Made by a program: the position numbers and the translations under genes
Notes under the pieces: model-generated
Told to the model about the DNA's origin: nothing
Database searches by the model: none
Seen by the model: the letters and a program-made list of their open reading frames with translations, nothing else
NCBI RefSeq assembly: GCF_000246855.1
Contig: NC_016609.1
Coordinates: 992,001 to 1,056,000, forward strand
Source of the DNA: Niastella koreensis GR20-10
GTDB lineage: Bacteria > Bacteroidota > Bacteroidia > Chitinophagales > Chitinophagaceae
DNA: 64,000 bases
Direction: 5' to 3'
Shown: positions 1-64,000 of the stretch, piece by piece
Position numbering within the stretch: the stretch's first letter is position 1
Layout of the letters: every line of letters starts with the position of its first letter

Positions 1-1
1 C

Positions 2-346
2 ATGAATGAATTACTGAATGATCTGCCTGCTTCCGAACAACGCTTCGAGCTGGCAAGAACCGGTTTCAAAAAAGACCTGGAAACCGAGCGTATTACCAAG
101 GAAGATATTATCGATGCCTACCTGAAAGCCCAGCAAAAAGGCTGGAAAGGTGATTTCCGCAAAGATGAATACGCAGCCCTTTCTACGCTTAAACTGGAAG
201 ATGTTCAGAAAATGCATAAAGAACAGATCAGTAATAAGCCTTTCACCTATTGTGTAGTGGCTTCGGATAAAAAGATCAAACTCGACGATCTGAAGACTAT
301 CGGTGAAGTGAAGACGGTGAGTTTGGAGGAGTTGTTTGGTTATTAG
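2..346 (+). CDS. M16 family zinc peptidase, C-terminal end (partial)
   Basis: The window opens inside this gene; only about 114 C-terminal residues are present and the true start lies to the left. The residues resemble the C-terminal half of Bacteroidota M16 (insulinase/pitrilysin-like) peptidases: a helical segment with LARTGFKKDLETERIT, a KGWKGDFRKDEYAALSTL stretch, and a final beta strand pair ending in a leucine-rich tail. The zinc-binding HxxEH motif would be in the missing N-terminal half, so catalytic status cannot be judged. The reading frame ends at a TAG, followed by a repeat-rich gap and a strong hairpin terminator. Confidence 0.7.
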   Translation: MNELLNDLPASEQRFELARTGFKKDLETERITKEDIIDAYLKAQQKGWKGDFRKDEYAALSTLKLEDVQKMHKEQISNKPFTYCVVASDKKIKLDDLKTIGEVKTVSLEELFGY

Positions 347-446
347 TTGATCAGTTAACCAGTTGACCAGTTAACCAGGAAGTTGACAGGGTTGACAAGT
401 TAACACGTTGATAGGTTAACAGGTTGACAGGTTAACGCGTTGACAA
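345..446. repeat. Degenerate direct repeats of GTTGAC/GTTAAC type
   Basis: Directly after the M16 stop codon lies about 100 bp built from variants of an 8-10 bp word: alternating GTTGAC, GTTAAC and GTTGATAGG separated by CAG/CAG-like spacers. The unit is too short and irregular for a CRISPR array and no open frame crosses it. It immediately precedes a hairpin terminator. Its function is unknown. Confidence 0.6.
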
Positions 447-447
447 G

Positions 448-497
448 ACCTGGTAAATTGAAGTTGCTTTGGTGGCTTCAGTTTACCAGGTTTTTTT
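448..497 (+). terminator. Rho-independent terminator after the M16 peptidase gene
   Basis: A 16-bp stem (448-463 pairs with 476-491, one mismatch; arms start ACCTGGTAAA and end TTTACCAGGT) encloses a 12-base loop and runs into seven T residues. Confidence 0.8.
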
Positions 498-570
498 ATT
501 TGAAAACACACACACCATTGGAGGGGCCGGGGGAGGCCCTTGCCGCGACGAGGTGTATTGCTTGCGGTTT

Positions 571-640
571 GCAGCTTATAGTTTGCAGCTTATAGTTCGC
601 AGCTTATAGTTCGCAGCTTATAGTTTGCAGCTTGTAACTC
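571..640. repeat. 14-bp tandem repeat, five copies
   Basis: Five adjacent copies of a 14-bp unit (consensus GCAGCTTATAGTTT) start at 571, 585, 599, 613 and 627; the last copy is diverged. They are followed by a polypyrimidine stretch rich in CTGCCTT/CTGCC words to about 720. No open frame is supported here. Confidence 0.75.
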
Positions 641-730
641 TCAGCTCTGCCTTCTGCCTTTTCACCACTGCCTACTGCCCTTTCACTACGGCGAAGGAGC
701 CTTTGCCCTTTGCCTTTTGCCCTTAATTCC

Positions 731-752
731 GTACATTTAATGTCAATTGTAC
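731..752. promoter_or_regulatory. GTACA-N12-TGTAC palindrome upstream of GH51
   Basis: A perfect 5-bp inverted repeat (GTACA at 731-735, TGTAC at 748-752) lies 22 bp before the GH51 start codon. Position and symmetry fit an operator for a dimeric regulator, but no regulator is adjacent, so the role is a guess. Confidence 0.25.
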
Positions 753-773
753 GCTTAAACTAACACTTGCTGT

Positions 774-2723
774 ATGAAAAGACTGACCTGCTTTTTTGTA
801 TCCGTATTCCTTTTCATGGCTGTTCAGGCCCAGAAACCCATCAGCCCCAACCTGTTTGGGATTTTCTTTGAAGATATAAACTATGCGGCCGATGGCGGTT
901 TGTATGGCGAATTGGTGCAGAACCGTTCATTTGAATATACTGCCAGCGATCACCGCGACTGGAATCCATTGACAGCCTGGCAATTTACCAAAGAAGGATT
1001 TTCGTACGGCACTATTTCGGTGGAAACCAGTTCACCGGTTCATGCCAATAACCCGCATTATGTGGTGCTGAATGTTGAAGAAGTGGGTAGGGAAGGAGTT
1101 GGTTTGAACAATGCCGGTTTTGATGGCATTGTCATAAAGGCCGGCGAACAATACGATTTCTCCCTGTTTGCAAAACAACTCGGTGCAAATGCCATCCCGG
1201 TAACCGTACAGTTGAAAAGTAAAAATGGGGCTATCTCCAACCTGGCTACCATCAATGCCGATTCAAAAGACTGGAAAAAATATACCGCTGCCTTAACCGC
1301 TACGCAAAGCGATGACAGCGCCACGCTGGTTATAGTAGCAAAAGCTACAGGTAAAATAGCGCTGGATATGATCTCGCTGTTCCCGCAAAAAACATTTAAG
1401 AACCGGCCAAATGGGTTACGGGCTGATCTGGCCCGGACTATTGCCGACCTGCAACCGAAATTCATGCGCTTTCCCGGCGGCTGCCTCGTGCATGGGGATG
1501 GACTGGGTAATATGTATCAATGGAAAAACACAATCGGGCCGGTGGAACAACGGATTGAGCAAAGAAATATCTGGAGTTATCACCAATCCGTTGGCCTGGG
1601 TTATTTTGAATACTTCCAGTTTTGTGAAGACATTGGCGCCAAACCCTTGCCAGTAGTAGCTGCAGGAGTAAGCTGTCAGAACTCAGGCGGCACCTGGCGC
1701 ATTGGCGGTACCGGGCAAAAAGGCCTGCCTGAAGATGAGATGAAAGCATACATCCAGGATATCCTGGACCTGATAGAATGGGCCAACGGGGCGCCTACGA
1801 CAACGTGGGGGGCTAAACGCGCAGCTGCCGGTCACCCGGAACCCTTTCACCTGCAATACCTGGGCATCGGCAATGAAGATAAGATCACCCCGGTTTTTAA
1901 AGAACGCTTTAAAATGATCTATGAGGTGGTGCATGCAAAACATCCCGAGATCACCATTATTGGCACCGTGGGGCCTTTTCACTCCGGCGAGGATTACGAC
2001 CTGGGCTGGAATTTTGCCAACGAGGTAAAAGTGGAAATGGTAGATGAGCATTATTATGAAAAACCTGAATGGTTTGTCAATAACCTTACACGTTATGATA
2101 AATATTCCCGGGCCCATTCAAAAGTATATGTGGGTGAGTATGCTGCGCATGATGTAAAACGCCGGAATACGCTGCGGTCTGCTTTATCAGAAGCGTTGTA
2201 CATGACCTCGCTGGAGCGCAACGGCGATGTGGTATTGTTTGCCTCGTACGCGCCCTTGCTGGGCCGCAGGGGGCATACCCAGTGGAATCCCAACCTGATC
2301 TATTATACCGGAACGCAGATCTGTCCAACCATAAATTACTATGCACAGAAATTGTTCGCCAACAACGAAGGCGACATATATTACAGCAATGTTATTTCTG
2401 CCAATGTAGCAGATACCGCTAAAACTTTTTCGGCTTCCTGTGTAAGGGATAGTAAAACCGGTGATCTCATTCTTAAGATAGTAAACACGGATTCGATTGG
2501 TATACCAGCGAAAATTAACCTGGCTAAGTTGGGTACATTCAATACCAATGCAGTGGTGACTGTATTAAGCGGTGACCCTGCGGCCGAAAACAGTTTTGAA
2601 AATACCCAAAACATAACGCCGCAAACCTCCAATCTTACTGTCAATAAGTCTTTTACTTACCAGGCCCCGGCCAGTTCATTAACTGTCATCAGGATCCACA
2701 CAAGGTCAGCGGGTAAAAACTAA
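774..2723 (+). CDS. Exported GH51 alpha-L-arabinofuranosidase
   Basis: A 649-residue glycoside hydrolase of clan GH-A, predicted to release terminal alpha-L-arabinofuranose from arabinan or arabinoxylan side chains. A hydrophobic signal peptide ends at about residue 19 (VQAQ), so it acts in the periplasm or outside. A CBM4/9-like beta-sandwich covers about residues 95-200, then the (beta/alpha)8 barrel. The acid/base glutamate is seen in GIGNED (Glu368) and the nucleophile in VYVGEY (Glu455), each in its family context. The C-terminal beta domain ends with a strand-rich tail and no sorting domain. The gene stands alone, preceded by a palindrome and followed by a hairpin, with no SusCD partner nearby. 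Family assignment is strong; exact substrate is inferred. Confidence 0.9.
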   Translation: MKRLTCFFVSVFLFMAVQAQKPISPNLFGIFFEDINYAADGGLYGELVQNRSFEYTASDHRDWNPLTAWQFTKEGFSYGTISVETSSPVHANNPHYVVLNVEEVGREGVGLNNAGFDGIVIKAGEQYDFSLFAKQLGANAIPVTVQLKSKNGAISNLATINADSKDWKKYTAALTATQSDDSATLVIVAKATGKIALDMISLFPQKTFKNRPNGLRADLARTIADLQPKFMRFPGGCLVHGDGLGNMYQWKNTIGPVEQRIEQRNIWSYHQSVGLGYFEYFQFCEDIGAKPLPVVAAGVSCQNSGGTWRIGGTGQKGLPEDEMKAYIQDILDLIEWANGAPTTTWGAKRAAAGHPEPFHLQYLGIGNEDKITPVFKERFKMIYEVVHAKHPEITIIGTVGPFHSGEDYDLGWNFANEVKVEMVDEHYYEKPEWFVNNLTRYDKYSRAHSKVYVGEYAAHDVKRRNTLRSALSEALYMTSLERNGDVVLFASYAPLLGRRGHTQWNPNLIYYTGTQICPTINYYAQKLFANNEGDIYYSNVISANVADTAKTFSASCVRDSKTGDLILKIVNTDSIGIPAKINLAKLGTFNTNAVVTVLSGDPAAENSFENTQNITPQTSNLTVNKSFTYQAPASSLTVIRIHTRSAGKN

Positions 2724-2777
2724 GTGTGGGAAAAAAATAAATTAGCCTTACGCAATAAAAAAACATAGTATATAAGA

Positions 2778-2811
2778 ACATTGGTCCGGCTTTTGTCTGG
2801 ACTAATGTTTT
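2778..2811 (+). terminator. Terminator hairpin after GH51
   Basis: A 10-bp stem (2778-2787 with 2799-2808, one mismatch) is followed by a short T run. It lies 55 bp after the stop codon. Confidence 0.5.
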
Positions 2812-2893
2812 GCTAATTGGGGGTAATTAGTATTTTTGCTATGCACCTTGCATCGCGATCTGCCTGCCCATTAAAAAGCATTTAATCAGTACT

Positions 2894-3727
2894 ATGAAAA
2901 AATTATGTTTTTTTTTATTGGGGTTATTTATTTCCTGCCTTGCCATTTCCCAAACAAACCAACCATCTGAAGTATATGCATTGAAGTATTCGGCTATCAT
3001 GCACGATTCATCCTATACCGCACATGAGGCCGACAGTGTAAGCGTAGATTTCATGATCTGGCTGATAAAAAGCAATGGAAAATATATCCTGATGGATGCC
3101 GGTTATTTATACAGCGTGGAATCGGCCAAAAACTTTGATGTGATCGATGACCTGCGACCCGATTCAACCCTGCAAAAGCTGGTGTTGAAGCCGGAAGAAA
3201 TAACAGATATAATCTTAAGCTATCAGCACCTCGATCATATTAACAGCATCGATATGTTTCCCAATGCCCAGGTGTGGGTGCAGAAAGATGATTACAACTA
3301 TACCACTACTGCTGCCTGGCAGAAAGGTGGCGTGAACAGCGAGTTCAACAGGAAGGAAGTAAAGAAATTGATTGAAGTACATGAAAAAGGCCGGGTGACG
3401 TTGTTTGAAGGCTATAATAAAGAGATCATCCCCGGACTTAAGATCTTCCCCGGTTCAAGAAACCCTGCATTGCCGCAATACGCGTTGATAAGAACAAGCC
3501 TGGGTAATTTGGCCCTTGCTTCAGACAATATCTGGATCTATTACAATTCTGATTTTGTAACCCCGGCGCCTTCGTTCCACACCTTTGATGCCAATGGTTA
3601 TATAAAGGCCATGCAAAAGATGCAAATGTTGGTAAATGATGAGAAGCTCATTGTACCTGGCTATGATAGCGCCGCCGCTTTCACCAAATTCCCGATCATT
3701 ACAGAAGGGGTTATAAGGGTTAAATAA
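2894..3727 (+). CDS. Exported MBL-fold protein with degenerate metal site
   Basis: A 277-residue protein with a clear signal peptide (cleavage near residue 20, AISQ) and a metallo-beta-lactamase fold of the type annotated as N-acyl-homoserine-lactonase-like. The usual first motif HxHxDH reads YQHLDH (Tyr110, His112, Asp114, His115): the first His is Tyr. At the second motif, normally GH, the sequence has PGSRNP (Ser188). The bridging Asp is kept (Asp211 in LASDNIW). The last His site (PGH) is PGYD (Tyr257). Three of five His ligands are therefore replaced, so a canonical di-zinc hydrolase is unlikely; it may bind one metal or serve as a binding protein. It is monocistronic with its own terminator. 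Confidence 0.75.
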   Translation: MKKLCFFLLGLFISCLAISQTNQPSEVYALKYSAIMHDSSYTAHEADSVSVDFMIWLIKSNGKYILMDAGYLYSVESAKNFDVIDDLRPDSTLQKLVLKPEEITDIILSYQHLDHINSIDMFPNAQVWVQKDDYNYTTTAAWQKGGVNSEFNRKEVKKLIEVHEKGRVTLFEGYNKEIIPGLKIFPGSRNPALPQYALIRTSLGNLALASDNIWIYYNSDFVTPAPSFHTFDANGYIKAMQKMQMLVNDEKLIVPGYDSAAAFTKFPIITEGVIRVK

Positions 3728-3750
3728 GCTTACTTTTTCAGCTATTTTTC

Positions 3751-3784
3751 AAAAAAGGTTTCCTTCCGGGGTGACCTTTTTTTA
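3751..3784 (+). terminator. Terminator after the exported MBL-fold gene
   Basis: AAAAAAGGT (3751-3759) pairs with ACCTTTTTTT (from 3774), giving a hairpin with a T-rich 3' arm 24 bp after the stop. Confidence 0.65.
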
Positions 3785-3816
3785 TTTTGACCATTCATTA
3801 TATAAAGTTTCCATCC

Positions 3817-4377
3817 ATGCAGGATCAAAAGATAATAGAACTAATTCGGTTAAACAACCATGATAAGGCCCTGTTGGTGCTTTATAAAAACTTTCCGGCC
3901 GTACGGAAGATGATCCGGTTAAAAGGCGGTAATGCGCAGGATGCAGAAGATGTATTTCAGGAAGCCCTGATCATCCTGTGCAGAAAGATCAAAGAAACAG
4001 AGTTTATACTCCATGCTCAACTGAGTACCTACCTGTTCGGCGTTTGCCGCTTTCTTTGGAAAGACGAATTGAAAAAAAGAAATAAACAACCCCTGCTCGA
4101 TTTTGAAACCGGCTTAAGCGCAGCGGAAGAACAGCAATGGGAAGGCTGGGCCGGCGAGGAAGCCCGTATAGGCCTGGCTGAAAAAGTAGTGAAGGAGTTG
4201 GGCGAACGATGCCGGGAAGTGTTGTTGCTTTTTTATAACAGCGGTATGAAGCTAAAAGATATTGCCTCGAAAATGGGCTATAGCTCGGAAAACACCGCAA
4301 AGAATCAGAAATACAAATGCCTGGAAGCAGCTAAGAACAAGTTGAAAGAAATGAAACAGGCCATTCAAACCATTTAA
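3817..4377 (+). CDS. ECF-type RNA polymerase sigma factor
   Basis: A 186-residue sigma-70 family protein of the extracytoplasmic-function group. Region 2 is recognisable in the AQDAEDVFQEALIILCRKI segment (DAEDVFQE motif) and region 4 in the C-terminal LKDIASKMGYSSENTAKNQKYKC helix-turn-helix. I chose the ATG at 3817; an in-frame TTG at 3787 would add ten residues without a sigma-like sequence. The gene ends 9 bp before the next gene, a membrane protein with a sigma-factor-binding-like N-terminus, so the two probably form a sigma/anti-sigma pair. The GYSSENTAKNQKYKC ending is typical of Bacteroidota factors that are encoded with large membrane partners. Target genes are unknown. Confidence 0.85.
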   Translation: MQDQKIIELIRLNNHDKALLVLYKNFPAVRKMIRLKGGNAQDAEDVFQEALIILCRKIKETEFILHAQLSTYLFGVCRFLWKDELKKRNKQPLLDFETGLSAAEEQQWEGWAGEEARIGLAEKVVKELGERCREVLLLFYNSGMKLKDIASKMGYSSENTAKNQKYKCLEAAKNKLKEMKQAIQTI

Positions 4378-4386
4378 AGTTGTGTT

Positions 4387-6423
4387 ATGCGTAATGAACT
4401 GGAGTTACTCGCTACCATAGAGAAATATTTGAACAACGAAATGACTGCAGGTGAAAAGGCAGCATTTGAAAGAGAACTGTCGGCCGATGCTCAACTGCAG
4501 GAAGCCGTTACCCTTCAACAGGAAGTTATGAAAGGCATTGATAACCTTATTGTAAAACAGCAAATAAAACAGGCGCGGAAACGGTTTTACCGCAACCGGA
4601 ATTTTACCAGGTGGGGACTGACCGGGCTGGTTGTTGTTATTGCCATTGTTTCCATTCTTTATTATCGCAAACAGCACCATCATACATATAATGAAAATCA
4701 GGTTACAGCTGTATCGGCCGGTGGGGACGAAAAGCTACCGTCACAGGCTTTCCTGGTACATGCAGGCAGCGATACCATTGTTGAAACAAAAGGCGGACTG
4801 GTGATCCAGGTTCCTGCCAATGGATTTTTGGATGAGAACAAACAACCGGTGCAGGGAGATATAGAGTTGACCATAAAAGAAGCGTTGGATGCAGCATCCA
4901 TCATGGGTGCAGGGCTTTCAAGTACATCGGGTAATGAACTACTGGAGAGTGCAGGCATGTTCCAGGTAAATGCGCAGCAGAAAGGGAAGATGGTATCAAT
5001 TAACCCTGCTGCTGGTTTGCGCATTGAATTGCCTACAGACAGCTTGCTACCCGGAATGAAATTGTTTAAAGGAAACCGGTTACCGGATGGGCGGATCGAT
5101 TGGGTAGATCCGAAGTCGCTTGAACAGGACCTTACCCCGGTTGATATCCTTTCGCTGAATTTTTATCCGCCCGGTTACCTCGATTCTTTGGCAAAATGGG
5201 GTTATGAAAGCCACAACAAAAAGTTTACAGATAGCCTGTACTATTCTTTTTCAATTCTGTTTCAGCAGGAGGGTGAAAATATTGGGACGCGATACCAAAT
5301 CTCTGATAGTACACCTTTATATGAACATCCGCAGCAAGCATGCGGCATCAATCCGGCAAAGATCAAAGCCATCTGGAATAATAAATTTCAAAACACCTTG
5401 TTGGCCACCCGGCAGTTTGAAGAACGGCTTGCTTACATTCATCAGTCAAATGATAACAGCGTACTTGATTTGTATATAAACAACCTGGATAAAAATTTAT
5501 CGGCTATCGACTTTATGGCTGCGCAGCTGGTATCGGGCAAATTGAAAAAACAATTCCTTGCCTTTACCGCCCGGCACGATGGACAGGTAAAGATCAGTTC
5601 GGCGCTCGGTCAGAAACTGCGTCAGTATTACGAAACCAAATCCAGGTTGTTTATGGAAGCGGTGGCTAAAACAAACCGGGAGTTCTGGGAACAGCAGGCG
5701 AAGCTGGATGAACTGGCGGCTGAAAAGAAAGGCGCCCATGAAAAGGAATCCCGGGAAAGAACGTCGCGCGTGTATGCCGAAGAGCTGAAAGTAAACTTGA
5801 AAAGTGTGTACGGCCAGTTAGGGTACGATACCAGCATTACCCCCCGGATGCCCAATAGCAAAGTATACAAAATAGATATTATAATTACAGGTTGGTATAA
5901 CGTTGACAGATTTGTTAAGGATGTTACGGCTTCGCGTACTACCGGCAGTTACACTGACCCTGAAACCGGCAAAACGGCCACCATCAAATACCAGCCGGTT
6001 TCCTTCCAGATAAATAAACCGGAGCAATACGACACGCTGTACGTATACCTGCTTCCTGATAAACTCAACAGTTTTATTCGGATACCGCAGGTGAACGGTC
6101 AATATTTAGGAAAGCTGAACGAACTTTTACAATATAAACTCGTTTGTATTGCTTATAAGAACGGGGAACCATTTTATTATTCGCGGCCCGCTATTGAAGC
6201 CAAATCCTACTGGGGTATTGAGCTATCGGCCGTTACGCAGCCGGAATTAACCCGCCTGCTGAACCAGGAAGGAGGAGCACAACTACAAACCGATGTTAAA
6301 AAAGAAATGGAATACTTCCGGTTCTGCCAAAATGATCTGAAAAGACAAAAGCGTAATGCATTCATACAGGAATTATGGTACAGGGTATACCCTATGATCT
6401 ATCATTGTGCAGTTGCCAAATAA
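4387..6423 (+). CDS. Large single-pass membrane protein, probable anti-sigma partner
   Basis: A 678-residue protein: cytoplasmic helical N-terminus (1-70, with the LATIEKYLNNEMT and EKAAFERELSAD segments common in anti-sigma proteins), one membrane span at about 76-93, and a roughly 585-residue extracytoplasmic part. Residues about 115-210 (VHAGSDTIVETKGGLVIQVPANGF and following) form a beta-rich domain resembling periplasmic domains of unknown function in Bacteroidota; residues 420-500 are charged and helical. Its position 9 bp after the ECF sigma gene is the main argument for an anti-sigma role. The periplasmic part is several times larger than in FecR and shares no FecR motif, so the signal it senses cannot be guessed. 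It could also be a structural protein that only borrows the N-terminal domain. Confidence 0.6.
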   Translation: MRNELELLATIEKYLNNEMTAGEKAAFERELSADAQLQEAVTLQQEVMKGIDNLIVKQQIKQARKRFYRNRNFTRWGLTGLVVVIAIVSILYYRKQHHHTYNENQVTAVSAGGDEKLPSQAFLVHAGSDTIVETKGGLVIQVPANGFLDENKQPVQGDIELTIKEALDAASIMGAGLSSTSGNELLESAGMFQVNAQQKGKMVSINPAAGLRIELPTDSLLPGMKLFKGNRLPDGRIDWVDPKSLEQDLTPVDILSLNFYPPGYLDSLAKWGYESHNKKFTDSLYYSFSILFQQEGENIGTRYQISDSTPLYEHPQQACGINPAKIKAIWNNKFQNTLLATRQFEERLAYIHQSNDNSVLDLYINNLDKNLSAIDFMAAQLVSGKLKKQFLAFTARHDGQVKISSALGQKLRQYYETKSRLFMEAVAKTNREFWEQQAKLDELAAEKKGAHEKESRERTSRVYAEELKVNLKSVYGQLGYDTSITPRMPNSKVYKIDIIITGWYNVDRFVKDVTASRTTGSYTDPETGKTATIKYQPVSFQINKPEQYDTLYVYLLPDKLNSFIRIPQVNGQYLGKLNELLQYKLVCIAYKNGEPFYYSRPAIEAKSYWGIELSAVTQPELTRLLNQEGGAQLQTDVKKEMEYFRFCQNDLKRQKRNAFIQELWYRVYPMIYHCAVAK

Positions 6424-6428
6424 ATGAA

Positions 6429-6466
6429 AACAGCCTTCAGTGTATTAAGCTGAAGGCTGTTTGTTT
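6429..6466. terminator. Bidirectional terminator
   Basis: A perfect 12-bp stem (AACAGCCTTCAG at 6429 with CTGAAGGCTGTT ending at 6461) around a 9-base loop, with T-rich sequence on one side and A-rich on the other. It sits between two convergent genes and probably serves both. Confidence 0.85.
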
Positions 6467-6480
6467 AATGTCTTAAGAAG

Positions 6481-7977
6481 TTAGAGTGATAACACTTTCT
6501 TTAACTGTTCCGCAAACTGGTAATCATTTCTGGCGTGCGGGACTTTTTGTTGCAACCCGGTTTTACCAGATGCCTTCAGGTAGGTTTCAAAGCCTCCTTT
6601 TGGTACTACCGTGATCTTTAATGGTTCAATGGCTTTATGCGTTACAACGTCTTTATAAGAGAAATTACGCGTGCAGATCTTTTCGTCGAGCAACTTTGTA
6701 AATGCCGGCAGATCCTCTGGCGCCTGGCCAAACTCAATAAACCATTCGTGGTAGGGGAGGGTGCCATCGTCTTTAATATTGGGTGCTACGGTATATTCAA
6801 CAATGGTAGCGCCACAGGCGGCGGCGGTTTCGCTGATGGATTTTTCGGTTTCCTCTACAGTTACGTGTTCGCCAAAGGCAGAAATATATTGGGCAATTCT
6901 TCCGGTGATCTCGATGCGGTGGGGGAAAACAGTTTTAAACCTTACCGTATCGCCATTGATATAACCCCATAAGCCGGCGTTGGTGTTAAGCACCAGGGCG
7001 TAATTAACGCCAGGTTTTACATCGTTCAGCGAAACCCTCTTCACATGTTCTTTGCCCAGCGTATCCACCTCTACAAATTCAAAGAAGATCCCATTGTTCA
7101 GGATCAGTTGCATCCCCCGTTCGTTCAGGCGGTCCTGGTAGGCCAGCAGTCCTTCGGTAGAGGGGTACGTTTCAAACACATCGAACGGCATGTTGATGTA
7201 TTTTTTTATCTCCGGCATAAAAGGTTCATAATCCATGCCGCTTAAGATGAGCAATTGAAAATTCGGGAACAGTTCGTTGAAATCCTTCCCGGTTTTTGCT
7301 TTCAGTGACCTGAGAAATACGAGCAACCAAACCGGCATGGCAACAATAATGCGGATGTCATTCGCATCTGCCAGATCGATCATGGCTTCGATCCTTTCCT
7401 TATAGTCGGGAATGGCGTTTATTTCGTCGGAAGGCAAACGCAGCCATTTGTACCACCAGGGAACACAACTGTTGCCGATAGTGGAAATCGGAGCGGTTTT
7501 AATGCCGTTAATATCTTCAAAAAAATGTCCGTCAGAAAAGAACAGCGATTTGCCTTTTAAAAAAGCCAGCTTGTTGTTTTTGTGCGAATAGGTCAGCGGC
7601 GCGTATTGCCCGCCCCCGATATGGTTCTTCAGCGAATCCTTTGTTACCGGGATGTACTTGGTATTGCTGGTGGTGCCGGATGTTTTTCCAAAGAAGGCCG
7701 GCCGGCCTTTCCACAACACATCTTTCTCGCCCGATTTTATTCTTTCAATATAAGGGAGTAACTGTTCGTAATTCCGTAAAGGCACCCGTTGTTTAAAATC
7801 TTCGTAGGTGTTTATTTCATTGAAGGAATGGTCTTTTCCGAAAACAGTATGCTTTGCTTCATCAACAAAAGAACGCATCAGCTCATCCTGACAGGCTATA
7901 GGATCGGCCAGCATGCCCGCTACACGTTTATACTTCAGCCTGATAAAAGAGGACAAAAGGGAATCAACTAATTTCAA
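6481..7977 (-). CDS. GH3-type (auxin-responsive family) acyl-adenylating enzyme
   Basis: A 498-residue member of the plant GH3/JAR1-like branch of the ANL superfamily, commonly labelled 'GH3 auxin-responsive promoter family' in Bacteroidota. These enzymes activate a carboxylic acid with ATP and may transfer the acyl group to an amino acid or another amine. The ATP-binding loop is visible as KTSGTTSNTKYIP (about residues 98-110), and the later ANL motifs as YPSTEG (about 270) and the NTNAGLWGYINGDTVRF stretch. There is no signal peptide or membrane segment. The bacterial substrate is unknown, and no pathway partner is adjacent. A roughly 100-bp gap separates it from the next minus-strand gene upstream. 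Confidence 0.85.
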   Translation of the reverse strand: MKLVDSLLSSFIRLKYKRVAGMLADPIACQDELMRSFVDEAKHTVFGKDHSFNEINTYEDFKQRVPLRNYEQLLPYIERIKSGEKDVLWKGRPAFFGKTSGTTSNTKYIPVTKDSLKNHIGGGQYAPLTYSHKNNKLAFLKGKSLFFSDGHFFEDINGIKTAPISTIGNSCVPWWYKWLRLPSDEINAIPDYKERIEAMIDLADANDIRIIVAMPVWLLVFLRSLKAKTGKDFNELFPNFQLLILSGMDYEPFMPEIKKYINMPFDVFETYPSTEGLLAYQDRLNERGMQLILNNGIFFEFVEVDTLGKEHVKRVSLNDVKPGVNYALVLNTNAGLWGYINGDTVRFKTVFPHRIEITGRIAQYISAFGEHVTVEETEKSISETAAACGATIVEYTVAPNIKDDGTLPYHEWFIEFGQAPEDLPAFTKLLDEKICTRNFSYKDVVTHKAIEPLKITVVPKGGFETYLKASGKTGLQQKVPHARNDYQFAEQLKKVLSL

Positions 7978-8081
7978 GGGTCCAGGGGTTTAAGGGTGAT
8001 CCAATGCGGCAAAGTTATGAAGGCTTTTTAACTTGTACAATTGTGCTTTAAATAATTCATAACCAGCTTTTTGACAGGAGG

Positions 8082-8747
8082 TTATTTAATATAATTCAAT
8101 ACATAGCCAGCCACCTTATCAGCCTTATCATCAAAATGATGTCCACCGCCTTCGGTGATCACCTTATAATTTTTATTGCTAAGGGTTTGAACCGGGAACT
8201 GATCTTTTTCGGTTCCCAGGATAAATAAGATGGGTTTGGTGATCTTATTTACTTCGGTTACCACGCTATAGGCATCGTGCGAGGATAGTCCGATCATCTC
8301 CGTTAAATGGACTTCGAAATCGGTAGACGTATAAGGGAGCATCAACACCAGGTCACTTACTTTTTTTGTAAACGGGGCGCCGGCATAATTGAATAAAAAA
8401 GGAGTTACATCTGCACCAAAGGAATAACCTATCAATACAATACTGTCACGTTTCCATTGCGTCATGTATTTATTTATAAGCTGGCTTAGCTCTGCTGTCA
8501 TGCCAGCGGGTGTTCGCTTTTTCCAGAAGTATTTTCTGGCATTTAAAGCCAGCACCGGGTAACCGGCTTTGTTCATGGAATTGAGAAAGGCGTCGGAAAA
8601 ACCTGTCCACCCGCCATCGCCGGAAATATAAAATACAAGCGGTTTGGCGGTGTCTTTAGCAGGGAATGCTTTTATTGGTAACTGGGTGTCCTGTGCACAG
8701 ATAAGATTAAAAGTAAGCAGGAGTGCAAGGGCCATAAAATATTTCAT
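8082..8747 (-). CDS. AcvB/VirJ-like alpha/beta hydrolase, probable lysyl-PG hydrolase
   Basis: A 221-residue exported hydrolase (signal peptide ending near ICAQ, residue 19) of the AcvB/VirJ family. The N-terminal family signature ISGDGGW is at residues 41-47, the nucleophile elbow GYSFGAD has Ser109, and candidate triad partners are Asp in GTEKDQ (about 180) and His in the GGGHHFDD motif (about 203). AcvB of Agrobacterium is known to cleave lysyl-phosphatidylglycerol in the periplasm. Here the gene starts 4 bp after the stop of an mprF homologue, the enzyme that makes that lipid. Synthesis and turnover thus sit in one operon. The family assignment is from sequence; the substrate is inferred from the known homologue and this linkage. 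Confidence 0.8.
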   Translation of the reverse strand: MKYFMALALLLTFNLICAQDTQLPIKAFPAKDTAKPLVFYISGDGGWTGFSDAFLNSMNKAGYPVLALNARKYFWKKRTPAGMTAELSQLINKYMTQWKRDSIVLIGYSFGADVTPFLFNYAGAPFTKKVSDLVLMLPYTSTDFEVHLTEMIGLSSHDAYSVVTEVNKITKPILFILGTEKDQFPVQTLSNKNYKVITEGGGHHFDDKADKVAGYVLNYIK

Positions 8748-8751
8748 ACAG

Positions 8752-11349
8752 TCAATTTGTTTTCATTACGGCGTTTAAGGCAAGCGGCAATTGCAGCAGA
8801 TCGAAATCATGGTCGTATACCAGGTATTTATTCTCCCAAAAGCTGGCGTATTTTTCTTTGAATTCGCGCAGTCCCTGGTAATGCTGAAAACGCTTGATCT
8901 TAAGCGCCGCGAGTTTAACTACTCTTTCGGCCATGTTTTCTGGTTGGGTAATACCGGTCATGGGCACCATGCCCAGGTTTATGTAAGTTTTATTATGCGC
9001 GCGCGCATATTCTATGAGTTTAATGATCAGGGCGTCCATGGCGGCGGCAGGGGCATCGGCGGTTTTGCGGATAAGATCGTACGTGCATTCTTCTTCTGCA
9101 TAATCAGGTATGATGTTCAGAAAGGCCTTGATCTTTCCTTCGGGATCTTTTAATAAGATCATGTCCTGTTTTTCCAGTTCATTGGTATCAAACATGCCCT
9201 GTGAAAAAACGGCTTCTTCCTTGTTGAAGTTCTGTAACCAGTTGTCAGACACCTGTTTCAGTTCCTGTAAAATACCGGTATCATGTGGCGCCGCTGCTAT
9301 GTGAACGGTGAACCCTTTCTTTTGTAAACTGTTCAGTCCGTTACGCAATGATTTTTTATCCCTTCCTTCAATACTAAACCTCGTCACATCCAGGATGGCT
9401 TCCTGGCCAATCATCATCCTGTTTTTACGCAGGCTGGTAAACCAGGGAATGCTGCTTTCATTCACGCGGTAAAAGGCGGTATGCAAACCCATTTTTTTGC
9501 AGTGCTTGTCAAATTCCCTTAATATGGCGAACTTATTCTCAGGCGCGCAAACCGGTTCTTCCAGTACAATGGCGAACCCACGGGCAATACGATAGGCGAT
9601 AAAACCTTCATGCAGGTCTGAAAAGAAAAAGAGTTTGTCCTTATAGTATTTAAAATAATCCATGGCCGAACTGCCAAACTGGGCCAACAAACTATCTACT
9701 CTTTCCCGGGCGTTTTCAGGCACGGTGTGTTTGTGCAGCCCGGGCCTGATGAGAGAGTATAACAGGAAGCCCCAGGTTAAAAATCCGGTTACTCTTATCA
9801 GCCATACAAATTCATTTCCAAACCGGGTAAGCGGGTGTAAAGTGGTATCCTCCATCAGCAGGAACATATTCAAGGTATGCTGTAAAGATTCCTTCCAGGT
9901 AAAATCAACGCCGAAATTTCTTTTATCGATAAAATAGAAACTGATAAAACCAAACAGCATTACGGCCGCTACACTGATGGCTGCCGTTTTTAAACCAGCT
10001 TTTATCCGTTGCCTGCTGCTTTGAACGCGGTATTGTGACCTAGTAACAATTAACAGGAGCATGGTAAAGGCGGCGTAGCTTGCTTCTTCATAATCGAGCG
10101 CTTTGGTAAGGTGACCTATCAATGAAAAAAAAGCCAGGCCAATGGCCATGATCCAGGCATTGCGCAACCCTTTTAGTAAATAGGCAGAGGTAATTAACAG
10201 TGCAAGTCCTGTAAACAGAACCAGCAGGTTACTGGCATGGATGCTGCTCAATGGCAGGTATTCGCGCAGCAGGCGCATCCGTTCATGCACGGGTGGGGTG
10301 ATGGCAGAAAGGATGTTCACAAGCCCCAGCATAAACACCAGCACCACAGGGGCCATCCGGGCAAATAGTTTTCTGCCCTTCCAGCTAAAAGCGCCCATTC
10401 CACCAACCAGGGGCAGCCAGAATTCAAAAACCCGGTACAGGATGGTAATGGATAGAGCCTGCGGGGCCGAATAGCCGAATTTTTGTAATATCAATGACAT
10501 GAATAATTCCACGGCGCCCAATCCACGAAGAAATGGCGAAATAACCATCATTAGCACGGCAATAATGTACGCAGCCGCCGAAGCCCCAAGTGAAGCAGGT
10601 AAACCCAGCGCCAGCATGGCCAGGTAAATATGCAGGATGCCGCAGCCTTCCACGCCGATAGATAAAAAAGTGGCCTGTACTACCCCCGACCTGTTTACAT
10701 TGGCCGACATCATTTCATGCATATGCGCTGAAAACGCCGGGAATTTCCGCTCGAACCATCGATAGGCTGCTTTCTTTTGTTTTACTGTTTGTACAATACC
10801 GGCCAGCAGCACTATGATTGCCAGTAGCGCCAGTAAACCCAGCCAGGCATTGGCCGTACCGTTTATGCCGAACATGGTGTACAGCACAACGGGCAGGCCC
10901 ACAATAAATACAGTTAATAAACCAGTAAAGGCGTACAGCGCACTGGCCTGATGCACCTGCAGCCTGTTAAAACCCTGCTTACGTAATGTTGATGGGAAAT
11001 AAGCCAGCGCACTAACGCCGCCTGCCGGAAGAAATACACTGATGAAATTTCGTTTTAAGAATAACGATACTGCATGCACCCATTTTAAGCGAAGCTGTAC
11101 TGCCGAGAATGTTTTTACATACATACCGCTTTGTAACAGAATGCAGGCTATTGTTATTACCAATGATGCCATTAACCAGGTACCATTAGCCTGTTTTATC
11201 TGCGGAACAATGGCCAGTAATTCTTTTCTTTCACTTCTGAAAAAAACGATGGCAAGGAGCAGGATCACAACAGCGATTATCTCACGCCAATAAACTTGCG
11301 GAGATGCTGATTGTATTTTTAAACGGGTAGTTTTGATCAGGTTAGCCAT
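8752..11349 (-). CDS. mprF: Bifunctional lysylphosphatidylglycerol flippase/synthetase MprF
   Basis: An 865-residue inner-membrane protein. The N-terminal part (to about residue 490) carries some 13-14 hydrophobic segments matching the LPG synthetase/flippase membrane domain. The C-terminal cytoplasmic part (about 510-865) is the DUF2156 aminoacyl-tRNA-dependent transferase domain of GNAT fold, with FFFSDLHEGFIAYRIARGF and INLGMVPMTG motifs. MprF moves lysine (or alanine) from charged tRNA to phosphatidylglycerol and flips the product outward, lowering surface charge and sensitivity to cationic peptides. It is the first gene of a two-gene operon with the AcvB/VirJ-like hydrolase. Which amino acid it transfers cannot be read from sequence. 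Confidence 0.9.
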   Translation of the reverse strand: MANLIKTTRLKIQSASPQVYWREIIAVVILLLAIVFFRSERKELLAIVPQIKQANGTWLMASLVITIACILLQSGMYVKTFSAVQLRLKWVHAVSLFLKRNFISVFLPAGGVSALAYFPSTLRKQGFNRLQVHQASALYAFTGLLTVFIVGLPVVLYTMFGINGTANAWLGLLALLAIIVLLAGIVQTVKQKKAAYRWFERKFPAFSAHMHEMMSANVNRSGVVQATFLSIGVEGCGILHIYLAMLALGLPASLGASAAAYIIAVLMMVISPFLRGLGAVELFMSLILQKFGYSAPQALSITILYRVFEFWLPLVGGMGAFSWKGRKLFARMAPVVLVFMLGLVNILSAITPPVHERMRLLREYLPLSSIHASNLLVLFTGLALLITSAYLLKGLRNAWIMAIGLAFFSLIGHLTKALDYEEASYAAFTMLLLIVTRSQYRVQSSRQRIKAGLKTAAISVAAVMLFGFISFYFIDKRNFGVDFTWKESLQHTLNMFLLMEDTTLHPLTRFGNEFVWLIRVTGFLTWGFLLYSLIRPGLHKHTVPENARERVDSLLAQFGSSAMDYFKYYKDKLFFFSDLHEGFIAYRIARGFAIVLEEPVCAPENKFAILREFDKHCKKMGLHTAFYRVNESSIPWFTSLRKNRMMIGQEAILDVTRFSIEGRDKKSLRNGLNSLQKKGFTVHIAAAPHDTGILQELKQVSDNWLQNFNKEEAVFSQGMFDTNELEKQDMILLKDPEGKIKAFLNIIPDYAEEECTYDLIRKTADAPAAAMDALIIKLIEYARAHNKTYINLGMVPMTGITQPENMAERVVKLAALKIKRFQHYQGLREFKEKYASFWENKYLVYDHDFDLLQLPLALNAVMKTN

Positions 11350-11455
11350 AACCTAAAATTATAGTTAGCAATGGGGTGTTTTCAGCACCCCAAAGGTATT
11401 TACTTCTCCCTGGTTGCTTAACTAATGCTTTGTTAATGGCTCATGGGGAAACCGA

Positions 11456-11646
11456 TCAATGTTTCCTTATTAACTTAAATTTTATATCACCCAAAGCAGG
11501 CTGCAGGCAAGATTGTGCTGAGCTGTCGTATTTCAGGCAGTTCAGGTTGTAAATGAAAAGGGTATCCTGGTTGTATTTAAACCCAAAATTGAATGGCAGG
11601 CAAATAAAATGCTACAGGCTAAAAAGGCGACAGCTATTCTAATCAT
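11456..11646 (-). pseudogene. Possible small lipoprotein gene broken by a frameshift
   Basis: In the 454-bp gap before the permease gene, an ATG at 11646 (minus strand) opens a lipoprotein-like signal sequence (MIRIAVAFLACSILFAC, lipobox LFAC) that stops after 34 codons. A second frame, entered by a +1/-2 shift around the lipobox, continues with protein-like sequence (FKYNQDTLFIYNLNCLKYD) for about 50 codons to a TGA at 11456. Joined, they would make a peptide of about 65 residues. This may be a decayed gene or chance. Apart from this I see nothing in 11350-11803. Confidence 0.3.
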
Positions 11647-11803
11647 GATGTGCTAAAGTAATATTTTTTATCCTGTTCGTCAATGAACGGAACACTGTAC
11701 GTTTTCGCACACTTTTCGGCAGCCCGCTTTCCAAAGCATTCGTTCAGAAAGGATTTCACAATTGGCACAACCGTTGAGTTAATATTACTCTTAATGCTGG
11801 CAT

Positions 11804-14188
11804 ATGTTTAAAAATTATATAATTGTTGCCTGGCGCAACCTGGTAAAGGGACGCATGCATTCGGCCATCAATATCCTGGGGCTCTGTCTGGGTATGTCGG
11901 TGGCCCTGCTCATCGGGTTATGGATGCATGATGAGCTTTCTTTTGATAAGAATTTTAAACACTATGATCGCATTGCCCAGGTTATTCAAACCCTCACCAA
12001 CAACGGTGAAAAACAAACGTGGTGGGATGTTCCCTATCCTTTGGCCAATGAACTGCGTACCAACTATGGCAGTGATTTTGAACACATCGTGATGGCAACG
12101 AATGTGTTTGACCACCTGATAACAGTGGATGATAAAAAGATCAAACAGCGGGGCGGCTATTTTGAAAAAGAAATGCCGGAGCTGTTCTCCCTGAACCTTC
12201 TGAAAGGCAGCCGCTCAGCCCTGAATGATCCGCTTTCTGTGCTTATCTCTGCTTCTGCTGCCAAAGCTTTCTGGGGAAATGAAGATCCTATGAACAGGAT
12301 CATTAAGATTGATAAAAACCCGGTGGTAAAAGTAGCCGGGGTGTATGAAGACTTCCCGCAGAACTCAAGCTTTGCCAACCTCAATTTTATTTCAAGCTGG
12401 GATTTTTATTACAATGTCAACAACAAGTTAAGCGACATGCCCGATCCCTGGCGCCCTAACTTTACCACGCTCTATGTTCAATTAAACGATCTGGCATCCA
12501 TTCAAACCGTTAATGCAAGGATCAGGGATGCGAAAATGAAGAAGATAAATCCGCAGCTGCAGAAGAAGAAACCCGCTTTGTTCCTGATGCCTATGAGTAG
12601 ATGGCATTTGTATTCCGAGTTTAAGAACGGGGTCAATACCGGTGGCGCCATTCAATATGTATGGATGTTTGGGATTATTGGCGTATTTGTGCTCCTGCTT
12701 GCCTGTATCAATTTTATGAACCTCAGTACTGCCCAAAGTGAAAAGCGCGCCAAAGAAGTAGGGGTAAGAAAAACAATGGGCTCACCAAGAAAACAATTGA
12801 TGTTCCAGTTTTTCTGCGAGTCATTGATAACGGTAACCATAGCATTAATTATTTCGCTAATGGTCGTGTGGCTTACCCTGCCATTCTTCAACACCATCAC
12901 GGGAAAACAGATCAAAATACCCTGGTTTAATGTTTATTTCCTGGCGCTTTGTGTGGCGTTTCTCCTTGTTGTTGCATTGGTTGCGGGAAGCTATCCTGCC
13001 TTTTATTTATCCTCCTTTAAACCGATAAAGGTTTTAAAAGGAACGTTTAAAACAGGCCGTTATGCAACCGTGCCACGGAAGGTGCTGGTAGTGGTGCAGT
13101 TTAGTATTTCGGTATCGCTTATCATAGGAACGATCGCGGTGTATAAACAGATCCGGTTTGCGAAAAACCGGCCTGTTGGTTATACAAGAGCAAACCTCAT
13201 TAATATCACTACTGGCGGGTCTGCGGTTCATGATCATTTTAATACGATAAAAGGAGAACTGTTGCAAACCGGCGTGGTGACAGGGGTTGCTGAATCGGAA
13301 AGTCCAACAACTGCGATCTTTAACAGTACCAGCGGTTTTAGCTGGCCTGAAAAAGATCCCAATCTGTCAATTGATTTTGGCGTAATCGCGGCATCGTTTG
13401 AATATGGCAAAACCATTGGGTGGAAACTAAAGGAGGGGCGCAATTTCTCAAAGGAGTTTTTAACAGACACAGCAGGGGTTATTCTCAATGAAGCTGCCGT
13501 ACGGTTTATGAATCTCAAAAACCCGGTGGGTACACGGGTAACCTGGTGGGGACAACCGTTGACGGTAATAGGCGTTGTCGAAAATATGGTAACAGAATCG
13601 CCGTATAACGAAGTAAGGCCGGTTATTTATCCATACCTGAATTACCCGGGCAACATGAATATTATTAAACTCAATCCGGCTGTAAGCGCACAGGATGCGT
13701 TACACAGGATCGAGCCTTTATATAAGAAATATAATCCCGATCAGCCTTTTGAGTATAGTTTTATTGATACGGATTATGACAAAAAATTCAATTATGAAGA
13801 ACGCATTGGAGAGCTGGCGGGAATTTTTGCAGCACTGGCCATTATCATCTCCTGTCTTGGGTTATTAGGGTTGACCTCGTTTGTAGCTGAACAACGGAAA
13901 AAAGAGGTAGGGGTTAGAAAAGTGTTGGGCGCTTCGGTATTTAATTTATGGAATTTGTTATCCCGGGAATTCCTGGTGCTGGTAATTATTTCATTCCTGG
14001 TATCGCTGCCGGTATCCTGGTATTTTACGCATAACTGGTTACAGAATTATAGTTATCGTACCGGCTTATCATGGTGGGTGTTTGTGGCGGCAGGTACAGG
14101 CGCCATCCTGATTACACTGATCACGGTGAGCTTTCAGACAATAAAAGCAGCCATCGCCAACCCGGTTACAAGTTTAAGAACCGAGTGA
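11804..14188 (+). CDS. ABC transporter permease, FtsX/MacB family
   Basis: A 794-residue permease with the layout usual in Bacteroidota: an N-terminal membrane span (about 20-45, NILGLCLGMSVALLIGLWM), a periplasmic MacB-type core domain (about 50-240), three central spans with the FtsX domain (about 285-420), a second N-terminal-like span at about 427-445, a second periplasmic domain, and three C-terminal spans ending in a second FtsX domain (KKEVGVRKVLGAS motif). The QSEKRAKEVGVRKTMGS and EVGVRKVLGAS segments mark the two halves. Such proteins pair with an MacB/LolD-type ATPase for efflux or lipoprotein-related work, but no ATPase gene is adjacent. It has its own downstream terminator. Confidence 0.85.
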   Translation: MFKNYIIVAWRNLVKGRMHSAINILGLCLGMSVALLIGLWMHDELSFDKNFKHYDRIAQVIQTLTNNGEKQTWWDVPYPLANELRTNYGSDFEHIVMATNVFDHLITVDDKKIKQRGGYFEKEMPELFSLNLLKGSRSALNDPLSVLISASAAKAFWGNEDPMNRIIKIDKNPVVKVAGVYEDFPQNSSFANLNFISSWDFYYNVNNKLSDMPDPWRPNFTTLYVQLNDLASIQTVNARIRDAKMKKINPQLQKKKPALFLMPMSRWHLYSEFKNGVNTGGAIQYVWMFGIIGVFVLLLACINFMNLSTAQSEKRAKEVGVRKTMGSPRKQLMFQFFCESLITVTIALIISLMVVWLTLPFFNTITGKQIKIPWFNVYFLALCVAFLLVVALVAGSYPAFYLSSFKPIKVLKGTFKTGRYATVPRKVLVVVQFSISVSLIIGTIAVYKQIRFAKNRPVGYTRANLINITTGGSAVHDHFNTIKGELLQTGVVTGVAESESPTTAIFNSTSGFSWPEKDPNLSIDFGVIAASFEYGKTIGWKLKEGRNFSKEFLTDTAGVILNEAAVRFMNLKNPVGTRVTWWGQPLTVIGVVENMVTESPYNEVRPVIYPYLNYPGNMNIIKLNPAVSAQDALHRIEPLYKKYNPDQPFEYSFIDTDYDKKFNYEERIGELAGIFAALAIIISCLGLLGLTSFVAEQRKKEVGVRKVLGASVFNLWNLLSREFLVLVIISFLVSLPVSWYFTHNWLQNYSYRTGLSWWVFVAAGTGAILITLITVSFQTIKAAIANPVTSLRTE

Positions 14189-14217
14189 GGTGTTGCTGAA
14201 TATTTTTAGCATGTTAG

Positions 14218-14256
14218 AAACCTTCAGATTCAACGATTTGAAGGTTTTTAATTTTT
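14218..14256 (+). terminator. Terminator after the FtsX-type permease gene
   Basis: AAACCTTCA at 14218 pairs with TGAAGGTTT ending at 14246 (11-bp stem with one mismatch), followed by a T-rich tail. Confidence 0.7.
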
Positions 14257-14305
14257 TATTCTACTTTTGAATGCTGCTTATATGAAAAAATAACGATTTG
14301 CGAAT

Positions 14306-14848
14306 ATGAAGGAGACTTCAGATCTTGATTTGCTTATGCGCATCAGTGAGGGTGACCGCCACGCGTTTCGTGAGCTGTATCAACACTATACTCCCGTACT
14401 GTACCCATTTGTCAAAAGCTTATGCAATAATGATGCGTTGTGTGAAGACATTATTCAGGAAGTTTTTATTAAGATCTGGGATAACCGCGTAAACGCGGTA
14501 AACATCAAACAGGTTAAACCTTATTTATTTAAGGCTGCAAAGAACAGATTCCTCAACGAATTAAGAAAACAGAAAACCGAACGAAAGGTTATCAATACCC
14601 GCCTCTACAATGGAATTGATCCGGAAACTCCCGAACAACAACTGACTTTTAAAGAAGGAATGCGCCGGGGCGACGAAGCCCTGGCCAGGCTATCACCCAA
14701 ACGAAGGACCATTGTTGAAATGAGTACCCGGGAAAACCTGAGCCTGGATGAGATTGCTGACCGGGTTGGTTCTTCTAAAAACGTGGTAAAGAAGCTGCTT
14801 TACCAGGGCTTGGCAATGATGAAAAAATACGGTTTCCTTTTCCTGTAA
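14306..14848 (+). CDS. FecI-like ECF sigma factor of the GH76 locus
   Basis: A 180-residue ECF sigma factor. Region 2 is seen in CEDIIQEVFIKIWDNR (about residues 51-66), and region 4 in LSLDEIADRVGSSKNVVKKLL (about 148-168). It is followed 64 bp later by a FecR-type anti-sigma gene and then a SusC with an N-terminal STN signalling domain. This is the standard trans-envelope arrangement: ligand binding at SusC is relayed by the STN domain to FecR, freeing the sigma factor to transcribe the susCDE-GH76 genes. This regulatory path is inferred from the family; no sigma-dependent promoter was identified by eye. Confidence 0.88.
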   Translation: MKETSDLDLLMRISEGDRHAFRELYQHYTPVLYPFVKSLCNNDALCEDIIQEVFIKIWDNRVNAVNIKQVKPYLFKAAKNRFLNELRKQKTERKVINTRLYNGIDPETPEQQLTFKEGMRRGDEALARLSPKRRTIVEMSTRENLSLDEIADRVGSSKNVVKKLLYQGLAMMKKYGFLFL

Positions 14849-14912
14849 ATATTTTTAAAAAATCTTTTTACTGAGGGGTCCTTTTGCTACACTCGTGTGT
14901 CTTACCCACGAT

Positions 14913-16088
14913 ATGGACCAACAGACATTTGACAAATTCCTCAGGAACGTTGCACAGCAAACGCAATCCCCTGCAGCATTAGCTGAGTTTCTTGCCTGGC
15001 TGGAAGAGCTTCCTGAAGAGCTGGCAGCTGCGGCACTTGACAGGTATGAACAGGCTTTTAGAGGCAGTGATGTGGTAGATAAAGACGCGATCAGGCGGAT
15101 AGAGGAAAACATCGAAAACCGCCTGGATCATGATGATTCCGTTCGGGTGATACCTAAACGTACGCCTGTTTTCTTTTTCCTGAAAGCGGCCGCCATTTTC
15201 ATAGTGGTGGCATCTGCAGTGTGTTTTTTCTTTTATCAAAACCATTATAAGAACGCCCAAACAGAAACTGGCCATCCGGTAACTGCTGCTATAGTACCTG
15301 GTAAAAACCAGGCGGTGCTACAATTGAGTGGCGGAAGATCCATCCTGCTCGAAGACGTGGCCGATGGGGTAATTGATAAGGCAACAGGGTTTGAGAAAAA
15401 AAGTGGTTTACTGGTAGCAAAGGGTGATAAACAACCCATCGATGATGCTGCCGGAATAAACATGCTGGAAACACCCAAAGGCGGACAATACCAGGTAACA
15501 TTACCCGATGGAACCAAAGTATGGTTGAATGCCTCCACCCGCCTGTACTTTCCAACTGTTTTTAAACCGGGCGAAAGAAGGGTAAAGCTGGTGGGCGAAG
15601 CTTATTTTGAAGTGAAGCACGATGCGGCCAATCCCTTTATCGTAGAAACATCCACCGGAACATTGTTGCGTGATCTGGGAACTGGTTTTAATGTGAACGC
15701 CTACCAGGAAGATGCACACGAAATTACCACACTTTTAACCGGGAGTTTACAGGTAACCCGTAATCAATCGCAGGTACTACTGAAGCCCGGGCAACAGGCC
15801 ACTATAAATGCACAGCAGGAGGTGGAAGTAAAGGAGGTGGAAACCAGCTATGCAGTAGCCTGGAAAGAGGGGTATTTTATGTTTAACCGGGAGCCGGTAA
15901 AAGAAGTAATGAATAAAATAGCACGCTGGTATGATGTAGACGTGGAATACCAGGGACCGGTTACCGAAACCAAGTTTTGGGGTACTGTTTCCAGGTTTTC
16001 GCAGGTAAACGATGTGCTGAAAATGCTGGAAGCTACAGGCAGGGTTCATTTCACCATTGAAGGAAGAAAGATCTATGTAAAAAAATAA
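14913..16088 (+). CDS. FecR-type anti-sigma factor
   Basis: A 391-residue single-pass membrane regulator. A cytoplasmic sigma-binding N-terminus (1-84) precedes one membrane span at about 86-108, then the periplasmic FecR domain (TPKGGQYQVTLPDGTKVWLN motif, about residues 188-207, and GEAYFEV) and a C-terminal DUF4974-type STN-interacting domain (about 315-391, FNREPVKEVMNKIARWYDVDVEY). The ATG at 14913 was preferred to a GTG at 14895 because family N-termini begin at this point. It should hold the upstream ECF sigma factor inactive until signalled by the downstream SusC. Confidence 0.88.
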   Translation: MDQQTFDKFLRNVAQQTQSPAALAEFLAWLEELPEELAAAALDRYEQAFRGSDVVDKDAIRRIEENIENRLDHDDSVRVIPKRTPVFFFLKAAAIFIVVASAVCFFFYQNHYKNAQTETGHPVTAAIVPGKNQAVLQLSGGRSILLEDVADGVIDKATGFEKKSGLLVAKGDKQPIDDAAGINMLETPKGGQYQVTLPDGTKVWLNASTRLYFPTVFKPGERRVKLVGEAYFEVKHDAANPFIVETSTGTLLRDLGTGFNVNAYQEDAHEITTLLTGSLQVTRNQSQVLLKPGQQATINAQQEVEVKEVETSYAVAWKEGYFMFNREPVKEVMNKIARWYDVDVEYQGPVTETKFWGTVSRFSQVNDVLKMLEATGRVHFTIEGRKIYVKK

Positions 16089-16109
16089 AGAGCGTTACCA
16101 AATAAAATG

Positions 16110-16138
16110 GGCCGGTGTGCTGGTAACACGCCGACCCT
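16110..16138 (+). other. GC-rich hairpin between fecR-like and susC-like genes
   Basis: A stem of about 11 bp (GGGCCGGTGTG with CACGCCGACCC, G-U pairs allowed) follows the anti-sigma gene by 20 bp. There is no T tract, so it may be a weak terminator, processing site or mRNA-stability element that sets the ratio between regulator and susC transcripts. Confidence 0.4.
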
Positions 16139-16198
16139 GTTTCAAGGTGTTTTTAAATCAAGCGTTTCCTTAACTCAATTAAAAAACTATGTAAATCT

Positions 16199-19100
16199 AT
16201 GACATTATTTTCAGGTATTGAGTCTGTACCAACCAAAACAAAAAATCTGCGAAAACTACTCATTACTATGAAGCTGTTATTCTACTTACTATTTGCCACC
16301 ATGCTGCAGGTAAATGCAAACAGCTACGCACAGGGTATTTCGCTCAAAGGCCGCAACATTCCCATCGAGCGTATTTTTATGGAGATCAGAAAACAGACCG
16401 GCGTGGCGGTGTTATGTGAAAGCGACGTATTGGAAAACATTAAACCGCTGACGGTAAATTTCAACAAAACCCCGGTTCCGGAAGTACTGGAGTTTTGTCT
16501 GAAGCAAACGCCCTATACGTATCAGCTGGAGAAAGGCAGTATTGTGATTAAAACAATTGCCCGCACTGAACACAACCAGCCTGGTATTGACGTGCAACAG
16601 AAAGTAATTAAAGGCCGGGTTACCGACGAAGAGGGCAAAGCGCTGCCCGGTGTAAATGTGCGAACGAGCAATGGGAATGGGACCATTACCGACGGCGAAG
16701 GCTTTTTTAGCCTGGCCGTTCCGGACAATGTAACAAGCCTTACGTTCAGTTCTGTAGGGTTCCAGTCAAGGACCGTTACATTAGGCGAACAAACCATCCT
16801 GAACGTGTTACTGAACAAAATGCCGGTTAGTTTAAATGAAGTGGTGGTGATAGGATATGGCACCAAAAGAAGGGCCGACCTGGTAGGTGCGGTGGACCAG
16901 GTAAAAGCAGCGCAAATAGAAGGAAGGCCGGTAGGTAATGTAATGCAGGCCTTGCAGGGCCTTTCGCCCAGCCTGGTTATTCAGCAGCGCAATATGAACC
17001 CGAACAACAACTCGATGAACATCAATTTGCGTGGCATCAGCACTTTTGGTAATAACTCACCACTACTGGTTATCGATGGCGTGATAAGCAATGATGTAAG
17101 CGACATGAATAACCTGAACCCCAATGATATTGAAGAGATCTCCATTTTGAAAGATGCCGGCAGCGCCGCCATTTATGGTTCGCGTTCAGCCAATGGGGTT
17201 ATTCTCATTTCTACTAAAAAAGGGAAACAGGGCATGAAGCCTGTTGTCAGCTTCAGCGGTCTGGTGGGTTCCCAGAACCCGCAGGTCCTGGTCAAGCCTT
17301 TAAAAGGATATCAGAATGCATTGCTGCGCAATGACTCCTATATCAATTCAGGCGCTGATCCTATTTACTCACCGGAGCAGATCCGTCAATTCGCTAAAGG
17401 CGACAGCCAGTATTGGCTGAAAGGTATTTTAAAGAACGGCCTTCAACAAAATTATAACTTCAGCATTCAGGGCGGAGCAACGAATACGAGCTATATGATC
17501 TCGCTGGGATATTACAACCAGCAAAGTAATTTTAAAGGCCCTGATTATGGGTTGAAACGATACAACCTCCGCTCGAACCTGACCACCCAGATTGGCCGGT
17601 TAAAACTGTCCACTATCCTTTGGTACAACAGGTCTGAAGGAAATGCATACCAGGGTGATGAAGGTTTTCTGATCGCCGATGCTTCGCGTCTGCCGGTTTA
17701 TAACACCTATATCCTGAAAGACAGCAGCGGCAAATACTACAACAACGATGTGCTTACCGGCGGCAATCCTTTAGCTGCGCTGGAGCATGGCGGATATATA
17801 AAAACCACCAACGATGATTTCCAGGGAAGTTTGAATGGAGAGCTGAAGCTGATGGATGGCTTAAAAGCAAAAGGACTGGTAGGATTGGATGTTAGGCCCG
17901 AGAACAGGTTGATCAGGCGGTTTTACTGGCCTGTTTACAGTTTGTCGGGGTCAGAAACCCCCATTAACCAAAACTCCTCGAAGGATTACAGTATAGAAGA
18001 TTACAGTGGTAACGGAACCCTGCTGAATGTACAGGCCATGCTGGAGTACAACAAAACATTTGCCGGCATGCACAATGTTTCTGCACTGGCAGGTTTCTCC
18101 AATGAATCGTACCGGCAAAAACGCCAGGAAATAAAGATGAAGTATGTGGATCCGGTGTTGGGCATTCCCATTGACGGTACCATTATAGATCCCACCAGTT
18201 ACAATACAGTGGGCGGCACTACGGAAAGAAGTATTTACTCTTATTTTGGAAGAGTGGGCTATGCTTATGGCGATAAGTACTATGCAGAAGGAAGTTTCCG
18301 CTACGATGGTTCTTCCAAATTCGCCAAAAACAACCGCTGGGGATTTTTCCCTTCGGTGTCATTGGGATGGCGCATCTCCGAAGAGGATTTTTTTGATTTC
18401 TGGAAAAACAACATCGGCGACCTGAAGATAAGGGGTACGTATGGCAACCTGGGCAACCAGAATATAGACGATTATCAAACGCTTACCACGTACGATATCT
18501 ACATCAATCAATATGGTTTTAATAACGTAGGAGTGCCCGGCACAGGTTACACATTTGGCAACCCCGAACTGAGATGGGAAACTACCTCTTCTGCCAATCT
18601 TGGGGCTGATGGTACATTTCTGAAAGGAAGCCTTCGGGTGGGATTCGACTTCTTTCATAAGCTAACCAAAGGAATTCTGTTGGCGCCCCAAACACCCATG
18701 GTATTAGGTGGGGCAGTACCAAAGGCCAACTTAGGCGAAATGAAGAACCAGGGCTGGGAGTTAACCATCAACTATTCCCTGCGTCATCGTGATTTCAATC
18801 ATTCGTTTGGGCTTAATATAGCCGATTCCTGGAACGAGGTTACCAAATTTGAAGGGTATGAACAGATCAGCCAGTCAGACGAAATTGAACGCATCGTGCG
18901 GGTAGGGCTGCCGTTGTACAGCTACTATGGCTATAAAACAAATGGCCTGTTCCAAAACGATGACGATATAAAAAGTTCCGCACTGCCTGTTGGCTTTTCT
19001 CCCAGACCCGGTGATGTGAAGTACAAAGACCGGAACGGGGATGGCATTATTAATGACAACGACCGCTACGTGCTGGGACATGCATTTCCGCGGTTAACAT

Positions 19101-19606
19101 TCGGGTTCAATTATATCCTTCAATGGAAAGGGCTTGAGTTGAACATGCTGTGGCAGGGAGTTGGAAAACGAGATATGGCCCTGCGCGGAGAAACCATAGA
19201 GCCCTTTCATGGCGGTTATTCATTCGTGATGTTTGAGCACCAGCTCGATTACTGGACGCCTGCCAATCCAGGCGCCAAATGGCCACGATTAACCGCTCCG
19301 GGTACTGCTTCTACCATCAATAATTATGGTAAAGGATCAGACTTTAACATCTTTAATGGCGCCTATGCGCGGTTGAAGAATATCCAGCTTGGCTATACGC
19401 TGCCCAAGGGGCTCACTGCAAGGATCGGTGTAAGCAAAGTCCATGTATTTGTAAACGGCCAAAACCTGCTTACGCTCAGTAAGATCGCTTTTGTTGATCC
19501 TGAGTCAACCGAGTTTGGGAACAACATGAATGCCAGCGGCGCCAACAGCGCACGTAATTATCCACGGCTTAAATATATAGGAGGAGGGGTACATGTGGAA
19601 TTTTAA
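16199..19606 (+). CDS. SusC/RagA-family TonB-dependent transporter with STN domain
   Basis: A 1135-residue outer-membrane importer. A signal peptide (ending near NSYAQG, residue 45) is followed by a secretin/TonB short N-terminal (STN) domain (about 50-110), a carboxypeptidase-D-like domain (about 137-208, IKGRVTDEEGKALPGVNV), the TonB-box region (NEVVVIGYGT), the plug (about 225-335, GISTFGNNSPLLVIDGV and GSAAIYGSRSANGVILI) and a long beta-barrel ending in VHVEF. The STN domain marks it as a transducing transporter that talks to the upstream FecR. With SusD it forms the glycan-import complex, predicted here to take up mannan fragments because GH76 follows. An alternative start at 16268 would shorten the leader. 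Confidence 0.93.
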   Translation: MTLFSGIESVPTKTKNLRKLLITMKLLFYLLFATMLQVNANSYAQGISLKGRNIPIERIFMEIRKQTGVAVLCESDVLENIKPLTVNFNKTPVPEVLEFCLKQTPYTYQLEKGSIVIKTIARTEHNQPGIDVQQKVIKGRVTDEEGKALPGVNVRTSNGNGTITDGEGFFSLAVPDNVTSLTFSSVGFQSRTVTLGEQTILNVLLNKMPVSLNEVVVIGYGTKRRADLVGAVDQVKAAQIEGRPVGNVMQALQGLSPSLVIQQRNMNPNNNSMNINLRGISTFGNNSPLLVIDGVISNDVSDMNNLNPNDIEEISILKDAGSAAIYGSRSANGVILISTKKGKQGMKPVVSFSGLVGSQNPQVLVKPLKGYQNALLRNDSYINSGADPIYSPEQIRQFAKGDSQYWLKGILKNGLQQNYNFSIQGGATNTSYMISLGYYNQQSNFKGPDYGLKRYNLRSNLTTQIGRLKLSTILWYNRSEGNAYQGDEGFLIADASRLPVYNTYILKDSSGKYYNNDVLTGGNPLAALEHGGYIKTTNDDFQGSLNGELKLMDGLKAKGLVGLDVRPENRLIRRFYWPVYSLSGSETPINQNSSKDYSIEDYSGNGTLLNVQAMLEYNKTFAGMHNVSALAGFSNESYRQKRQEIKMKYVDPVLGIPIDGTIIDPTSYNTVGGTTERSIYSYFGRVGYAYGDKYYAEGSFRYDGSSKFAKNNRWGFFPSVSLGWRISEEDFFDFWKNNIGDLKIRGTYGNLGNQNIDDYQTLTTYDIYINQYGFNNVGVPGTGYTFGNPELRWETTSSANLGADGTFLKGSLRVGFDFFHKLTKGILLAPQTPMVLGGAVPKANLGEMKNQGWELTINYSLRHRDFNHSFGLNIADSWNEVTKFEGYEQISQSDEIERIVRVGLPLYSYYGYKTNGLFQNDDDIKSSALPVGFSPRPGDVKYKDRNGDGIINDNDRYVLGHAFPRLTFGFNYILQWKGLELNMLWQGVGKRDMALRGETIEPFHGGYSFVMFEHQLDYWTPANPGAKWPRLTAPGTASTINNYGKGSDFNIFNGAYARLKNIQLGYTLPKGLTARIGVSKVHVFVNGQNLLTLSKIAFVDPESTEFGNNMNASGANSARNYPRLKYIGGGVHVEF

Positions 19607-19631
19607 AGCACATCAATTCAAATCAGGAATT

Positions 19632-21263
19632 ATGAAAATGAAGTTTGCAGTAAAGGGTGCTGTTACCATATTGTTGATGACATGGTTGTTTACCGGGTGT
19701 GTGAAGCTGGATGTAGTGCCTACCAACAAATTCACCGACGAAACATACTGGACTACAGAAGATAAAGCCAATTCAGTTTTAAGCATGGCTTACCGCCAGA
19801 TGTTCTCGAACGATTATTTCATGCTGAATGAGCTCCTGAGCGATAACGTATACAATGGCTATGGAACAACCAATGAAAAGGTGATCGCATTAGGACTGGC
19901 AGATGCCTCGAACGCGCGCTTCGCCAATGAATGGCGCGATTGTTATGGCGGTATAAAAACCTGTCACACCTTTCTGGCCAACATCGACCGGGTTAAAACC
20001 ATGAGCGAGGACCTGAAGAACAAAAGAAAAGCGGAGATCCGTTTTATCCGGGCCTCGCTTTTTCTTGAACTCACTACCTGGTATGGCGATGTTCCGCATT
20101 TTACGCAGGACATCAACCTCACGGAATCGAAATCGGTAACGCGTAAATCGCATGAGGAGATCATGGCCTGGATACACCAGGAGCTGGATGAAGTGGCTGC
20201 TGTTTTGCCCAGGCGCGAAGACTATGCAGCCGCAGATAATGGAAGAATTACCAGTGGCGCCGCTGTTGCCCTGAATGCCCGTGCTTATTTATATGAAAGC
20301 AACTGGGCTAAAGTGGCTGAATATTGCGATAAGCTCATCAATGGTACTACTTATGGTACTTATAGTTTATTTCCCAATTACGAGCAATTGTTCTGGGTTA
20401 AAAATGAATATAACCCTGAGATCATTTTAAGTCTGCAGTTTGTACCGGTGAACCGGACCTGGGGAAACCTGGTTGACTATGCGCCGATGTCGGCCAACGC
20501 CCGGCTTTGTTTGGCGGCGCCTACCCAGGAACTGGTGAACAGTTACCTGATGAAAAATGGCCACCATTGGACGACAGCCGATCCTGATTATGCCAACCGC
20601 GATCCGCGCATGGGCGCTACCATGGTGTATGATGGCGCTACCTGGGTTGACAGGACCGGTACCGCTTACCCGGTTGTAATTAACCCGGACGGTACCACGC
20701 CGGCCAATAAGATCTCCGATAAGTACACCGGCGCCGGTACGGCACAAACCCCAACAGGTTATTACTACCGTAAGTTCTGCGATCCCGATCCTGCAGCATA
20801 TACAGGCGGAGGCTGGGAGTCGAACCTGAACCTGCCATTGATTCGGTATGCGGACGTATTGCTGATGTACGCCGAAGCAAAAAACGAACTGAGCGCCATG
20901 AACAGCACGGTTTGGGATCAAACGATAAAGAAATTAAGGCAAAGAGCAGGTTTCGATAACACGACTGATGCCCTGGATATGCCCGCTGGCGACCAGGCTG
21001 CCTTGCGCGATGTGATCCGCAATGAACGGCGTGTAGAACTGGCGTTGGAAGGATTGCGCATATTCGATATCCGCCGCTGGAAAACAGCAGAAACTGTTCT
21101 GACGCAGGAACGGCATGGTGCGAAATTCGATAAAAGCAGCGGCAGCTATGATTACATTAAACTCCCGGCCGGAAGCTTTAACCGTAATCGCGATTACCTG
21201 TGGGCCATTCCAAGAGCAGAGCGCCTGCTTAATTCCAACCTTACTCAAAACCCCGGTTACTAA
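19632..21263 (+). CDS. SusD/RagB-family glycan-binding lipoprotein
   Basis: A 543-residue surface lipoprotein; the signal peptide has a lipobox at FTGC. The TPR-rich SusD fold is recognisable from ALNARAYLYESNW, the IRYADVLLMYAEAKNEL motif and the RRVELALEGLRIFDIRRW C-terminal signature. It caps the SusC barrel and binds the polysaccharide. I chose the ATG at 19632, because the ATG at 19593 overlaps the end of susC and adds a charged stretch before the signal peptide. It lies 25 bp after susC and 17 bp before the SusE-like gene, so it is in the same operon. Confidence 0.92.
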   Translation: MKMKFAVKGAVTILLMTWLFTGCVKLDVVPTNKFTDETYWTTEDKANSVLSMAYRQMFSNDYFMLNELLSDNVYNGYGTTNEKVIALGLADASNARFANEWRDCYGGIKTCHTFLANIDRVKTMSEDLKNKRKAEIRFIRASLFLELTTWYGDVPHFTQDINLTESKSVTRKSHEEIMAWIHQELDEVAAVLPRREDYAAADNGRITSGAAVALNARAYLYESNWAKVAEYCDKLINGTTYGTYSLFPNYEQLFWVKNEYNPEIILSLQFVPVNRTWGNLVDYAPMSANARLCLAAPTQELVNSYLMKNGHHWTTADPDYANRDPRMGATMVYDGATWVDRTGTAYPVVINPDGTTPANKISDKYTGAGTAQTPTGYYYRKFCDPDPAAYTGGGWESNLNLPLIRYADVLLMYAEAKNELSAMNSTVWDQTIKKLRQRAGFDNTTDALDMPAGDQAALRDVIRNERRVELALEGLRIFDIRRWKTAETVLTQERHGAKFDKSSGSYDYIKLPAGSFNRNRDYLWAIPRAERLLNSNLTQNPGY

Positions 21264-21280
21264 TACTTAATCAGCACAAA

Positions 21281-22402
21281 ATGAAAAATAATAAACTATC
21301 TATAGTATTCTTCTTCCTGGCGGTTGCAGTCTTTGCGGGCTGTACGAAGGAAAATAAATTCAAAGAGGTTAAAGTAACAGAAGTAAGCACGTTGTATTCC
21401 CCAGATGATGGCCGTAACGTGGTGCTGCAATCAGGCGGTTCGGCAACCTTGTATTTCGAGTGGGAAAAGGCGGTAGCGGAAGACAATGGCGTAGTGTATT
21501 ACGATGTTTTATTTGATAAACCCGACGGCGATTTTTCAAAACCGTTATTTGATGTTGTCGCAGATAACAACGGTACCAGCACGGGTGCAAGTATTACACA
21601 CAAAGTGCTGAACAATATCGGTAAACTGGCAGGCATTGCATCTGCTGAAGAGGGGAAACTAAAATGGACGATCGCTTCTTCACGGGGATTGACAAAAACG
21701 GTTTCTCAACAGGCCCGCATTATCAATATCACCAGGACAAATGGAATTGATGCACCCGATGCGCTGTTTCTGACAGGGGAGGGAACGGAAGGCGGCGCCA
21801 GCCTGGCGCAGGCATTGACCGTTAAAGCACTGCCTGGTGGAAACGAATTCGAGATCTATACCAAACTGCTGGCTGGTAAAAAATATTCTTTTGTTGATTC
21901 AAAAACCAGCGTATCAAGGACCTTCTCGGTAAACACAAACGGAACCTCATTCAAGGAATCGCAGGACGGCGCTACGGTAGCGAAAGACGGGATCTATAAG
22001 ATCAACCTGGATTTTAGTACCTCATCTGTTACCATAGCAGAGATCACCAAACTCGACTTTTTCATGTGTACGCCCCAGAAGCGGGAAACGCTTACCTACC
22101 AGGGTAAAGGCGTTTGGCGGGTGAGTGACATCATCCCTGACTTTACCACCAATTGGAGCGATGACAGGTATTTCTTCTGGATGACCATTGGCGGCGCAGA
22201 GCAAAAAGTAGGCAGTTCCAATAAAGACAACCAGCCTCCGACCACCACAACCGGGTCATTTTTTTATCTGCTCTTCTATCCCAACGATAAAAACCAGTGG
22301 GATTATTCATTCAAATTCCCAAACAGATCTGTAAAGAAATGCAGCGTAAGCGTGTCGTTCAGTTCAGATGCCGCGAACTATACGCATGAAATCATTTATT
22401 AA
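21281..22402 (+). CDS. SusE-like surface glycan-binding lipoprotein
   Basis: A 373-residue lipoprotein (lipobox FAGC, Cys21). It has an N-terminal Ig-like SusE domain (about 25-145) with the YFEWEKAVAEDNGVVYYDV pattern, and two later beta-sandwich domains. The last, with its conserved tryptophans and aromatic residues, is in the place where SusE/SusF carbohydrate-binding modules occur. It is expected to hold the polysaccharide at the cell surface and raise the efficiency of SusCD and GH76. The gene ends in a TAATG overlap with the GH76 gene. Confidence 0.82.
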   Translation: MKNNKLSIVFFFLAVAVFAGCTKENKFKEVKVTEVSTLYSPDDGRNVVLQSGGSATLYFEWEKAVAEDNGVVYYDVLFDKPDGDFSKPLFDVVADNNGTSTGASITHKVLNNIGKLAGIASAEEGKLKWTIASSRGLTKTVSQQARIINITRTNGIDAPDALFLTGEGTEGGASLAQALTVKALPGGNEFEIYTKLLAGKKYSFVDSKTSVSRTFSVNTNGTSFKESQDGATVAKDGIYKINLDFSTSSVTIAEITKLDFFMCTPQKRETLTYQGKGVWRVSDIIPDFTTNWSDDRYFFWMTIGGAEQKVGSSNKDNQPPTTTTGSFFYLLFYPNDKNQWDYSFKFPNRSVKKCSVSVSFSSDAANYTHEIIY

Positions 22403-23622
22403 TGAACAGTAACCGTAACAGTGAAATGGCCTCAACAGCCAGGTGTTCAACAAAAAAATTGCAAATGCAAAAGATCCTATTCATTGCCGGCGCAGCCCTT
22501 ACGCTTGCGTGCGGAAAAATAAATGATGTATACATCGATAACAGTACCAAATACAATATCGACTGGAGCAGTGCTGCCGACAGCAGCAGCACCAGCTTCG
22601 TTAATGCCTACTGGAATTCTACCAGACACCATTTTAATAACGACAATTATGGCACGGTAAATCAATTGGATTACTGGCCCGAAGCCCATGGACTGGATGT
22701 TTTGGTAGACGCGTATAAACGCACCGGAAACACGCTCTATAAAGACCGGATCAATGAGTTTTATGAGGGAGTAAAAGCAAAGAATGGCGGCAGCTTCTAC
22801 AATAATTACTATGACGACATGGGCTGGCATGGCCTGGCGCATCTGCGTGCATTTGAAGCAACGGGCGATGCACGTTATGAGACTTCCGCAACACAGTTAT
22901 GGCAATGGATCGTTGCCGGTTGGAATACTGATGATGGGGGAGGAATACCCTGGAACCATGATAATAACGATGCGGGGCGCAGCAAGGGCGTTCCCGCCAA
23001 TGGTCCGGCGGCCATCATAGCAGCGCGCAGATGGCAGAAATACGGAACAGGAGAAGTGGTAAACGGGTTCAATGATCTTCAATGGCTGGATAAAATTTAT
23101 AACTGGATGAAAGAGCACCGCGTGGTACAGCAGTCGGGCCGGGTGTATGACAATTTTAATGATACCAAAGGCGACTGGACATACAATGCAGGTACTTACA
23201 TGGGCGCAGCGCTGGAGTATTACAACATAACAAAAAACAAAGTGTATTTAAATGATGCTATTAAAACTGCCGACTGGACAACCAGCACATTGATAAACGC
23301 CAATAACAAAGTACTGAGTGATTGGGCAGAGCAGCAGGACCATGATGTTAACCTGTTTAAAGGGATCTTTGTACGGTACCTTACCTTGTTGATCAGGAAT
23401 AAAGACCTGCCTGATACCAACCGGAAAAGATATGTTTATTTTCTGCGGAACAGCGCACAGATCCTGTGGACAGCGGGTTCCGTTAAAAGTCCGGTTGTAT
23501 TGTTCGGGTATCATTGGTGGGAAGCGCCTACAGAATCAAAAGCGGCTTTACGTACCCAGTTAAGCGGCTGTATGTTAATGGAGGCGTTGGCACTGCTGAA
23601 AGCAGAAGGCTATACTGAATAA
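22402..23622 (+). CDS. GH76 alpha-1,6-mannanase (lipoprotein)
   Basis: A 406-residue glycoside hydrolase of family 76, endo-acting on the alpha-1,6-mannan backbone of yeast and fungal cell walls. The paired catalytic aspartates are visible in YYDDMGW (Asp138-Asp139), and the (alpha/alpha)6 barrel motifs in YWPEAHGLDVL, GGGIPWNH and KGVPANGPAAI. A lipobox (LTLAC) suggests surface anchoring. Two starts are possible: the ATG overlapping the SusE-like stop (22402), which gives translational coupling but a 21-residue polar leader, or the ATG at 22465, which gives a normal lipoprotein signal. It closes the sigma-FecR-SusCDE operon and defines the predicted substrate. Confidence 0.9.
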   Translation: MNSNRNSEMASTARCSTKKLQMQKILFIAGAALTLACGKINDVYIDNSTKYNIDWSSAADSSSTSFVNAYWNSTRHHFNNDNYGTVNQLDYWPEAHGLDVLVDAYKRTGNTLYKDRINEFYEGVKAKNGGSFYNNYYDDMGWHGLAHLRAFEATGDARYETSATQLWQWIVAGWNTDDGGGIPWNHDNNDAGRSKGVPANGPAAIIAARRWQKYGTGEVVNGFNDLQWLDKIYNWMKEHRVVQQSGRVYDNFNDTKGDWTYNAGTYMGAALEYYNITKNKVYLNDAIKTADWTTSTLINANNKVLSDWAEQQDHDVNLFKGIFVRYLTLLIRNKDLPDTNRKRYVYFLRNSAQILWTAGSVKSPVVLFGYHWWEAPTESKAALRTQLSGCMLMEALALLKAEGYTE

Positions 23623-23650
23623 GAACAGCTATAAAGTTTTGCAAACCTCG

Positions 23651-23684
23651 AAAGCCTTTCCCGATACATCGGGAGGGGCTTTTG
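23651..23684 (+). terminator. Terminator closing the GH76 locus
   Basis: A stem (AAAGCC...CCCGAT pairs with ATCGGG...GGCTTT, 15 bp with two imperfect pairs) has a 2-base AC core and a short T run, 28 bp after the stop. Beyond it, 23685-23954 shows no gene or recognisable site. Confidence 0.7.
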
Positions 23685-23954
23685 ATATTTTACCGATTTA
23701 ATACTCCACAACTCTTTCAAATATGGAATTTTCTTTCTAATATAGCGCCCTGAAAGATCCCTCCTCTGAATTTACCATATAATTAGGCTCCAGTTTCCCT
23801 CAAACCATTGTGAATACATTACGATTTTCCTTTAATTGATTTAAGGGGCTCCGATATTCCTTTCGCGGTGTTTGCTTACCCCATATTCCTTTGACATATC
23901 GATCGTCCAATGCCTATGTGCCTTTGCTTATTCTAAAGACGCACAATATATATT

Positions 23955-25832
23955 ATGAAAAGTGTTACTTCTACTCTCACAATGATCTTACTATGCCTGT
24001 ATGTTAGCGCCCAGGTTGGCAGTCTGGACAATTCATTCAACGGCACAGGATTCCGGGTTGATAATCCCACCGGCTTCCCCGATAAATATGATATAGCATC
24101 GGCTATGGCATTTACTTCGGGTGGTAAAATAATAGTGGCCGGACGTGTTGAAAACGATAATAATTTTCTTTTGCTCCGGTATACAGCTGCCGGCGTGCTG
24201 GATAACACATTTGGTACCGGCGGTATCGTGTGGGTTAGTACAGTAGATGCCCGGGCGTATGGTATGGCCCAGCAAACTGATGGGAAGCTGGTACTGGTGG
24301 GTTGGATCAACCCCGCCGCCAGGGATTTTTGTGTAATGCGTTTTAACAGCGATGGCAGTTTTGATAACAGTTTCGGAACAAATGGTATTGTATCTACCCC
24401 AATCGGTGCTGAATTTGATGAAGCCCGCAATGTAGCCATCCAAAACGATGGAAAAATAGTGGTGACGGGTTATAGCACCAATTCCTCACACAATACTGAT
24501 TTTGTAACCGTGCGTTATACAGCTACCGGTGGCTTGGATGGTACATTTGGCAGCGGTGGCATTGTAAAAACAAACATCAATAATTTCGATATGGCGGAAG
24601 GTATTGCGATCAACAATACTACAGGCGCCATAACAATAGCCGGAACCAGCAATGGTGATTCTCAGGACCCCAACTATTCCAATACAGGCAGTGGGGATTT
24701 CACCGTGGTTCGTTATACATCCGCCGGTGTACCCGATGCTACCTTTGGCGCTGGTGGTATAGCTACTTTCGATATCGGTGGAACCGGTACATACGATGAG
24801 GCGCATAGCATGGCAGTTCAATCGGATGGGCAATTGGTATTGGCCGGCATAACAAAACGCAATACTACTAACAGTGGTAACAGCGATGCGGCTGTTATCA
24901 GGGTAACCACTGCAGGTGCACTGGATGTTACCTTTGGTACCAGTGGTAAAGTGATCGCCAACTATACCGGCTTTAATTCAGACGATGATATCCACAGCGT
25001 AGCCCTGCAAAACGATGGTAAGATTGTGATAGGTGGCAGCGTTGATGCATTCTCTAATCCATTAAAGCCTTACGGTCTTCTGCTGATGCGTTTAACAGCT
25101 GCAGGTGCACTCGATAATACCTTTGATGGAGATGGAAAAGCTGCTGCTGACATAGTACCTGCTGATAACGATTTCGGCTATGTAGTGGCATTGAACAACA
25201 ACCGGATTTACCTGGCTGGTACCAGTGGAGACCCCAGGGACCTGGCTATTGCCGCTTTCCAGAATGATGGCACTTCGCTGCCTATCGTGCTTAGCCAGTT
25301 CTACGGACAAAAACAAACGAACAAAGTGGTATTGCAATGGACTACCAGCATGGAAGAAAATGTAGCACAGTTTGTAATTGAACGCAGCAGCGATGGCAAA
25401 ACCTATAAGGCCATCGGTACCGTACCTGCGACCGGCAACAGCACTTTAACCAGGAACTATTCATTTGCCGATCAGAGTCCGTTTACCAATGCCAACGACT
25501 ACTACCGTTTACGGGTTCAGGATGTAAGTGGAAGCATTACCTACAGCAAGGTGCTTATTATAAATTTCTCAACTGAGTTAACTACCAGTTTGCAGATCTT
25601 CCCCAACCCGGTTAAGGATGTATTACAGGTGCAGATCCCTGCCGGGTTTAAAGGCACTACCAGCCTGCAGGTATTTGACTTAAATGGTCACCTGGCGAAG
25701 TTGAACCGTATTAATTCAGATGGCAATGCCCTGAATACTACTATCGACATAGCCACCTTACCTACTGGGGTGTATATGCTAAAAGCTACCGATGGCAGCA
25801 ATTCAGTGAGCACCCGTTTTGTAAAACAATAG
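23955..25832 (+). CDS. Secreted delta-60 repeat protein with T9SS type A sorting domain
   Basis: A 625-residue exported protein (signal peptide ending near SAQV). From about residue 23 to 435 it contains some seven repeats of roughly 55-60 residues with the delta-60 pattern (LDNTFGTGG, followed by an A-x-Q-x-DGK-I/L-V-V/L-x-G strand and an RYT/RLT-x-G-LD turn), expected to form a beta-propeller-like fold. A linker with a fibronectin-like strand region (about 440-545) leads to a C-terminal type IX secretion sorting domain (LQIFPNPVKD to GVYMLKA, about 548-625). It is probably attached to the surface or released. Ligand unknown. Confidence 0.85.
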   Translation: MKSVTSTLTMILLCLYVSAQVGSLDNSFNGTGFRVDNPTGFPDKYDIASAMAFTSGGKIIVAGRVENDNNFLLLRYTAAGVLDNTFGTGGIVWVSTVDARAYGMAQQTDGKLVLVGWINPAARDFCVMRFNSDGSFDNSFGTNGIVSTPIGAEFDEARNVAIQNDGKIVVTGYSTNSSHNTDFVTVRYTATGGLDGTFGSGGIVKTNINNFDMAEGIAINNTTGAITIAGTSNGDSQDPNYSNTGSGDFTVVRYTSAGVPDATFGAGGIATFDIGGTGTYDEAHSMAVQSDGQLVLAGITKRNTTNSGNSDAAVIRVTTAGALDVTFGTSGKVIANYTGFNSDDDIHSVALQNDGKIVIGGSVDAFSNPLKPYGLLLMRLTAAGALDNTFDGDGKAAADIVPADNDFGYVVALNNNRIYLAGTSGDPRDLAIAAFQNDGTSLPIVLSQFYGQKQTNKVVLQWTTSMEENVAQFVIERSSDGKTYKAIGTVPATGNSTLTRNYSFADQSPFTNANDYYRLRVQDVSGSITYSKVLIINFSTELTTSLQIFPNPVKDVLQVQIPAGFKGTTSLQVFDLNGHLAKLNRINSDGNALNTTIDIATLPTGVYMLKATDGSNSVSTRFVKQ

Positions 25833-25839
25833 AAAGAAC

Positions 25840-25942
25840 CAATTGGCGATAAGCAATTGACAATAAGCAAAAGAGCCACCAAAATGCAGGTGGCTCTTTT
25901 GTATTTATGACCTGTCAATTGCTTATTGTCTATTGCCTATTG
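25840..25942. repeat. Long inverted repeat enclosing the terminator
   Basis: Outside the perfect hairpin, 25840-25862 (CAATTGGCGATAAGCAATTG, then ACA) is the near inverse of 25913-25942, which has a 7-base GACAATA insertion and ends in the last codons of the minus-strand gene. The whole structure of about 100 bp could fold into one long hairpin. Confidence 0.55.
25869..25900. terminator. Bidirectional terminator between convergent T9SS cargo genes
   Basis: A perfect 12-bp stem AAAAGAGCCACC / GGTGGCTCTTTT with an 8-base loop. T and A tracts on the two sides allow termination in both directions. Confidence 0.85.
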
Positions 25943-27199
25943 TTTAATCACCTTCTGCATTATCTTTTTATCAGGGAAAACAGCCTGGATAAAATATACG
26001 CCGCTGGCAAAGCGGTTCAAATTAAATGTATAACTACCTGCACCCGTTGCAACCTGCTCCGCTATTTTTTGTCCCGCACTAGTATACAGGCTAATAGCTT
26101 TTAACGTAACCGGAACCGGGTAAAACCGGATGGTAATGGCATTGGTAGCAGGATTAGGTGTAACCATAAATCCTTTTGACAGCAGATTAGGTAACGGATC
26201 GGCGCCATGGGAAGTATAGTACCCCGGATGATAATCGTTTAACGCTGTTTCCATGCGCGATACCTGTCCGCGGGTAAACAGGCTCATACAGGCATCATCG
26301 GTATAATCCATATAATTCTCATACAAAATACCCGGCGCTGCAGGGCTGCAGGCATCCGTTATTATGGCGCCCCCGGGGCAACCGCTGGTAAGGGTGGTTT
26401 GGTTGGGCGTATCATCTACAAAATCGGTTCCCGTGCAACCATTTTCATCGCCCCAGATATGATACAGATAAAAGAAATGTCCGGCTTCGTGCGTTAGTGT
26501 ACGCCCTCTGTTATAAGGTTTAAGAGAGTCGGCAGGCAGGGTGGTATAATGAATAACTATTCCTTCTTCGGCGGGAATACTGGCGCCTGGTAACGTGCTG
26601 TAGCCTAAAACATAACCGGCAGATAAGTTGGTGATCCATACATTCAAAAAACGATCGGCGTCCCAGGCATCATCACCGCCCAGCGCGGTGTATTTAAGAC
26701 TATTATCAAATGTACTATATATCGAGCGGCCGGCAGTAGCGCGTACAATACCCGAAGCAGGCTCATTGCCGGGTGTTCGTTGCGCCAGTTTAAACTGGAT
26801 CTGGCTTTTACCAAACAAAGGTTTAAAGGCAGCAGGAAGGTTCACCGAATCTTTGTTCATGCCGGCAAAATCTTTATTCAACACATCCAGTTGAGCCACT
26901 ATCTGCGCATCGGAAATTACAGCCGGGTTGGTGAGCACAACATGAAATACAACAGGTACATAAACAATAGTGCCCTCGATGCGTAAACCGGTGCCGGTTG
27001 CTATTCGCTTATTTACAGATCGCTGAAAACCGGTGGTTTGTTTTTGAAAGGTTGCTTTCAGTGACGGGTTGCTTTGGAAGGTATGTTCCAAAAGCTGCAT
27101 AGTGCCACATTGCCGTTCCTGGGCCCATGAGAAGTTCCCGTTACCCATCAAACAGCTGCTTACAATTACCAAACGGAGATAATAATTCAGGTATGCCAA
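25937..27199 (-). CDS. Secreted M43 (cytophagalysin/pappalysin-like) metalloprotease, T9SS cargo
   Basis: A 420-residue exported zinc protease. A signal peptide ends near SWAQ (residue 26). A propeptide-like stretch precedes the catalytic domain, which contains the extended zinc site HEAGHFFYLYH (His237, Glu238, His241, His247) followed by the IWGDENGC segment and the Met-turn region ENYMDYTDDACMSLFT, as in MEROPS family M43. Six or more cysteines in the catalytic part suggest disulfides outside the cell. The C-terminus (about 345-420, FMVTPNPATNAITIRFYP to GVYFIQA) is a type IX secretion sorting domain. It is transcribed divergently from the GH64 gene across a 230-bp gap (27200-27429) in which I could not pick a clear promoter. 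Confidence 0.88.
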   Translation of the reverse strand: MAYLNYYLRLVIVSSCLMGNGNFSWAQERQCGTMQLLEHTFQSNPSLKATFQKQTTGFQRSVNKRIATGTGLRIEGTIVYVPVVFHVVLTNPAVISDAQIVAQLDVLNKDFAGMNKDSVNLPAAFKPLFGKSQIQFKLAQRTPGNEPASGIVRATAGRSIYSTFDNSLKYTALGGDDAWDADRFLNVWITNLSAGYVLGYSTLPGASIPAEEGIVIHYTTLPADSLKPYNRGRTLTHEAGHFFYLYHIWGDENGCTGTDFVDDTPNQTTLTSGCPGGAIITDACSPAAPGILYENYMDYTDDACMSLFTRGQVSRMETALNDYHPGYYTSHGADPLPNLLSKGFMVTPNPATNAITIRFYPVPVTLKAISLYTSAGQKIAEQVATGAGSYTFNLNRFASGVYFIQAVFPDKKIMQKVIKQ

Positions 27200-27429
27200 T
27201 GGAAGAGGTTTGTATTCTTATGGCTGACACCGGGATTTCAGACAGCGTTGCATAACAGCCCGCCCGCAAAAGTATTTAGCAATACATATTAGGGTAACCA
27301 ATATGTCCAATGTCATATGTACGCCTGCGTTAGGAGATAAGAGAAGCTTACTTTTCCACAAGAAAACTTGAAGAAGTTAATAGAGTTAAATTCACACCAA
27401 ATATCCGTTAACAAACCATTTATTACTGT

Positions 27430-29625
27430 ATGGAAACAACAACTAAACCTATTTCCTTGCGTGCAATTACCAAATGCCGCCGGATGGCGCTCCTGCTGCT
27501 ATCCTTTTTGTTTTTGAACCACACCTTTAGCCAGACCACGGTGCCATTTACACTCTATAACAACAGTGCATTTACCGATGCCAATGTATATGTGGCTGTT
27601 GTAGGTATCATTAACGACAACCATGTTTGGCTCGATACCAAAACAGGCGCTGTAAAACTGATGAGTGTTTCTGACAACACCGTAGCCGGTCCCGTGATCG
27701 GCGGCAACCAGGGCCCGGGTAACAACGGCAGGTATGCCAATTGTTTTGCCCGCCTGAGCGAAATACCAAATAAGACCATCAATATCCCTGGCATCGCAGG
27801 ATGCAGGATACTGATCTCTTTTAATTCACAGTTGTTCCTGTATTTCTTTGGGGCATCCGGGGCGCCCAGCGGTTATGCCGCGCCCAACCTGGCCAATCCC
27901 ACCGATCCCAACCAGGGCATCCGGTTTGAAACGATCGAGCTTACCAATGCGGCCAATGGCTTATGGGCCAACACCACGCGGGTTGATTCTTACCAATACC
28001 CAATGGGGCTTGAAGTATGGGGCAATAATGGTTTCTATAAAAAAGTAGGCGAACTGAAAACACATGCGCAGATCCTCGCGCAATGGCAATCACAGGCGCC
28101 GGCAGCTTTTGCCGGTTGTTATGATGCCACCAATGGAATTATTAAATTCCCTAGTAAAACAAGTGCTTTCCAAAGCGGTGGTGCACAGGCCAATTACTTT
28201 GGCTCCTATGTAGATGCCATCTGGTCGAAATATACCAGCGAAAACCTGGTGTTTAATGCCGGTGACGCAGGTATCTGGAGCGGTCGCGTATCGGGCAACG
28301 TGTTTACCTTCACCCGTTCTTCCGACGGAGCGGTTGGGGTAATTTCAAACAAACCAACCAATACCGAGGTGATGGAAGGCAGCGGCGTTATGGCCAGCGG
28401 CGGCCAATGGGATAAAGTGGTGCAGGCGCAAATTTGCGCAGCCATCAACCGCCATGCCATCGATCTTACCCTGGGCAACGGCGCTACCCAGGACTTTTCC
28501 ACCGATACAAAATATTATGTAACGTCGCCATATAACTGGTATTGTAAGTTCTGGCATCAGCCCGATATCAGTCTTAACAGCCTGACTTATTCATTCTGTT
28601 ACGACGACGTGTTTGAAAAGTCATCTACCATCAACGCCCCATCGCCAGTACGGGCCACCATCACCCTTGGCGGGTATGCCGGTTTGGCCACAAGCGGCGT
28701 GGCAACTGTTTATAAAGACTGTAACTATGGTGGGTATGCTGTTGCGCTCAACCCAGGCTCGTATACCCTGAGCCAGTTGAATGCACTGGGTGTTTTGAAT
28801 GATGATATTTCTTCGCTCAAGGTGAATAGCGGTTATAAAGTCACCCTGTATAAGGATGACAATTTTAGCGGCCGCACCATTGTGAAAACCGCCGATGACG
28901 CCTGCCTGGTTGACGACAATTTCAATGATACCGCTTCTTCTTTGAAAGTAGAAACCAATGCTGCCTTCTCAACAGTGATCCAGGCGGAAGATTATACCTA
29001 TATGGCAGGCATCCAGACGGAAGCCACAACAGATGCCGGCGGCGGCCTGGATGTGGGGTATATAGATGCCGGCGACTGGATGTCGTACAATGTGACCATT
29101 CCTGTTGCAGGCACCTATCGCGTTATATATCGCGTGGCCACTCCAAACGCCAACACCACCCTTAGACTGGAAAAAGATGCCGGTGCTACACAATTAGGTT
29201 CCGTGACCATTCCTAATACCGGTGGCTGGCAAAACTGGACGAACGTGGCGCATAATGTAACCTTACCGGCAGGCACCTATTCCATAGGTATTGCAACCTC
29301 AACCGGTGGTTTCAATATAAATTATCTCACCATCACAGATAATTTATCGGCCCGGCTGGTTACGCAGAGCATTCAGCAACCACTGGCGGCAGCAGAAAAC
29401 ATCGCTTTGACCCTTTCGCCCAACCCGGTAAGCAATATGCTGTACCTGAAAGGCTATGAAAAGGTGCAAACGCTCACCATCTATGACCTGAATGGCCATG
29501 AAGTAAAAAAGGTAACAAAGCCAGGCAATACGATCAATATTCAGTCATTGAATACGGGTGTGTATTTAATTAAACTAACCCGTACTGATAACAGTATTAA
29601 GACGATAAAGATTATAAAGCAATAA
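27430..29625 (+). CDS. Secreted GH64 beta-1,3-glucanase with crystallin-like domain, CBM6 and T9SS domain
   Basis: A 731-residue multidomain protein. After a signal peptide (ending near FSQT, residue 36), residues about 40-395 match the thaumatin-like GH64 fold of laminaripentaose-producing beta-1,3-glucanases; the acidic motif TNTEVMEGSG and the surrounding GDAGIWSGRV and PYNWYCKFWHQPD segments are characteristic. Residues about 423-512 carry two Greek-key halves of the beta/gamma-crystallin type (VYKDCNYGGYAVAL and LYKDDNFSGRTIV, each with a DDISSLKV or DTASSLKV calcium-type loop). Residues about 515-637 form a CBM6 (VIQAEDYTYM to INYLTIT). The last 75 residues are a type IX sorting domain (LTLSPNPVSNMLYLKG). 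Predicted target: fungal beta-1,3-glucan. Confidence 0.88.
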   Translation: METTTKPISLRAITKCRRMALLLLSFLFLNHTFSQTTVPFTLYNNSAFTDANVYVAVVGIINDNHVWLDTKTGAVKLMSVSDNTVAGPVIGGNQGPGNNGRYANCFARLSEIPNKTINIPGIAGCRILISFNSQLFLYFFGASGAPSGYAAPNLANPTDPNQGIRFETIELTNAANGLWANTTRVDSYQYPMGLEVWGNNGFYKKVGELKTHAQILAQWQSQAPAAFAGCYDATNGIIKFPSKTSAFQSGGAQANYFGSYVDAIWSKYTSENLVFNAGDAGIWSGRVSGNVFTFTRSSDGAVGVISNKPTNTEVMEGSGVMASGGQWDKVVQAQICAAINRHAIDLTLGNGATQDFSTDTKYYVTSPYNWYCKFWHQPDISLNSLTYSFCYDDVFEKSSTINAPSPVRATITLGGYAGLATSGVATVYKDCNYGGYAVALNPGSYTLSQLNALGVLNDDISSLKVNSGYKVTLYKDDNFSGRTIVKTADDACLVDDNFNDTASSLKVETNAAFSTVIQAEDYTYMAGIQTEATTDAGGGLDVGYIDAGDWMSYNVTIPVAGTYRVIYRVATPNANTTLRLEKDAGATQLGSVTIPNTGGWQNWTNVAHNVTLPAGTYSIGIATSTGGFNINYLTITDNLSARLVTQSIQQPLAAAENIALTLSPNPVSNMLYLKGYEKVQTLTIYDLNGHEVKKVTKPGNTINIQSLNTGVYLIKLTRTDNSIKTIKIIKQ

Positions 29626-29654
29626 TGTTACCCCGCAGTAGGTAATAGCAGATA

Positions 29655-29682
29655 AAAGGGCCTCGTAAGGGGCTCTTTTTTA
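29655..29682 (+). terminator. Probable terminator after the GH64 gene
   Basis: An imperfect GC-rich stem (GGGCCTC / GGGGCTC) with a four-base loop is followed by six T residues, 30 bp after the stop. Confidence 0.5.
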
Positions 29683-29796
29683 ATTTATTGCTGAAGTTAT
29701 TTCGCATTGGGTGTCCATAGAAGGAAGAAATTGGTCATTTCCCCTGCAAATCAGTCTCTTAAATTAATAATTTGTTCATTTTTCACCCATCTGATG

Positions 29797-29827
29797 TTGG
29801 TAGGAATGAATTAACCCCTTATTTTTG
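29797..29827 (+). promoter_or_regulatory. Bacteroidota-type promoter of the tRNA-Lys gene
   Basis: TATTTTTG at 29820-29827 matches the -7 consensus TAnnTTTG. A TTGG at 29797 lies 20 bp upstream of it, in the place of the -33 element. The tRNA begins 38 bp downstream of the -7 element. Confidence 0.5.
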
Positions 29828-29864
29828 CACTCTTTTCTAACTAACCAGTAAGAAAAGAGGTTTT

Positions 29865-29937
29865 GTCTCCGTAGCTCAGTTGGTAGAGCAATTGACTCTT
29901 AATCAATGGGTCCAGAGTTCGAGTCTCTGCGGGGACA
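29865..29937 (+). tRNA. tRNA-Lys (anticodon CTT)
   Basis: A 73-base cloverleaf can be drawn by hand: acceptor GTCTCCG with CGGGGAC (one G-U pair), D arm GCTC/GAGC, anticodon stem ATTGA/TCAAT with loop CTCTTAA (anticodon CTT at its centre), T arm CAGAG/CTCTG with TTCGAGT loop, discriminator A. CCA is not encoded. It reads AAG codons. Confidence 0.95.
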
Positions 29938-29946
29938 CAAAACAGA

Positions 29947-29977
29947 AGCATTCGTCAACCGGCGGATGCTTTTTTTA
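29947..29977 (+). terminator. Terminator of the tRNA-Lys gene
   Basis: AGCATTCG pairs with CGGATGCT (one G-U) around an 8-base loop and is followed by seven T residues, 10 bp after the tRNA. Confidence 0.85.
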
Positions 29978-30075
29978 TTGGTAAACCTTTGCAGATCTAT
30001 GTTGCAATTAGTACGGTTTAAAAATAAATTGATCCATAGGTAAAACTGACTTAAATTGTTTAGGTGAACCAACCT

Positions 30076-32010
30076 ATGAGATCATTTCTCTACGCCTATA
30101 TGGTAACCATTACAAGCCTGCTTATCACCAACCCGGTGAATGCTCAGCTGTGCCAGGGCAGTTTGGGTAATCCTATCGTAAACATCACCTTTGGGAGCGG
30201 ACCTAATCCAGGCCAGCCATTCTCCGCCGCCACTACTACCTACATGTATACATCGGGCGATTGCCCGCAAGACGGTTATTATGCCATCCGCAACAGCACC
30301 AGTGGTTGTTTTGGTTCATGGCATACGATCACTTCCGACCACACCGGTGATCCCAATGGTTATTTTATGCTGGTCAATTCCTCTTACGCTCCCAGCGCCT
30401 TTTTCGTGGATACTGTGCATGGGCTTTGCAGTAATACCAATTTTGAATTTGCCGCCTGGATAACCAATATGCTGAGGCTCGGGCAGGGGTGCCAGCCCAG
30501 TATCAAACCTGATCTTACTTTTACTATTGAAAAAACAGACGGCACGATATTACAGACTTTTAATACCGGTAGCATTTCTGAACAAAGCACCCTCACCTGG
30601 CAACAAATGGGATTTTATTTTGTGACACCTCCAGGTATACAGGACGTTGTATTGCGTATTGTAAACAATGCTCCGGGCGGATGTGGCAATGATCTGGCTT
30701 TGGATGATATTACATTCCGTCCCTGCGGTCCCACCATCATGGCGAATATTAGCGGATCACCCACTACCAGTTTGTATTTCTGTGTAGGAGGTTCGCATTT
30801 TCTAACGTTTACGGGCAATGTGCTGGCGGGGCTGCTCAACCCAACCCTGCAATGGCAGCAGAATATCAATGGAGGTGGCTGGCAGGATATAGCAGGAGCA
30901 ACAAGCACTACTTTGTTACAGAACTTCCCGGCTACGAAAGCCCCTGGAACTTATCAGTACCGGTTGAGCGCAGTAGAAGCTGGTAACCAGGCGGCATGCA
31001 GAACTGCTTCATCCGAATTGTCCATAACTATTACCCCACCCTTATCTGCCACTATCAACTGTAATACTCCCTTGTGTGAGGGCAGTACCCTGTTGTTTTC
31101 AGCTACCGGTAATGTAAATGCACAATACCAGTGGACTGGCGTTAATGGGTTTACTGCTACCGGCTCCTCCGCTTCCATTCCTGATGCCCAGCCAGCTCAA
31201 TCGGGTAAATATTATGTACAGGCAAGTACCGCTGCCGGCTGCACGTATTCAGATTCTATCTCGGTGAACATCAGTCCGGCGCCGGTGGCAATGGCCGGTC
31301 CGGATACCAGCATTTGCAAAAATGAAAGTGTGCAGTTAACCAGCAGCGGCGGTACCACTTATCAATGGAAACCATCGACCGGCTTATCCGCGAATAATAT
31401 TTCCAGCCCCGTAGCCACACCGTTCGATACAACCAGCTATATGGTAATTGTGATTAATGACGCTGCATGTAGTGATACTGCTTATGTAGTTATTAATGTA
31501 GCTTCCATACCAACTGTGAATGCCGGTCCCGACAAAAGCATTATAAAAGGAGAAACCACGGCGTTGAACGGCATGGTAAAGGGCGGAGACTTTACATATA
31601 ACTGGTCGCCCACCTCTTATATGATGAATGTTTCTTCGTTTACACCACAGGTTAATCCTACGACAGATATTGATTATATTTTATCGGCCACTTCCAATGC
31701 CGGTTGCGGTATCGCTCACGATACCGTGCATGTATTTGTTTACCCGGGCATTTATATACCGAATGCATTTACACCTAACGGAGATGGCCTCAATGAAACC
31801 TGGCGTATTCCTGCCTTAAACGCCATCGCGGTTTTTGAATTAAGCATTTTTAACCGCTATGGACAATTAATGTATCATACTCAAAACGATAATAAACCCT
31901 GGAACGGACAGTTCAAAGGCATTGATCAACCCTCCGGCGGGTATATTTATCTGCTTAACATTGCCAATGGCAAACGGATAATGAAAGGTATTGTAATGTT
32001 ATTGAGGTGA
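30076..32010 (+). CDS. Secreted Ig-like/CHU_C protein, T9SS type B sorting domain
   Basis: A 644-residue exported protein with a signal peptide ending near NAQL. The N-terminal half is a cysteine-containing beta-sandwich resembling jelly-roll/carbohydrate-binding modules (GSWHTITSDHTGDPNGYFMLVN, later LALDDITF). PKD- and Ig-like repeats follow, two of which use the phrases AGPDTSICKNESVQLT and AGPDKSIIKGETTALN. The C-terminus (from about residue 560, YIPNAFTPNGDGLNETW to GGYIYLL) is the gliding-motility-associated CHU_C domain, the type B signal for T9SS export. The ATG at 30076 is preferred to a GTG at 30064. A role in adhesion or surface attachment is inferred from the architecture. Confidence 0.85.
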   Translation: MRSFLYAYMVTITSLLITNPVNAQLCQGSLGNPIVNITFGSGPNPGQPFSAATTTYMYTSGDCPQDGYYAIRNSTSGCFGSWHTITSDHTGDPNGYFMLVNSSYAPSAFFVDTVHGLCSNTNFEFAAWITNMLRLGQGCQPSIKPDLTFTIEKTDGTILQTFNTGSISEQSTLTWQQMGFYFVTPPGIQDVVLRIVNNAPGGCGNDLALDDITFRPCGPTIMANISGSPTTSLYFCVGGSHFLTFTGNVLAGLLNPTLQWQQNINGGGWQDIAGATSTTLLQNFPATKAPGTYQYRLSAVEAGNQAACRTASSELSITITPPLSATINCNTPLCEGSTLLFSATGNVNAQYQWTGVNGFTATGSSASIPDAQPAQSGKYYVQASTAAGCTYSDSISVNISPAPVAMAGPDTSICKNESVQLTSSGGTTYQWKPSTGLSANNISSPVATPFDTTSYMVIVINDAACSDTAYVVINVASIPTVNAGPDKSIIKGETTALNGMVKGGDFTYNWSPTSYMMNVSSFTPQVNPTTDIDYILSATSNAGCGIAHDTVHVFVYPGIYIPNAFTPNGDGLNETWRIPALNAIAVFELSIFNRYGQLMYHTQNDNKPWNGQFKGIDQPSGGYIYLLNIANGKRIMKGIVMLLR

Positions 32011-32055
32011 GAAGATGGGCAATCGCGAAATAATTGTAATTGGTAGCCTCTTTTT

Positions 32056-32271
32056 TTATGTTAACCACGGAAAGACAGGGCAGCGTGTCCAGGTTGCGCC
32101 AAAATCGGTAGAATATTTCAGCCCTTTGTCTGAGTTAAGCCATACTTTTCCATCGGGAAGATTACCTGGATGTCCGCTGAATTCGCTCATGCTATCTGTT
32201 ATTATCCAGTTTTTTCCGCGGTTAAAGGTCAGATAAAGAAAACGCCGGGTATTGTTAAGCAGATTGTCAGC
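32056..32271 (-). pseudogene. Remnant of a BNR/Asp-box repeat protein
   Basis: An uninterrupted minus-strand frame of 71 codons, with no usable start and a stop just upstream of 32271, reads as a beta-propeller repeat. It includes FNRGKNW and the Asp-box STDFGATW (pattern S-x-D-x-G-x-x-W) and ends at a TAA after VFPWLT. This is the C-terminal end of a BNR-repeat protein (sialidase, xyloglucanase or similar exo-enzyme) whose N-terminal part is missing. The plus-strand frame over the same bases has no recognisable content. It sits next to other gene remnants in this part of the window. Confidence 0.6.
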
Positions 32272-32526
32272 TCACAATCACTAGCATATCTTTTCTGCGT
32301 TTTATAAGTTTTTGCAATGGCATAAAGGAAATCTAATATTATCTCAGCGTTTTCCCTTTTAAATGGAAAAAAAATAAATTAAAATATCTGCACGATTGAG
32401 CTGCATTTTTATCAGTAAATTAGGGTATTGTAAAGGGTGAGCCTGGTAGGAACAAGGGAGATAGAAATGGTGCTAACGAAAAACCAGCACCCCGCTTCTT
32501 TATTGTTACTTATTCAAACAATAGTA

Positions 32527-34884
32527 ATGAAATCATTTTGTTTGCCCTCAAGCTTACTGTGCATTGCACTGTGTTTTTCTTTTGGATCTTCTGCCCAAAA
32601 TAATCTACCGCAATTAGGGAAAGCCCCCATTTCTGCTGTCATTAAAGCCATGACCCTTGAAGAAAAAGCCGGGCTGGTGGTAGGCAAAGGCTTTTCAATA
32701 CCCGGCATATCTATGGGTGAAACTGATAAAAGTCCCGATAAAATTACAGGCATATCAGGGCATTCTGTAGGTATTGCACGATTGGGTATTCCTTCTTTAG
32801 GATTTGCCGACGGCCCCGCCGGTATTCACAAATTCATGAACGCAAAAGATTCTGCAGATAAACTGTTTACCACGGCGTGGCCGGTGGGAACGCTTTTGGC
32901 TTCGAGCTGGGATACTGCCCTGGTGAAAAAGTTAGGCGTAGCTTTTGGCGAGGAGATTAAAGCTTTTGGCATTGATTTTATTCTGGGGCCGGGCGTTAAC
33001 ATTCACCGCAATCCATTGGGAGGCCGCAATTTCGAATACTATTCAGAAGACCCGCTGGTTTCGGGTAAAACAGCGGCCGCCATTATAAATGGAATTCAAT
33101 CCGAGGGAGTGGGCGCTACCATCAAACATTTTGCTGCAAATAACCAGGAAACAAACCGTATGAGCGTAAACACCATCGTTAGTGAAAGAGCGCTCAGAGA
33201 AATCTATTTAAGAAACTTCGAAATCGCTATCAAAAGTTCCCAACCCTGGGCTGTTATGAGCTCATACAATTTAATTAACGGAACCTATACTTCAGAGAGC
33301 CACGACCTGCTTACCACAATACTCAGAAATGAATGGGGGTATAAAGGGTTTGTGATGAGCGATTGGTTTGGCGGCAAAGACCCTGTAGCCCAAATGAAAG
33401 CAGGTAATAACCTGGTGATGCCCGGTACAACAGCGCAGGTTAAAGCGATCGTTGATGCGGTGAAAAACGGGCAACTATCCGAAGCCGTTCTGGATGAAAA
33501 CGTAGCTGACATTTTAAACGTGATGCTGCAAACGCCCACTTCCAAAAGATATCAATACTCAAATCACCCTGACCTGAAAAAACATGCTGAAATATCCAGA
33601 GAGGCAGCCGCAGAGAGCATGGTACTGCTAAAGAATGATGCTGGTGCTTTACCTGTAACTGGAACCGCTAAAACTATTGCTTTGTTTGGCAACCATGGCT
33701 ACGATCTGATTGCCGGTGGTACGGGAAGTGGTGACGTTAGCAAGGCGTATGCCGTTTCAATGGCAGAAGGTTTAACGAATGCAGGATACAAGGTAGATAA
33801 GGAGTTGCAGCAGCGCTACCAAAGCTATTTGAACGAATACGAGGCGAAACACCCCAAAAAAGCGTTACTTCAGGAGTTGTTGAACCCTACTCCACTCGCG
33901 CCGGAATATACGGTGGATAAAAGCAGCATTGAGCAAAAAGCTGTTTCTTCGGATATTGCTATTCTATATATCGGCAGGAATGCCGGCGAAGGTAACGACA
34001 GAAAAATCGCAGATGACTATGAGTTAACCGCTCAGGAAAAAGAAATGATCACAAGTATAACAGATGCTTTTCATGCTGCACATAAACCCGTTATTGCGGT
34101 ATTGAACATTGGAGGTGTTATTGATGTTATGCCGCTTCGTGATAAAGCAGATGCTATCCTGCTTGCCTGGCAACCGGGGCAGGAGGGCGGCCATGCGATA
34201 ACTGATATATTAAGCGGACGGGTAAATCCTTCCGGCAAACTTGCTACCACATTTCCTGTATCATATAATGATGAACCCTCTACCAAAAATTTTCCGGGCA
34301 AAGAGTTTCCCGAAAAGGCCACTACGGGAATGTTTGGAATGAAATCAATACCTGCCGAAGTAACTTATGAAGAAGGCATTTATGTGGGCTACCGGTATTT
34401 CAATACATTTAACGTAAAGCCGGCGTATGAATTTGGTTACGGCTTATCGTACACCAGTTTTGGCTATAGTCCTGTGAAACTAAGCGCGGCGACTTTCAAC
34501 AATAAACTGACAGCATCAGTAACCATCACCAATACCGGTAAAGTGGCAGGTAAAGAAGTAGCAGAGCTTTATTTAAGCGCGCCTGCAAAGACGATGGATA
34601 AACCTTCTGAAGAATTGAAAGCCTTTGCAAAAACAGGTTTATTGCAGCCCGGGAAATCCCAAACGATAACCTTTACACTAACCCCGTCAGACCTTGCTTC
34701 GTATAAATCAGATGCATCTTTATGGCTAGCAGAAGCAGGCAATTACACCGTAAAAATTGGCGCTTCTTCGTTAAACATAAAAGGCACTGCTTCTTTCAAC
34801 CTGCGTAAAGAACTGGTGGTAGAGAAAGATCACAAAGCGTTATCACCTCAGGCTGGTATTAATGAATTAAAGCCTGGCAAATGA
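32527..34884 (+). CDS. Exported GH3 beta-glucosidase
   Basis: A 785-residue GH3 hydrolase removing terminal beta-linked glucose (or related sugars) from oligosaccharides. The ATG at 32527 gives a normal signal peptide (ending near GSSAQ); a GTG at 32437 would add 30 residues in front of it. The (beta/alpha)8 domain has the GPGVNIHRNPLGGRNFEY and KHFAANNQETNR motifs and the nucleophile Asp279 in GFVMSDWFGG. The alpha/beta sandwich follows, with the acid/base Glu488 in RNAGEGNDR, and the C-terminal fibronectin-III-like domain (about 655-760). No SusCD pair is adjacent. It could finish the degradation of glucan fragments made by the GH64 enzyme about 5 kb upstream. Confidence 0.9.
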   Translation: MKSFCLPSSLLCIALCFSFGSSAQNNLPQLGKAPISAVIKAMTLEEKAGLVVGKGFSIPGISMGETDKSPDKITGISGHSVGIARLGIPSLGFADGPAGIHKFMNAKDSADKLFTTAWPVGTLLASSWDTALVKKLGVAFGEEIKAFGIDFILGPGVNIHRNPLGGRNFEYYSEDPLVSGKTAAAIINGIQSEGVGATIKHFAANNQETNRMSVNTIVSERALREIYLRNFEIAIKSSQPWAVMSSYNLINGTYTSESHDLLTTILRNEWGYKGFVMSDWFGGKDPVAQMKAGNNLVMPGTTAQVKAIVDAVKNGQLSEAVLDENVADILNVMLQTPTSKRYQYSNHPDLKKHAEISREAAAESMVLLKNDAGALPVTGTAKTIALFGNHGYDLIAGGTGSGDVSKAYAVSMAEGLTNAGYKVDKELQQRYQSYLNEYEAKHPKKALLQELLNPTPLAPEYTVDKSSIEQKAVSSDIAILYIGRNAGEGNDRKIADDYELTAQEKEMITSITDAFHAAHKPVIAVLNIGGVIDVMPLRDKADAILLAWQPGQEGGHAITDILSGRVNPSGKLATTFPVSYNDEPSTKNFPGKEFPEKATTGMFGMKSIPAEVTYEEGIYVGYRYFNTFNVKPAYEFGYGLSYTSFGYSPVKLSAATFNNKLTASVTITNTGKVAGKEVAELYLSAPAKTMDKPSEELKAFAKTGLLQPGKSQTITFTLTPSDLASYKSDASLWLAEAGNYTVKIGASSLNIKGTASFNLRKELVVEKDHKALSPQAGINELKPGK

Positions 34885-34898
34885 TGAAACCGGACTGG

Positions 34899-35045
34899 TT
34901 ATACCGTGAACGCCTTCGCTTGGTAGCTCATGAGCTTTTCCACCGTATTCAGGACTCCTTGGGTTTGCCTGCACGTAGCCCCAATTGTAATCATCTCGAC
35001 AGACGCGAAATAGACGCTTGTACCTGCGACTGGAATTTCAGACTC
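34899..35045 (-). pseudogene. Remnant of an AcrB-type RND efflux permease
   Basis: A minus-strand frame contains a segment (ITIGATCRQTQGVLNTVEKL, then an FTV end) that resembles the porter-domain stretch of HAE-1/AcrB pumps in which GAT and TQ..VLN..V are conserved and FTV/FAV follows about 20 residues later. The fragment is under 60 residues, has no start and stops abruptly at 34899. It is a decayed piece, not a gene, and the match is short, so the identification is tentative. Confidence 0.4.
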
Positions 35046-35074
35046 TTGCTGCAGTATTGAATAACCCGTAAATA

Positions 35075-35431
35075 GCCGCCGATGGATTTCAATTGGCCCA
35101 ACAACTAAATGCGGAAATAGCATTAATAAGCATTGATGACACCACGTTCTTAATGACGGATGGAGGCATAACACCCAAGCAATTGGCAGAAATAGAAAAG
35201 ATACATTGATGAATGCCCAGCAAATGCTTTTGGAAAAGGTATTTAACGGGCATAAAGTCTGGACATTTATAGAAGAAGGAAAAGATCCTGAAATCGGCAG
35301 AAGAATGGGAAGCTGATATTATTGTTCTTGGCACTCACGGAAGAACCGGGATGAGTCATCTGCTTACAGGCAGCGTGGCAGAAAAGGTAATCAGACATTC
35401 CACTAAACCATTAATAATTCCAACTAAATAA
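35075..35431 (+). pseudogene. Universal stress protein (UspA family) pseudogene
   Basis: Three frames must be joined to read a UspA-type protein. Residues QLAQQLNAEIALISIDD come from 35090 onward, then KQLAEIEKIH and a stop. A middle segment (MNAQQMLLEKVFNGHKVW) is followed by a further shift. The C-terminal part (WEADIIVLGTHGRTGMSHLL, then AEKVIRHSTKPLIIPTK) carries the G-x2-G-x9-G(S/T) ATP-binding pattern of the family. At least two frameshifts or stops break it and the N-terminus is missing. The C-terminal motif makes the identification secure and the gene is clearly inactive. Confidence 0.75.
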
Positions 35432-35472
35432 TTGACAAAACAGCTCACGTTACCTGAATTTACTTTTACTGA

Positions 35473-35658
35473 TTAGTCATTATCAGACTGCTTCTCCTTT
35501 TCTTTAAGCATATCACTTAATTTACGGATTGTTTCCCTTTGTTCTTCTAATTCTGCAATCGTTCCATTCCGCTCGAGAAGCGCCAGGAATTTCCTTGTCT
35601 CCTGCCGTAAAAATGCGCGCAATTCCTGGCTGGTCAGGTTTTCCAAATCATCATTCAT
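35473..35658 (-). CDS. Small charged helical protein of unknown function
   Basis: A 61-residue protein that starts with ATG (MNDDLENLTSQELRAFLRQ) and is almost entirely predicted helix or coiled coil, with a highly charged C-terminus (KEKEKQSDND). I do not recognise a family. The codon pattern and the clean start and stop inside a region of decayed genes suggest a real short gene. It is transcribed away from lgt. Confidence 0.5.
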   Translation of the reverse strand: MNDDLENLTSQELRAFLRQETRKFLALLERNGTIAELEEQRETIRKLSDMLKEKEKQSDND

Positions 35659-35850
35659 AAACCACGAGTTTCACTTGTTTGTTACCAATATATCAATACA
35701 AGGTTAAGGAATTCTGCTCTAAACTCCATTAACAGGTATTTATTTTGCATTGCTATTAGAATAGGATTAGAATTGCCAATGCTGATTTCCCAATTCTTAA
35801 TAAAGCTACTTTTAATGTTCATATTTTACTCAGCAGACTTTATATTAAAT

Positions 35851-36966
35851 ATGTATCCTGATTTACAATTTTTGTTAGAACATATCTTTAAAACACATGT
35901 TCCTTCATTTTTGGGCATCTTCAAAACTTTTGGCTTTTTCGTCGCCCTTGCGTTCCTGACAGCTGCTTATCTTTTTAAAAAAGAATTACTACGCAAGAAA
36001 GGCCTCAAATTATTTCAACCTGAATTGCTGCCAATAGACAAAGCAAAAAAGTATCTTTCTAAAGAGGAATTTGCCGGTGGGGAGTCCCCATTTGAACCTA
36101 TTTATCCTCACCAAAGAATTGGGGAGATAATAATGCTTGCGGCAATTGGGGGATTAATAGGCGCAAAGATCTTCAATGCATTGGAAACATGGAATGAGTT
36201 CGTACAGGATCCTTTGAGTAGTTTATTTTCAGGTAGCGGCCTTACTTTTTACGGAGGATTGATTGTAGCGTCATCGTTGATCTTCTACTATTGCAGAAAG
36301 CACAAGATCAATTTCATTCATTTTTGCGATGCAATTGCTCCTGCACTTATGCTTGCCTATAGCATTGGAAGATTAGGATGCCATTTTTCAGGAGATGGCG
36401 ACTGGGGCATCTTTAATAGTGCATATATAAGTATGCCCGACTCGTCCTTAAAGGTTGCTACTTCACAGGAATATAATGATGTTATATTGAATTCAGCAAA
36501 CTATTTCGCAACTAATTTCGGATCCACTTCAAGCGTTCCTTTTACACACATAAAAGCGCCTATAGGGCTTCCGGACTGGTTATTTGCAATGAATTTTAAT
36601 CATAATGTCAATAATGAAGGTATTCCTATCATTAACTGTACAGGAAACTATTGCCACATGCTTCCTGTTCCCGTTTTACCGACATCTTTTTATGAAGCTG
36701 TAATTTGCCTGGTATTGTTTGTTCTACTTTGGAGTTTCAGAAGTAAAATGAAATATGGATTGCATTTATTCGGATTATACCTTGTACTGAACGGATTGGA
36801 AAGATTTTTAATTGAAAAAATAAAAGTTAACTATCATTACGATTGGGGTTTTATTCATCCGGCACAATCAGAAATTATTTCAGTCATTTTATTTTTAACG
36901 GGAAGTTTAATATTATTATTCTACAGAAATAATAAATACATATTAAATCAGGCTGCCGGAACTTAA
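35851..36966 (+). CDS. lgt: Prolipoprotein diacylglyceryl transferase Lgt
   Basis: A 371-residue inner-membrane enzyme that moves diacylglycerol from phosphatidylglycerol to the lipobox cysteine of prolipoproteins, the first step in lipoprotein maturation. About seven membrane segments are visible. The FGFFVALAFLTAAY first span, the FYGGLIVAS segment and the YSIGRLGCHFSGDGDWG signature match Bacteroidota Lgt. The ATG at 35851 (MYPDLQF) is where family members begin; in-frame starts at 35773 (TTG) and 35779 would add a 26- or 24-residue hydrophobic leader. The protein is larger than enterobacterial Lgt because of an insert around residues 190-260, as in relatives. Base composition is more AT-rich than that of the sugar-utilisation genes. 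Confidence 0.88.
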   Translation: MYPDLQFLLEHIFKTHVPSFLGIFKTFGFFVALAFLTAAYLFKKELLRKKGLKLFQPELLPIDKAKKYLSKEEFAGGESPFEPIYPHQRIGEIIMLAAIGGLIGAKIFNALETWNEFVQDPLSSLFSGSGLTFYGGLIVASSLIFYYCRKHKINFIHFCDAIAPALMLAYSIGRLGCHFSGDGDWGIFNSAYISMPDSSLKVATSQEYNDVILNSANYFATNFGSTSSVPFTHIKAPIGLPDWLFAMNFNHNVNNEGIPIINCTGNYCHMLPVPVLPTSFYEAVICLVLFVLLWSFRSKMKYGLHLFGLYLVLNGLERFLIEKIKVNYHYDWGFIHPAQSEIISVILFLTGSLILLFYRNNKYILNQAAGT

Positions 36967-36967
36967 A

Positions 36968-37190
36968 TTAAAAAAGCAGATTAAATATTAAATATAGTAT
37001 CATCGAAAGTAAAGCACTCAAAGGAATGGTGAGTATCCATGCCCATATTAAATTGATGGTTACTCCCCAACGCACTGCGCTAAAGCGTTTTGTTGAGCCT
37101 ACGCCGATAATAGCACCTGTAATAGTATGAGTTGTACTCACAGGAATACCTAACAGAATAGTCAAAAACAGTGTTAAGGCGCCCGCCCCT
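36968..37190 (-). pseudogene. C-terminal fragment of a PiT-family phosphate transporter
   Basis: A minus-strand frame encodes only the last two membrane spans of an inorganic phosphate (PiT/Pit) transporter, with the diagnostic GIPVSTTHTITGAIIGVG motif followed by RWGV and a hydrophobic C-terminus ending next to the lgt stop. Family members are several times longer. Upstream the frame runs into a stop near 37190 and no more of the gene is present, so this is a truncated remnant, perhaps left by a deletion or rearrangement. Confidence 0.75.
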
Positions 37191-37350
37191 TAATGGACCT
37201 TTAAGAAATTTTTGTTCGTAATTCTAACCTGCTTCTAATGTAATGTGCAAAAAAAGAAACACGCCAGTTAATCTTTTGGTAACAATTGCGTAATCCCGGC
37301 ATAACACTGTTTTGGAAATAGTAGGAATACCTTTACGTTTCCAAACTGAA

Positions 37351-37701
37351 ATGAAACACCTCTCTTTCTTTCTGATACTGCTAATGGCTTTCAGGGTATG
37401 TGTAGTACCCGTGGGGTTTGCCAGGTATGCTAATGAGCTGAAGCATAGCAAGGTGACCTTTGAGCAGATCAGGGTCAAAAACAGACGATCCTCTTACCTG
37501 GAGGAAGGTGATCATTTCTCACAAACACTTACATCGGCTTCTGCCATTTGCGTTTCCCTTAAACGGTTTCTTTTTACTGCAAAGAAGAAAGTTACCCCCG
37601 CTTTTTCTCTTATTTCCGCCCTGTTTTCTTTCAAATATCATTCAACACTTCCTGCAACGCCCCGTTACCTCTATTTGCTTAACAGGGCATTTCGTATATG
37701 A
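37351..37701 (+). CDS. Hypothetical small protein with hydrophobic N-terminus
   Basis: A possible 116-residue protein starting at an ATG (MKHLSFFLILLMAFRVCVV), with a hydrophobic leader that could be a signal peptide or membrane anchor, followed by a basic region and ending RYLYLLNRAFRI. I do not recognise a family. An overlapping plus-strand frame (37460-37819) weakens the coding case. The 131 bp after it hold nothing clear before the next SusC gene. Confidence 0.35.
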   Translation: MKHLSFFLILLMAFRVCVVPVGFARYANELKHSKVTFEQIRVKNRRSSYLEEGDHFSQTLTSASAICVSLKRFLFTAKKKVTPAFSLISALFSFKYHSTLPATPRYLYLLNRAFRI

Positions 37702-37832
37702 TCCCGGTACATTAGAATTTTGTTTATTCTCGTTTTTCATGTTACTCAGCTGTCAGTTACAGGTGTATCCTGTAACAAAGGCAAGCATTACCCTAACATT
37801 TCCTCAAGGATTATTTTAATAAAAAACGCTTT

Positions 37833-40800
37833 ATGAGATTGTTTACAAGATTGCGGCTACCTGCTGCATGCCTGTTGTTACTGGCATCCATTTTTTGTAA
37901 CAAGGTTTTGGCTCAACAGAAAACTGTAACTGGCACTGTTATAGACAACCAGGATAAAACGCCCTTAGCTGGCGTAGGCATTATTGTAAAAGGGCAAAAG
38001 AAAGCGGCCATTACAGATGATGCCGGAAATTTCAAAATAGAGGTTCTGCCCAATACTGTTTTGGTAATTTCCCATTTAGGGTATAAACCCGTAGAAATAA
38101 CTACTGGCGAGACTGCGATGTCAATTGAACTGGAGCGTGATACCAAAACAATGAATGAAGTGGTGGTAACAGCACTGGGTATTAGTAAACAGGCAAAGGC
38201 GTTGGGATATGCGGTACAATCGCTCAATTCACGCCAGCTTACCCAGGCGCCAGATCCGAATCTTATAAACAACCTGGCCGGTAAACTGGCCGGCGTGCAG
38301 ATCACAAATGGAGGAGCTGGAGTAGGTTCTACTTCACGCATTGTGGTGCGTGGCGAAAATTCATTCAGCGGCACCAATCAGCCTCTTTTTGTTGTTGATG
38401 GTGTACCCATTAATAACGAAACCTATTTTAACAACGCCCTTGAAAATTCTTCCAACCAGGGTACCTGGGCTGAGGTAGACTGGGGAAACGGCGCCGCAGA
38501 GATCAGCCCTAACGATATTTCCAAAATTACTGTATTAAAAGGCCCAACGGCTGCAGCCCTGTATGGCTCCCGCGCAGCTAATGGCGCCATTGTGCTTACC
38601 ACTAAAAAAGGCACCCATGAGAAAGGACTTATGGGCGTATCCATTAACAGTACTACCAGTTTTGAAACCCCATTGAAGCTGCCACGCCTGCAAAATGAAT
38701 ATGGCGCCGGTGTAAACGCGTATCCATTGTCGGGCACACCCAATACCTATTCATTTGTGAACGGCGCGGGTTCCAGCGAAAACAATATCCCCAACTGGGG
38801 ACTGAAGTTCGATCCGACTGTAAAAGTACTGCAGTTCGACAGTCCGGTTCCCGGAACAGATCTACAGGCAGGCGACCTGATACCATTGGGTGTAAATGGT
38901 TTGCATGCTACGCCCACTCCCTGGGTTGGCCATGCCAATCACTTTAAGGATTTTTTGCAAACAGGCATTACAACTCAAAACAATGTTAGCTTCAGCGGCG
39001 CCAATGAAAACGGCAGTTATCATTTTTCCATTGGTAATCTTTACAACAGGGGTATATTGCCAGGTACTGACCTGCGGCGCTATACACTTGCTTTAAGAGC
39101 AAGTCATAAATTCAGTAACAAGCTTACTACCGATTTCTTTATAAACTTCATCAACGGCAACAGCAGCAACAGACCCAATATTGGCTACGGTTCTGAAAGT
39201 GTGATGTACACTTATTTCGGCGTCTATGGCATGCCTATCAACGTAGACCTGAACTCGCTGAAAAAAGAATGGCAAACAAGCCGTGACCAGCAAAATCAAT
39301 TCCGTTACTGGAATAACCACGACAACCCTTACGTTACACTAAATGATAACGTAAATAGTTTTAATAAAAACAGGCTCATTGGGAATGCGTCCCTTAAATA
39401 TGCTGTAACGCCGCAACTGGATGTAATGCTGCGTACAGGATCAGATATTTATGATGACCATCGCGAAGGGCATCGTGCCTTTACTACGGTTCGGTTCCCG
39501 ACAGGCGGTTTCAGAACTGATGACGTGAATTATTTTGAGAACAATACCGACTTTTTGGTAAGCTATCGTAAAAAACCCGGCAGGTTGTTAAATATCAATG
39601 CTTCAATCGGTGGTAACCGGTTCATGCAAAACATCTCCTATAACCGCAATATCGCCAACGCTTTGATCACACCAGGGTTGTATAACTTTTCCAATGCACA
39701 AAGCCAGTTACCAACTTTATTCCAGAAATACGATAAGGTGGTGTACAGCGCGTATGCTTTCGCTGATCTTGACTACAAAAGTATGTTGTTCCTGAACGTT
39801 ACCGCCCGCAATGATCATTCCAGTACGCTTCCAAAAGGAAATAACTCCTTTTTCTATCCATCGGCTTCATTAAGCGGTATTGTTTCAGAGATGGTGCATC
39901 TGCCTACGCCGATTTCTTATTTTAAGTTGCGGGTATCGGCTGCTCAGGTAGGCCGGGACGCAGATCCCTATTCCATCGCCAATACTTACATTACCAATAC
40001 GCCGTTCAACAGTTATCCGCTTACTACCGGTAACCCGGTATTGGCCAACAACAACCTGAAACCTTCGGCCACTACCACTTCCGAAGCCGGTATGGAGATC
40101 CGCTTTTTAAATGACCGTATTGGCCTCGATGCTACTTTTTATAATTCAAATACCCGGAATGAAGTAGTGCAATTGCCCATTCCTATTTCCTCAGGCTATA
40201 CGAATGCTTTTGTTAATGGCGCTTCCATCAACAATAAAGGGATTGAGCTCATGCTGTCTGCGTCACCCTTTCATTCTGATAAACTGAACGGCTTTAACTG
40301 GGACATGAACTTCAATTTCAGTCATAATGTAGCTAAAGTAACAGCTCTGCCAGGAGGCATTAACACATATATTTATGCGCAGGTAACACAGTACGACCGT
40401 TATTACCGCTCTATTCAATATGAAGCAAAGGTTGGAGAACGCATCGGAAATATGTATGGCAACTCATTTGTACGCGACGGGCAGGGCAATATTTTATACA
40501 ATAAAGGCGTACCGCAATTCACTACCACGCAAAATTCATTATTGGGCAACTACAATCCTGATTTCATATTGGGATGGTTCAATAACCTGAGCTATAAAAA
40601 CTTTAATATGGGTTTTGTATGGGATTGGCACCAGGGTGGAAAATTCTTTTCTTATACCGAGCTGGGTGTATTGGCAGGAGGCATGTCTGTTGAAACATTG
40701 CCTGGCCGTGAAACAGGTCTTATTGGCAAAGGGGTAATGGACGACGGTTCTGGCAAGTATGTGCCCAATACGGTGAAGGTAGATGCTGCTACTTATTACA

Positions 40801-41087
40801 ATGGCTACTACAATGCTACCAATAACGAGGCTTTTATGTATAATGCATCTTACCTGAAATTAAGAGAACTGCGGCTGGGATATACATTCAGGAATATCTT
40901 CTCAAAAGCTCCTGGTTCTAAACTGAATGTTTCTTTCATAGCCCGTAACGTACTGGAGTTTACACAGAACAAAGATGTTGATCCTGAAACATTGGCTCTG
41001 CGCGGACAGCAGATCCTGCCAGGCACTGAATTCCTGAGCATCCCTGCAACAAAGAGTTATGGTTTATCTGTAGGATTGGATTTTTAA
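37833..41087 (+). CDS. SusC/RagA-family TonB-dependent transporter
   Basis: A 1084-residue outer-membrane importer with a signal peptide (ending KVLAQ), a carboxypeptidase-D-like domain (about 31-100, VTGTVIDNQDKTPLAGVGI), the TonB-box region (MNEVVVTALGI), the plug (GENSFSGTNQPLFVVDGVP, and GPTAAALYGSRAANGAIVL) and a beta-barrel ending in GLSVGLDF. Unlike the SusC at 16199 it lacks an STN domain and no sigma/anti-sigma pair is adjacent, so regulation differs. It is followed 17 bp later by a SusD-like gene. No glycoside hydrolase or peptidase is linked, so the nutrient is unknown. Confidence 0.92.
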   Translation: MRLFTRLRLPAACLLLLASIFCNKVLAQQKTVTGTVIDNQDKTPLAGVGIIVKGQKKAAITDDAGNFKIEVLPNTVLVISHLGYKPVEITTGETAMSIELERDTKTMNEVVVTALGISKQAKALGYAVQSLNSRQLTQAPDPNLINNLAGKLAGVQITNGGAGVGSTSRIVVRGENSFSGTNQPLFVVDGVPINNETYFNNALENSSNQGTWAEVDWGNGAAEISPNDISKITVLKGPTAAALYGSRAANGAIVLTTKKGTHEKGLMGVSINSTTSFETPLKLPRLQNEYGAGVNAYPLSGTPNTYSFVNGAGSSENNIPNWGLKFDPTVKVLQFDSPVPGTDLQAGDLIPLGVNGLHATPTPWVGHANHFKDFLQTGITTQNNVSFSGANENGSYHFSIGNLYNRGILPGTDLRRYTLALRASHKFSNKLTTDFFINFINGNSSNRPNIGYGSESVMYTYFGVYGMPINVDLNSLKKEWQTSRDQQNQFRYWNNHDNPYVTLNDNVNSFNKNRLIGNASLKYAVTPQLDVMLRTGSDIYDDHREGHRAFTTVRFPTGGFRTDDVNYFENNTDFLVSYRKKPGRLLNINASIGGNRFMQNISYNRNIANALITPGLYNFSNAQSQLPTLFQKYDKVVYSAYAFADLDYKSMLFLNVTARNDHSSTLPKGNNSFFYPSASLSGIVSEMVHLPTPISYFKLRVSAAQVGRDADPYSIANTYITNTPFNSYPLTTGNPVLANNNLKPSATTTSEAGMEIRFLNDRIGLDATFYNSNTRNEVVQLPIPISSGYTNAFVNGASINNKGIELMLSASPFHSDKLNGFNWDMNFNFSHNVAKVTALPGGINTYIYAQVTQYDRYYRSIQYEAKVGERIGNMYGNSFVRDGQGNILYNKGVPQFTTTQNSLLGNYNPDFILGWFNNLSYKNFNMGFVWDWHQGGKFFSYTELGVLAGGMSVETLPGRETGLIGKGVMDDGSGKYVPNTVKVDAATYYNGYYNATNNEAFMYNASYLKLRELRLGYTFRNIFSKAPGSKLNVSFIARNVLEFTQNKDVDPETLALRGQQILPGTEFLSIPATKSYGLSVGLDF

Positions 41088-41104
41088 TGTAAAAACTAAA
41101 AAGT

Positions 41105-42577
41105 ATGAAAACGAATAATATAATATTTACAGGGTTGGCCGCAGCAACCATTTTTTTAAGCTCCTGTTCAAAAGAGCTTCAGCAAACGAACAATAACCCT
41201 AACAGCCTGGAAAAGCCTGACGCTACCACCTTGTTATCGAATACCATTGTATCGGAATTTTATAACAATGCCAACCTGGTGTGGACCCTGGGGAACGGAT
41301 ATGATCAATACATGACCTTCAGCTCATCCTATTACAACCAGCCTACCCGGTATTCACCAATTACCAATGAACCCTATTGGATACCGATGTATGAAGCGGC
41401 AAGGGATGCCAATACACTGTACCAATTAGGCCAAACCCAAAACAATCCCCTGTTGCAGGCAGCGGCACTCACCCTTCGGTCTTATGCGTTTGCCCAGCTT
41501 ACTGAATTATGGGGCGATATTCCATTTACGCAAGCGCTGAAGGGCAGCACCGGCGTATACACACCTGCATACGACGATCAACAAACTGTATATACAGACG
41601 GCCAGTCGGGCATTCTTCCCAGCCTGCGAAAGGCCGACAGCCTCCTGAAAGCTAACAGTACGGGTTTGATCGGCGGCGATATGCTGTTCAATTCAAGCGT
41701 ACCCTCATGGAGAAGGTTTATTAATGCATTACGCCTACGCTACCTGCTGCGCGTTTCCGCTAAAATGAATGTAGCAACAGAAATGCAATCCATTGTTACA
41801 GAGGGCGCCCTTATGCAAAATGCCACACAGAGCGCTGCGCTCGCATTGCCGACTACTACACCATACAATTTTGTAAGCCTTACTGAGCGCTCGGGCGATT
41901 TTGCGGTAAAATATATGAATAGTCCTTTGTATAACACCTTTGTTGCTACAGGCGACACGGCCCGCATCAGCGCTTACTTTGCTGTAAATACCGCTACTGC
42001 AGCCGGTGCTCCTTTTAGTTTCAACAATTACGGTGGTATGCCAATGGTGGTAGATGCTACCGCTACACAAACAGCGCAATCATCTAACTTCAATAGCAGC
42101 TTTGTATCTGGTTCTAATAAAAACCTTATTAAGGCCCGGATAATTACTTATGCCGAACAGGAATTTATTTTGGCCGAAGCCGCATTGAAAGGTTACATAA
42201 GCGGAGCGCAACAATCACATTACAACAACGGAGTGTTGGGCGCCTATGCCGAACTGGGGCTCGATGGCAGCAATTACCTGACCCATACCGGCGTAGTGTT
42301 CGACAATTCATCATCGAACGCGTCATTAATTCAAATTATTACACAAAAATGGCTGGCTAACATCAATAACGGTTTTGAAGGATGGATCGAATACCGGCGT
42401 ACCGGCTATCCTGCTCTTCAGACAGGTGGTTCTGTTAACATGAATAACGGCGTTATACCAACCCGTTTCCTGTATCCTACTTCTGAGAAAACAATTAACG
42501 GCACAAACTATTCTCAGCAAATACAAAAAATGGGCGGAACAGAAAATACGAACTATAAAGCGTGGTGGGAAAAATAA
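41105..42577 (+). CDS. SusD-like nutrient-binding lipoprotein (SusD_2 type)
   Basis: A 490-residue lipoprotein (lipobox LSSC, Cys21) of the SusD/RagB-related group. TPR-like motifs include LTLRSYAFAQLTELWGDIPF and RRFINALRLRYLLRVS, and the C-terminal half has ITYAEQEFILAEAALKG. It partners the preceding SusC. Members of this branch are often found with transporters for peptides or glycans, so substrate cannot be assigned. A strong terminator closes the two-gene operon. Confidence 0.88.
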   Translation: MKTNNIIFTGLAAATIFLSSCSKELQQTNNNPNSLEKPDATTLLSNTIVSEFYNNANLVWTLGNGYDQYMTFSSSYYNQPTRYSPITNEPYWIPMYEAARDANTLYQLGQTQNNPLLQAAALTLRSYAFAQLTELWGDIPFTQALKGSTGVYTPAYDDQQTVYTDGQSGILPSLRKADSLLKANSTGLIGGDMLFNSSVPSWRRFINALRLRYLLRVSAKMNVATEMQSIVTEGALMQNATQSAALALPTTTPYNFVSLTERSGDFAVKYMNSPLYNTFVATGDTARISAYFAVNTATAAGAPFSFNNYGGMPMVVDATATQTAQSSNFNSSFVSGSNKNLIKARIITYAEQEFILAEAALKGYISGAQQSHYNNGVLGAYAELGLDGSNYLTHTGVVFDNSSSNASLIQIITQKWLANINNGFEGWIEYRRTGYPALQTGGSVNMNNGVIPTRFLYPTSEKTINGTNYSQQIQKMGGTENTNYKAWWEK

Positions 42578-42587
42578 ATAATCTTCC

Positions 42588-42623
42588 AAAAAGAGTTGGT
42601 GGCCGTGGCCATCAACTCTTTAA
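42588..42623 (+). terminator. Terminator of the orphan SusCD operon
   Basis: AAAGAGTTG...GGCC pairs with GGCC...CAACTCTTT (about 15 bp, one or two imperfect pairs) 12 bp after the stop. Confidence 0.75.
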
Positions 42624-42660
42624 CCAACCAAATTACACTTGTATCCTCAACATTAGAAAC

Positions 42661-43254
42661 ATGCAGACAAAGCATAATAAACAACTTGGGCTATATGTTA
42701 TTCTTCTCGATGGCGGTTACGATTTCTTAAAATGGAATAAAGCCCTTGTCTCTTTTGGATATCGCATCGATATTATAAACCTGGATGAGTTTGAGTTGAA
42801 ATTCGGCTCGTACTTTGACCTGGAGAATACAGAAAGTCTGTCACAGAATATTCCCATTAAATTTACCGACGGCGGCAAAAGGCCTGTTACGATTTTTATC
42901 AGTAAAGAATTTGAGCAAAAAATCAACACCCAATTCCCGCAGTATATCCCATTCCTTGAAAAGGGATATGTGGTGTTGTTAAAAACATTCAAAAAACTTC
43001 CGATTTATTCCCGCCAGGAGATCACTTCAGACGAATTGATGGACCACATGCTAACCACTTACCAATTCTGCAAAAATTTTATTGGTTGTGTTCAATTAAC
43101 CGTGGGAGATTATTTTAAACCGGGTGGCTATTTTGCACACATTTTAGAAGATACCGCTCCTACCAAAAAAGATAGGGGCGATAAAAAAATTGATTTGCCC
43201 GTAAAAATAGAAGTAATCAAAAAAGGCAATTTTTTCAAGCTTGATTTTTCATGA
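42661..43254 (+). CDS. Protein of unknown function
   Basis: A 197-residue, probably cytoplasmic protein starting at the ATG at 42661 (MQTKHNKQLGLYVILLDGG); an upstream in-frame start at 42562 would run through the terminator and is rejected. It is mixed alpha/beta, with a hydrophobic first strand (LYVILL), a central IPIKFTDGGKRPVTIFI segment, and a C-terminal basic tail. I do not recognise a family. It lies between the SusCD operon and the Crp-linked island and has no Crp-type palindrome of its own. Confidence 0.6.
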   Translation: MQTKHNKQLGLYVILLDGGYDFLKWNKALVSFGYRIDIINLDEFELKFGSYFDLENTESLSQNIPIKFTDGGKRPVTIFISKEFEQKINTQFPQYIPFLEKGYVVLLKTFKKLPIYSRQEITSDELMDHMLTTYQFCKNFIGCVQLTVGDYFKPGGYFAHILEDTAPTKKDRGDKKIDLPVKIEVIKKGNFFKLDFS

Positions 43255-43315
43255 TAGTAATAATCAAACATATTACAGCCGTTCAAATAAAGACCCCGAT
43301 GGTGCTGCTGCTTTT

Positions 43316-43687
43316 TTATTGCAGCAAATCCTTTTGCAATAATCGTTCTTCAATTATCTGTAGAAATGTTTTTTTTGATAATGCACCGGGCTGCATCACA
43401 GGAATTTCCTCTACCGGGATAAAAAGAAACGTTGGAATACTTTGAATCCCAAATACAGCGGCAAGTTCCTTCTCCGTTTGAGTATTGACCTTGTAAATTA
43501 ATAACTGGCCATCAAATTGTTTGGACAGATCTTCCAACACAGGAGCCACCATCTTGCAGGGACCGCACCAGTCGGCATAGAAATCGATTATAGCTGGGAT
43601 CTTTCCCTTATATTTCCAATCCTTTTCTGCGTCATAGTTAAAAACTTTATCTTTAAAGTCACTCGTTGTCATTTGTATTGTCGCCAT
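43316..43687 (-). CDS. trxA: Thioredoxin
   Basis: A 123-residue thioredoxin with the standard active site DWCGPCK (Cys41, Cys44), the preceding IIDFYA strand and the cis-proline loop SIPTFLF. It reduces disulfides and, in sulfur metabolism, can remove persulfide from sulfurtransferases. The ATG at 43687 was preferred to a TTG at 43705. The promoter region holds a perfect GTGA-N6-TCAC palindrome at the same distance from its -7 element as in the other units of this island, so it is probably controlled by the Crp-type regulator encoded at 50722. It is divergent from the DUF302 gene. Confidence 0.93.
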   Translation of the reverse strand: MATIQMTTSDFKDKVFNYDAEKDWKYKGKIPAIIDFYADWCGPCKMVAPVLEDLSKQFDGQLLIYKVNTQTEKELAAVFGIQSIPTFLFIPVEEIPVMQPGALSKKTFLQIIEERLLQKDLLQ

Positions 43688-43702
43688 TTTATTTTGTTTA
43701 CT

Positions 43703-43746
43703 CAAAGCTACTATCTGCTGTAACTCCGATACGTGATATGAGTCAC
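43703..43746 (-). promoter_or_regulatory. Crp-type operator plus -7 element of the thioredoxin gene
   Basis: On the minus strand, GTGACTCATATCAC (43746-43733) is a perfect GTGA-N6-TCAC palindrome. The -7 element TAGCTTTG (43710-43703) matches TAnnTTTG. The palindrome centre is 36.5 bp from the end of the -7 element. The start codon follows 15 bp later. Confidence 0.75.
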
Positions 43747-43778
43747 ACTAAAACGCCAATCAATCAGGGAAGACAGAA

Positions 43779-43822
43779 GTGATAAATGTCACTACGGAAA
43801 CAACAGGTCATAATTAAATTTG
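43779..43822 (+). promoter_or_regulatory. Crp-type operator plus -7 element of the DUF302 gene
   Basis: GTGATAAATGTCAC (43779-43792) is a perfect GTGA-N6-TCAC palindrome and TAAATTTG (43815-43822) a perfect TAnnTTTG. Centre-to-end distance is 36.5 bp. With a start point some 6 bp after the -7 element the operator would be centred near -42, the class-II activator position. Confidence 0.8.
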
Positions 43823-43840
43823 CGCTTAAAAAACATAATT

Positions 43841-44227
43841 ATGAATTATAATATTAGCAAAAAGCTGCAAATTGGTTTTCAGGAGGCGATCAATAAGGTA
43901 ACAGACGAGTTAAAGAAAGAAGGATTCGGCATCATTACCGTAATTGACCTGAAAGAAAAGTTCAAAGAAAAAGTAGGCGTTGATTTCAGGAGGTATACTA
44001 TCCTGGGCGCCTGTAATCCGAAAATAGCTTATGAGGCTGTGCAGCTGGAAGATAAAATCGGGGTAATGTTGCCCTGCAACATCCTGGTACAGGAGCATGA
44101 GAACAGTGAGGTAGAAGTGTCTGCAATCAACCCGATGAATGCTATGGGCATTGTGAATAACGAGCGGCTTTCATCACTTGCCAACGAAATCGGCCAAAAA
44201 TTACAAAAAGTAATAGCAAATATTTAA
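43841..44227 (+). CDS. DUF302 family protein
   Basis: A 128-residue cytoplasmic protein of the DUF302 family, recognised from the FQEAINKVTDELKKEGFGI start and the LGACNPKIAYEAVQLEDKIGVMLPCNILVQE core. The core holds two cysteines, one in GACNP and one in LPCN. The fold is a compact alpha/beta dimer of unknown biochemical role; the genes often accompany sulfur-oxidation, heavy-metal or redox loci. I chose the ATG at 43841. It has its own Crp-type operator and promoter and a downstream terminator, so it is a one-gene unit of the island. Confidence 0.85.
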   Translation: MNYNISKKLQIGFQEAINKVTDELKKEGFGIITVIDLKEKFKEKVGVDFRRYTILGACNPKIAYEAVQLEDKIGVMLPCNILVQEHENSEVEVSAINPMNAMGIVNNERLSSLANEIGQKLQKVIANI

Positions 44228-44274
44228 TAGGACTTTTATTGATCCATCCGCAAAGTTAAACCTGTAAGAAATAA

Positions 44275-44307
44275 GCAAAGGCCGCCTGAACGGGTGGCCT
44301 TTGCATT
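44275..44307 (+). terminator. Terminator after the DUF302 gene
   Basis: GCAAAGGCCGCC pairs with GGTGGCCTTTGC (12 bp, one G-U pair) around a 6-base loop and is followed by a short T-rich tail. Confidence 0.75.
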
Positions 44308-44365
44308 TGTACGCGTATTTATATCTGTTCCTTATGATATCTATTAATGCCATATCCCTGTTGCC

Positions 44366-44409
44366 GTGACCTGAGTCACGATTAAGGCTGTTGCCGCTTT
44401 ATAAGTTTG
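44366..44409 (+). promoter_or_regulatory. Crp-type operator plus -7 element of the RND efflux operon
   Basis: GTGACCTGAGTCAC (44366-44379) is a perfect GTGA-N6-TCAC palindrome and TAAGTTTG (44402-44409) a perfect -7 match. Centre-to-end distance is 36.5 bp. The TolC-type gene begins 16 bp after the -7 element. Confidence 0.8.
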
Positions 44410-44425
44410 CGGTAAATCATACAGG

Positions 44426-45745
44426 ATGAAGAGAAAAATATTCAGATTGTATATAGCTATACAACTCGGTTGTACCGGTTATTTTTCCGCCGCAGCGCAG
44501 GATCAGCCTCAGTCGCTTACTTTGGAAGAAGCCATCAACAACACAATAAATAATAACCGGCAGTTGACCATAAGCAAGCTCGAAGAGAAAGTGAGTCAGT
44601 ATAATTATAAATCTACTGCAGCTTTTTTTCTTCCCCAGGTAAACCTGAGCTATTCGGGTTTTGCAACCAACAACCCCTTAAACGCCTTTGGCTTTAAGCT
44701 TCAGCAACAGGCAATCACCCAGGATGATTTTAATCCAAAACTGTTAAACAACCCGTCATCTACTTCCGATTTTATGACACAGGTGTACGTACAGCAACCG
44801 CTGTTGAATATGGACATGGCGTATATGCGAAAGTCTGTATTAAAACAAACGGAGGTTTTGTCGTATAAAACAGCCCGGATAAAGGAATACCTGGAATTTC
44901 AGGTGAAAGATACCTACCTGCAATTACGGTTACAAAATGAAACAAAAAAAGTACTGGAAGCATCGCTGGTATCATTCAAAGCTTTATACCAGTTTACGAA
45001 AGACCGTTATGAACAGGGACTTTTGCAAAAATCTGATCTTTTAAATACGGAGGTGCTGGTAAGAACGATGGAAAACAACCTGGCAGAAGTACAATCAGGC
45101 ATTCAAAACCTGTCCGACAGGTTGAGCCTGCTGATGGGAAAAGACCCGGGCGTGTTGTATGCCGTATCGGGCGCCATGAAAGATCAGCTTCCAGCCCACG
45201 ACACATTACCTGCAGGCCGTTCAGATTTCCGGGCGATGGAAGCAGGTATTGCCTCGATTGATTATAGCATTAAAAGCAGCCAGGCCGGGTTGTTGCCCCG
45301 CATCAACGCATTTGCCAATTACCAACTGCACGATCCCAGCCCTTTTGGATTTGGCGGCAATGGCTACCTGGCAGGCGTCCAGTTTTCGTGGGACCTGTTC
45401 AAAGGCAATTCTGTTAGAAATAAGATAGCCTCATTGGAACTGGAAAAAGATAAGATGAACGAAGAATTGGTGAAGCAGAAAGAAGAAAGCAGGTCGGATA
45501 TTCTTAAAGCGTTACGTCAATACCAGGATGCCGGCGCTACAATATCGAGACAAAAGCTGGCCATTTCGGCAGCTGAAGAAGCATTCCGTGTATTACAGAA
45601 CAGGTATAACCAGGGCCTGGTGAATACAACGGATATCCTTATGGCTCAAACGCAGGTATCGAATCAACAACTGGCCCTTGCACAAGCGGTTTTTGCGCAA
45701 CAAATGGCAACTGCCTGGCTGGAATTTTTAACAAGCAATAATTAA
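44426..45745 (+). CDS. TolC-family outer-membrane efflux protein
   Basis: A 439-residue exported protein (signal peptide ending near SAAAQ) with the two long coiled-coil repeats of the TolC/OEP family: LTLEEAINNTINNNRQLTIS at the N-terminus, FTKDRYEQGLLQKSDLLNTE in the first repeat and LQNRYNQGLVNTTDILMAQ in the second. It forms the trimeric outer-membrane duct of the tripartite pump encoded by the next two genes. The stop overlaps the start of the adaptor gene (TAATG), so the genes are translationally coupled. Confidence 0.92.
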   Translation: MKRKIFRLYIAIQLGCTGYFSAAAQDQPQSLTLEEAINNTINNNRQLTISKLEEKVSQYNYKSTAAFFLPQVNLSYSGFATNNPLNAFGFKLQQQAITQDDFNPKLLNNPSSTSDFMTQVYVQQPLLNMDMAYMRKSVLKQTEVLSYKTARIKEYLEFQVKDTYLQLRLQNETKKVLEASLVSFKALYQFTKDRYEQGLLQKSDLLNTEVLVRTMENNLAEVQSGIQNLSDRLSLLMGKDPGVLYAVSGAMKDQLPAHDTLPAGRSDFRAMEAGIASIDYSIKSSQAGLLPRINAFANYQLHDPSPFGFGGNGYLAGVQFSWDLFKGNSVRNKIASLELEKDKMNEELVKQKEESRSDILKALRQYQDAGATISRQKLAISAAEEAFRVLQNRYNQGLVNTTDILMAQTQVSNQQLALAQAVFAQQMATAWLEFLTSNN

Positions 45746-46845
45746 TGTATATGAACCAGTATAAAATGTTTATGAAATTACTAGCAGCATCATTTGTACT
45801 CCTGTATTTAGCTGGCTGCAGCAGCCCTGAAAAACCAATTCAAACGGAGCCTCCTGTTGCCGTTACCATCGCCCGGCCCGGTTCCATGGGCGCATCGGCC
45901 ATAACGGTAAGCGGGCAGGTGGAAGCCGCACAAACAGCAGCCATCAGCACCCGCATCATGGGGTACATTACTAAAATGAATGTAAAAGCCGGCGACCGGG
46001 TACACACAGGACAACTGTTGTTTTCTGTGAGCAATGAAGACCTGCAGGCCAAACGGGCACAGGCAGATGCCCAGATTGTACAGGCGGAAGCGCAGTTGCA
46101 AAATGCAAAAAAGGACTACGACCGCTTTACCGCTTTATATAAACAGCAAAGCGCTACAGAAAAAGAGCTGGAAAATATTCAGCTACAATATAACGCTGCA
46201 AAAGCAGGGGCAGAGGCGGCCAGGCAGGTACGAAACGAAGTCAATGCCTCCTTTGCCTATACAAATGTAGTAGCCCCTTTTGATGGTATCATCTCGGCGA
46301 AAAACGCAGATGCCGGTAGTATTGCCAATCCCGGTATGCCGGTATTGACGCTCGAAGCATCCAAAGGATTCCGGGTTGCTGCCGGTATTCCCGAATCGCA
46401 GATAGCTGATCTTTCAATAGGAACCCCTGCAACCATTACCCTGAAATCGATCGGCCGCGTGTTTACCGGTACTGTTGCAGAGATAAATCCTTCGTCGTCT
46501 GTAAGCGGCGGGCAGTATCCTGTAAAAATAAATATCCCGGCCGATCAATACAAAGGCTTATATGCCGGCATGTATGCCAACATATTCATCAAATCCAAAA
46601 GCAACAAGCCAGACAAGGAAGCCGATGACAGGATCCTGATCCCCGTTTCTGCAGTGGTGCATACAGATCAGTTGACCGGCATTTATACAATAGGTGAAAA
46701 TAACAAGGCCGTGCTAAGGTGGATCAGGCTGGGAGAACAATACGGCAATGAAGTGGAAGTACTGTCTGGTTTAGGTAAGGACGAAAGCTTTATCGTAAAC
46801 GCCGACGGCAGGTTGTATAATGGGGCCGGCGTAATAGTAAAATAA
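45745..46845 (+). CDS. RND efflux periplasmic adaptor (MFP) lipoprotein
   Basis: A 366-residue membrane-fusion protein, anchored as a lipoprotein through the lipobox LAGC. The order is a beta-barrel strand, the lipoyl half-motif (ISTRIMGYITKMNVKAGDRVHTGQLLF), a coiled-coil hairpin (about 90-150), the second lipoyl half (NVVAPFDGIISAKNADAGS), a beta-barrel domain and a membrane-proximal domain. It links the inner-membrane pump to the TolC-type duct. Several in-frame ATGs are present at the start; the first (45745) overlaps the previous stop. Confidence 0.92.
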   Translation: MYMNQYKMFMKLLAASFVLLYLAGCSSPEKPIQTEPPVAVTIARPGSMGASAITVSGQVEAAQTAAISTRIMGYITKMNVKAGDRVHTGQLLFSVSNEDLQAKRAQADAQIVQAEAQLQNAKKDYDRFTALYKQQSATEKELENIQLQYNAAKAGAEAARQVRNEVNASFAYTNVVAPFDGIISAKNADAGSIANPGMPVLTLEASKGFRVAAGIPESQIADLSIGTPATITLKSIGRVFTGTVAEINPSSSVSGGQYPVKINIPADQYKGLYAGMYANIFIKSKSNKPDKEADDRILIPVSAVVHTDQLTGIYTIGENNKAVLRWIRLGEQYGNEVEVLSGLGKDESFIVNADGRLYNGAGVIVK

Positions 46846-46870
46846 TTATTTACTTAAGCAATTGAATAAA

Positions 46871-49800
46871 ATGGAAAAAGGATTATCTGGTAATATAGCC
46901 AAAGCATTTTTGCAGTCAAAGCTCACCATTTTGCTGATGATTGCCTTCCTGCTCATCGGAGGCTATAGCACCCTGCTCATTCCACGTGAAGAAGAGCCGC
47001 AGATAAAGGTGCCGATGGCAGATATTTTCCTGGGATACCCCGGCGCCGAACCGAAAGAAGTAGAAACAAAAGTAGCAGCCCCTTTGGAGAAGATCATCTC
47101 TAATGTGAAAGGGGTGGAGTACGTTTACAGTACCTCCATGAAAGGACAGGCAATGATCATTGTACAATTTCATGTTGGTGAAGATGTTGAGCGTTCACTG
47201 GTAAAGTTGTATAGTGAGCTGATGAAGAACATGGATAAAATGCCACAGGGCGTTACCATGCCTTTAATTAAAACCCGTGCCATTGATGATGTGCCTGTAT
47301 TGGGCCTCACTTTATGGAGCGAAAAACAGGATGATTACCAGTTAAAGCAAATTGGCCAGGCTGTTACCAACGAAATTAAAAAGATCGGTGATGTGTCGGA
47401 CGTGAATATTTCGGGTGGCAGAAGCAGGGAGATAAAAGTGATCCTTGATAAAGATAAACTGGCAGGAAATCACCTGGATATTATAAAAGTGACCAGGGCA
47501 TTGCAGGCGTCAAACATCCAGCTACCGGCAGGAAACCTGTTGCACAGCGATACCAGCTTTTCCGTTGAAACCGGTAATTTTTTGCAATCTGCCGGAGATG
47601 TCGGAAATATTGTGGCCGGGATCTATAACGGGGCGCCTGTATACCTGCACCAGGTTGCCCGGGTGCAGGACGGACCGGAAACGCCCGGCCAGTATGTATT
47701 CTTTGGGTATGGCAGAGCCGACAGTATGGTCAGCAGACACAACTCCACCTATCCCGCTGTTACCTTGTCGGTAGCCAAGCGGAAAGGCGCAGATGCCATG
47801 AAGCTGTCTGAACAAATACTGAAGTCGGTAGACCGGCTGCATAAAACGATCATTCCCGCCGATGTACAATTGACCGTTACCAGGAACTATGGCGAAACAG
47901 CTTCAGATAAAGTAAGTGAACTGTTATTCCATCTTTTTATAGCCATTGTAGTTGTTACTGTATTTGTAATGCTGGCCATGGGCTGGCGTGGCGGATTAGT
48001 AGTGTTTTTGTCGGTGCCAGTCACATTTGCGCTTACTTTATTCAGTTATTATTTCCTCGATTATACACTGAACAGGATCACCCTTTTTGCGCTCGTATTT
48101 ATTACCGGTATTGTGGTAGATGATTCTATTATCATTGCCGAGAATATGCACCGGCATTTTAAAATGCGCAGATTGCCGCCTTTGCAGGCTGCCATTTATG
48201 CTATCAATGAAGTGGGTAATCCAACTATCCTGGCAACCTTTACTGTTGTAGCGGCGGTATTGCCAATGGCATTCGTATCGGGCATGATGGGGCCATATAT
48301 GAGCCCGATGCCCATTGGCGCTTCCATTGCCATGATCCTGTCACTAATAGTGGCTTTAACATTAACACCTTACCTGGGCTATATTTTCCTGCGCGAAAAG
48401 GAAAAGAAAGGTCATCAGCATGAGGAGTCCAAACCACTGGTGCTCGAAGAAACAGGTATTTATAAGATTTACAGCCGGTTGATCAGGCCCCTGCTGGAAA
48501 CAAGGTGGATGCGTTGGACATTCATTCTTTCCATCGTTGTTATATTGATAGGGTCACTGTTGCTGTTCTATACCAAAACAGTGGCTGTGAAAATGCTTCC
48601 CTTCGACAACAAGAACGAATTCCAGGTAGTGATAGATATGCCCGAAGGTACTACCCTGGAAAAGACCTATGCGGTAACCAATGATATCGCTCAATTTATT
48701 TCCATGCAACCGTTGGTAAAGAATTACCAGGGATATGTGGGTACGGCTGCACCTATCAGCTTCAACGGGCTGGTGAGGCATTATGACCTGCGAAAAGGGG
48801 AGAACGTGGCTGATATACAGGTAAACCTGGTAGATAAAAAAGACAGGTCGCAGCAAAGTCATGACATTGCCAAATTAATGAGGACGCCTGTTCAGGCAAT
48901 CGCCCAAAAATACAATGCAAACGTAAAGATCGTGGAAGTACCACCGGGGCCCCCTGTGCTTTCCACACTGGTGGCAGAAGTATATGGCCCTGACCATAAC
49001 ACGCAGGTGCAGGTAGCCAGGCAGGTGAAAGATATGCTCGGCAAAACTGCCAACGTGGTAGATGTGGACTGGATGGTGGAGGATGATCAGCCCGAATACC
49101 ACCTGGAAGTGGATAAAGAAAAAGCGATGCGGCATGGTCTTGCGCCAGCGGAAGTGGCGGCGTTTATAAACGCCATCGTATCCGGACAGGCTGCTAATAA
49201 CCTGTATGTACCTTCCGCCTATAACCAGGTTAAAATAAATGTTCAGTTCAGTGATAAGGATAAGTCGGGTATTGACGACCTGTTGAATATGGAAATGGCA
49301 TCACCCACCGGGAACATGTTAGCAATACGGGATATTGTAACGGTGACCAGGCAGATTAAACAAAAAGCCATTTACAGGAAAAATCAAAAAGAGGTAACCT
49401 ATGTGCTGGCCGATATGGCCGGAAAGCTGGAAAGTCCTTCCTATGCCATAGCAGACATTTCTGCCAATCTTCACCAGGTCCAATTGCCAAAAGGATATGC
49501 CATACATGAAGAGTATACCCATCAGCCGCTTTCAGAAGATGAATATTCGGTAAAATGGGATGGCGAATGGCAAATCACCTATGAAGTGTTCCGGGACCTG
49601 GGTATTGCATTTGCGGCTGTTATCATTATCATATATATGCTTATAGTGGGGTGGTTCCAGAATTTTACCGTACCGCTGATCATGCTGGCTGCTATTCCGC
49701 TTTCGCTGGTAGGCATAGTATTGGGCCACTGGATAATGGGCGCTTATTTTACAGCCACCTCCATGATCGGTTTTATTGCGCTCGCAGGTGTGATGGTCCG

Positions 49801-50077
49801 GAACTCTGTACTGTTAATAGACTTTATTAATATCCGGCTTAAGGATGGGGTTCAGTTGAAACAAGCCATTATAGAGGCCGGGGCGGTGCGTACGACACCT
49901 ATTTTATTAACAGCCGGAGCGGTGGCATTGGGCGCAGTGATCATTTTATTTGATCCGATATTCCAGGGGCTGGCTATTTCCCTGATGGGCGGTACTATTA
50001 CTTCTACCTTCCTTACCCTGCTTGTAGTACCCCTGCTGTATTTTAAAATGAAAAGGAAAAAAGTAAAACATTTATAA
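46871..50077 (+). CDS. RND efflux pump inner-membrane permease
   Basis: A 1068-residue proton-driven permease of the AcrB/HAE type with twelve membrane spans and two large periplasmic porter loops. The intramembrane aspartate pair needed for proton relay is visible in GIVVDDSIII (Asp417-Asp418). The N-terminus SKLTILLMIAFLLIGGYSTLLIPREEEPQ is typical of the Bacteroidota branch, and the second half repeats the fold (LAGVMVRNSVLLIDFI). The ATG at 46871 is preferred to a TTG at 46862. It is third in the efflux operon. Substrate is unknown; linkage to sulfur and redox genes raises the possibility that it exports a toxic by-product or metal chelate. Confidence 0.92.
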   Translation: MEKGLSGNIAKAFLQSKLTILLMIAFLLIGGYSTLLIPREEEPQIKVPMADIFLGYPGAEPKEVETKVAAPLEKIISNVKGVEYVYSTSMKGQAMIIVQFHVGEDVERSLVKLYSELMKNMDKMPQGVTMPLIKTRAIDDVPVLGLTLWSEKQDDYQLKQIGQAVTNEIKKIGDVSDVNISGGRSREIKVILDKDKLAGNHLDIIKVTRALQASNIQLPAGNLLHSDTSFSVETGNFLQSAGDVGNIVAGIYNGAPVYLHQVARVQDGPETPGQYVFFGYGRADSMVSRHNSTYPAVTLSVAKRKGADAMKLSEQILKSVDRLHKTIIPADVQLTVTRNYGETASDKVSELLFHLFIAIVVVTVFVMLAMGWRGGLVVFLSVPVTFALTLFSYYFLDYTLNRITLFALVFITGIVVDDSIIIAENMHRHFKMRRLPPLQAAIYAINEVGNPTILATFTVVAAVLPMAFVSGMMGPYMSPMPIGASIAMILSLIVALTLTPYLGYIFLREKEKKGHQHEESKPLVLEETGIYKIYSRLIRPLLETRWMRWTFILSIVVILIGSLLLFYTKTVAVKMLPFDNKNEFQVVIDMPEGTTLEKTYAVTNDIAQFISMQPLVKNYQGYVGTAAPISFNGLVRHYDLRKGENVADIQVNLVDKKDRSQQSHDIAKLMRTPVQAIAQKYNANVKIVEVPPGPPVLSTLVAEVYGPDHNTQVQVARQVKDMLGKTANVVDVDWMVEDDQPEYHLEVDKEKAMRHGLAPAEVAAFINAIVSGQAANNLYVPSAYNQVKINVQFSDKDKSGIDDLLNMEMASPTGNMLAIRDIVTVTRQIKQKAIYRKNQKEVTYVLADMAGKLESPSYAIADISANLHQVQLPKGYAIHEEYTHQPLSEDEYSVKWDGEWQITYEVFRDLGIAFAAVIIIIYMLIVGWFQNFTVPLIMLAAIPLSLVGIVLGHWIMGAYFTATSMIGFIALAGVMVRNSVLLIDFINIRLKDGVQLKQAIIEAGAVRTTPILLTAGAVALGAVIILFDPIFQGLAISLMGGTITSTFLTLLVVPLLYFKMKRKKVKHL

Positions 50078-50087
50078 ATTATCTCGT

Positions 50088-50396
50088 ATGAAACTTCTGA
50101 TGGTTACCTGTTTAAAGGAATCCTGCAACGCCGTTGCTCAACTGTTTGGGAAAGCCTCTATCCAGGTTTTTAGCATGACAGACGTGATAGGTAAAAAAGA
50201 TGGGCATCAGGCAAGCCTGGTTGATAACTGGTTCAGTAGTGGTGAGGAGGAATATGATTCGGCAATCATCTTCAGTTTTACCAACGAAGGAAATGCAGAA
50301 AAAGCGATGTCGCTTATTGATGAGTATAACGACTCTGTTTCAAACAATTTTCCAATCCGGGCTTTTGTGCTGCCTGTAGAAAGATCTAACTTTTAA
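50088..50396 (+). CDS. Small PII-like protein linked to the RND pump
   Basis: A 102-residue cytoplasmic protein 10 bp downstream of the RND permease. Its strand-helix-strand pattern (MKLLMVTCLKE, a middle EYDSAIIFSFTNEGNAEKAMSLIDEYN, and FPIRAFVLPVER) resembles the ferredoxin-like PII/CutA/DUF3240 group, whose members often sit next to heavy-metal RND pumps. Two cysteines occur near the N-terminus (Cys8, Cys13). Homology at family level is a pattern-based guess. A regulatory or small-ligand-binding role for the pump is inferred from position. Confidence 0.65.
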   Translation: MKLLMVTCLKESCNAVAQLFGKASIQVFSMTDVIGKKDGHQASLVDNWFSSGEEEYDSAIIFSFTNEGNAEKAMSLIDEYNDSVSNNFPIRAFVLPVERSNF

Positions 50397-50406
50397 ATTA
50401 ATATAT

Positions 50407-50619
50407 ATGAAAGAGCGAATTGTTCGATTTGTAGCAGGATTACTGGTTCTGACCGGTTTAATGTTAGGGTTATTTGTTGACTTGCATTGGTTGTACCTTG
50501 ATGCATTTGTTGGTCTGAATCTGTTACAGTCTTCTATTACAAAGTTCTGCCCGCTTGAATTGATCCTGGATAAGCTGGGAGTCAAAGGGATCGGGCAACA
50601 ACTAAACCCTGATCGTTGA
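50407..50619 (+). CDS. DUF2892 (YgaP-like) inner-membrane protein
   Basis: A 70-residue protein with two membrane spans, recognised from the VRFVAGLLVLTGLMLG first span, the NLLQSSITKFCPLELILDKLG ending and the single cysteine in FCPLE. Domains of this family are fused to rhodanese in E. coli YgaP or stand alone beside rhodanese and MBL genes. It lies 10 bp after the PII-like gene, last in the efflux operon, and 102 bp before the Crp-type regulator. Confidence 0.8.
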   Translation: MKERIVRFVAGLLVLTGLMLGLFVDLHWLYLDAFVGLNLLQSSITKFCPLELILDKLGVKGIGQQLNPDR

Positions 50620-50674
50620 TGCCAGTCTGATCTGGCCCGACAGCTATTTGCGAAATAACAATTGTTTTGCCTTT

Positions 50675-50717
50675 GAGACTTTTGTCACCTTCATTGTGAT
50701 CATTGGGTTTAACTTTG
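50675..50717 (+). promoter_or_regulatory. Degenerate Crp-type operator plus -7 element of the regulator gene
   Basis: GAGACTTTTGTCAC (50675-50688) matches GTGA-N6-TCAC with one mismatch; the -7 element TAACTTTG (50710-50717) is a perfect TAnnTTTG. The spacing is 35.5 bp, one less than at the other sites. The start codon begins 5 bp after the -7 element, so the transcript would be nearly leaderless. Weak autoregulation is possible. Confidence 0.5.
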
Positions 50718-50721
50718 TAAA

Positions 50722-51369
50722 ATGACAGTAGAAGAATTAGCACATTTATTTCCATCGCTTGAGCCGGAACTTATTACCGAGATGGTAACTGTTGCAGATG
50801 TAAGAACACTGGCAAAGGAGGAGGTGCTGTTGCACACCGGTCAGAACATTCGTTCGGCATTAGTAGTGCTCGATGGGCTGGTTAAAATTTACCGGGAAGA
50901 CGACCAGGGTAATGAATTCTTCATGTATTACCTGGATGCGGGCAAAGCCTGCGCTATTTCCCTGGTTTGTGCGCTGGGTAAAGAAACCAGCGGGTTAATG
51001 GCTAAGGCCGTCACGGAAGCAACCATCATCAGTATTCCTGTTCAATATGTAAACGAATGGATGGGCAAATATAAAAGCTGGGCACAGTTTGCTGTCAGTT
51101 CTTACCGGGAACGATTTGAAGAACTGTTACAAACTATCGATCATATTGCTTTTCGCAACATGGACGAGCGCCTGGTTTTTTATTTAAAGCGCCATCAGCA
51201 AAAATTTAACACCAATTTTATTTCTACTTCATTTACCGAGATCGCCCAGGACTTAAATTCTTCCAGAGAAGTGATCTCCCGCCTGATGAAAAAGCTCGCT
51301 GAAAAAGGCATAGTAAAGCTGCATGATTCAAAAGTGGAATTCCTCGATCTCGAAAAAGTCCTGTCGTGA
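50722..51369 (+). CDS. Crp/Fnr-family transcription regulator
   Basis: A 215-residue regulator with an N-terminal cyclic-nucleotide-binding-type beta-barrel (about 15-115), a dimer helix (about 118-145) and a C-terminal helix-turn-helix (about 168-190). The recognition helix reads SREVISRLMKKL; the Arg-Glu-x3-Arg spacing is the one with which E. coli CRP reads GTGA half-sites. That agrees with the GTGA-N6-TCAC palindromes before five of the surrounding units. The cAMP-binding pocket motif (GE-x6-RSA) is not conserved, while two cysteines sit close together (Cys77 and Cys83, CAISLVC), which could act as a thiol or persulfide sensor. The signal is therefore inferred to be redox or sulfur, not cAMP. 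Confidence 0.9.
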   Translation: MTVEELAHLFPSLEPELITEMVTVADVRTLAKEEVLLHTGQNIRSALVVLDGLVKIYREDDQGNEFFMYYLDAGKACAISLVCALGKETSGLMAKAVTEATIISIPVQYVNEWMGKYKSWAQFAVSSYRERFEELLQTIDHIAFRNMDERLVFYLKRHQQKFNTNFISTSFTEIAQDLNSSREVISRLMKKLAEKGIVKLHDSKVEFLDLEKVLS

Positions 51370-51409
51370 CCAATATCACGATTTAAGTTTTGCCGGCCAA
51401 CCAATTTTG
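51366..51409 (+). promoter_or_regulatory. Crp-type operator plus -7 element of the TauE-like gene
   Basis: GTGACCAATATCAC (51366-51379) is a perfect palindrome; its first bases overlap the stop codon of the regulator gene. The -7 element CAATTTTG (51402-51409) differs from TAnnTTTG at one base. Centre-to-end distance is 36.5 bp, and the start codon follows 14 bp later. Confidence 0.75.
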
Positions 51410-51423
51410 CATGAAAAGAAAAC

Positions 51424-52221
51424 ATGGAAATTCTTGGTTATATCGCATCATTGTTGATTGGTATTTCACTGGGTTTAATCGGCGGGGGAGGTTCAATTCT
51501 CACCGTTCCGGTAATGGTGTACCTCTTTGGATTGAATCCAATACTCGCTACTTCGTATTCATTGTTCGTAGTGGGCTCAACCAGCCTGGTTGGCGCGTTT
51601 AACAACTTTCGCAAAGGGTTGGTAAATATAAAGGCGGCATTGCTATTTGGCGCCTCTTCCATCGTTACGGTATTTTTAACCCGTAAATATTTGGTGCCTG
51701 CTGTTCCTCAAAAGATTGCCACCATAGGCGGTGTAACTATCAGCGAAGCACTGTTGACCATGGTACTGTTTGCGGTGCTGATGCTGTTGGCTTCCATCAG
51801 TATGATCCGTAATAAAAAAGCAGTGGTGGAAGAAAAGGAATGCCGCGACTGTTTACGCTTTAATAAACTGATGGTGTATGGGATTATAATTGGATTGGTT
51901 ACAGGCTTTTTGGGTGCCGGAGGCGGCTTTTTATTGATTCCCGCGTTGGTGCTGTTGCTGAAGTTACCCATGAAAAAAGCCATTGGCACCTCACTCATGA
52001 TCATTGCGCTCAACTCACTTATCGGTTTTACCGGCGATCTTGGCCACTTCACTATCGACTGGATTTTTCTGTTGAAAACTACTGTCATTGCCATTTCCGG
52101 CATCTTCATCGGTGGCGTCTTAAACAAAAAGGTTCCGGGCGATAAATTGAAAAAAGGCTTTGGCTGGTTTGTGCTGGTGATGGGTATTTACATCCTGGTA
52201 AAAGAAACCCTGTTGAAATAA
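51424..52221 (+). CDS. TauE/SafE-family sulfite/sulfur anion exporter
   Basis: A 265-residue inner-membrane protein with about eight spans in two homologous halves, each starting with the family glycine motif (ISLGLIGGGGSILTVPV and GLVTGFLGAGGGFLLIPA). Members export sulfite, sulfoacetate or related anions, or thiosulfate. A cytoplasmic loop between the halves has a Cys-Arg-Asp-Cys pair (KECRDCLRF), common in the Bacteroidota branch. It directly follows the regulator, with its own Crp operator, and precedes the CstB-like gene by 82 bp. The context suggests export of sulfite or thiosulfate produced during sulfide or persulfide detoxification. Confidence 0.88.
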   Translation: MEILGYIASLLIGISLGLIGGGGSILTVPVMVYLFGLNPILATSYSLFVVGSTSLVGAFNNFRKGLVNIKAALLFGASSIVTVFLTRKYLVPAVPQKIATIGGVTISEALLTMVLFAVLMLLASISMIRNKKAVVEEKECRDCLRFNKLMVYGIIIGLVTGFLGAGGGFLLIPALVLLLKLPMKKAIGTSLMIIALNSLIGFTGDLGHFTIDWIFLLKTTVIAISGIFIGGVLNKKVPGDKLKKGFGWFVLVMGIYILVKETLLK

Positions 52222-52235
52222 GCAGTCTTCCCGGC

Positions 52236-52279
52236 GTGATTGCTGTCACGGCAAAGCATAAATACAAGATCGAACTTTA
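52236..52279 (+). promoter_or_regulatory. Crp-type operator of the CstB-like operon
   Basis: GTGATTGCTGTCAC (52236-52249) is a perfect GTGA-N6-TCAC palindrome. The octamer at the standard distance, GAACTTTA (52272-52279), keeps only four of six -7 consensus bases, so this promoter may depend strongly on the activator. Centre-to-end distance is again 36.5 bp. Confidence 0.65.
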
Positions 52280-52303
52280 CATTATCAATTAAAAAATGAC
52301 AAG

Positions 52304-53725
52304 ATGAAAATAGAACAGATCTATACCGGTTGTCTGGCGCAGGGCGCCTACTACATAGAAAGTGATGGGGAAGCTGTGGTGATAGATCCCCTGCGCGAAG
52401 TGGAACCTTATATACAAAAAGCAAAACGGAACGGTGCAACCATCAAATACGTTTTTGAAACGCACTTCCATGCAGATTTCGTATCCGGCCACCTTGACCT
52501 GTTTAAGGAATCCAAAGCACCAATTGTGTATGGCCCTACGGCTAAACCTGCATTTGACGCCATCATTGCAAAGGATGGGCAGGAATTCAAAGTAGGGAAA
52601 GTTACTTTCAAAGTACTGCACACGCCAGGGCATACCATGGAAAGCGCCTGTTATTTGCTGAAAGATGAAAATGGAAGGGACGTGGCCCTGTTCTCCGGCG
52701 ATACCCTGTTCATCGGTGATGTAGGCCGTCCCGACCTGGCGCAAAAGGCTGAACATATTACCCAGGAAGAACTGGCGGGAACGCTGTTCGACTCGTTGCG
52801 CAGTAAGGTAATGCCGTTAAGCGATGACATTATTGTGTATCCTGCTCATGGAGCCGGCAGCGCCTGCGGCAAGAATATGAGCAAGGAAACCACCGATACC
52901 CTCGGCCATCAAAAGCAAACCAATTATGCATTACGGGCCAATATGACGCGAGAAGAATTTATAAAAGAAGTAACGGAAGGACTGACAACGCCACCGGCTT
53001 ATTTTCCGCTGAACGTAATGCTGAACAAACAAGGGTATGAAAGCATTGGGGAAGTTCTGCAAAGAGGCAAACACGCGCTTTCGCCCGCTGAGTTTGAAAC
53101 AGCCGCAAATGAAACCGGCGCCATTGTGCTGGATACCCGTGATCCGCAAAGCTTTGCCGGAGGATTTATTCCGAACAGCGTCAACATCGGTATTGCGGGA
53201 AATTTCGCTCCCTGGGTGGGCGCCCTTATACCTGACATTAACCAGCTAATTCTTTTGGTTACCGATGAAGGAACCGAAGAAGAAGTGATCACCCGCCTGG
53301 CCCGGGTAGGGTATGATTATACCATTGGTTATCTGAAAGGCGGATTCGCTGCATGGAAGGAGGCTGGTAAGCAAACAGACCATATCATTTCTATAAATGC
53401 AGCAGCACTTTCCGAAAAGATCAAAGCAGGGAATATAGCCGTTCTGGATGTACGCAAACCCGGGGAATTTATCAGCGAACATGTGGCCGGCGCCCTGAAC
53501 CTGCCGCTGGACAACATTAACGATCACCTGGCGGTATTGAATAAGGAGCAGACCTACTTCGTGCATTGCGCCGGTGGGTATCGTTCTGTGATCTTTAATT
53601 CCATTTTAAAAGCAAGAGGTTTCGATCATCTTATCGACATCAAAGGCGGTTTCAATGCCATCAAAGAAGCGGGCACCATTCCGGTAACGGACTATGTATG
53701 TCCTTCTACTTTGGCAAATAAATAA
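52304..53725 (+). CDS. CstB-like MBL-fold persulfide dioxygenase-sulfurtransferase
   Basis: A 473-residue three-domain cytoplasmic protein. The N-terminal MBL-fold domain (1-235) has ETHFHADFVSGH (His54, His56, Asp58, His63), LHTPGHT and FSGDTLF, the pattern of ETHE1/CstB non-heme-iron persulfide dioxygenases; the position after Asp58 is Phe instead of His, as in CstB-type proteins. A first rhodanese-homology domain (about 260-355) has no active-site cysteine. The second (about 365-465) has Cys422 in VHCAGGYRS. This order (dioxygenase, pseudo-rhodanese, active rhodanese) is that of staphylococcal CstB, which turns persulfides into thiosulfate. A sulfide-detoxification role is inferred from this and from the neighbouring TauE-like and rhodanese genes. 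Confidence 0.88.
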   Translation: MKIEQIYTGCLAQGAYYIESDGEAVVIDPLREVEPYIQKAKRNGATIKYVFETHFHADFVSGHLDLFKESKAPIVYGPTAKPAFDAIIAKDGQEFKVGKVTFKVLHTPGHTMESACYLLKDENGRDVALFSGDTLFIGDVGRPDLAQKAEHITQEELAGTLFDSLRSKVMPLSDDIIVYPAHGAGSACGKNMSKETTDTLGHQKQTNYALRANMTREEFIKEVTEGLTTPPAYFPLNVMLNKQGYESIGEVLQRGKHALSPAEFETAANETGAIVLDTRDPQSFAGGFIPNSVNIGIAGNFAPWVGALIPDINQLILLVTDEGTEEEVITRLARVGYDYTIGYLKGGFAAWKEAGKQTDHIISINAAALSEKIKAGNIAVLDVRKPGEFISEHVAGALNLPLDNINDHLAVLNKEQTYFVHCAGGYRSVIFNSILKARGFDHLIDIKGGFNAIKEAGTIPVTDYVCPSTLANK

Positions 53726-53744
53726 ATAATCTAAAAAACAAATT

Positions 53745-54053
53745 ATGTTATCATTTCTTAAAAACATGTTTCAAAATGGCAACGACGGGCTTGCAGATGC
53801 GTTGCAGGCAGGGGCCGTGATCGTAGACGTGCGCACCAAAGCGGAATATCAGCAGGGACACATTGCAGAGTCCCAGAACATTCCGCTCGATGAGATCAGA
53901 TCGAAAACTGAATTGATCCGCAGGTGGAACAAGCCGGTGATTACGGTTTGCCGCAGCGGCAGCCGAAGTGCCATGGCAAAGGATATTTTAAGTGCAGCAG
54001 GTATACAAGTGTATAATGGCGGCGCCTGGACATCGTTAAAACCCGTAAAGTAA
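53745..54053 (+). CDS. Single-domain rhodanese (sulfurtransferase)
   Basis: A 102-residue rhodanese with the active-site loop VCRSGSRSAM (Cys69) and the IIDVR-like entry motif VIVDVRTKAEYQQGHIAESQNIPLDEI. It would carry sulfane sulfur as a cysteine persulfide between partners such as the CstB-like protein, thioredoxin and cyanide or thiols. It begins 19 bp after the CstB-like gene and overlaps the next gene by one base, so it is in the same operon. Confidence 0.9.
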   Translation: MLSFLKNMFQNGNDGLADALQAGAVIVDVRTKAEYQQGHIAESQNIPLDEIRSKTELIRRWNKPVITVCRSGSRSAMAKDILSAAGIQVYNGGAWTSLKPVK

Positions 54054-54292
54054 TGATCAAAAGAATAACAAGTAGCTGGAACCTGATGCGCCTGCTTCGC
54101 TTCGTAATGGGAATAGCAGTCATTGTGCAAGGTATTAGACCCGGCGAGCACCTGGCCTGGATTGCCGGTTCGTTCCTTGTACTAAGTGCTGTGTTCAATT
54201 ACGGGTGTTGCGGGAGCAGCGGCTGTCCGGTGCCGCGATCCAGAAAACGCCAAAGAGTTGATGGAACTTTCCAGCCTACCCAGGGAGTTTAA
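54053..54292 (+). CDS. DUF2892-like inner-membrane protein
   Basis: A 79-residue protein with two membrane spans (RFVMGIAVIVQGI and WIAGSFLVLSAVF) and a cysteine cluster (NYGCCGSSGC) near its end, resembling the YgaP-type DUF2892 family beside rhodaneses. The start overlaps the rhodanese stop (TAATG). The last 18 residues after the cysteine cluster are arginine-rich and unlike the family, whereas a different frame over the same bases (54186-54371) reads more like protein. A frameshift or small fusion near 54225 is possible. Confidence 0.7.
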   Translation: MIKRITSSWNLMRLLRFVMGIAVIVQGIRPGEHLAWIAGSFLVLSAVFNYGCCGSSGCPVPRSRKRQRVDGTFQPTQGV

Positions 54293-54369
54293 TATTGTAG
54301 ATGTTGTTTATTCGCTTAGGGCGATTGAAGAATACTGCGTCTTGCCAGATACAAATGCAATCGGCCAGT

Positions 54370-54397
54370 AGTGGTATAATCTGTTATACACCACTTT
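54370..54397 (+). terminator. Probable terminator of the CstB-like operon
   Basis: AGTGGTATAA pairs with TTATACACCACT (two-base bulge) over a 4-base loop, followed by TTT, 78 bp after the last stop. The remaining gap to 54490 shows nothing clear. Confidence 0.45.
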
Positions 54398-54490
54398 CGA
54401 AACTTTTGGCTTGAAGATTTATTGGAAAAAAATAAATATTGACCCCAATTTCAGTAATATAAAGCCTAATTCCTTTTTATAATTAGAGTG

Positions 54491-55183
54491 CTAAGACTGA
54501 TGATCAATAAACTTTTTAATCGAAGGCACATAAACCGGGCCACCGTGACCTACATGTACCTTTGTGGGCGATAGATTGATTATTTGCTTAAGGCTTTTAA
54601 TACTATTTATTGTATCATCATGGAAAATTGGCCAGGTGGGAACATCATTATTGAGAATTCCACCCAAGAGTATACCTCCTGATACCACATCGCCTGCTAC
54701 CATTTCCCCGTTGCCTAACATGACCGACACAGATCCTGGTGTGTGACCGGGAGTGAAAACAACCCTGGCATCTACGCCGTATTGTTTGAGGTCTTCGTCT
54801 CCCTTAAGAATAATGTTTACTTTAAATCTTTCTACATTTTTCTTGATAAGAGGCGTTTTTTTAAAGAGTTTACCAAACCAATCTTTAGGTGTAAGTGGCA
54901 AACGGGTGCCATTTTCAACATATTCTTTTTCAAATCCATGCATCGCGATTGGTACATTAAGCACCTTTTGTAGTTCAGCGGCACTTCCGGAATGATCTAA
55001 ATGACTATGGGTAATCAAGATTAAAGAAACATCTTCAATAGCAATTTTATGCTTTTCCATGGCATCGAGTATTTTCGGAACACTACCAGGGTTGCCAGTA
55101 TCAACAATAATAGATTTTTGATCGCGGACAATATGGGATTGCAGCATCCTTAACGGCAGGATGGGTACGGTAATAACTTCCAT
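54491..55183 (-). CDS. MBL-fold metallo-hydrolase
   Basis: A 230-residue cytoplasmic hydrolase with the full set of di-metal ligands: HSHLDH (His59, His61, Asp63, His64), TPGHTPGS, the bridging aspartate in VAGDVVSGG, and a final VGHGGP. The chain resembles glyoxalase-II/lactonase-like members of the superfamily. In contrast to the exported MBL-fold protein at 2894 it should be an active enzyme. Substrate unknown. It is transcribed with the alpha/beta hydrolase gene upstream on the same strand, about 60 bp apart. Confidence 0.85.
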   Translation of the reverse strand: MEVITVPILPLRMLQSHIVRDQKSIIVDTGNPGSVPKILDAMEKHKIAIEDVSLILITHSHLDHSGSAAELQKVLNVPIAMHGFEKEYVENGTRLPLTPKDWFGKLFKKTPLIKKNVERFKVNIILKGDEDLKQYGVDARVVFTPGHTPGSVSVMLGNGEMVAGDVVSGGILLGGILNNDVPTWPIFHDDTINSIKSLKQIINLSPTKVHVGHGGPVYVPSIKKFIDHQS

Positions 55184-55245
55184 GAGTTCTGTTTGTTAAG
55201 TTTAATATTATGGCGCAAAACTTTTGCGACCATAATATTTGAGTT

Positions 55246-55944
55246 TTAGTCTTGTATAGATTTAGCAGCTTCCAGAATTAATGCAGACACCTCTTGGCTG
55301 TGAGATCCCATAGAAGCATGGCCTGCATTAAGATGGATGGTTTTGCGGGCATTTATACGTTCGGCAAACCAAGTTTGTGTTTCTGGCTGTATCATTTTAT
55401 CATTGTCTGAAACCTGGTACCAGCTGGGCTTTACTTTCCAGGCAGGTACATTTGCCAAAGGTGCGCCGAAGGCAGCGCCGTTGATGGGCTTTTGGGAAAC
55501 AGCCATTACCAAGGCATCATCATCAGATACCCCCTGACTAAATACTTCCGGATATTTGGCATAGTCTACATAAAGATAACCGGATGGGCCCTGAGCTATA
55601 TCTGTGGCGCCTTCCGGTGCCGGACGCAGCTGCAATAAACCACCAGCAGCTTCGCCTTGATCCGGCGCAAACGCTGCAACGTACACTAACCCTTTTACGT
55701 TGGGGTGGTTACCTGCACCGGTAATTACCATGCCTCCGTAAGAATGGCCGACCAATAATACCGGGCCATCCAGTGATGCTACCATATCGCTTGTGCGTTG
55801 GATATCTTCTTCTAAAGTAGTAAGTGGCAATTGCATTGCTCTAACAGTATAACCTTCTGCTGCTAATGCAGGGATAACATTTCTCCAATGTGAACCGTCT
55901 CCAAATGCGCCGTGAACCAGTACGATGTTGAGTTTTGTTTTCAT
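55246..55944 (-). CDS. Alpha/beta hydrolase
   Basis: A 232-residue hydrolase with HGAFGDGSHW (oxyanion region), the nucleophile elbow GHSYGGM (Ser68) and a late catalytic histidine in LNAGHASMGSH. The sequence is close to the esterase/salicylate-hydrolase-like group often called 'alpha/beta fold hydrolase' in soil bacteria. The ATG at 55944 is preferred to an upstream TTG at 55968. It lies 94 bp downstream of an AraC-type regulator on the same strand, which may control it. There is no signal peptide. Confidence 0.88.
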   Translation of the reverse strand: MKTKLNIVLVHGAFGDGSHWRNVIPALAAEGYTVRAMQLPLTTLEEDIQRTSDMVASLDGPVLLVGHSYGGMVITGAGNHPNVKGLVYVAAFAPDQGEAAGGLLQLRPAPEGATDIAQGPSGYLYVDYAKYPEVFSQGVSDDDALVMAVSQKPINGAAFGAPLANVPAWKVKPSWYQVSDNDKMIQPETQTWFAERINARKTIHLNAGHASMGSHSQEVSALILEAAKSIQD

Positions 55945-56038
55945 TTTCTTTTTGATTTGATGAAACAAAGGTCGTACTTAAGGCAATCCGCAGAAAGGTA
56001 GATTCCGTCCGAAAAATGGTAAGTTTAGGCCGTAGGTA

Positions 56039-56935
56039 TTAGTGAGAAAAACCATCCCTGAATGCTGCAGGTGTTTGGCCGGAATGCTTTTTGAAAAATT
56101 TGTTAAAGTTGGTCGTTTCGTCGAAACCGATATAATGGCTAATGGTTTTAATAGGATTTTCGGTATGCACCAGCAGCCGTTTTGCTTCCAGCAAGACGCG
56201 TTCATCCAGCAATTGTTTGGGCGTTTTCCCCATCATGATATGCGTTATATGGGTTAACACTTTAGCCGAGATAAAAAGTTGATCCGCGTAAAAAGCAATT
56301 CCTTTTTCTGTTCGGAAATACTGTTCAAGCAGTTCCTTAAAGTTAATAAAGTATTCAAAGTTTGGACCTTTCATACGGGTGCCTTTTCCCTGTTTCAATT
56401 GTTCCCTTTCTGCTTCCAGCAGAAAGCTGTACAGGTATTTCCTTAACATCGGAGCATGAAAAGTATCGGCCAAATGATGTTCTTCCTGTTGCATCCAAAG
56501 CCAGATATCTCGCAACCGATTAGTGCCCATAATGGGGATGGGGCCTTGGTTGGCCGTAAAATCATTAAATAACGGGCTGCTTTGCAGAAAACGGTGATCT
56601 TGTTCCGTTTCACAAAAGAAAGTATCGGTAAAAAGTAATGTACTTGTTTCAAAAGTATTTTGCTGATCGAAAAACTGCACAGCATCCTTACGCACAAATA
56701 TAAAAGAATCGGGTTGCAGATGAATCAGATGGAAGTCGACCGTATGAATGGGGGTGCCATTTTTAAACCAAAAGATTAGGTAAAAAGATGCGCGATGTGG
56801 CCGACGCAGGTTGGATTGTGTACGCGCATAGTGATCGTTTATAGGAATAAATTCAATCCCTAAAGAAATATCTTCCTTAAAACTTAACTTCAGGATGTCC
56901 TGTTTAGCCGCCATGTGACGAATATACAAAATCAT
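56039..56935 (-). CDS. AraC-family transcription regulator
   Basis: About 298 residues with a C-terminal pair of helix-turn-helix motifs of the AraC/XylS type: ISAKVLTHITHIMMGKTPKQLLDERVLLEAKRLL covers the first, followed by TISHYIGFDETTNFNKFFKKHSGQTPAAFR. The N-terminal cupin-like part (HTVDFHLIHLQPDSFIFV) should bind an effector. The start is uncertain: the frame stays open to 57148, but residues before the methionine at 56935 look non-coding, and another methionine at 56914 is also possible. It probably regulates the alpha/beta hydrolase gene downstream. Confidence 0.85.
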   Translation of the reverse strand: MILYIRHMAAKQDILKLSFKEDISLGIEFIPINDHYARTQSNLRRPHRASFYLIFWFKNGTPIHTVDFHLIHLQPDSFIFVRKDAVQFFDQQNTFETSTLLFTDTFFCETEQDHRFLQSSPLFNDFTANQGPIPIMGTNRLRDIWLWMQQEEHHLADTFHAPMLRKYLYSFLLEAEREQLKQGKGTRMKGPNFEYFINFKELLEQYFRTEKGIAFYADQLFISAKVLTHITHIMMGKTPKQLLDERVLLEAKRLLVHTENPIKTISHYIGFDETTNFNKFFKKHSGQTPAAFRDGFSH

Positions 56936-57198
56936 TCCGGTTCGATGTTTCGTTTGAGAAATGACACCGTATTGTTGCAGGTCTTGTGATAAAATTTCCA
57001 GGTGTCTCTTAATTATTTTGACGGATATAGATAAAAGTCTGACCAAAAGATAAAAGTTTCCGCCCGAAGTGGTCAATAAAGTAACATATTGCAAACAATT
57101 GGGCATTTTGATCAAACAATGGCGCATTTTGATCAAACTTTGTGGCATATCTCATTAAAGATGCCGCATTTAGGACTAACTATAAGGCATTTCGAACC

Positions 57199-57366
57199 AA
57201 CATTGGAGTAACCTGGATAAACATTGGAGTAACCTGGATAAACATTGGAGTAACCTGGATAAACTTTGGAACAACCTGGGTAAACATTGGAGCAACCCGG
57301 TATAACTTTTGGACAACCCTGCACAACATTGACTCATAAGTGCATAACATTGGAGCATAAGTTGCC
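57199..57366. repeat. Decayed 21-bp tandem repeat, about eight units
   Basis: The first three units (57199, 57220, 57241) are identical, beginning AACATTGGAG and ending CCTGGATA. Units at 57262, 57283, 57304, 57325 and 57346 diverge step by step but keep the AACATT/AACTTT start and 21-bp register. The length equals two helical turns or seven codons, and both strands stay open (NIGVTWI heptads on the plus strand, YPGYSNV on the minus). It lies in a 686-bp AT-rich gap (56936-57621) that otherwise shows no gene; 57400-57600 is only AT-rich. Confidence 0.8.
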
Positions 57367-57621
57367 TATTTATAGTGAAAAGTATTAAAGATATATGCAT
57401 AAATTAAGCAGATATGCTCTAATCTAACGAACTGATGCTCTAAAGTTGGTCAAATATGGTCTCTAGTAAATATTTTATGAAACATAATCAATATTTCATA
57501 AAATATATTGAGAAAGGGTTAATTCATAGTTAGTAAAGACCATTGCATAAAAAGACAAGGATGAATTGAAGTTGAGTAAAAATATTTTTCCATGGCATGT
57601 TCCTAAGATTTGATGCTTCAA

Positions 57622-58320
57622 TTACCATAGCCTGTAGCCGAGTTTGAGACCCAGGGTTATATTGGGATACGTATGATGACCGACCTCCCGCACCTGGATC
57701 CCCGTCATGCTGGTATTGGCATATTTTTCATTATAAATAATACCATCATATTCCTGATCAGACAGATCGGTAAAGGAATTAAAATACCGGATACCGATCC
57801 CTGCGAACCATTCCAGTATCCACCTTTTACGAAAGTTCTCCACTTCGCCCATTTTAATGTTAACGCAGTTTATGTACCGGGTCATCCCATACGTTTTATA
57901 ATACCCATTACCTGCAGACACAATCGTGTCGCTTAAATGATAGTGTTCCTGCTTATATTGATATTCCAGCGCAATGAACAATCCATTCATGATCTTTTGG
58001 CGGTTGAAATAATATTTTATACATGGTTTAATGGCAAACCCGGTTACATTTTCCTTGTAAAACGCCGTTCTCAATAAAGAGTATAAGGCGCCCTCTACGG
58101 AGATCGAAAAATGTTTATACACTTTTACATCAGTACTTATGCGTAAAGAAGGATAATCCAGGGCATCTATAAGCGCAAAGGGAGATAAAGAAACATAGAA
58201 TTTGTTATCCACATTTTCGTAGCCATACTGACCAAACGAATTTTTGTTTGCCACAATAAGCAGGATCGTACATACAATAGAAAGGGTAAACGGCTTCCGC
58301 GGAAATCGGGTTAAAGTCAT
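57622..58320 (-). CDS. Putative outer-membrane beta-barrel protein
   Basis: A 232-residue exported protein (signal peptide ending near NSFGQ, residue 31) with alternating amphipathic strands (KHFSISVEGALYSLL, GLFIALEYQYKQEHYHL, RWILEWFAGIGIRYF) and a C-terminal ITLGLKLGYRLW typical of small Bacteroidota beta-barrel or DUF3575-like proteins. The function is not recognised. It is on the same strand as the RiPP cluster and 234 bp downstream of the exporter gene, so it could be co-transcribed, but nothing in its sequence ties it to peptide export. Confidence 0.6.
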   Translation of the reverse strand: MTLTRFPRKPFTLSIVCTILLIVANKNSFGQYGYENVDNKFYVSLSPFALIDALDYPSLRISTDVKVYKHFSISVEGALYSLLRTAFYKENVTGFAIKPCIKYYFNRQKIMNGLFIALEYQYKQEHYHLSDTIVSAGNGYYKTYGMTRYINCVNIKMGEVENFRKRWILEWFAGIGIRYFNSFTDLSDQEYDGIIYNEKYANTSMTGIQVREVGHHTYPNITLGLKLGYRLW

Positions 58321-58554
58321 TGGGTGGATTTAGTATTTATGAGATCCCCTGGCCTTTGCACAAACATATAAAATAAAGTCGTCAGCCAAAACAATTCCTT
58401 TATTTTATTCTGTTGCGGGGTAGTCCGGGATTTTATGCAACCTCCGGCCAAAAGTATACGGGGATACTCCGTCATGGGGAGCCAGTGGCTTACGTTTTAG
58501 ACACCTGCGACCGTCTCAAAATTTCCTATCGGAGGTACTACTCGTAGGGTACAT

Positions 58555-60750
58555 TTATGCACCGAGTTCAAGTTGGTTTTTAACCAAATGAAAATATTTA
58601 TCTTTTAATTGTACAAGCGAATCGTGATCGCCAGATTCAACAATGCGTCCCTGTTCCAGTACAATGATCTGGTCGGCGTTCTTTACTGTACTTAACCTGT
58701 GGGCAATAATAACCACCGTTTTGCCTGCAAAAAATTGATGCAGGTTATTCATGATCTTTCGTTCGTTATTGGCATCGAGGTTACTGGTAGCTTCATCCAG
58801 GAAAATGAACCCGGGGTTTCGGTAAATAGCCCGGGCAATAAGGATCCGCTGTTTTTGACCACCACTGATATCAATACCTGTTTTTCCTATTTGTGTGTGA
58901 TAACCCAGCGGCAGTTTTTCGATAAACTCATCTATACAGGCCAATGCGGCTGCTTTCATTACTTTTTCCATGTCCGGCTTTTCATCGGCCAGCGCAATAT
59001 TTTCGGCATAGGTGCCACTATAGATGTATCCATTTTGTAACACCACCCCACACATAATTCTCCATACATCCGGTTCCAGAGTTCTTAGCTGATGGTTATC
59101 GAGGTAAATATCGCCAACGGTAGGGTCATATATAGCCAGCAATAATTTTAACAGGGTTGTTTTACCGCTGCCGCTTGCGCCTACTATTGCAGTAATTTTG
59201 CCTACCGGGATTGTTATATTAATATCATGCAGTACAAGCGGGTTAAAACTACCTTCGTATTTAAAGGAGAGATTTTGAATTGTAATTGCTTTTGCAGGAG
59301 GGGAGGGCAGTATTTTACTTTTGCCTACATGCTCGTCTTTTAAACGCTGAATTTCTTCTAACCGGTCGAATGATAACCTGGCATCCTGTAAGCCCCTGAT
59401 TGTATTAATCAGGTTATCGATCGGGCTGTTTAACTGGCCCAATATAAAGCTGATGGTCATCATTACTCCTAAAGTCATATGGTTGTGAATGACCAGCCAG
59501 GCACAGAAGGCAGTAATAAGAATGTCTTTGATCTTATTAAAAAAATTTGCTCCTACCAACTGATAATAGTTCAGGTATAAAGACCTCAGGTTGATGGTAT
59601 TCAGTTTCCTTTGTAGTTTTTCCCATTGATTGATCTTGTTGGTATGTGCATTGTTGATCTTTATTTCAGGCATTTCTGTAATCAGCTCATAGATATTGTT
59701 CCTTGTTTCTGCAGCTACAGAAAAACGGGAATAGTCAAGCATTTTGCGACGATCTAAAAAAAGAATAGTCCATAGTATGCTCATACTGCTTATCCCAAGG
59801 AACATATAGAATGATGAAGCATTGTATAAATACAGCATCACGGAGAAAATAACAAGATTTACAAACGACAGCGTCAGCTCAAGGCTGTGATGGGTAAGAA
59901 AACTTTGTATGCGGTCGCTGTCATCCATGCGAAGCATCAGGTCGGCATTGATTTTTGTATCGAATATTTTCAATGGTAACCTGATCAGCTTTTGAAGGTA
60001 ATTAACCAAAAACTGTACGCTTACTCTAAAATTTATCTGCATCAGTAAAATGGTGCTGATGCTATCGGCAATTACCTTGCTTGAAAAAACCACTACCTGG
60101 GCAATAAGCAGGCTGAAAACGATATGCATATTCCTGCCCTGTACGCCTTCATCTATCATTTTCCTGAAAATACCCGGGAAAAACCAGGTACATACCATGG
60201 CAATGCATATGAGTATTAAAGCCAGTAAAGATCTTTTTTTATCGCCCTGCACAATGTTTCTGAAGAGTTGACCAAATTTCGACAGGCTTTCCCATTTTCG
60301 ATATGGAACCGGTTCCTTTTTATAAAATGCATCTGTTGTTTCAAGCAGCAGCGCTACACCGGTGCTTTCTTTGCCCGTCCATTGTTTGGCAAACACTTCC
60401 TGCGACAGGCATATTTTGCCAAACGAAGGATCGCTGATATAATAGAAAGTGTTTTTCCTGGTTTGTTTTATCTTATATAAAACCACATAATGTTCCTGCC
60501 GCCAAAACAGGATGGCGGGTAAAGGAATTTCAACTATTTTTTCTATAGGGAATTGCAGCGGCAGGGTTTCAAATCCCAATCTGCCTGCGCCATCTATGAT
60601 ATCCTGTAATGAAACGCCTAAACGGGTAACCCCACAAAACTCTTTCAGTTCGGCCAAAGTATACTTTTTGCCGTAACTGGCGGCGATCATTCTCAGGCAG
60701 GTAGGTCCGCAATCCCTTGCTTCGAGCTGATAATAATGAGGAAAAGCCAT
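58555..60750 (-). CDS. C39-peptidase-containing ABC exporter (PCAT) of the RiPP cluster
   Basis: A 731-residue exporter that cuts leader peptides at double-glycine sites and exports the core. The N-terminal C39 peptidase has the catalytic Cys14 in EARDCGPTCL, His87 in QEHYVVLY and Asp107 in SDPSFG. A six-span ABC membrane domain (about 165-440) and nucleotide-binding domain follow, with Walker A GASGSGKTT, signature ISGGQKQR and Walker B FIFLDEATS. The ATG at 60750 lies 4 bp after the radical SAM stop codon, so the two are coupled. A TTG at 60768 would add six residues and is less likely. No HlyD-type adaptor is seen in the window. It should process the six GG-leader precursors upstream. Confidence 0.93.
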   Translation of the reverse strand: MAFPHYYQLEARDCGPTCLRMIAASYGKKYTLAELKEFCGVTRLGVSLQDIIDGAGRLGFETLPLQFPIEKIVEIPLPAILFWRQEHYVVLYKIKQTRKNTFYYISDPSFGKICLSQEVFAKQWTGKESTGVALLLETTDAFYKKEPVPYRKWESLSKFGQLFRNIVQGDKKRSLLALILICIAMVCTWFFPGIFRKMIDEGVQGRNMHIVFSLLIAQVVVFSSKVIADSISTILLMQINFRVSVQFLVNYLQKLIRLPLKIFDTKINADLMLRMDDSDRIQSFLTHHSLELTLSFVNLVIFSVMLYLYNASSFYMFLGISSMSILWTILFLDRRKMLDYSRFSVAAETRNNIYELITEMPEIKINNAHTNKINQWEKLQRKLNTINLRSLYLNYYQLVGANFFNKIKDILITAFCAWLVIHNHMTLGVMMTISFILGQLNSPIDNLINTIRGLQDARLSFDRLEEIQRLKDEHVGKSKILPSPPAKAITIQNLSFKYEGSFNPLVLHDINITIPVGKITAIVGASGSGKTTLLKLLLAIYDPTVGDIYLDNHQLRTLEPDVWRIMCGVVLQNGYIYSGTYAENIALADEKPDMEKVMKAAALACIDEFIEKLPLGYHTQIGKTGIDISGGQKQRILIARAIYRNPGFIFLDEATSNLDANNERKIMNNLHQFFAGKTVVIIAHRLSTVKNADQIIVLEQGRIVESGDHDSLVQLKDKYFHLVKNQLELGA

Positions 60751-60754
60751 AGTA

Positions 60755-62059
60755 TTAATCGAAATCAACCAAATCCTTTATCTTTTGCCGGACCACTTCG
60801 TTTTTTTTGTTTTCATCATGGTCGAAAATACAGTACTCTTCGCCTTTTGCTATGTACTCTACAGCATGTTGCGAACAGCCGCCATTGCATACGGGCAATA
60901 GTTTACAGGAGAGGCAGGGTTTGTTTTTGAATTTAATGTCCATCCTGTTTTCCAGGCTTCCGTTTTCCCAGATTATTTCTCCGCCCTCATTAATGTATCC
61001 ATCTCTTTTAAAGGTGGTAAAATCACGGGCGGTACATTTAAATACATCGCCATTGTAATTGATAACGGCGCTGTTTTTCTTATCGGCATAACATGAGTTG
61101 CGTACATTATCCATACTCAGGTTAGAGTTAACGGTAAAACCGGCTTTCCTGAATTTGTCTATCTGCGCTGAAATAAAACCTTCCTGCTGCGGTACATGGT
61201 CCTGCCATACGCGGTGAAAATCGAGCATCAGGAATTGTCTTTCGCGCTGGTTAAGCGGTATAAGATCATCAATGATCTTATGACAATTTTGGATGTTCGT
61301 GTGTGTGTAGTTGATCCGTAACCTGATGAAAATTTCATGTTTCAGCATCAGCAGCACATTCTCTATGATCTTTTCATAGGAGCCACGGGTAGATGAAACA
61401 TATCGAACAGTATCGTGTTCTTCACCATATCCGTCGAGGGTTATCTGTAAGGCGGTTACATTGTTCTTCTTAAATACATCTACCATTTTCTGGTTGATCA
61501 GGTAGCCGTTGCTGGTAAAATTGATGCCCCGCTCAATTTGTTTTTCATCCGATACCTTGTTGAAATGATTCATAATAGGCAGTACAATGTCGTAAAAGTA
61601 AAGCAGGGGCTCACCGCCGAACCACGAAAGGTTAAAGCTTCTGATCTTTTCATTATGCACTATCTGCGTGGTTAAAAAGGTGTTCACTCTTTCGATGATC
61701 TCTTCACTCATCCTTGAATTTTTCACATGCGTTTCGTAACAATACCAGCATTTGAAATTGCAATTCATGGTTGGATTAATAGTGAGGTGATAAGTGCTTT
61801 CATTAAAATCAATGGCATAACGAAGTTGTTTTATTTTTTCCACTTCATCTGTTTCATTTTCTATTAAAAAACCATTTTCTTTCATTGCCTGAAAAAGGCT
61901 GGGATGCACTTCTTCCAGGTTATCTATGCCTTCGGCCCTGGCCGCTTCGATCAGGTCTTTTAACATCGGCTCTAAGGCTAACAGCCCGTTGCTGTAGGTA
62001 TTGAACATAATATAATGCTCATCAAAAGGAAGGATCGAGTTGAATTGCGAGTATTTCAT
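60755..62059 (-). CDS. Radical SAM/SPASM peptide maturase
   Basis: A 434-residue enzyme with the radical SAM cluster motif MNCNFKCWYCYE (Cys100, Cys104, Cys107) and a C-terminal SPASM domain that binds auxiliary iron-sulfur clusters: Cys382-x2-Cys385-x5-Cys391-x3-Cys395, then Cys410, plus an earlier cysteine in FKCTARDF. The GGEPLLYF motif and TSNGYLI follow the core. Residues 1-85 could be the leader-binding (RRE-like) region. Such enzymes form thioether, carbon-carbon or other crosslinks in ribosomal peptides. It starts 34 bp after the sixth precursor and ends 4 bp before the exporter. The cysteine-rich precursors make thioether (sacti- or ranthipeptide-type) crosslinks the first hypothesis, but the chemistry is not established. 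Confidence 0.92.
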   Translation of the reverse strand: MKYSQFNSILPFDEHYIMFNTYSNGLLALEPMLKDLIEAARAEGIDNLEEVHPSLFQAMKENGFLIENETDEVEKIKQLRYAIDFNESTYHLTINPTMNCNFKCWYCYETHVKNSRMSEEIIERVNTFLTTQIVHNEKIRSFNLSWFGGEPLLYFYDIVLPIMNHFNKVSDEKQIERGINFTSNGYLINQKMVDVFKKNNVTALQITLDGYGEEHDTVRYVSSTRGSYEKIIENVLLMLKHEIFIRLRINYTHTNIQNCHKIIDDLIPLNQRERQFLMLDFHRVWQDHVPQQEGFISAQIDKFRKAGFTVNSNLSMDNVRNSCYADKKNSAVINYNGDVFKCTARDFTTFKRDGYINEGGEIIWENGSLENRMDIKFKNKPCLSCKLLPVCNGGCSQHAVEYIAKGEEYCIFDHDENKKNEVVRQKIKDLVDFD

Positions 62060-62093
62060 TGCATTAAATTTGAAACAATCAGGTAGGTTGTTA

Positions 62094-62297
62094 TTACTGT
62101 TTTACGCCGCAGCCGGCTACACAATTGCCACAGTTGGCCTTTGAACAATTGTTGGAGCAATCGCCGCCAATGCAATTATTTACGGGATCGGTTACACCGC
62201 CAATTACCAGTGCATTGGTGCTTAAAACGGCAAAACCACCTGTTAGCTGACCTGAACTTATTTCACGGATCTTTTGTATTAATTTTCTCTTTTTCAT
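62094..62297 (-). CDS. RiPP precursor peptide 1 (six-Cys, GG leader)
   Basis: A 67-residue precursor, nearest the maturase gene. Leader: KKRKLIQKIREISSGQLTGG with the first double glycine at residues 20-21; a second GG (33-34, VIGGVTDP) precedes the core. Core: six cysteines, each in an NC, DC or GC pair, spaced C-x4-C-x3-C-x4-C-x2-C-x3-C, ending GCGVKQ. All six precursors share the GGF site, the DP-x-NNC start and the NCGNC-x3-C end. Seen: GG leader, Cys pattern, tandem paralogues, adjacent maturase and C39 exporter. Inferred: cleavage, crosslinking and export. Among the six it alone has Thr in place of Glu/Asp before GG. Confidence 0.88.
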   Translation of the reverse strand: MKKRKLIQKIREISSGQLTGGFAVLSTNALVIGGVTDPVNNCIGGDCSNNCSKANCGNCVAGCGVKQ

Positions 62298-62399
62298 ATA
62301 ACGTAGTTTAATTTGATATAAGATGCAAAACCCGTGTTGGCAGGCCCTGCATCATATTTTTTAACACCATAATAAAGTACAATGAACCGTACTAAGCTG

Positions 62400-62603
62400 C
62401 TATAGCTGGCCGCATCCCATAATACAGTTACCGCAATTGCCACCGTTGCAATTGTTGGTGGTGCAGTTTACCTTGCAATTATTAGTGGGGTCTTCAACGC
62501 CTCCAATGATCAGGCCATTGGTAGATGCCAGAACCATAAACCCACCTTCCAGTTTTCCATTAAGGATTTCCTGGAGTTTTTTTATCGGCTTATCTTTTTT
62601 CAT
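62400..62603 (-). CDS. RiPP precursor peptide 2 (six-Cys, GG leader)
   Basis: A 67-residue paralogue with leader KPIKKLQEILNGKLEGG and a second GG in LIIGGVEDP. The first core interval is one residue shorter than in the others (C-x3-C-x4-C-x4-C-x2-C-x3-C, with KVN in place of x-GG-x), and the tail is CGQL. It lies 102 bp upstream of precursor 1 and 48 bp downstream of precursor 3. The 102-bp gap has a small inverted repeat (AGTAC/GTACT) and is the longest between precursors. Confidence 0.88.
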   Translation of the reverse strand: MKKDKPIKKLQEILNGKLEGGFMVLASTNGLIIGGVEDPTNNCKVNCTTNNCNGGNCGNCIMGCGQL

Positions 62604-62651
62604 ACTGGTTATAGTTTTATAATTCTGCAGTTGTATTGCAGGAATACTTTA

Positions 62652-62855
62652 TTATTGTTTCACCCCGCAGCCTTCAACACAATTACCACAATTGCCGCCG
62701 TTGCAATTATTGGTGCATTTACCGCCATCGCAGTTGTTGGCAGGATCGGTAAGACCGCCAACAATAAGCGTATTTGCTTTCAGAATAACAAACCCTCCTT
62801 CAAGTTGTCCTTCTTTAATTTCCTGGATTGCTTTCAACCATTTTTCTTTTTTCAT
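62652..62855 (-). CDS. RiPP precursor peptide 3 (six-Cys, GG leader)
   Basis: A 67-residue paralogue with leader WLKAIQEIKEGQLEGG, a second GG in LIVGGLTDP and core spacing C-x4-C-x3-C-x4-C-x2-C-x3-C, ending GCGVKQ like precursor 1. The intergenic segment upstream (between precursors 4 and 3) is a copy of the one between precursors 6 and 5, which supports duplication of a gene pair. Confidence 0.88.
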   Translation of the reverse strand: MKKEKWLKAIQEIKEGQLEGGFVILKANTLIVGGLTDPANNCDGGKCTNNCNGGNCGNCVEGCGVKQ

Positions 62856-62870
62856 AATTGAATATTTAAC

Positions 62871-62910
62871 CCCTACTTTGTTTGATACAGGCTTTTCGGG
62901 AATGGCCTTT
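62871..62910. repeat. Intergenic repeat copy A between RiPP precursors 4 and 3
   Basis: About 40 bp, starting CCCTACTTTG and containing ACAGGCTTTTCGGGAA and GGCCT, is repeated with a few changes at 63398-63437. Both copies stand between precursor genes, which suggests segmental duplication, with conservation possibly due to a shared leader or processing element. Confidence 0.75.
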
Positions 62911-62925
62911 TGTATGTGGAATCAA

Positions 62926-63138
62926 TTATTCTTTGCTACCGCAACCCGTAACACAATTACCGCAGTTTTGACCGCTTCCGCAATTATTCGAAGGCACACA
63001 ATAACCACCATTGCAATTGTTGGCGGGCTCGCTTACGCCGGCGACTATTTTAACGTCGGCCTGCAGCACTATAAAGCCTCCTTCCAGTTGCCCATTGATG
63101 AGTTGGCAAAGCTGTTTTAGAATTTTACGCTTTTGCAT
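62926..63138 (-). CDS. RiPP precursor peptide 4 (six-Cys core, extra leader Cys)
   Basis: A 70-residue paralogue, the longest. The first GG is intact (NGQLEGGF), while the second site reads VAGVSEP, so only the first double glycine is shared by all six. The core spacing is expanded (C-x4-C-x5-C-x5-C-x2-C-x3-C) through PS and Q insertions, and Glu replaces the Asp of DP. The leader has an additional cysteine (Cys11, QLCQL) not found in the others. It tests which GG is the cleavage site and how far ring sizes may vary. Confidence 0.88.
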   Translation of the reverse strand: MQKRKILKQLCQLINGQLEGGFIVLQADVKIVAGVSEPANNCNGGYCVPSNNCGSGQNCGNCVTGCGSKE

Positions 63139-63170
63139 ATTCGATAATTTATTTCTTTACCCGGTGTTAT

Positions 63171-63380
63171 TTAAGCTTTAGTGCCGCATGCAAATACGCA
63201 ATTGCCGCAATTGCCGCCGCTGCAGTTATTCGTTTGGCACTGACCTCCCTGGCAATTATTGACCGGGTCGGTAACCCCGCCGATCAATAAATGATTTGTA
63301 GTCATAAGTACCACGAATCCTCCTTCAAGCTGTCCGGTTTTTAAGTCCTTTAACCGGCTGATCAGTTTTTGCTTTTCCAT
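63171..63380 (-). CDS. RiPP precursor peptide 5 (six-Cys, GG leader)
   Basis: A 69-residue paralogue with leader KLISRLKDLKTGQLEGG, second GG in LLIGGVTDP and core spacing C-x4-C-x4-C-x4-C-x2-C-x3-C. The last turn is FAC-GTKA, so Ala replaces the Gly before the final cysteine. It follows precursor 6 after 75 bp and precedes precursor 4 by 32 bp. Confidence 0.88.
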   Translation of the reverse strand: MEKQKLISRLKDLKTGQLEGGFVVLMTTNHLLIGGVTDPVNNCQGGQCQTNNCSGGNCGNCVFACGTKA

Positions 63381-63397
63381 CTTATAAAATTTATATC

Positions 63398-63437
63398 CCT
63401 ACTCTGTTTAAAACAGGCTTTTCGGGAAACGGCCTCT
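63398..63437. repeat. Intergenic repeat copy B between RiPP precursors 6 and 5
   Basis: Second copy of the element at 62871-62910. The central ACAGGCTTTTCGGGAA is identical, and the flanks differ at several bases. Confidence 0.75.
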
Positions 63438-63455
63438 GTTCGATGTATAAACGGG

Positions 63456-63656
63456 TTATTGAACACCACAACCTTTTACACAATTGCCACAATTGCCTGT
63501 ATTGCAATTATTGGTGCATACCCCTTCTTTGCAATTATTAGCAGGGTCATCTACACCTCCCACAATCAGTGCATTGGTTTTTATAACAATGAATCCTCCA
63601 TCAAGCTGACCCTCTTTTAATTCAGCCAGCTTTTGAATTAATGTTTTCTTTAGCAT
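63456..63656 (-). CDS. RiPP precursor peptide 6 (six-Cys, GG leader), first in the operon
   Basis: A 66-residue paralogue, the first of the row in transcription order. Leader TLIQKLAELKEGQLDGG, second GG in LIVGGVDDP, core C-x4-C-x3-C-x4-C-x2-C-x3-C ending GCGVQ. The region upstream (63657-63771) has a small hairpin (CCGAT/ATCGG at 63695-63708) and a T-rich stretch on the minus strand, so a terminator/promoter boundary may lie between it and the outer-membrane gene. Confidence 0.88.
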   Translation of the reverse strand: MLKKTLIQKLAELKEGQLDGGFIVIKTNALIVGGVDDPANNCKEGVCTNNCNTGNCGNCVKGCGVQ

Positions 63657-63771
63657 GAGACTATTTTTTTAAGGTTAAGAAAAAGCAATCCCTGCCGATC
63701 TTCATCGGAATAATTTACCCACGAGGTACATGACACCCAATACGGATTTAAGCGATTTTTTTCCCCTTACA

Positions 63772-64000
63772 TCAATTGCTGGCCCTGCGTCTTATTTCAT
63801 CATTTGCGGCCCCTTTATTCCTGTTTCCTTTTAACTGTTTGTTACCAAAAATGTACCTGACTTTAAGTGATACAGATCGGTTGTAATAGTTGGTACGGGT
63901 AAAATTTTCTGCCAGCAGGCTGTTGGCATACAGGTGATTCTTATAAATTGAACTACCATTATACAGATCATTCACCATCAGATATAGTGAGAATTTCCTG
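63772..64000 (-). CDS. Outer-membrane beta-barrel family protein, C-terminal end (partial)
   Basis: The frame enters from the right edge of the window and gives about 75 C-terminal residues. Alternating strands (KFSLYLMVNDLYNG and NRSVSLKVRYIFGN) and the basic tail GNRNKGAANDEIRRR match the C-terminus of the outer-membrane beta-barrel protein family (OMP_b-brl_3, TonB-dependent-receptor-like) common in Bacteroidota. It lies 115 bp upstream of the RiPP precursors on the same strand, a place where such barrels could serve peptide export or uptake, but that link is only positional. Confidence 0.75.
   Translation of the reverse strand, partial: RKFSLYLMVNDLYNGSSIYKNHLYANSLLAENFTRTNYYNRSVSLKVRYIFGNKQLKGNRNKGAANDEIRRRASN

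Follow-up and report, generated by a model that had tools for sequence, protein, structure and literature searches.

The question raised by this locus is what six tandem precursor genes, a radical SAM enzyme and a peptidase-bearing exporter make together, and whether the gene set ends there. The window, i.e., the whole stretch of 64,000 nucleotides of Niastella koreensis GR20-10 that was analysed, had been described in a first-pass annotation as carrying a cluster for crosslinked peptides. The six precursors, the maturase and the exporter were all recovered by ORF and Pfam analysis at the positions given there (Table 1), but the proposed cluster ended too early, an outer-membrane gene upstream having been missed. 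The last precursor gene is followed by the maturase gene after 34 bp, and the maturase stop by the exporter ATG (60750) after 4 bp; the exporter ORF as listed starts at an in-frame TTG, 60768. Between the barrel and exporter genes of the window there are just precursors and the maturase, and no ATP-grasp gene. In L019:4200-12500, predicted promoters and terminators numbered 25 vs 22.7 in shuffles and 7 vs 7.6, respectively, showing no excess, and Rfam at gathering threshold gave no match in L019:4000-13100.

Table 1. Genes of the cassette, with positions in the window
Feature	Positions	Strand	Basis
Outer-membrane beta-barrel gene, TonB-receptor-like, 3' end only in window	63772..64000	-	PF14905
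Complete barrel gene, 807 aa	G000:C1:1055772-1058195 (window 63772 to ~66195, past window end)	-	Pfam
Precursor peptide 1, 66 aa	63456..63656	-	ORF and alignment
Precursor peptide 2, 69 aa	63171..63380	-	ORF and alignment
Precursor peptide 3, 70 aa	62926..63138	-	ORF and alignment
Precursor peptide 4, 67 aa	62652..62855	-	ORF and alignment
Precursor peptide 5, 67 aa	62400..62603	-	ORF and alignment
Precursor peptide 6, 67 aa	62094..62297	-	ORF and alignment
Radical SAM/SPASM peptide maturase, 434 aa	60755..62059	-	Pfam, conserved cysteines, AlphaFold, Foldseek
C39-peptidase ABC exporter	58555..60750	-	Pfam Peptidase_C39, ABC_tran, ABC_membrane

The precursor ORFs agree in length and strand with the minus-strand genes of 66-70 codons claimed earlier. 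In the alignment, M1, K3, G16, L18, G20-G21-F22, G34 and P38 were invariant in all six precursors, and N40-N41-C42, N49-N50-C51, N55-C56-G57-N58-C59 and C63-G64 in all six cores. Each core contains six cysteines, and the leader of precursor 3 adds a seventh. The suggested core start, DP-x-NNC, holds for NNC (6/6) but not for DP, as one precursor has EP. GGF is likewise present in all six, but as the leader end it is one reading among two: a second GG (five precursors) or AG (one) lies about 13 residues beyond it, and for this reason the cut site is not fixed to GGF. Each precursor gene contains one match to a degenerate DNA pattern for N-C-G-N-C, and these six are the only ones in the window, against a mean of 0.00 matches in 100 dinucleotide shuffles; its occurrence exceeds chance. 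Pairwise differences among the six genes were 0.32 at the first, 0.23 at the second, and 0.59 at the third codon position, and 16 of the 17 invariant Asn/Cys/Gly columns varied synonymously, a comparison by which the genes are selected at the protein level. With precursor 4 as a query, the whole genome returned these six genes and no others at E up to 10, and at the same E limit, under HMMER's filters, none of the six matched an NCBIfam model (0 families).

The maturase matched Pfam Radical_SAM at 54.9 bits and SPASM at 16 bits, the latter under the cut-off of 21.5. Eight of its radical SAM and SPASM cysteines were invariant among 54 sequences, and two further ones nearly so. In the AlphaFold model (pLDDT 89.5), the N-terminal domain is predicted to run strand-strand-strand-helix-helix-helix, resembling a RiPP recognition element. 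Both the top PDB profile match and the top fold match were 5wgg/5why, which we take to be CteB and whose title names thioether bond formation. The exporter scored 104.4, 97.5, and 52.7 bits for Peptidase_C39, ABC_tran, and ABC_membrane, respectively. C39 exporters cleave at a double glycine and transfer the core across the inner membrane.

Relatives of the maturase were sought by tblastn (E up to 1e-3) in 84,980 species genomes and found in 176 stretches, the distant ones of which may encode other radical SAM enzymes. Locus analyses took 80 of these, and neighbourhoods were counted in 65 loci after 15 had been omitted for short flanks. With L020, L022, and L025 removed as duplicates of L044, L065, and L095, respectively, there were 206 precursor candidates; subtraction of 14 chance ORFs, judged by eye, left 192 precursors in 88 loci, a set whose filter loses some real ones, e.g., one precursor of L021. 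Of these 192, 165 entered the clade analyses, 94 from the window's maturase clade and 71 from the other, the remaining 27 belonging to loci outside the tree. The exporter gene was present in 60 of the 65 loci, and 11 of the 65 were LanB hybrids. Across Bacteroidota the same gene set is found repeatedly, apparently as an uncharacterised peptide family.

The barrel protein matched OMP_b-brl_3 (PF14905) at 208 bits against a cut-off of 27. In 57 of 65 loci the maturase had a same-strand barrel gene as a neighbour, 51 times upstream and six times within 5.5 kb downstream, whereas only three barrel matches occurred in 529 kb outside the cassette span (80 loci), which rules out a chance neighbour. 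The own genome (9 Mb) contains 13 PF14905 matches above 200 bits, the cassette's among them. The eight loci without a same-strand match were L051, L052, L064, L070, L072, L089, L109, and L117; L109 does carry such a barrel gene, overlooked by the search. Maturase distances correlated equally with those of the barrel and the exporter (Mantel r 0.75 each, 56 loci), values inflated by kinship of the loci. L044 (Thermoflavifilum thermophilum) and L021, which come from the same genus, carry three barrels each per one maturase and one exporter, and precursors are interleaved with them: two different ones in L044, three different ones and a leaderless one in L021. Such an arrangement would be expected if the barrels, not export, are peptide-specific. 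The model of one relative's barrel was read by eye as a predicted signal helix, CPD-like domain, plug, and barrel. The nearest solved structures were haem, siderophore, and colicin/microcin receptors, a modest match with TM of about 0.5. An STN-like N-terminus, seen by eye in the L041 barrel, was unsupported by Pfam.

Six cysteines had been regarded as characteristic, but this does not extend to the wider family: in the window's clade the number of cysteines per core ranged from 2 to 7 around a median of four, and was six in just 14 of 94. By this count, the six-cysteine core is a local elaboration. More consistent was the placing of asparagine. In the window's clade NC-x-GG-NC was found in 27 of 42 loci, CX3N in 40 of 42 (vs 12 of 36 in the other clade), and CX3D in 4 of 42. 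Since CX3N and N-X3-C were chosen post hoc, the unselected evidence is a ranking of 304 residue-by-offset combinations against shuffles, each 70% maturase cluster being represented by a single core. First in the window's clade came Asn at -5 from Cys (26.9 of 29 cores vs 13.7 shuffled), and Asn at +4 was second (24.7 of 29 vs 11.9). The forward CX3N and the backward N-X4-C fit this clade to the same degree. The other clade had Asn at -4 in top place (18.0 of 26 vs 10.6), with Asp at -6 level. At the locus level N-X3-C did not separate the clades (p 0.1), which counts against a reading with two geometries. In none of the six window cores does Asn lie at +4, -4, or -5 from the first cysteine, and in just three does it lie at +4 from the second. 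The Asn-Cys spacing covaries with the maturase clade, a hint that the pattern of Asn and Cys is what the enzyme recognises. As no residue keeps a more constant distance from Cys than Asn, Cys-to-Asn thioethers are our best guess, by likeness to freyrasin/PapA (CX3D) and NxxcA (Asn). If this is right, the family supplies naturally occurring enzymes for which Asn is a probable acceptor, at either of two spacings.

We compared the cassette with known RiPP families, and neither precursors nor maturase passed a curated NCBIfam or Pfam cut-off. The earlier likening to SCIFF proved superficial, with 60.9 bits for the TIGR03974 maturase model against a cut-off of 425 and 0 matches to the precursor models. 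SCIFF/CteB does share six cysteines in about 45 residues and the nearest profile and fold, but the window cassette differs in its Asn/Gly-rich repeated unit, multi-copy precursors, and barrel gene. With freyrasin (PapA/PapB) it shares a repeated Cys-X3-acceptor motif and a radical SAM/SPASM maturase; in contrast, Asn replaces Asp in the window's clade, and the window's cassette has a C39 exporter and a partner gene for the outer membrane. The PapB ranthipeptide model (NF047865) matched all 14 maturases of set A2 and covered residues 92-398 of the window's at 106.5 bits, under its cut-off of 340. The best-scoring models, TIGR04463 (174.1 bits), Clo7bot (159), CefB (155.3), and geopeptide maturase (132.3), remained well under their cut-offs of 525, 600, 600, and 400, respectively. 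The TIGR04149 precursor model matched none of the window's six, and one of ten relatives scanned, at 15.5 bits vs 25. A Cys-to-Asn C-beta thioether, Cys23-Asn20, is described for NxxcA/NxxcB of streptococci (PMC8326336). Asn at -3 from Cys is, however, absent from the six window cores, and its frequency in the window's clade (57 of 94 precursors vs 54.4 shuffled) shows no enrichment. PF14905 proteins are among the families associated with graspetide loci in a graspetide survey (PMC8939145); Bacteroidetes graspetide loci have the barrel in common with the window cassette, which lacks an ATP-grasp gene inside. Assignments to SCIFF, PapB, NxxC, TIGR04149, TIGR04463, and graspetides were all rejected, on cut-offs or motifs. 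The cassette does show the broad marks of radical SAM RiPPs, in that short precursors sharing one leader lie beside a radical SAM/SPASM maturase that has a domain like a recognition element, and the exporter is of the leader-cutting type. Pfam, neighbourhoods, fold, and relatives give good support to the first-pass annotation as a radical SAM RiPP cluster of Bacteroidota, and the remark made there that no described class fits holds against NCBIfam and Pfam as scanned. No description of the cassette was found in the open-licence literature, which omits most subscription papers, and searches with the family model names gave nothing on topic by title among the matches listed. Most likely the cassette represents a still unnamed RiPP family that is similar to ranthipeptides and has a partner dedicated to it in the outer membrane.

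As to the role, we tentatively favour, at a little short of an even chance, a four-part cassette that would make secreted peptides crosslinked by Cys-Asn thioethers and recognised by the barrel at the outer membrane. Judging from its fold, the maturase would bind the precursor leaders. Cysteine sulfur may then be joined by radical chemistry to a nearby Asn, as the conserved spacing and the relatives suggest, and the exporter would, like others of its type, cut at a double glycine while the core crosses the inner membrane. The co-inherited TonB-receptor-like barrel would then recognise the peptide, most probably as the receptor by which it is recaptured or sensed in the manner of a metallophore or signal; no metal-handling or sensing partner of the cassette was identified. 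If true, a phylum in which few radical SAM RiPPs have been characterised would gain a large peptide family, and RiPP production would be linked to a dedicated partner in the outer membrane, whose gene gives a handle on the use of such peptides in Bacteroidota. A broader version, with one unnamed class throughout Bacteroidota, Asn as usual acceptor, two clade geometries, peptide-specific TonB-type receptors, and the stapled peptide recaptured, appears unlikely. Equally unlikely in our view is that the maturase makes another change, e.g., epimerisation or carbon-carbon bonds, and leaves the cysteines free, disulfide-bonded, or metal-binding. SuiB, anSME, ChlB, TigE, and SkfB, whose chemistries differ, are also fold neighbours (Foldseek), and Cys-Asn-Gly-rich cores could bind metal, but the closest fold is that of a thioether maker, and the covariation of spacing with maturase clade speaks against it as well.

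The crosslinked peptides might instead be bacteriocins against related Bacteroidota, with the barrel as immunity factor, decoy, or entry route. The distribution of the maturase fits this: it is patchy (present in 12 of 294 Chitinophagaceae genomes, counting its own), the nearest relative found belongs to another order (Pedobacter rhodius, 66%), three of five congeners have one at just 42 to 51%, and a related cassette lies on a 30-kb plasmid predicted to be mobilizable. The six diverged precursor copies and C39 export point the same way, but the window has no separate immunity gene between barrel and exporter, and we regard this role as possible though rather improbable. Least probable, and quite doubtful, is that the barrel is an outer-membrane export channel continuing the path of the C39 exporter. 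Two adaptor-like queries had no match in 53 of 65 loci, and export is predicted for TonB-receptor-related Bacteroidetes proteins in PMC8939145. Against this, the barrel is kept in 12 of 12 adaptor-bearing loci, a weak argument given that the adaptor was named by eye and that LanB hybrids are among the loci; the three barrels per exporter in two loci and the predicted plug domain and importer-like fold also speak against export. The name HlyD, given by eye to the adaptor-like gene, was dropped, as three such genes had nothing above cut-off in Pfam.

The gene at 57622-58320 was set aside as a cassette member. It had no match in nine congeners at E 1e-20, and among 96 locus stretches it was found at E 1e-3 just in the window's own, while two more copies are present in its own genome.

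The cassette is read from the minus strand, where the first-pass annotation had claimed six precursor genes of 66-70 codons, a maturase and an exporter, with gaps of 34 bp and 4 bp between cassette genes. All of these genes were re-found by an ORF check, and both gaps were reproduced. The maturase is a radical SAM/SPASM protein of 434 aa, and the C39 ABC exporter lies on the same strand. The precursors are 55-64% identical to the first of the six, and in their alignment the leader GGF and the core motifs NNC, NNC and NCGNC are invariant (6/6). NCGNC is matched six times within 64 kb, once in each precursor gene, and never in shuffles, and purifying selection on the precursors is visible at codon level. 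The cluster is genuine and conserved, and selection acts on it. Its description as a three-part cluster stops short, however, since an adjoining ORF, with its 3' end at 63772 and extending past the window, is in the genome (one contig of 9,033,684 bases) a gene for a PF14905 protein, a TonB-receptor-like outer-membrane beta-barrel, and makes a fourth part. A response-regulator gene (Response_reg, 101.3 bits in Pfam) lies divergently upstream of the barrel gene; its GerE match, at 22.7 bits, is slightly below the cut-off of 23.5.

Coordinates of features in the window, its genome and related loci (L, locus stretches; L019 is the window's own locus)
Feature	Position	Size	Source or remark
PF14905 barrel gene	L019:9773-12196	807 aa	Pfam
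Second own-genome group	G000:C1:4771900-4780700 (L133:2919-11631)		
Caspase-like gene	L051:5751-6596		PF00656
Caspase-like ORF	L052:5739-6584		
Leader-barrel reading frame	L109:9914-12406		Tannerellaceae MAG
Plasmid cassette	L121:1977-7031		Rhizosphaericola mali
Tandem repeat	window 57199-57318		period 21, about five copies

The relatives were compared in a neighbourhood survey, for which 80 named loci were kept out of 176 with a maturase relative, 65 of the 80 with sufficient flank. An exporter was found downstream within 3.5 kb of the maturase in 60/65 loci, a candidate precursor in 64/65, and a same-strand barrel gene in 57/65 (51 upstream and six downstream within 5.5 kb). No same-strand barrel match was obtained in the other eight, L051, L052, L064, L070, L072, L089, L109 and L117. 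L064 and L072 have a match on the opposite strand, and L109 has a downstream barrel gene (52.7 bits) which the search missed. L051, L052, L064 and L070 group together with support in the maturase tree and carry an ORF of 232-237 codons after the exporter, with a CPD-like match below cut-off in L051. In the Chryseobacterium loci L051 and L052, both without a same-strand barrel match, caspase-like ORFs lie directly upstream of the precursors. In L109, a precursor-like leader ending in KGGF runs in frame into the barrel signal peptide. NCBI annotation of a Flammeovirga plasmid gives the order outer membrane beta-barrel family protein, hypothetical protein, radical SAM protein, peptidase domain-containing ABC transporter. 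There are three C39 matches in the own genome; a second group there, all on one strand, holds a PF14905 barrel gene (336 bits), a methyltransferase gene, a C39 exporter gene and a small adaptor-like gene with no Pfam match above cut-off, the methyltransferase gene lying between those for barrel and exporter. No precursor was picked out in that group.

Among solved structures, the barrel is closest (TM about 0.5) to TonB-dependent receptors of haem, siderophores and colicin or microcin. The model of the barrel protein from Pedobacter rhodius (L039), the closest relative (49-row alignment, pLDDT 84.7, pTM 0.75), shows, as we read it, a signal helix followed by a CPD-like domain, a plug and a barrel with long strands. 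Over 56 loci, pairwise distances of the barrel correlate with those of the maturase to the same degree as those of the exporter do (r 0.75 for both), while the barrel diverges faster, with a median identity of 0.24 versus 0.45 and 0.44 for the other two proteins. Two loci of one genus, L044 and L021, combine one maturase and one exporter with three barrel genes each, and between these lie different precursors: L044 yielded two, L021 three with a leader plus one leaderless. We read this arrangement as pointing to peptide-specific recognition, which may serve uptake, sensing, immunity or export. An adaptor-like gene occurs in 12/65 loci and the barrel is kept in all 12, which is a weak point, since the adaptor was named by eye and most such loci are LanB hybrids (11/65 loci). 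Hybrid clusters found by tblastn, with the LanB query confirmed by Pfam, are L024, L069, L077, L078, L083, L085, L088, L094, L095, L096, L101, L103 and L107. They hold maturase, LanB-like, adaptor-like and barrel genes and cysteine-poor precursors, with a flavoprotein-like gene additionally in L024, L069, L088 and L095; this gene content was checked by Pfam for L024 and by tblastn for the others.

The precursor set comprised 192 sequences in 88 loci, after 14 candidates were removed by eye. In a quick tree built from 79 maturase rows, two groups of 43 and 36 rows are separated with support (SH-aLRT 98); the label "NC-x-G-NC type" needs 7 changes on this tree, versus 24 in shuffles. In the window's clade, NC-x-GG-NC occurs in 50/94 precursors (27/42 loci) and Cys-X3-Asn (CX3N) in 86/94 (shuffle mean 42.5; 40/42 loci); in the other clade CX3N occurs in 28/71 precursors (shuffle 23.3) and N-X3-C in 54/71 (shuffle 27.4). 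A ranking of all spacings (one core per 70% maturase cluster, 19 residues, 16 offsets) was headed in the window's clade by Asn at -5 and +4 from Cys, and in the other jointly by Asn at -4 and Asp at -6, followed by Asn at -3. By locus, the clades are separated by CX3N (p 3.6e-9) and N-X4-C (p 1.7e-8) but not by N-X3-C (p 0.1), all p-values ignoring relatedness. All six window cores have at least one CX3N and at least one N-X4-C, although in none of them does the first cysteine have Asn at +4, -4 or -5.

Asn as acceptor is chemically precedented, since PapB bonds Cys in CX3D to the Asp beta carbon, accepting separations of zero to six residues (PMC9413430), and NxxcB bonds Cys23 to the Asn20 beta carbon (PMC8326336). 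That Asn is the thioether acceptor in this family is a prediction from the spacings. The window maturase scores highest with the TIGR04463, Clo7bot, CefB and geopeptide maturase models of NCBIfam, and PapB and SCIFF models match too; the profile search proposed earlier gave scores below cut-off for all of the best 25 of 54 families, SCIFF included. All 14 maturases of set A2 match the TIGR04463, Clo7bot, CefB, geopeptide and PapB models. Among 54 maturases, eight cysteines never vary (C100, C104, C107, C323, C382, C385, C391, C395) and two more, C342 and C410, almost never do. In the maturase model (pLDDT 89.5, pTM 0.87) the N-terminus consists of three strands and then helices, read here as a probable RiPP recognition element. 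The top Foldseek match is 5why/5wgg, which we take to be CteB, ahead of TigE, SuiB, anSME and SkfB; 5wgg also came first in a profile search of PDB sequences (83.2 bits).

Searches of the open-licence literature gave no paper recognised as a description of this cassette, which may be described elsewhere. PF14905 is among the genes associated with graspetide loci in PMC8939145, PMC10352776 surveys RiPP clusters of Bacteroidales that include rSAM enzymes, C39 exporters and outer-membrane proteins, and in PMC9576775 modified ranthipeptides were not obtained. The cluster is best treated as an unnamed Bacteroidota radical SAM RiPP family with a receptor-like fourth component, its crosslinks, receptor role and function being predictions.

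The maturase is patchy, present in 12/294 family genomes and 6/395 class genomes (E 1e-30; two genomes, the own one included, enter both counts), and the rows of its tree span many Bacteroidota families, with one row from Ignavibacteriota. The nearest relative found, in Pedobacter rhodius, belongs to another order (66%), whereas three of five congeners have a maturase at 42-51%, a pattern suggestive of horizontal transfer. Rhizosphaericola mali carries a related cassette with five precursor genes on a plasmid of 30 kb, which PLSDB predicts to be mobilizable. The tandem repeat in the window separates the gene at 56039-57148 from that at 57622-58320.
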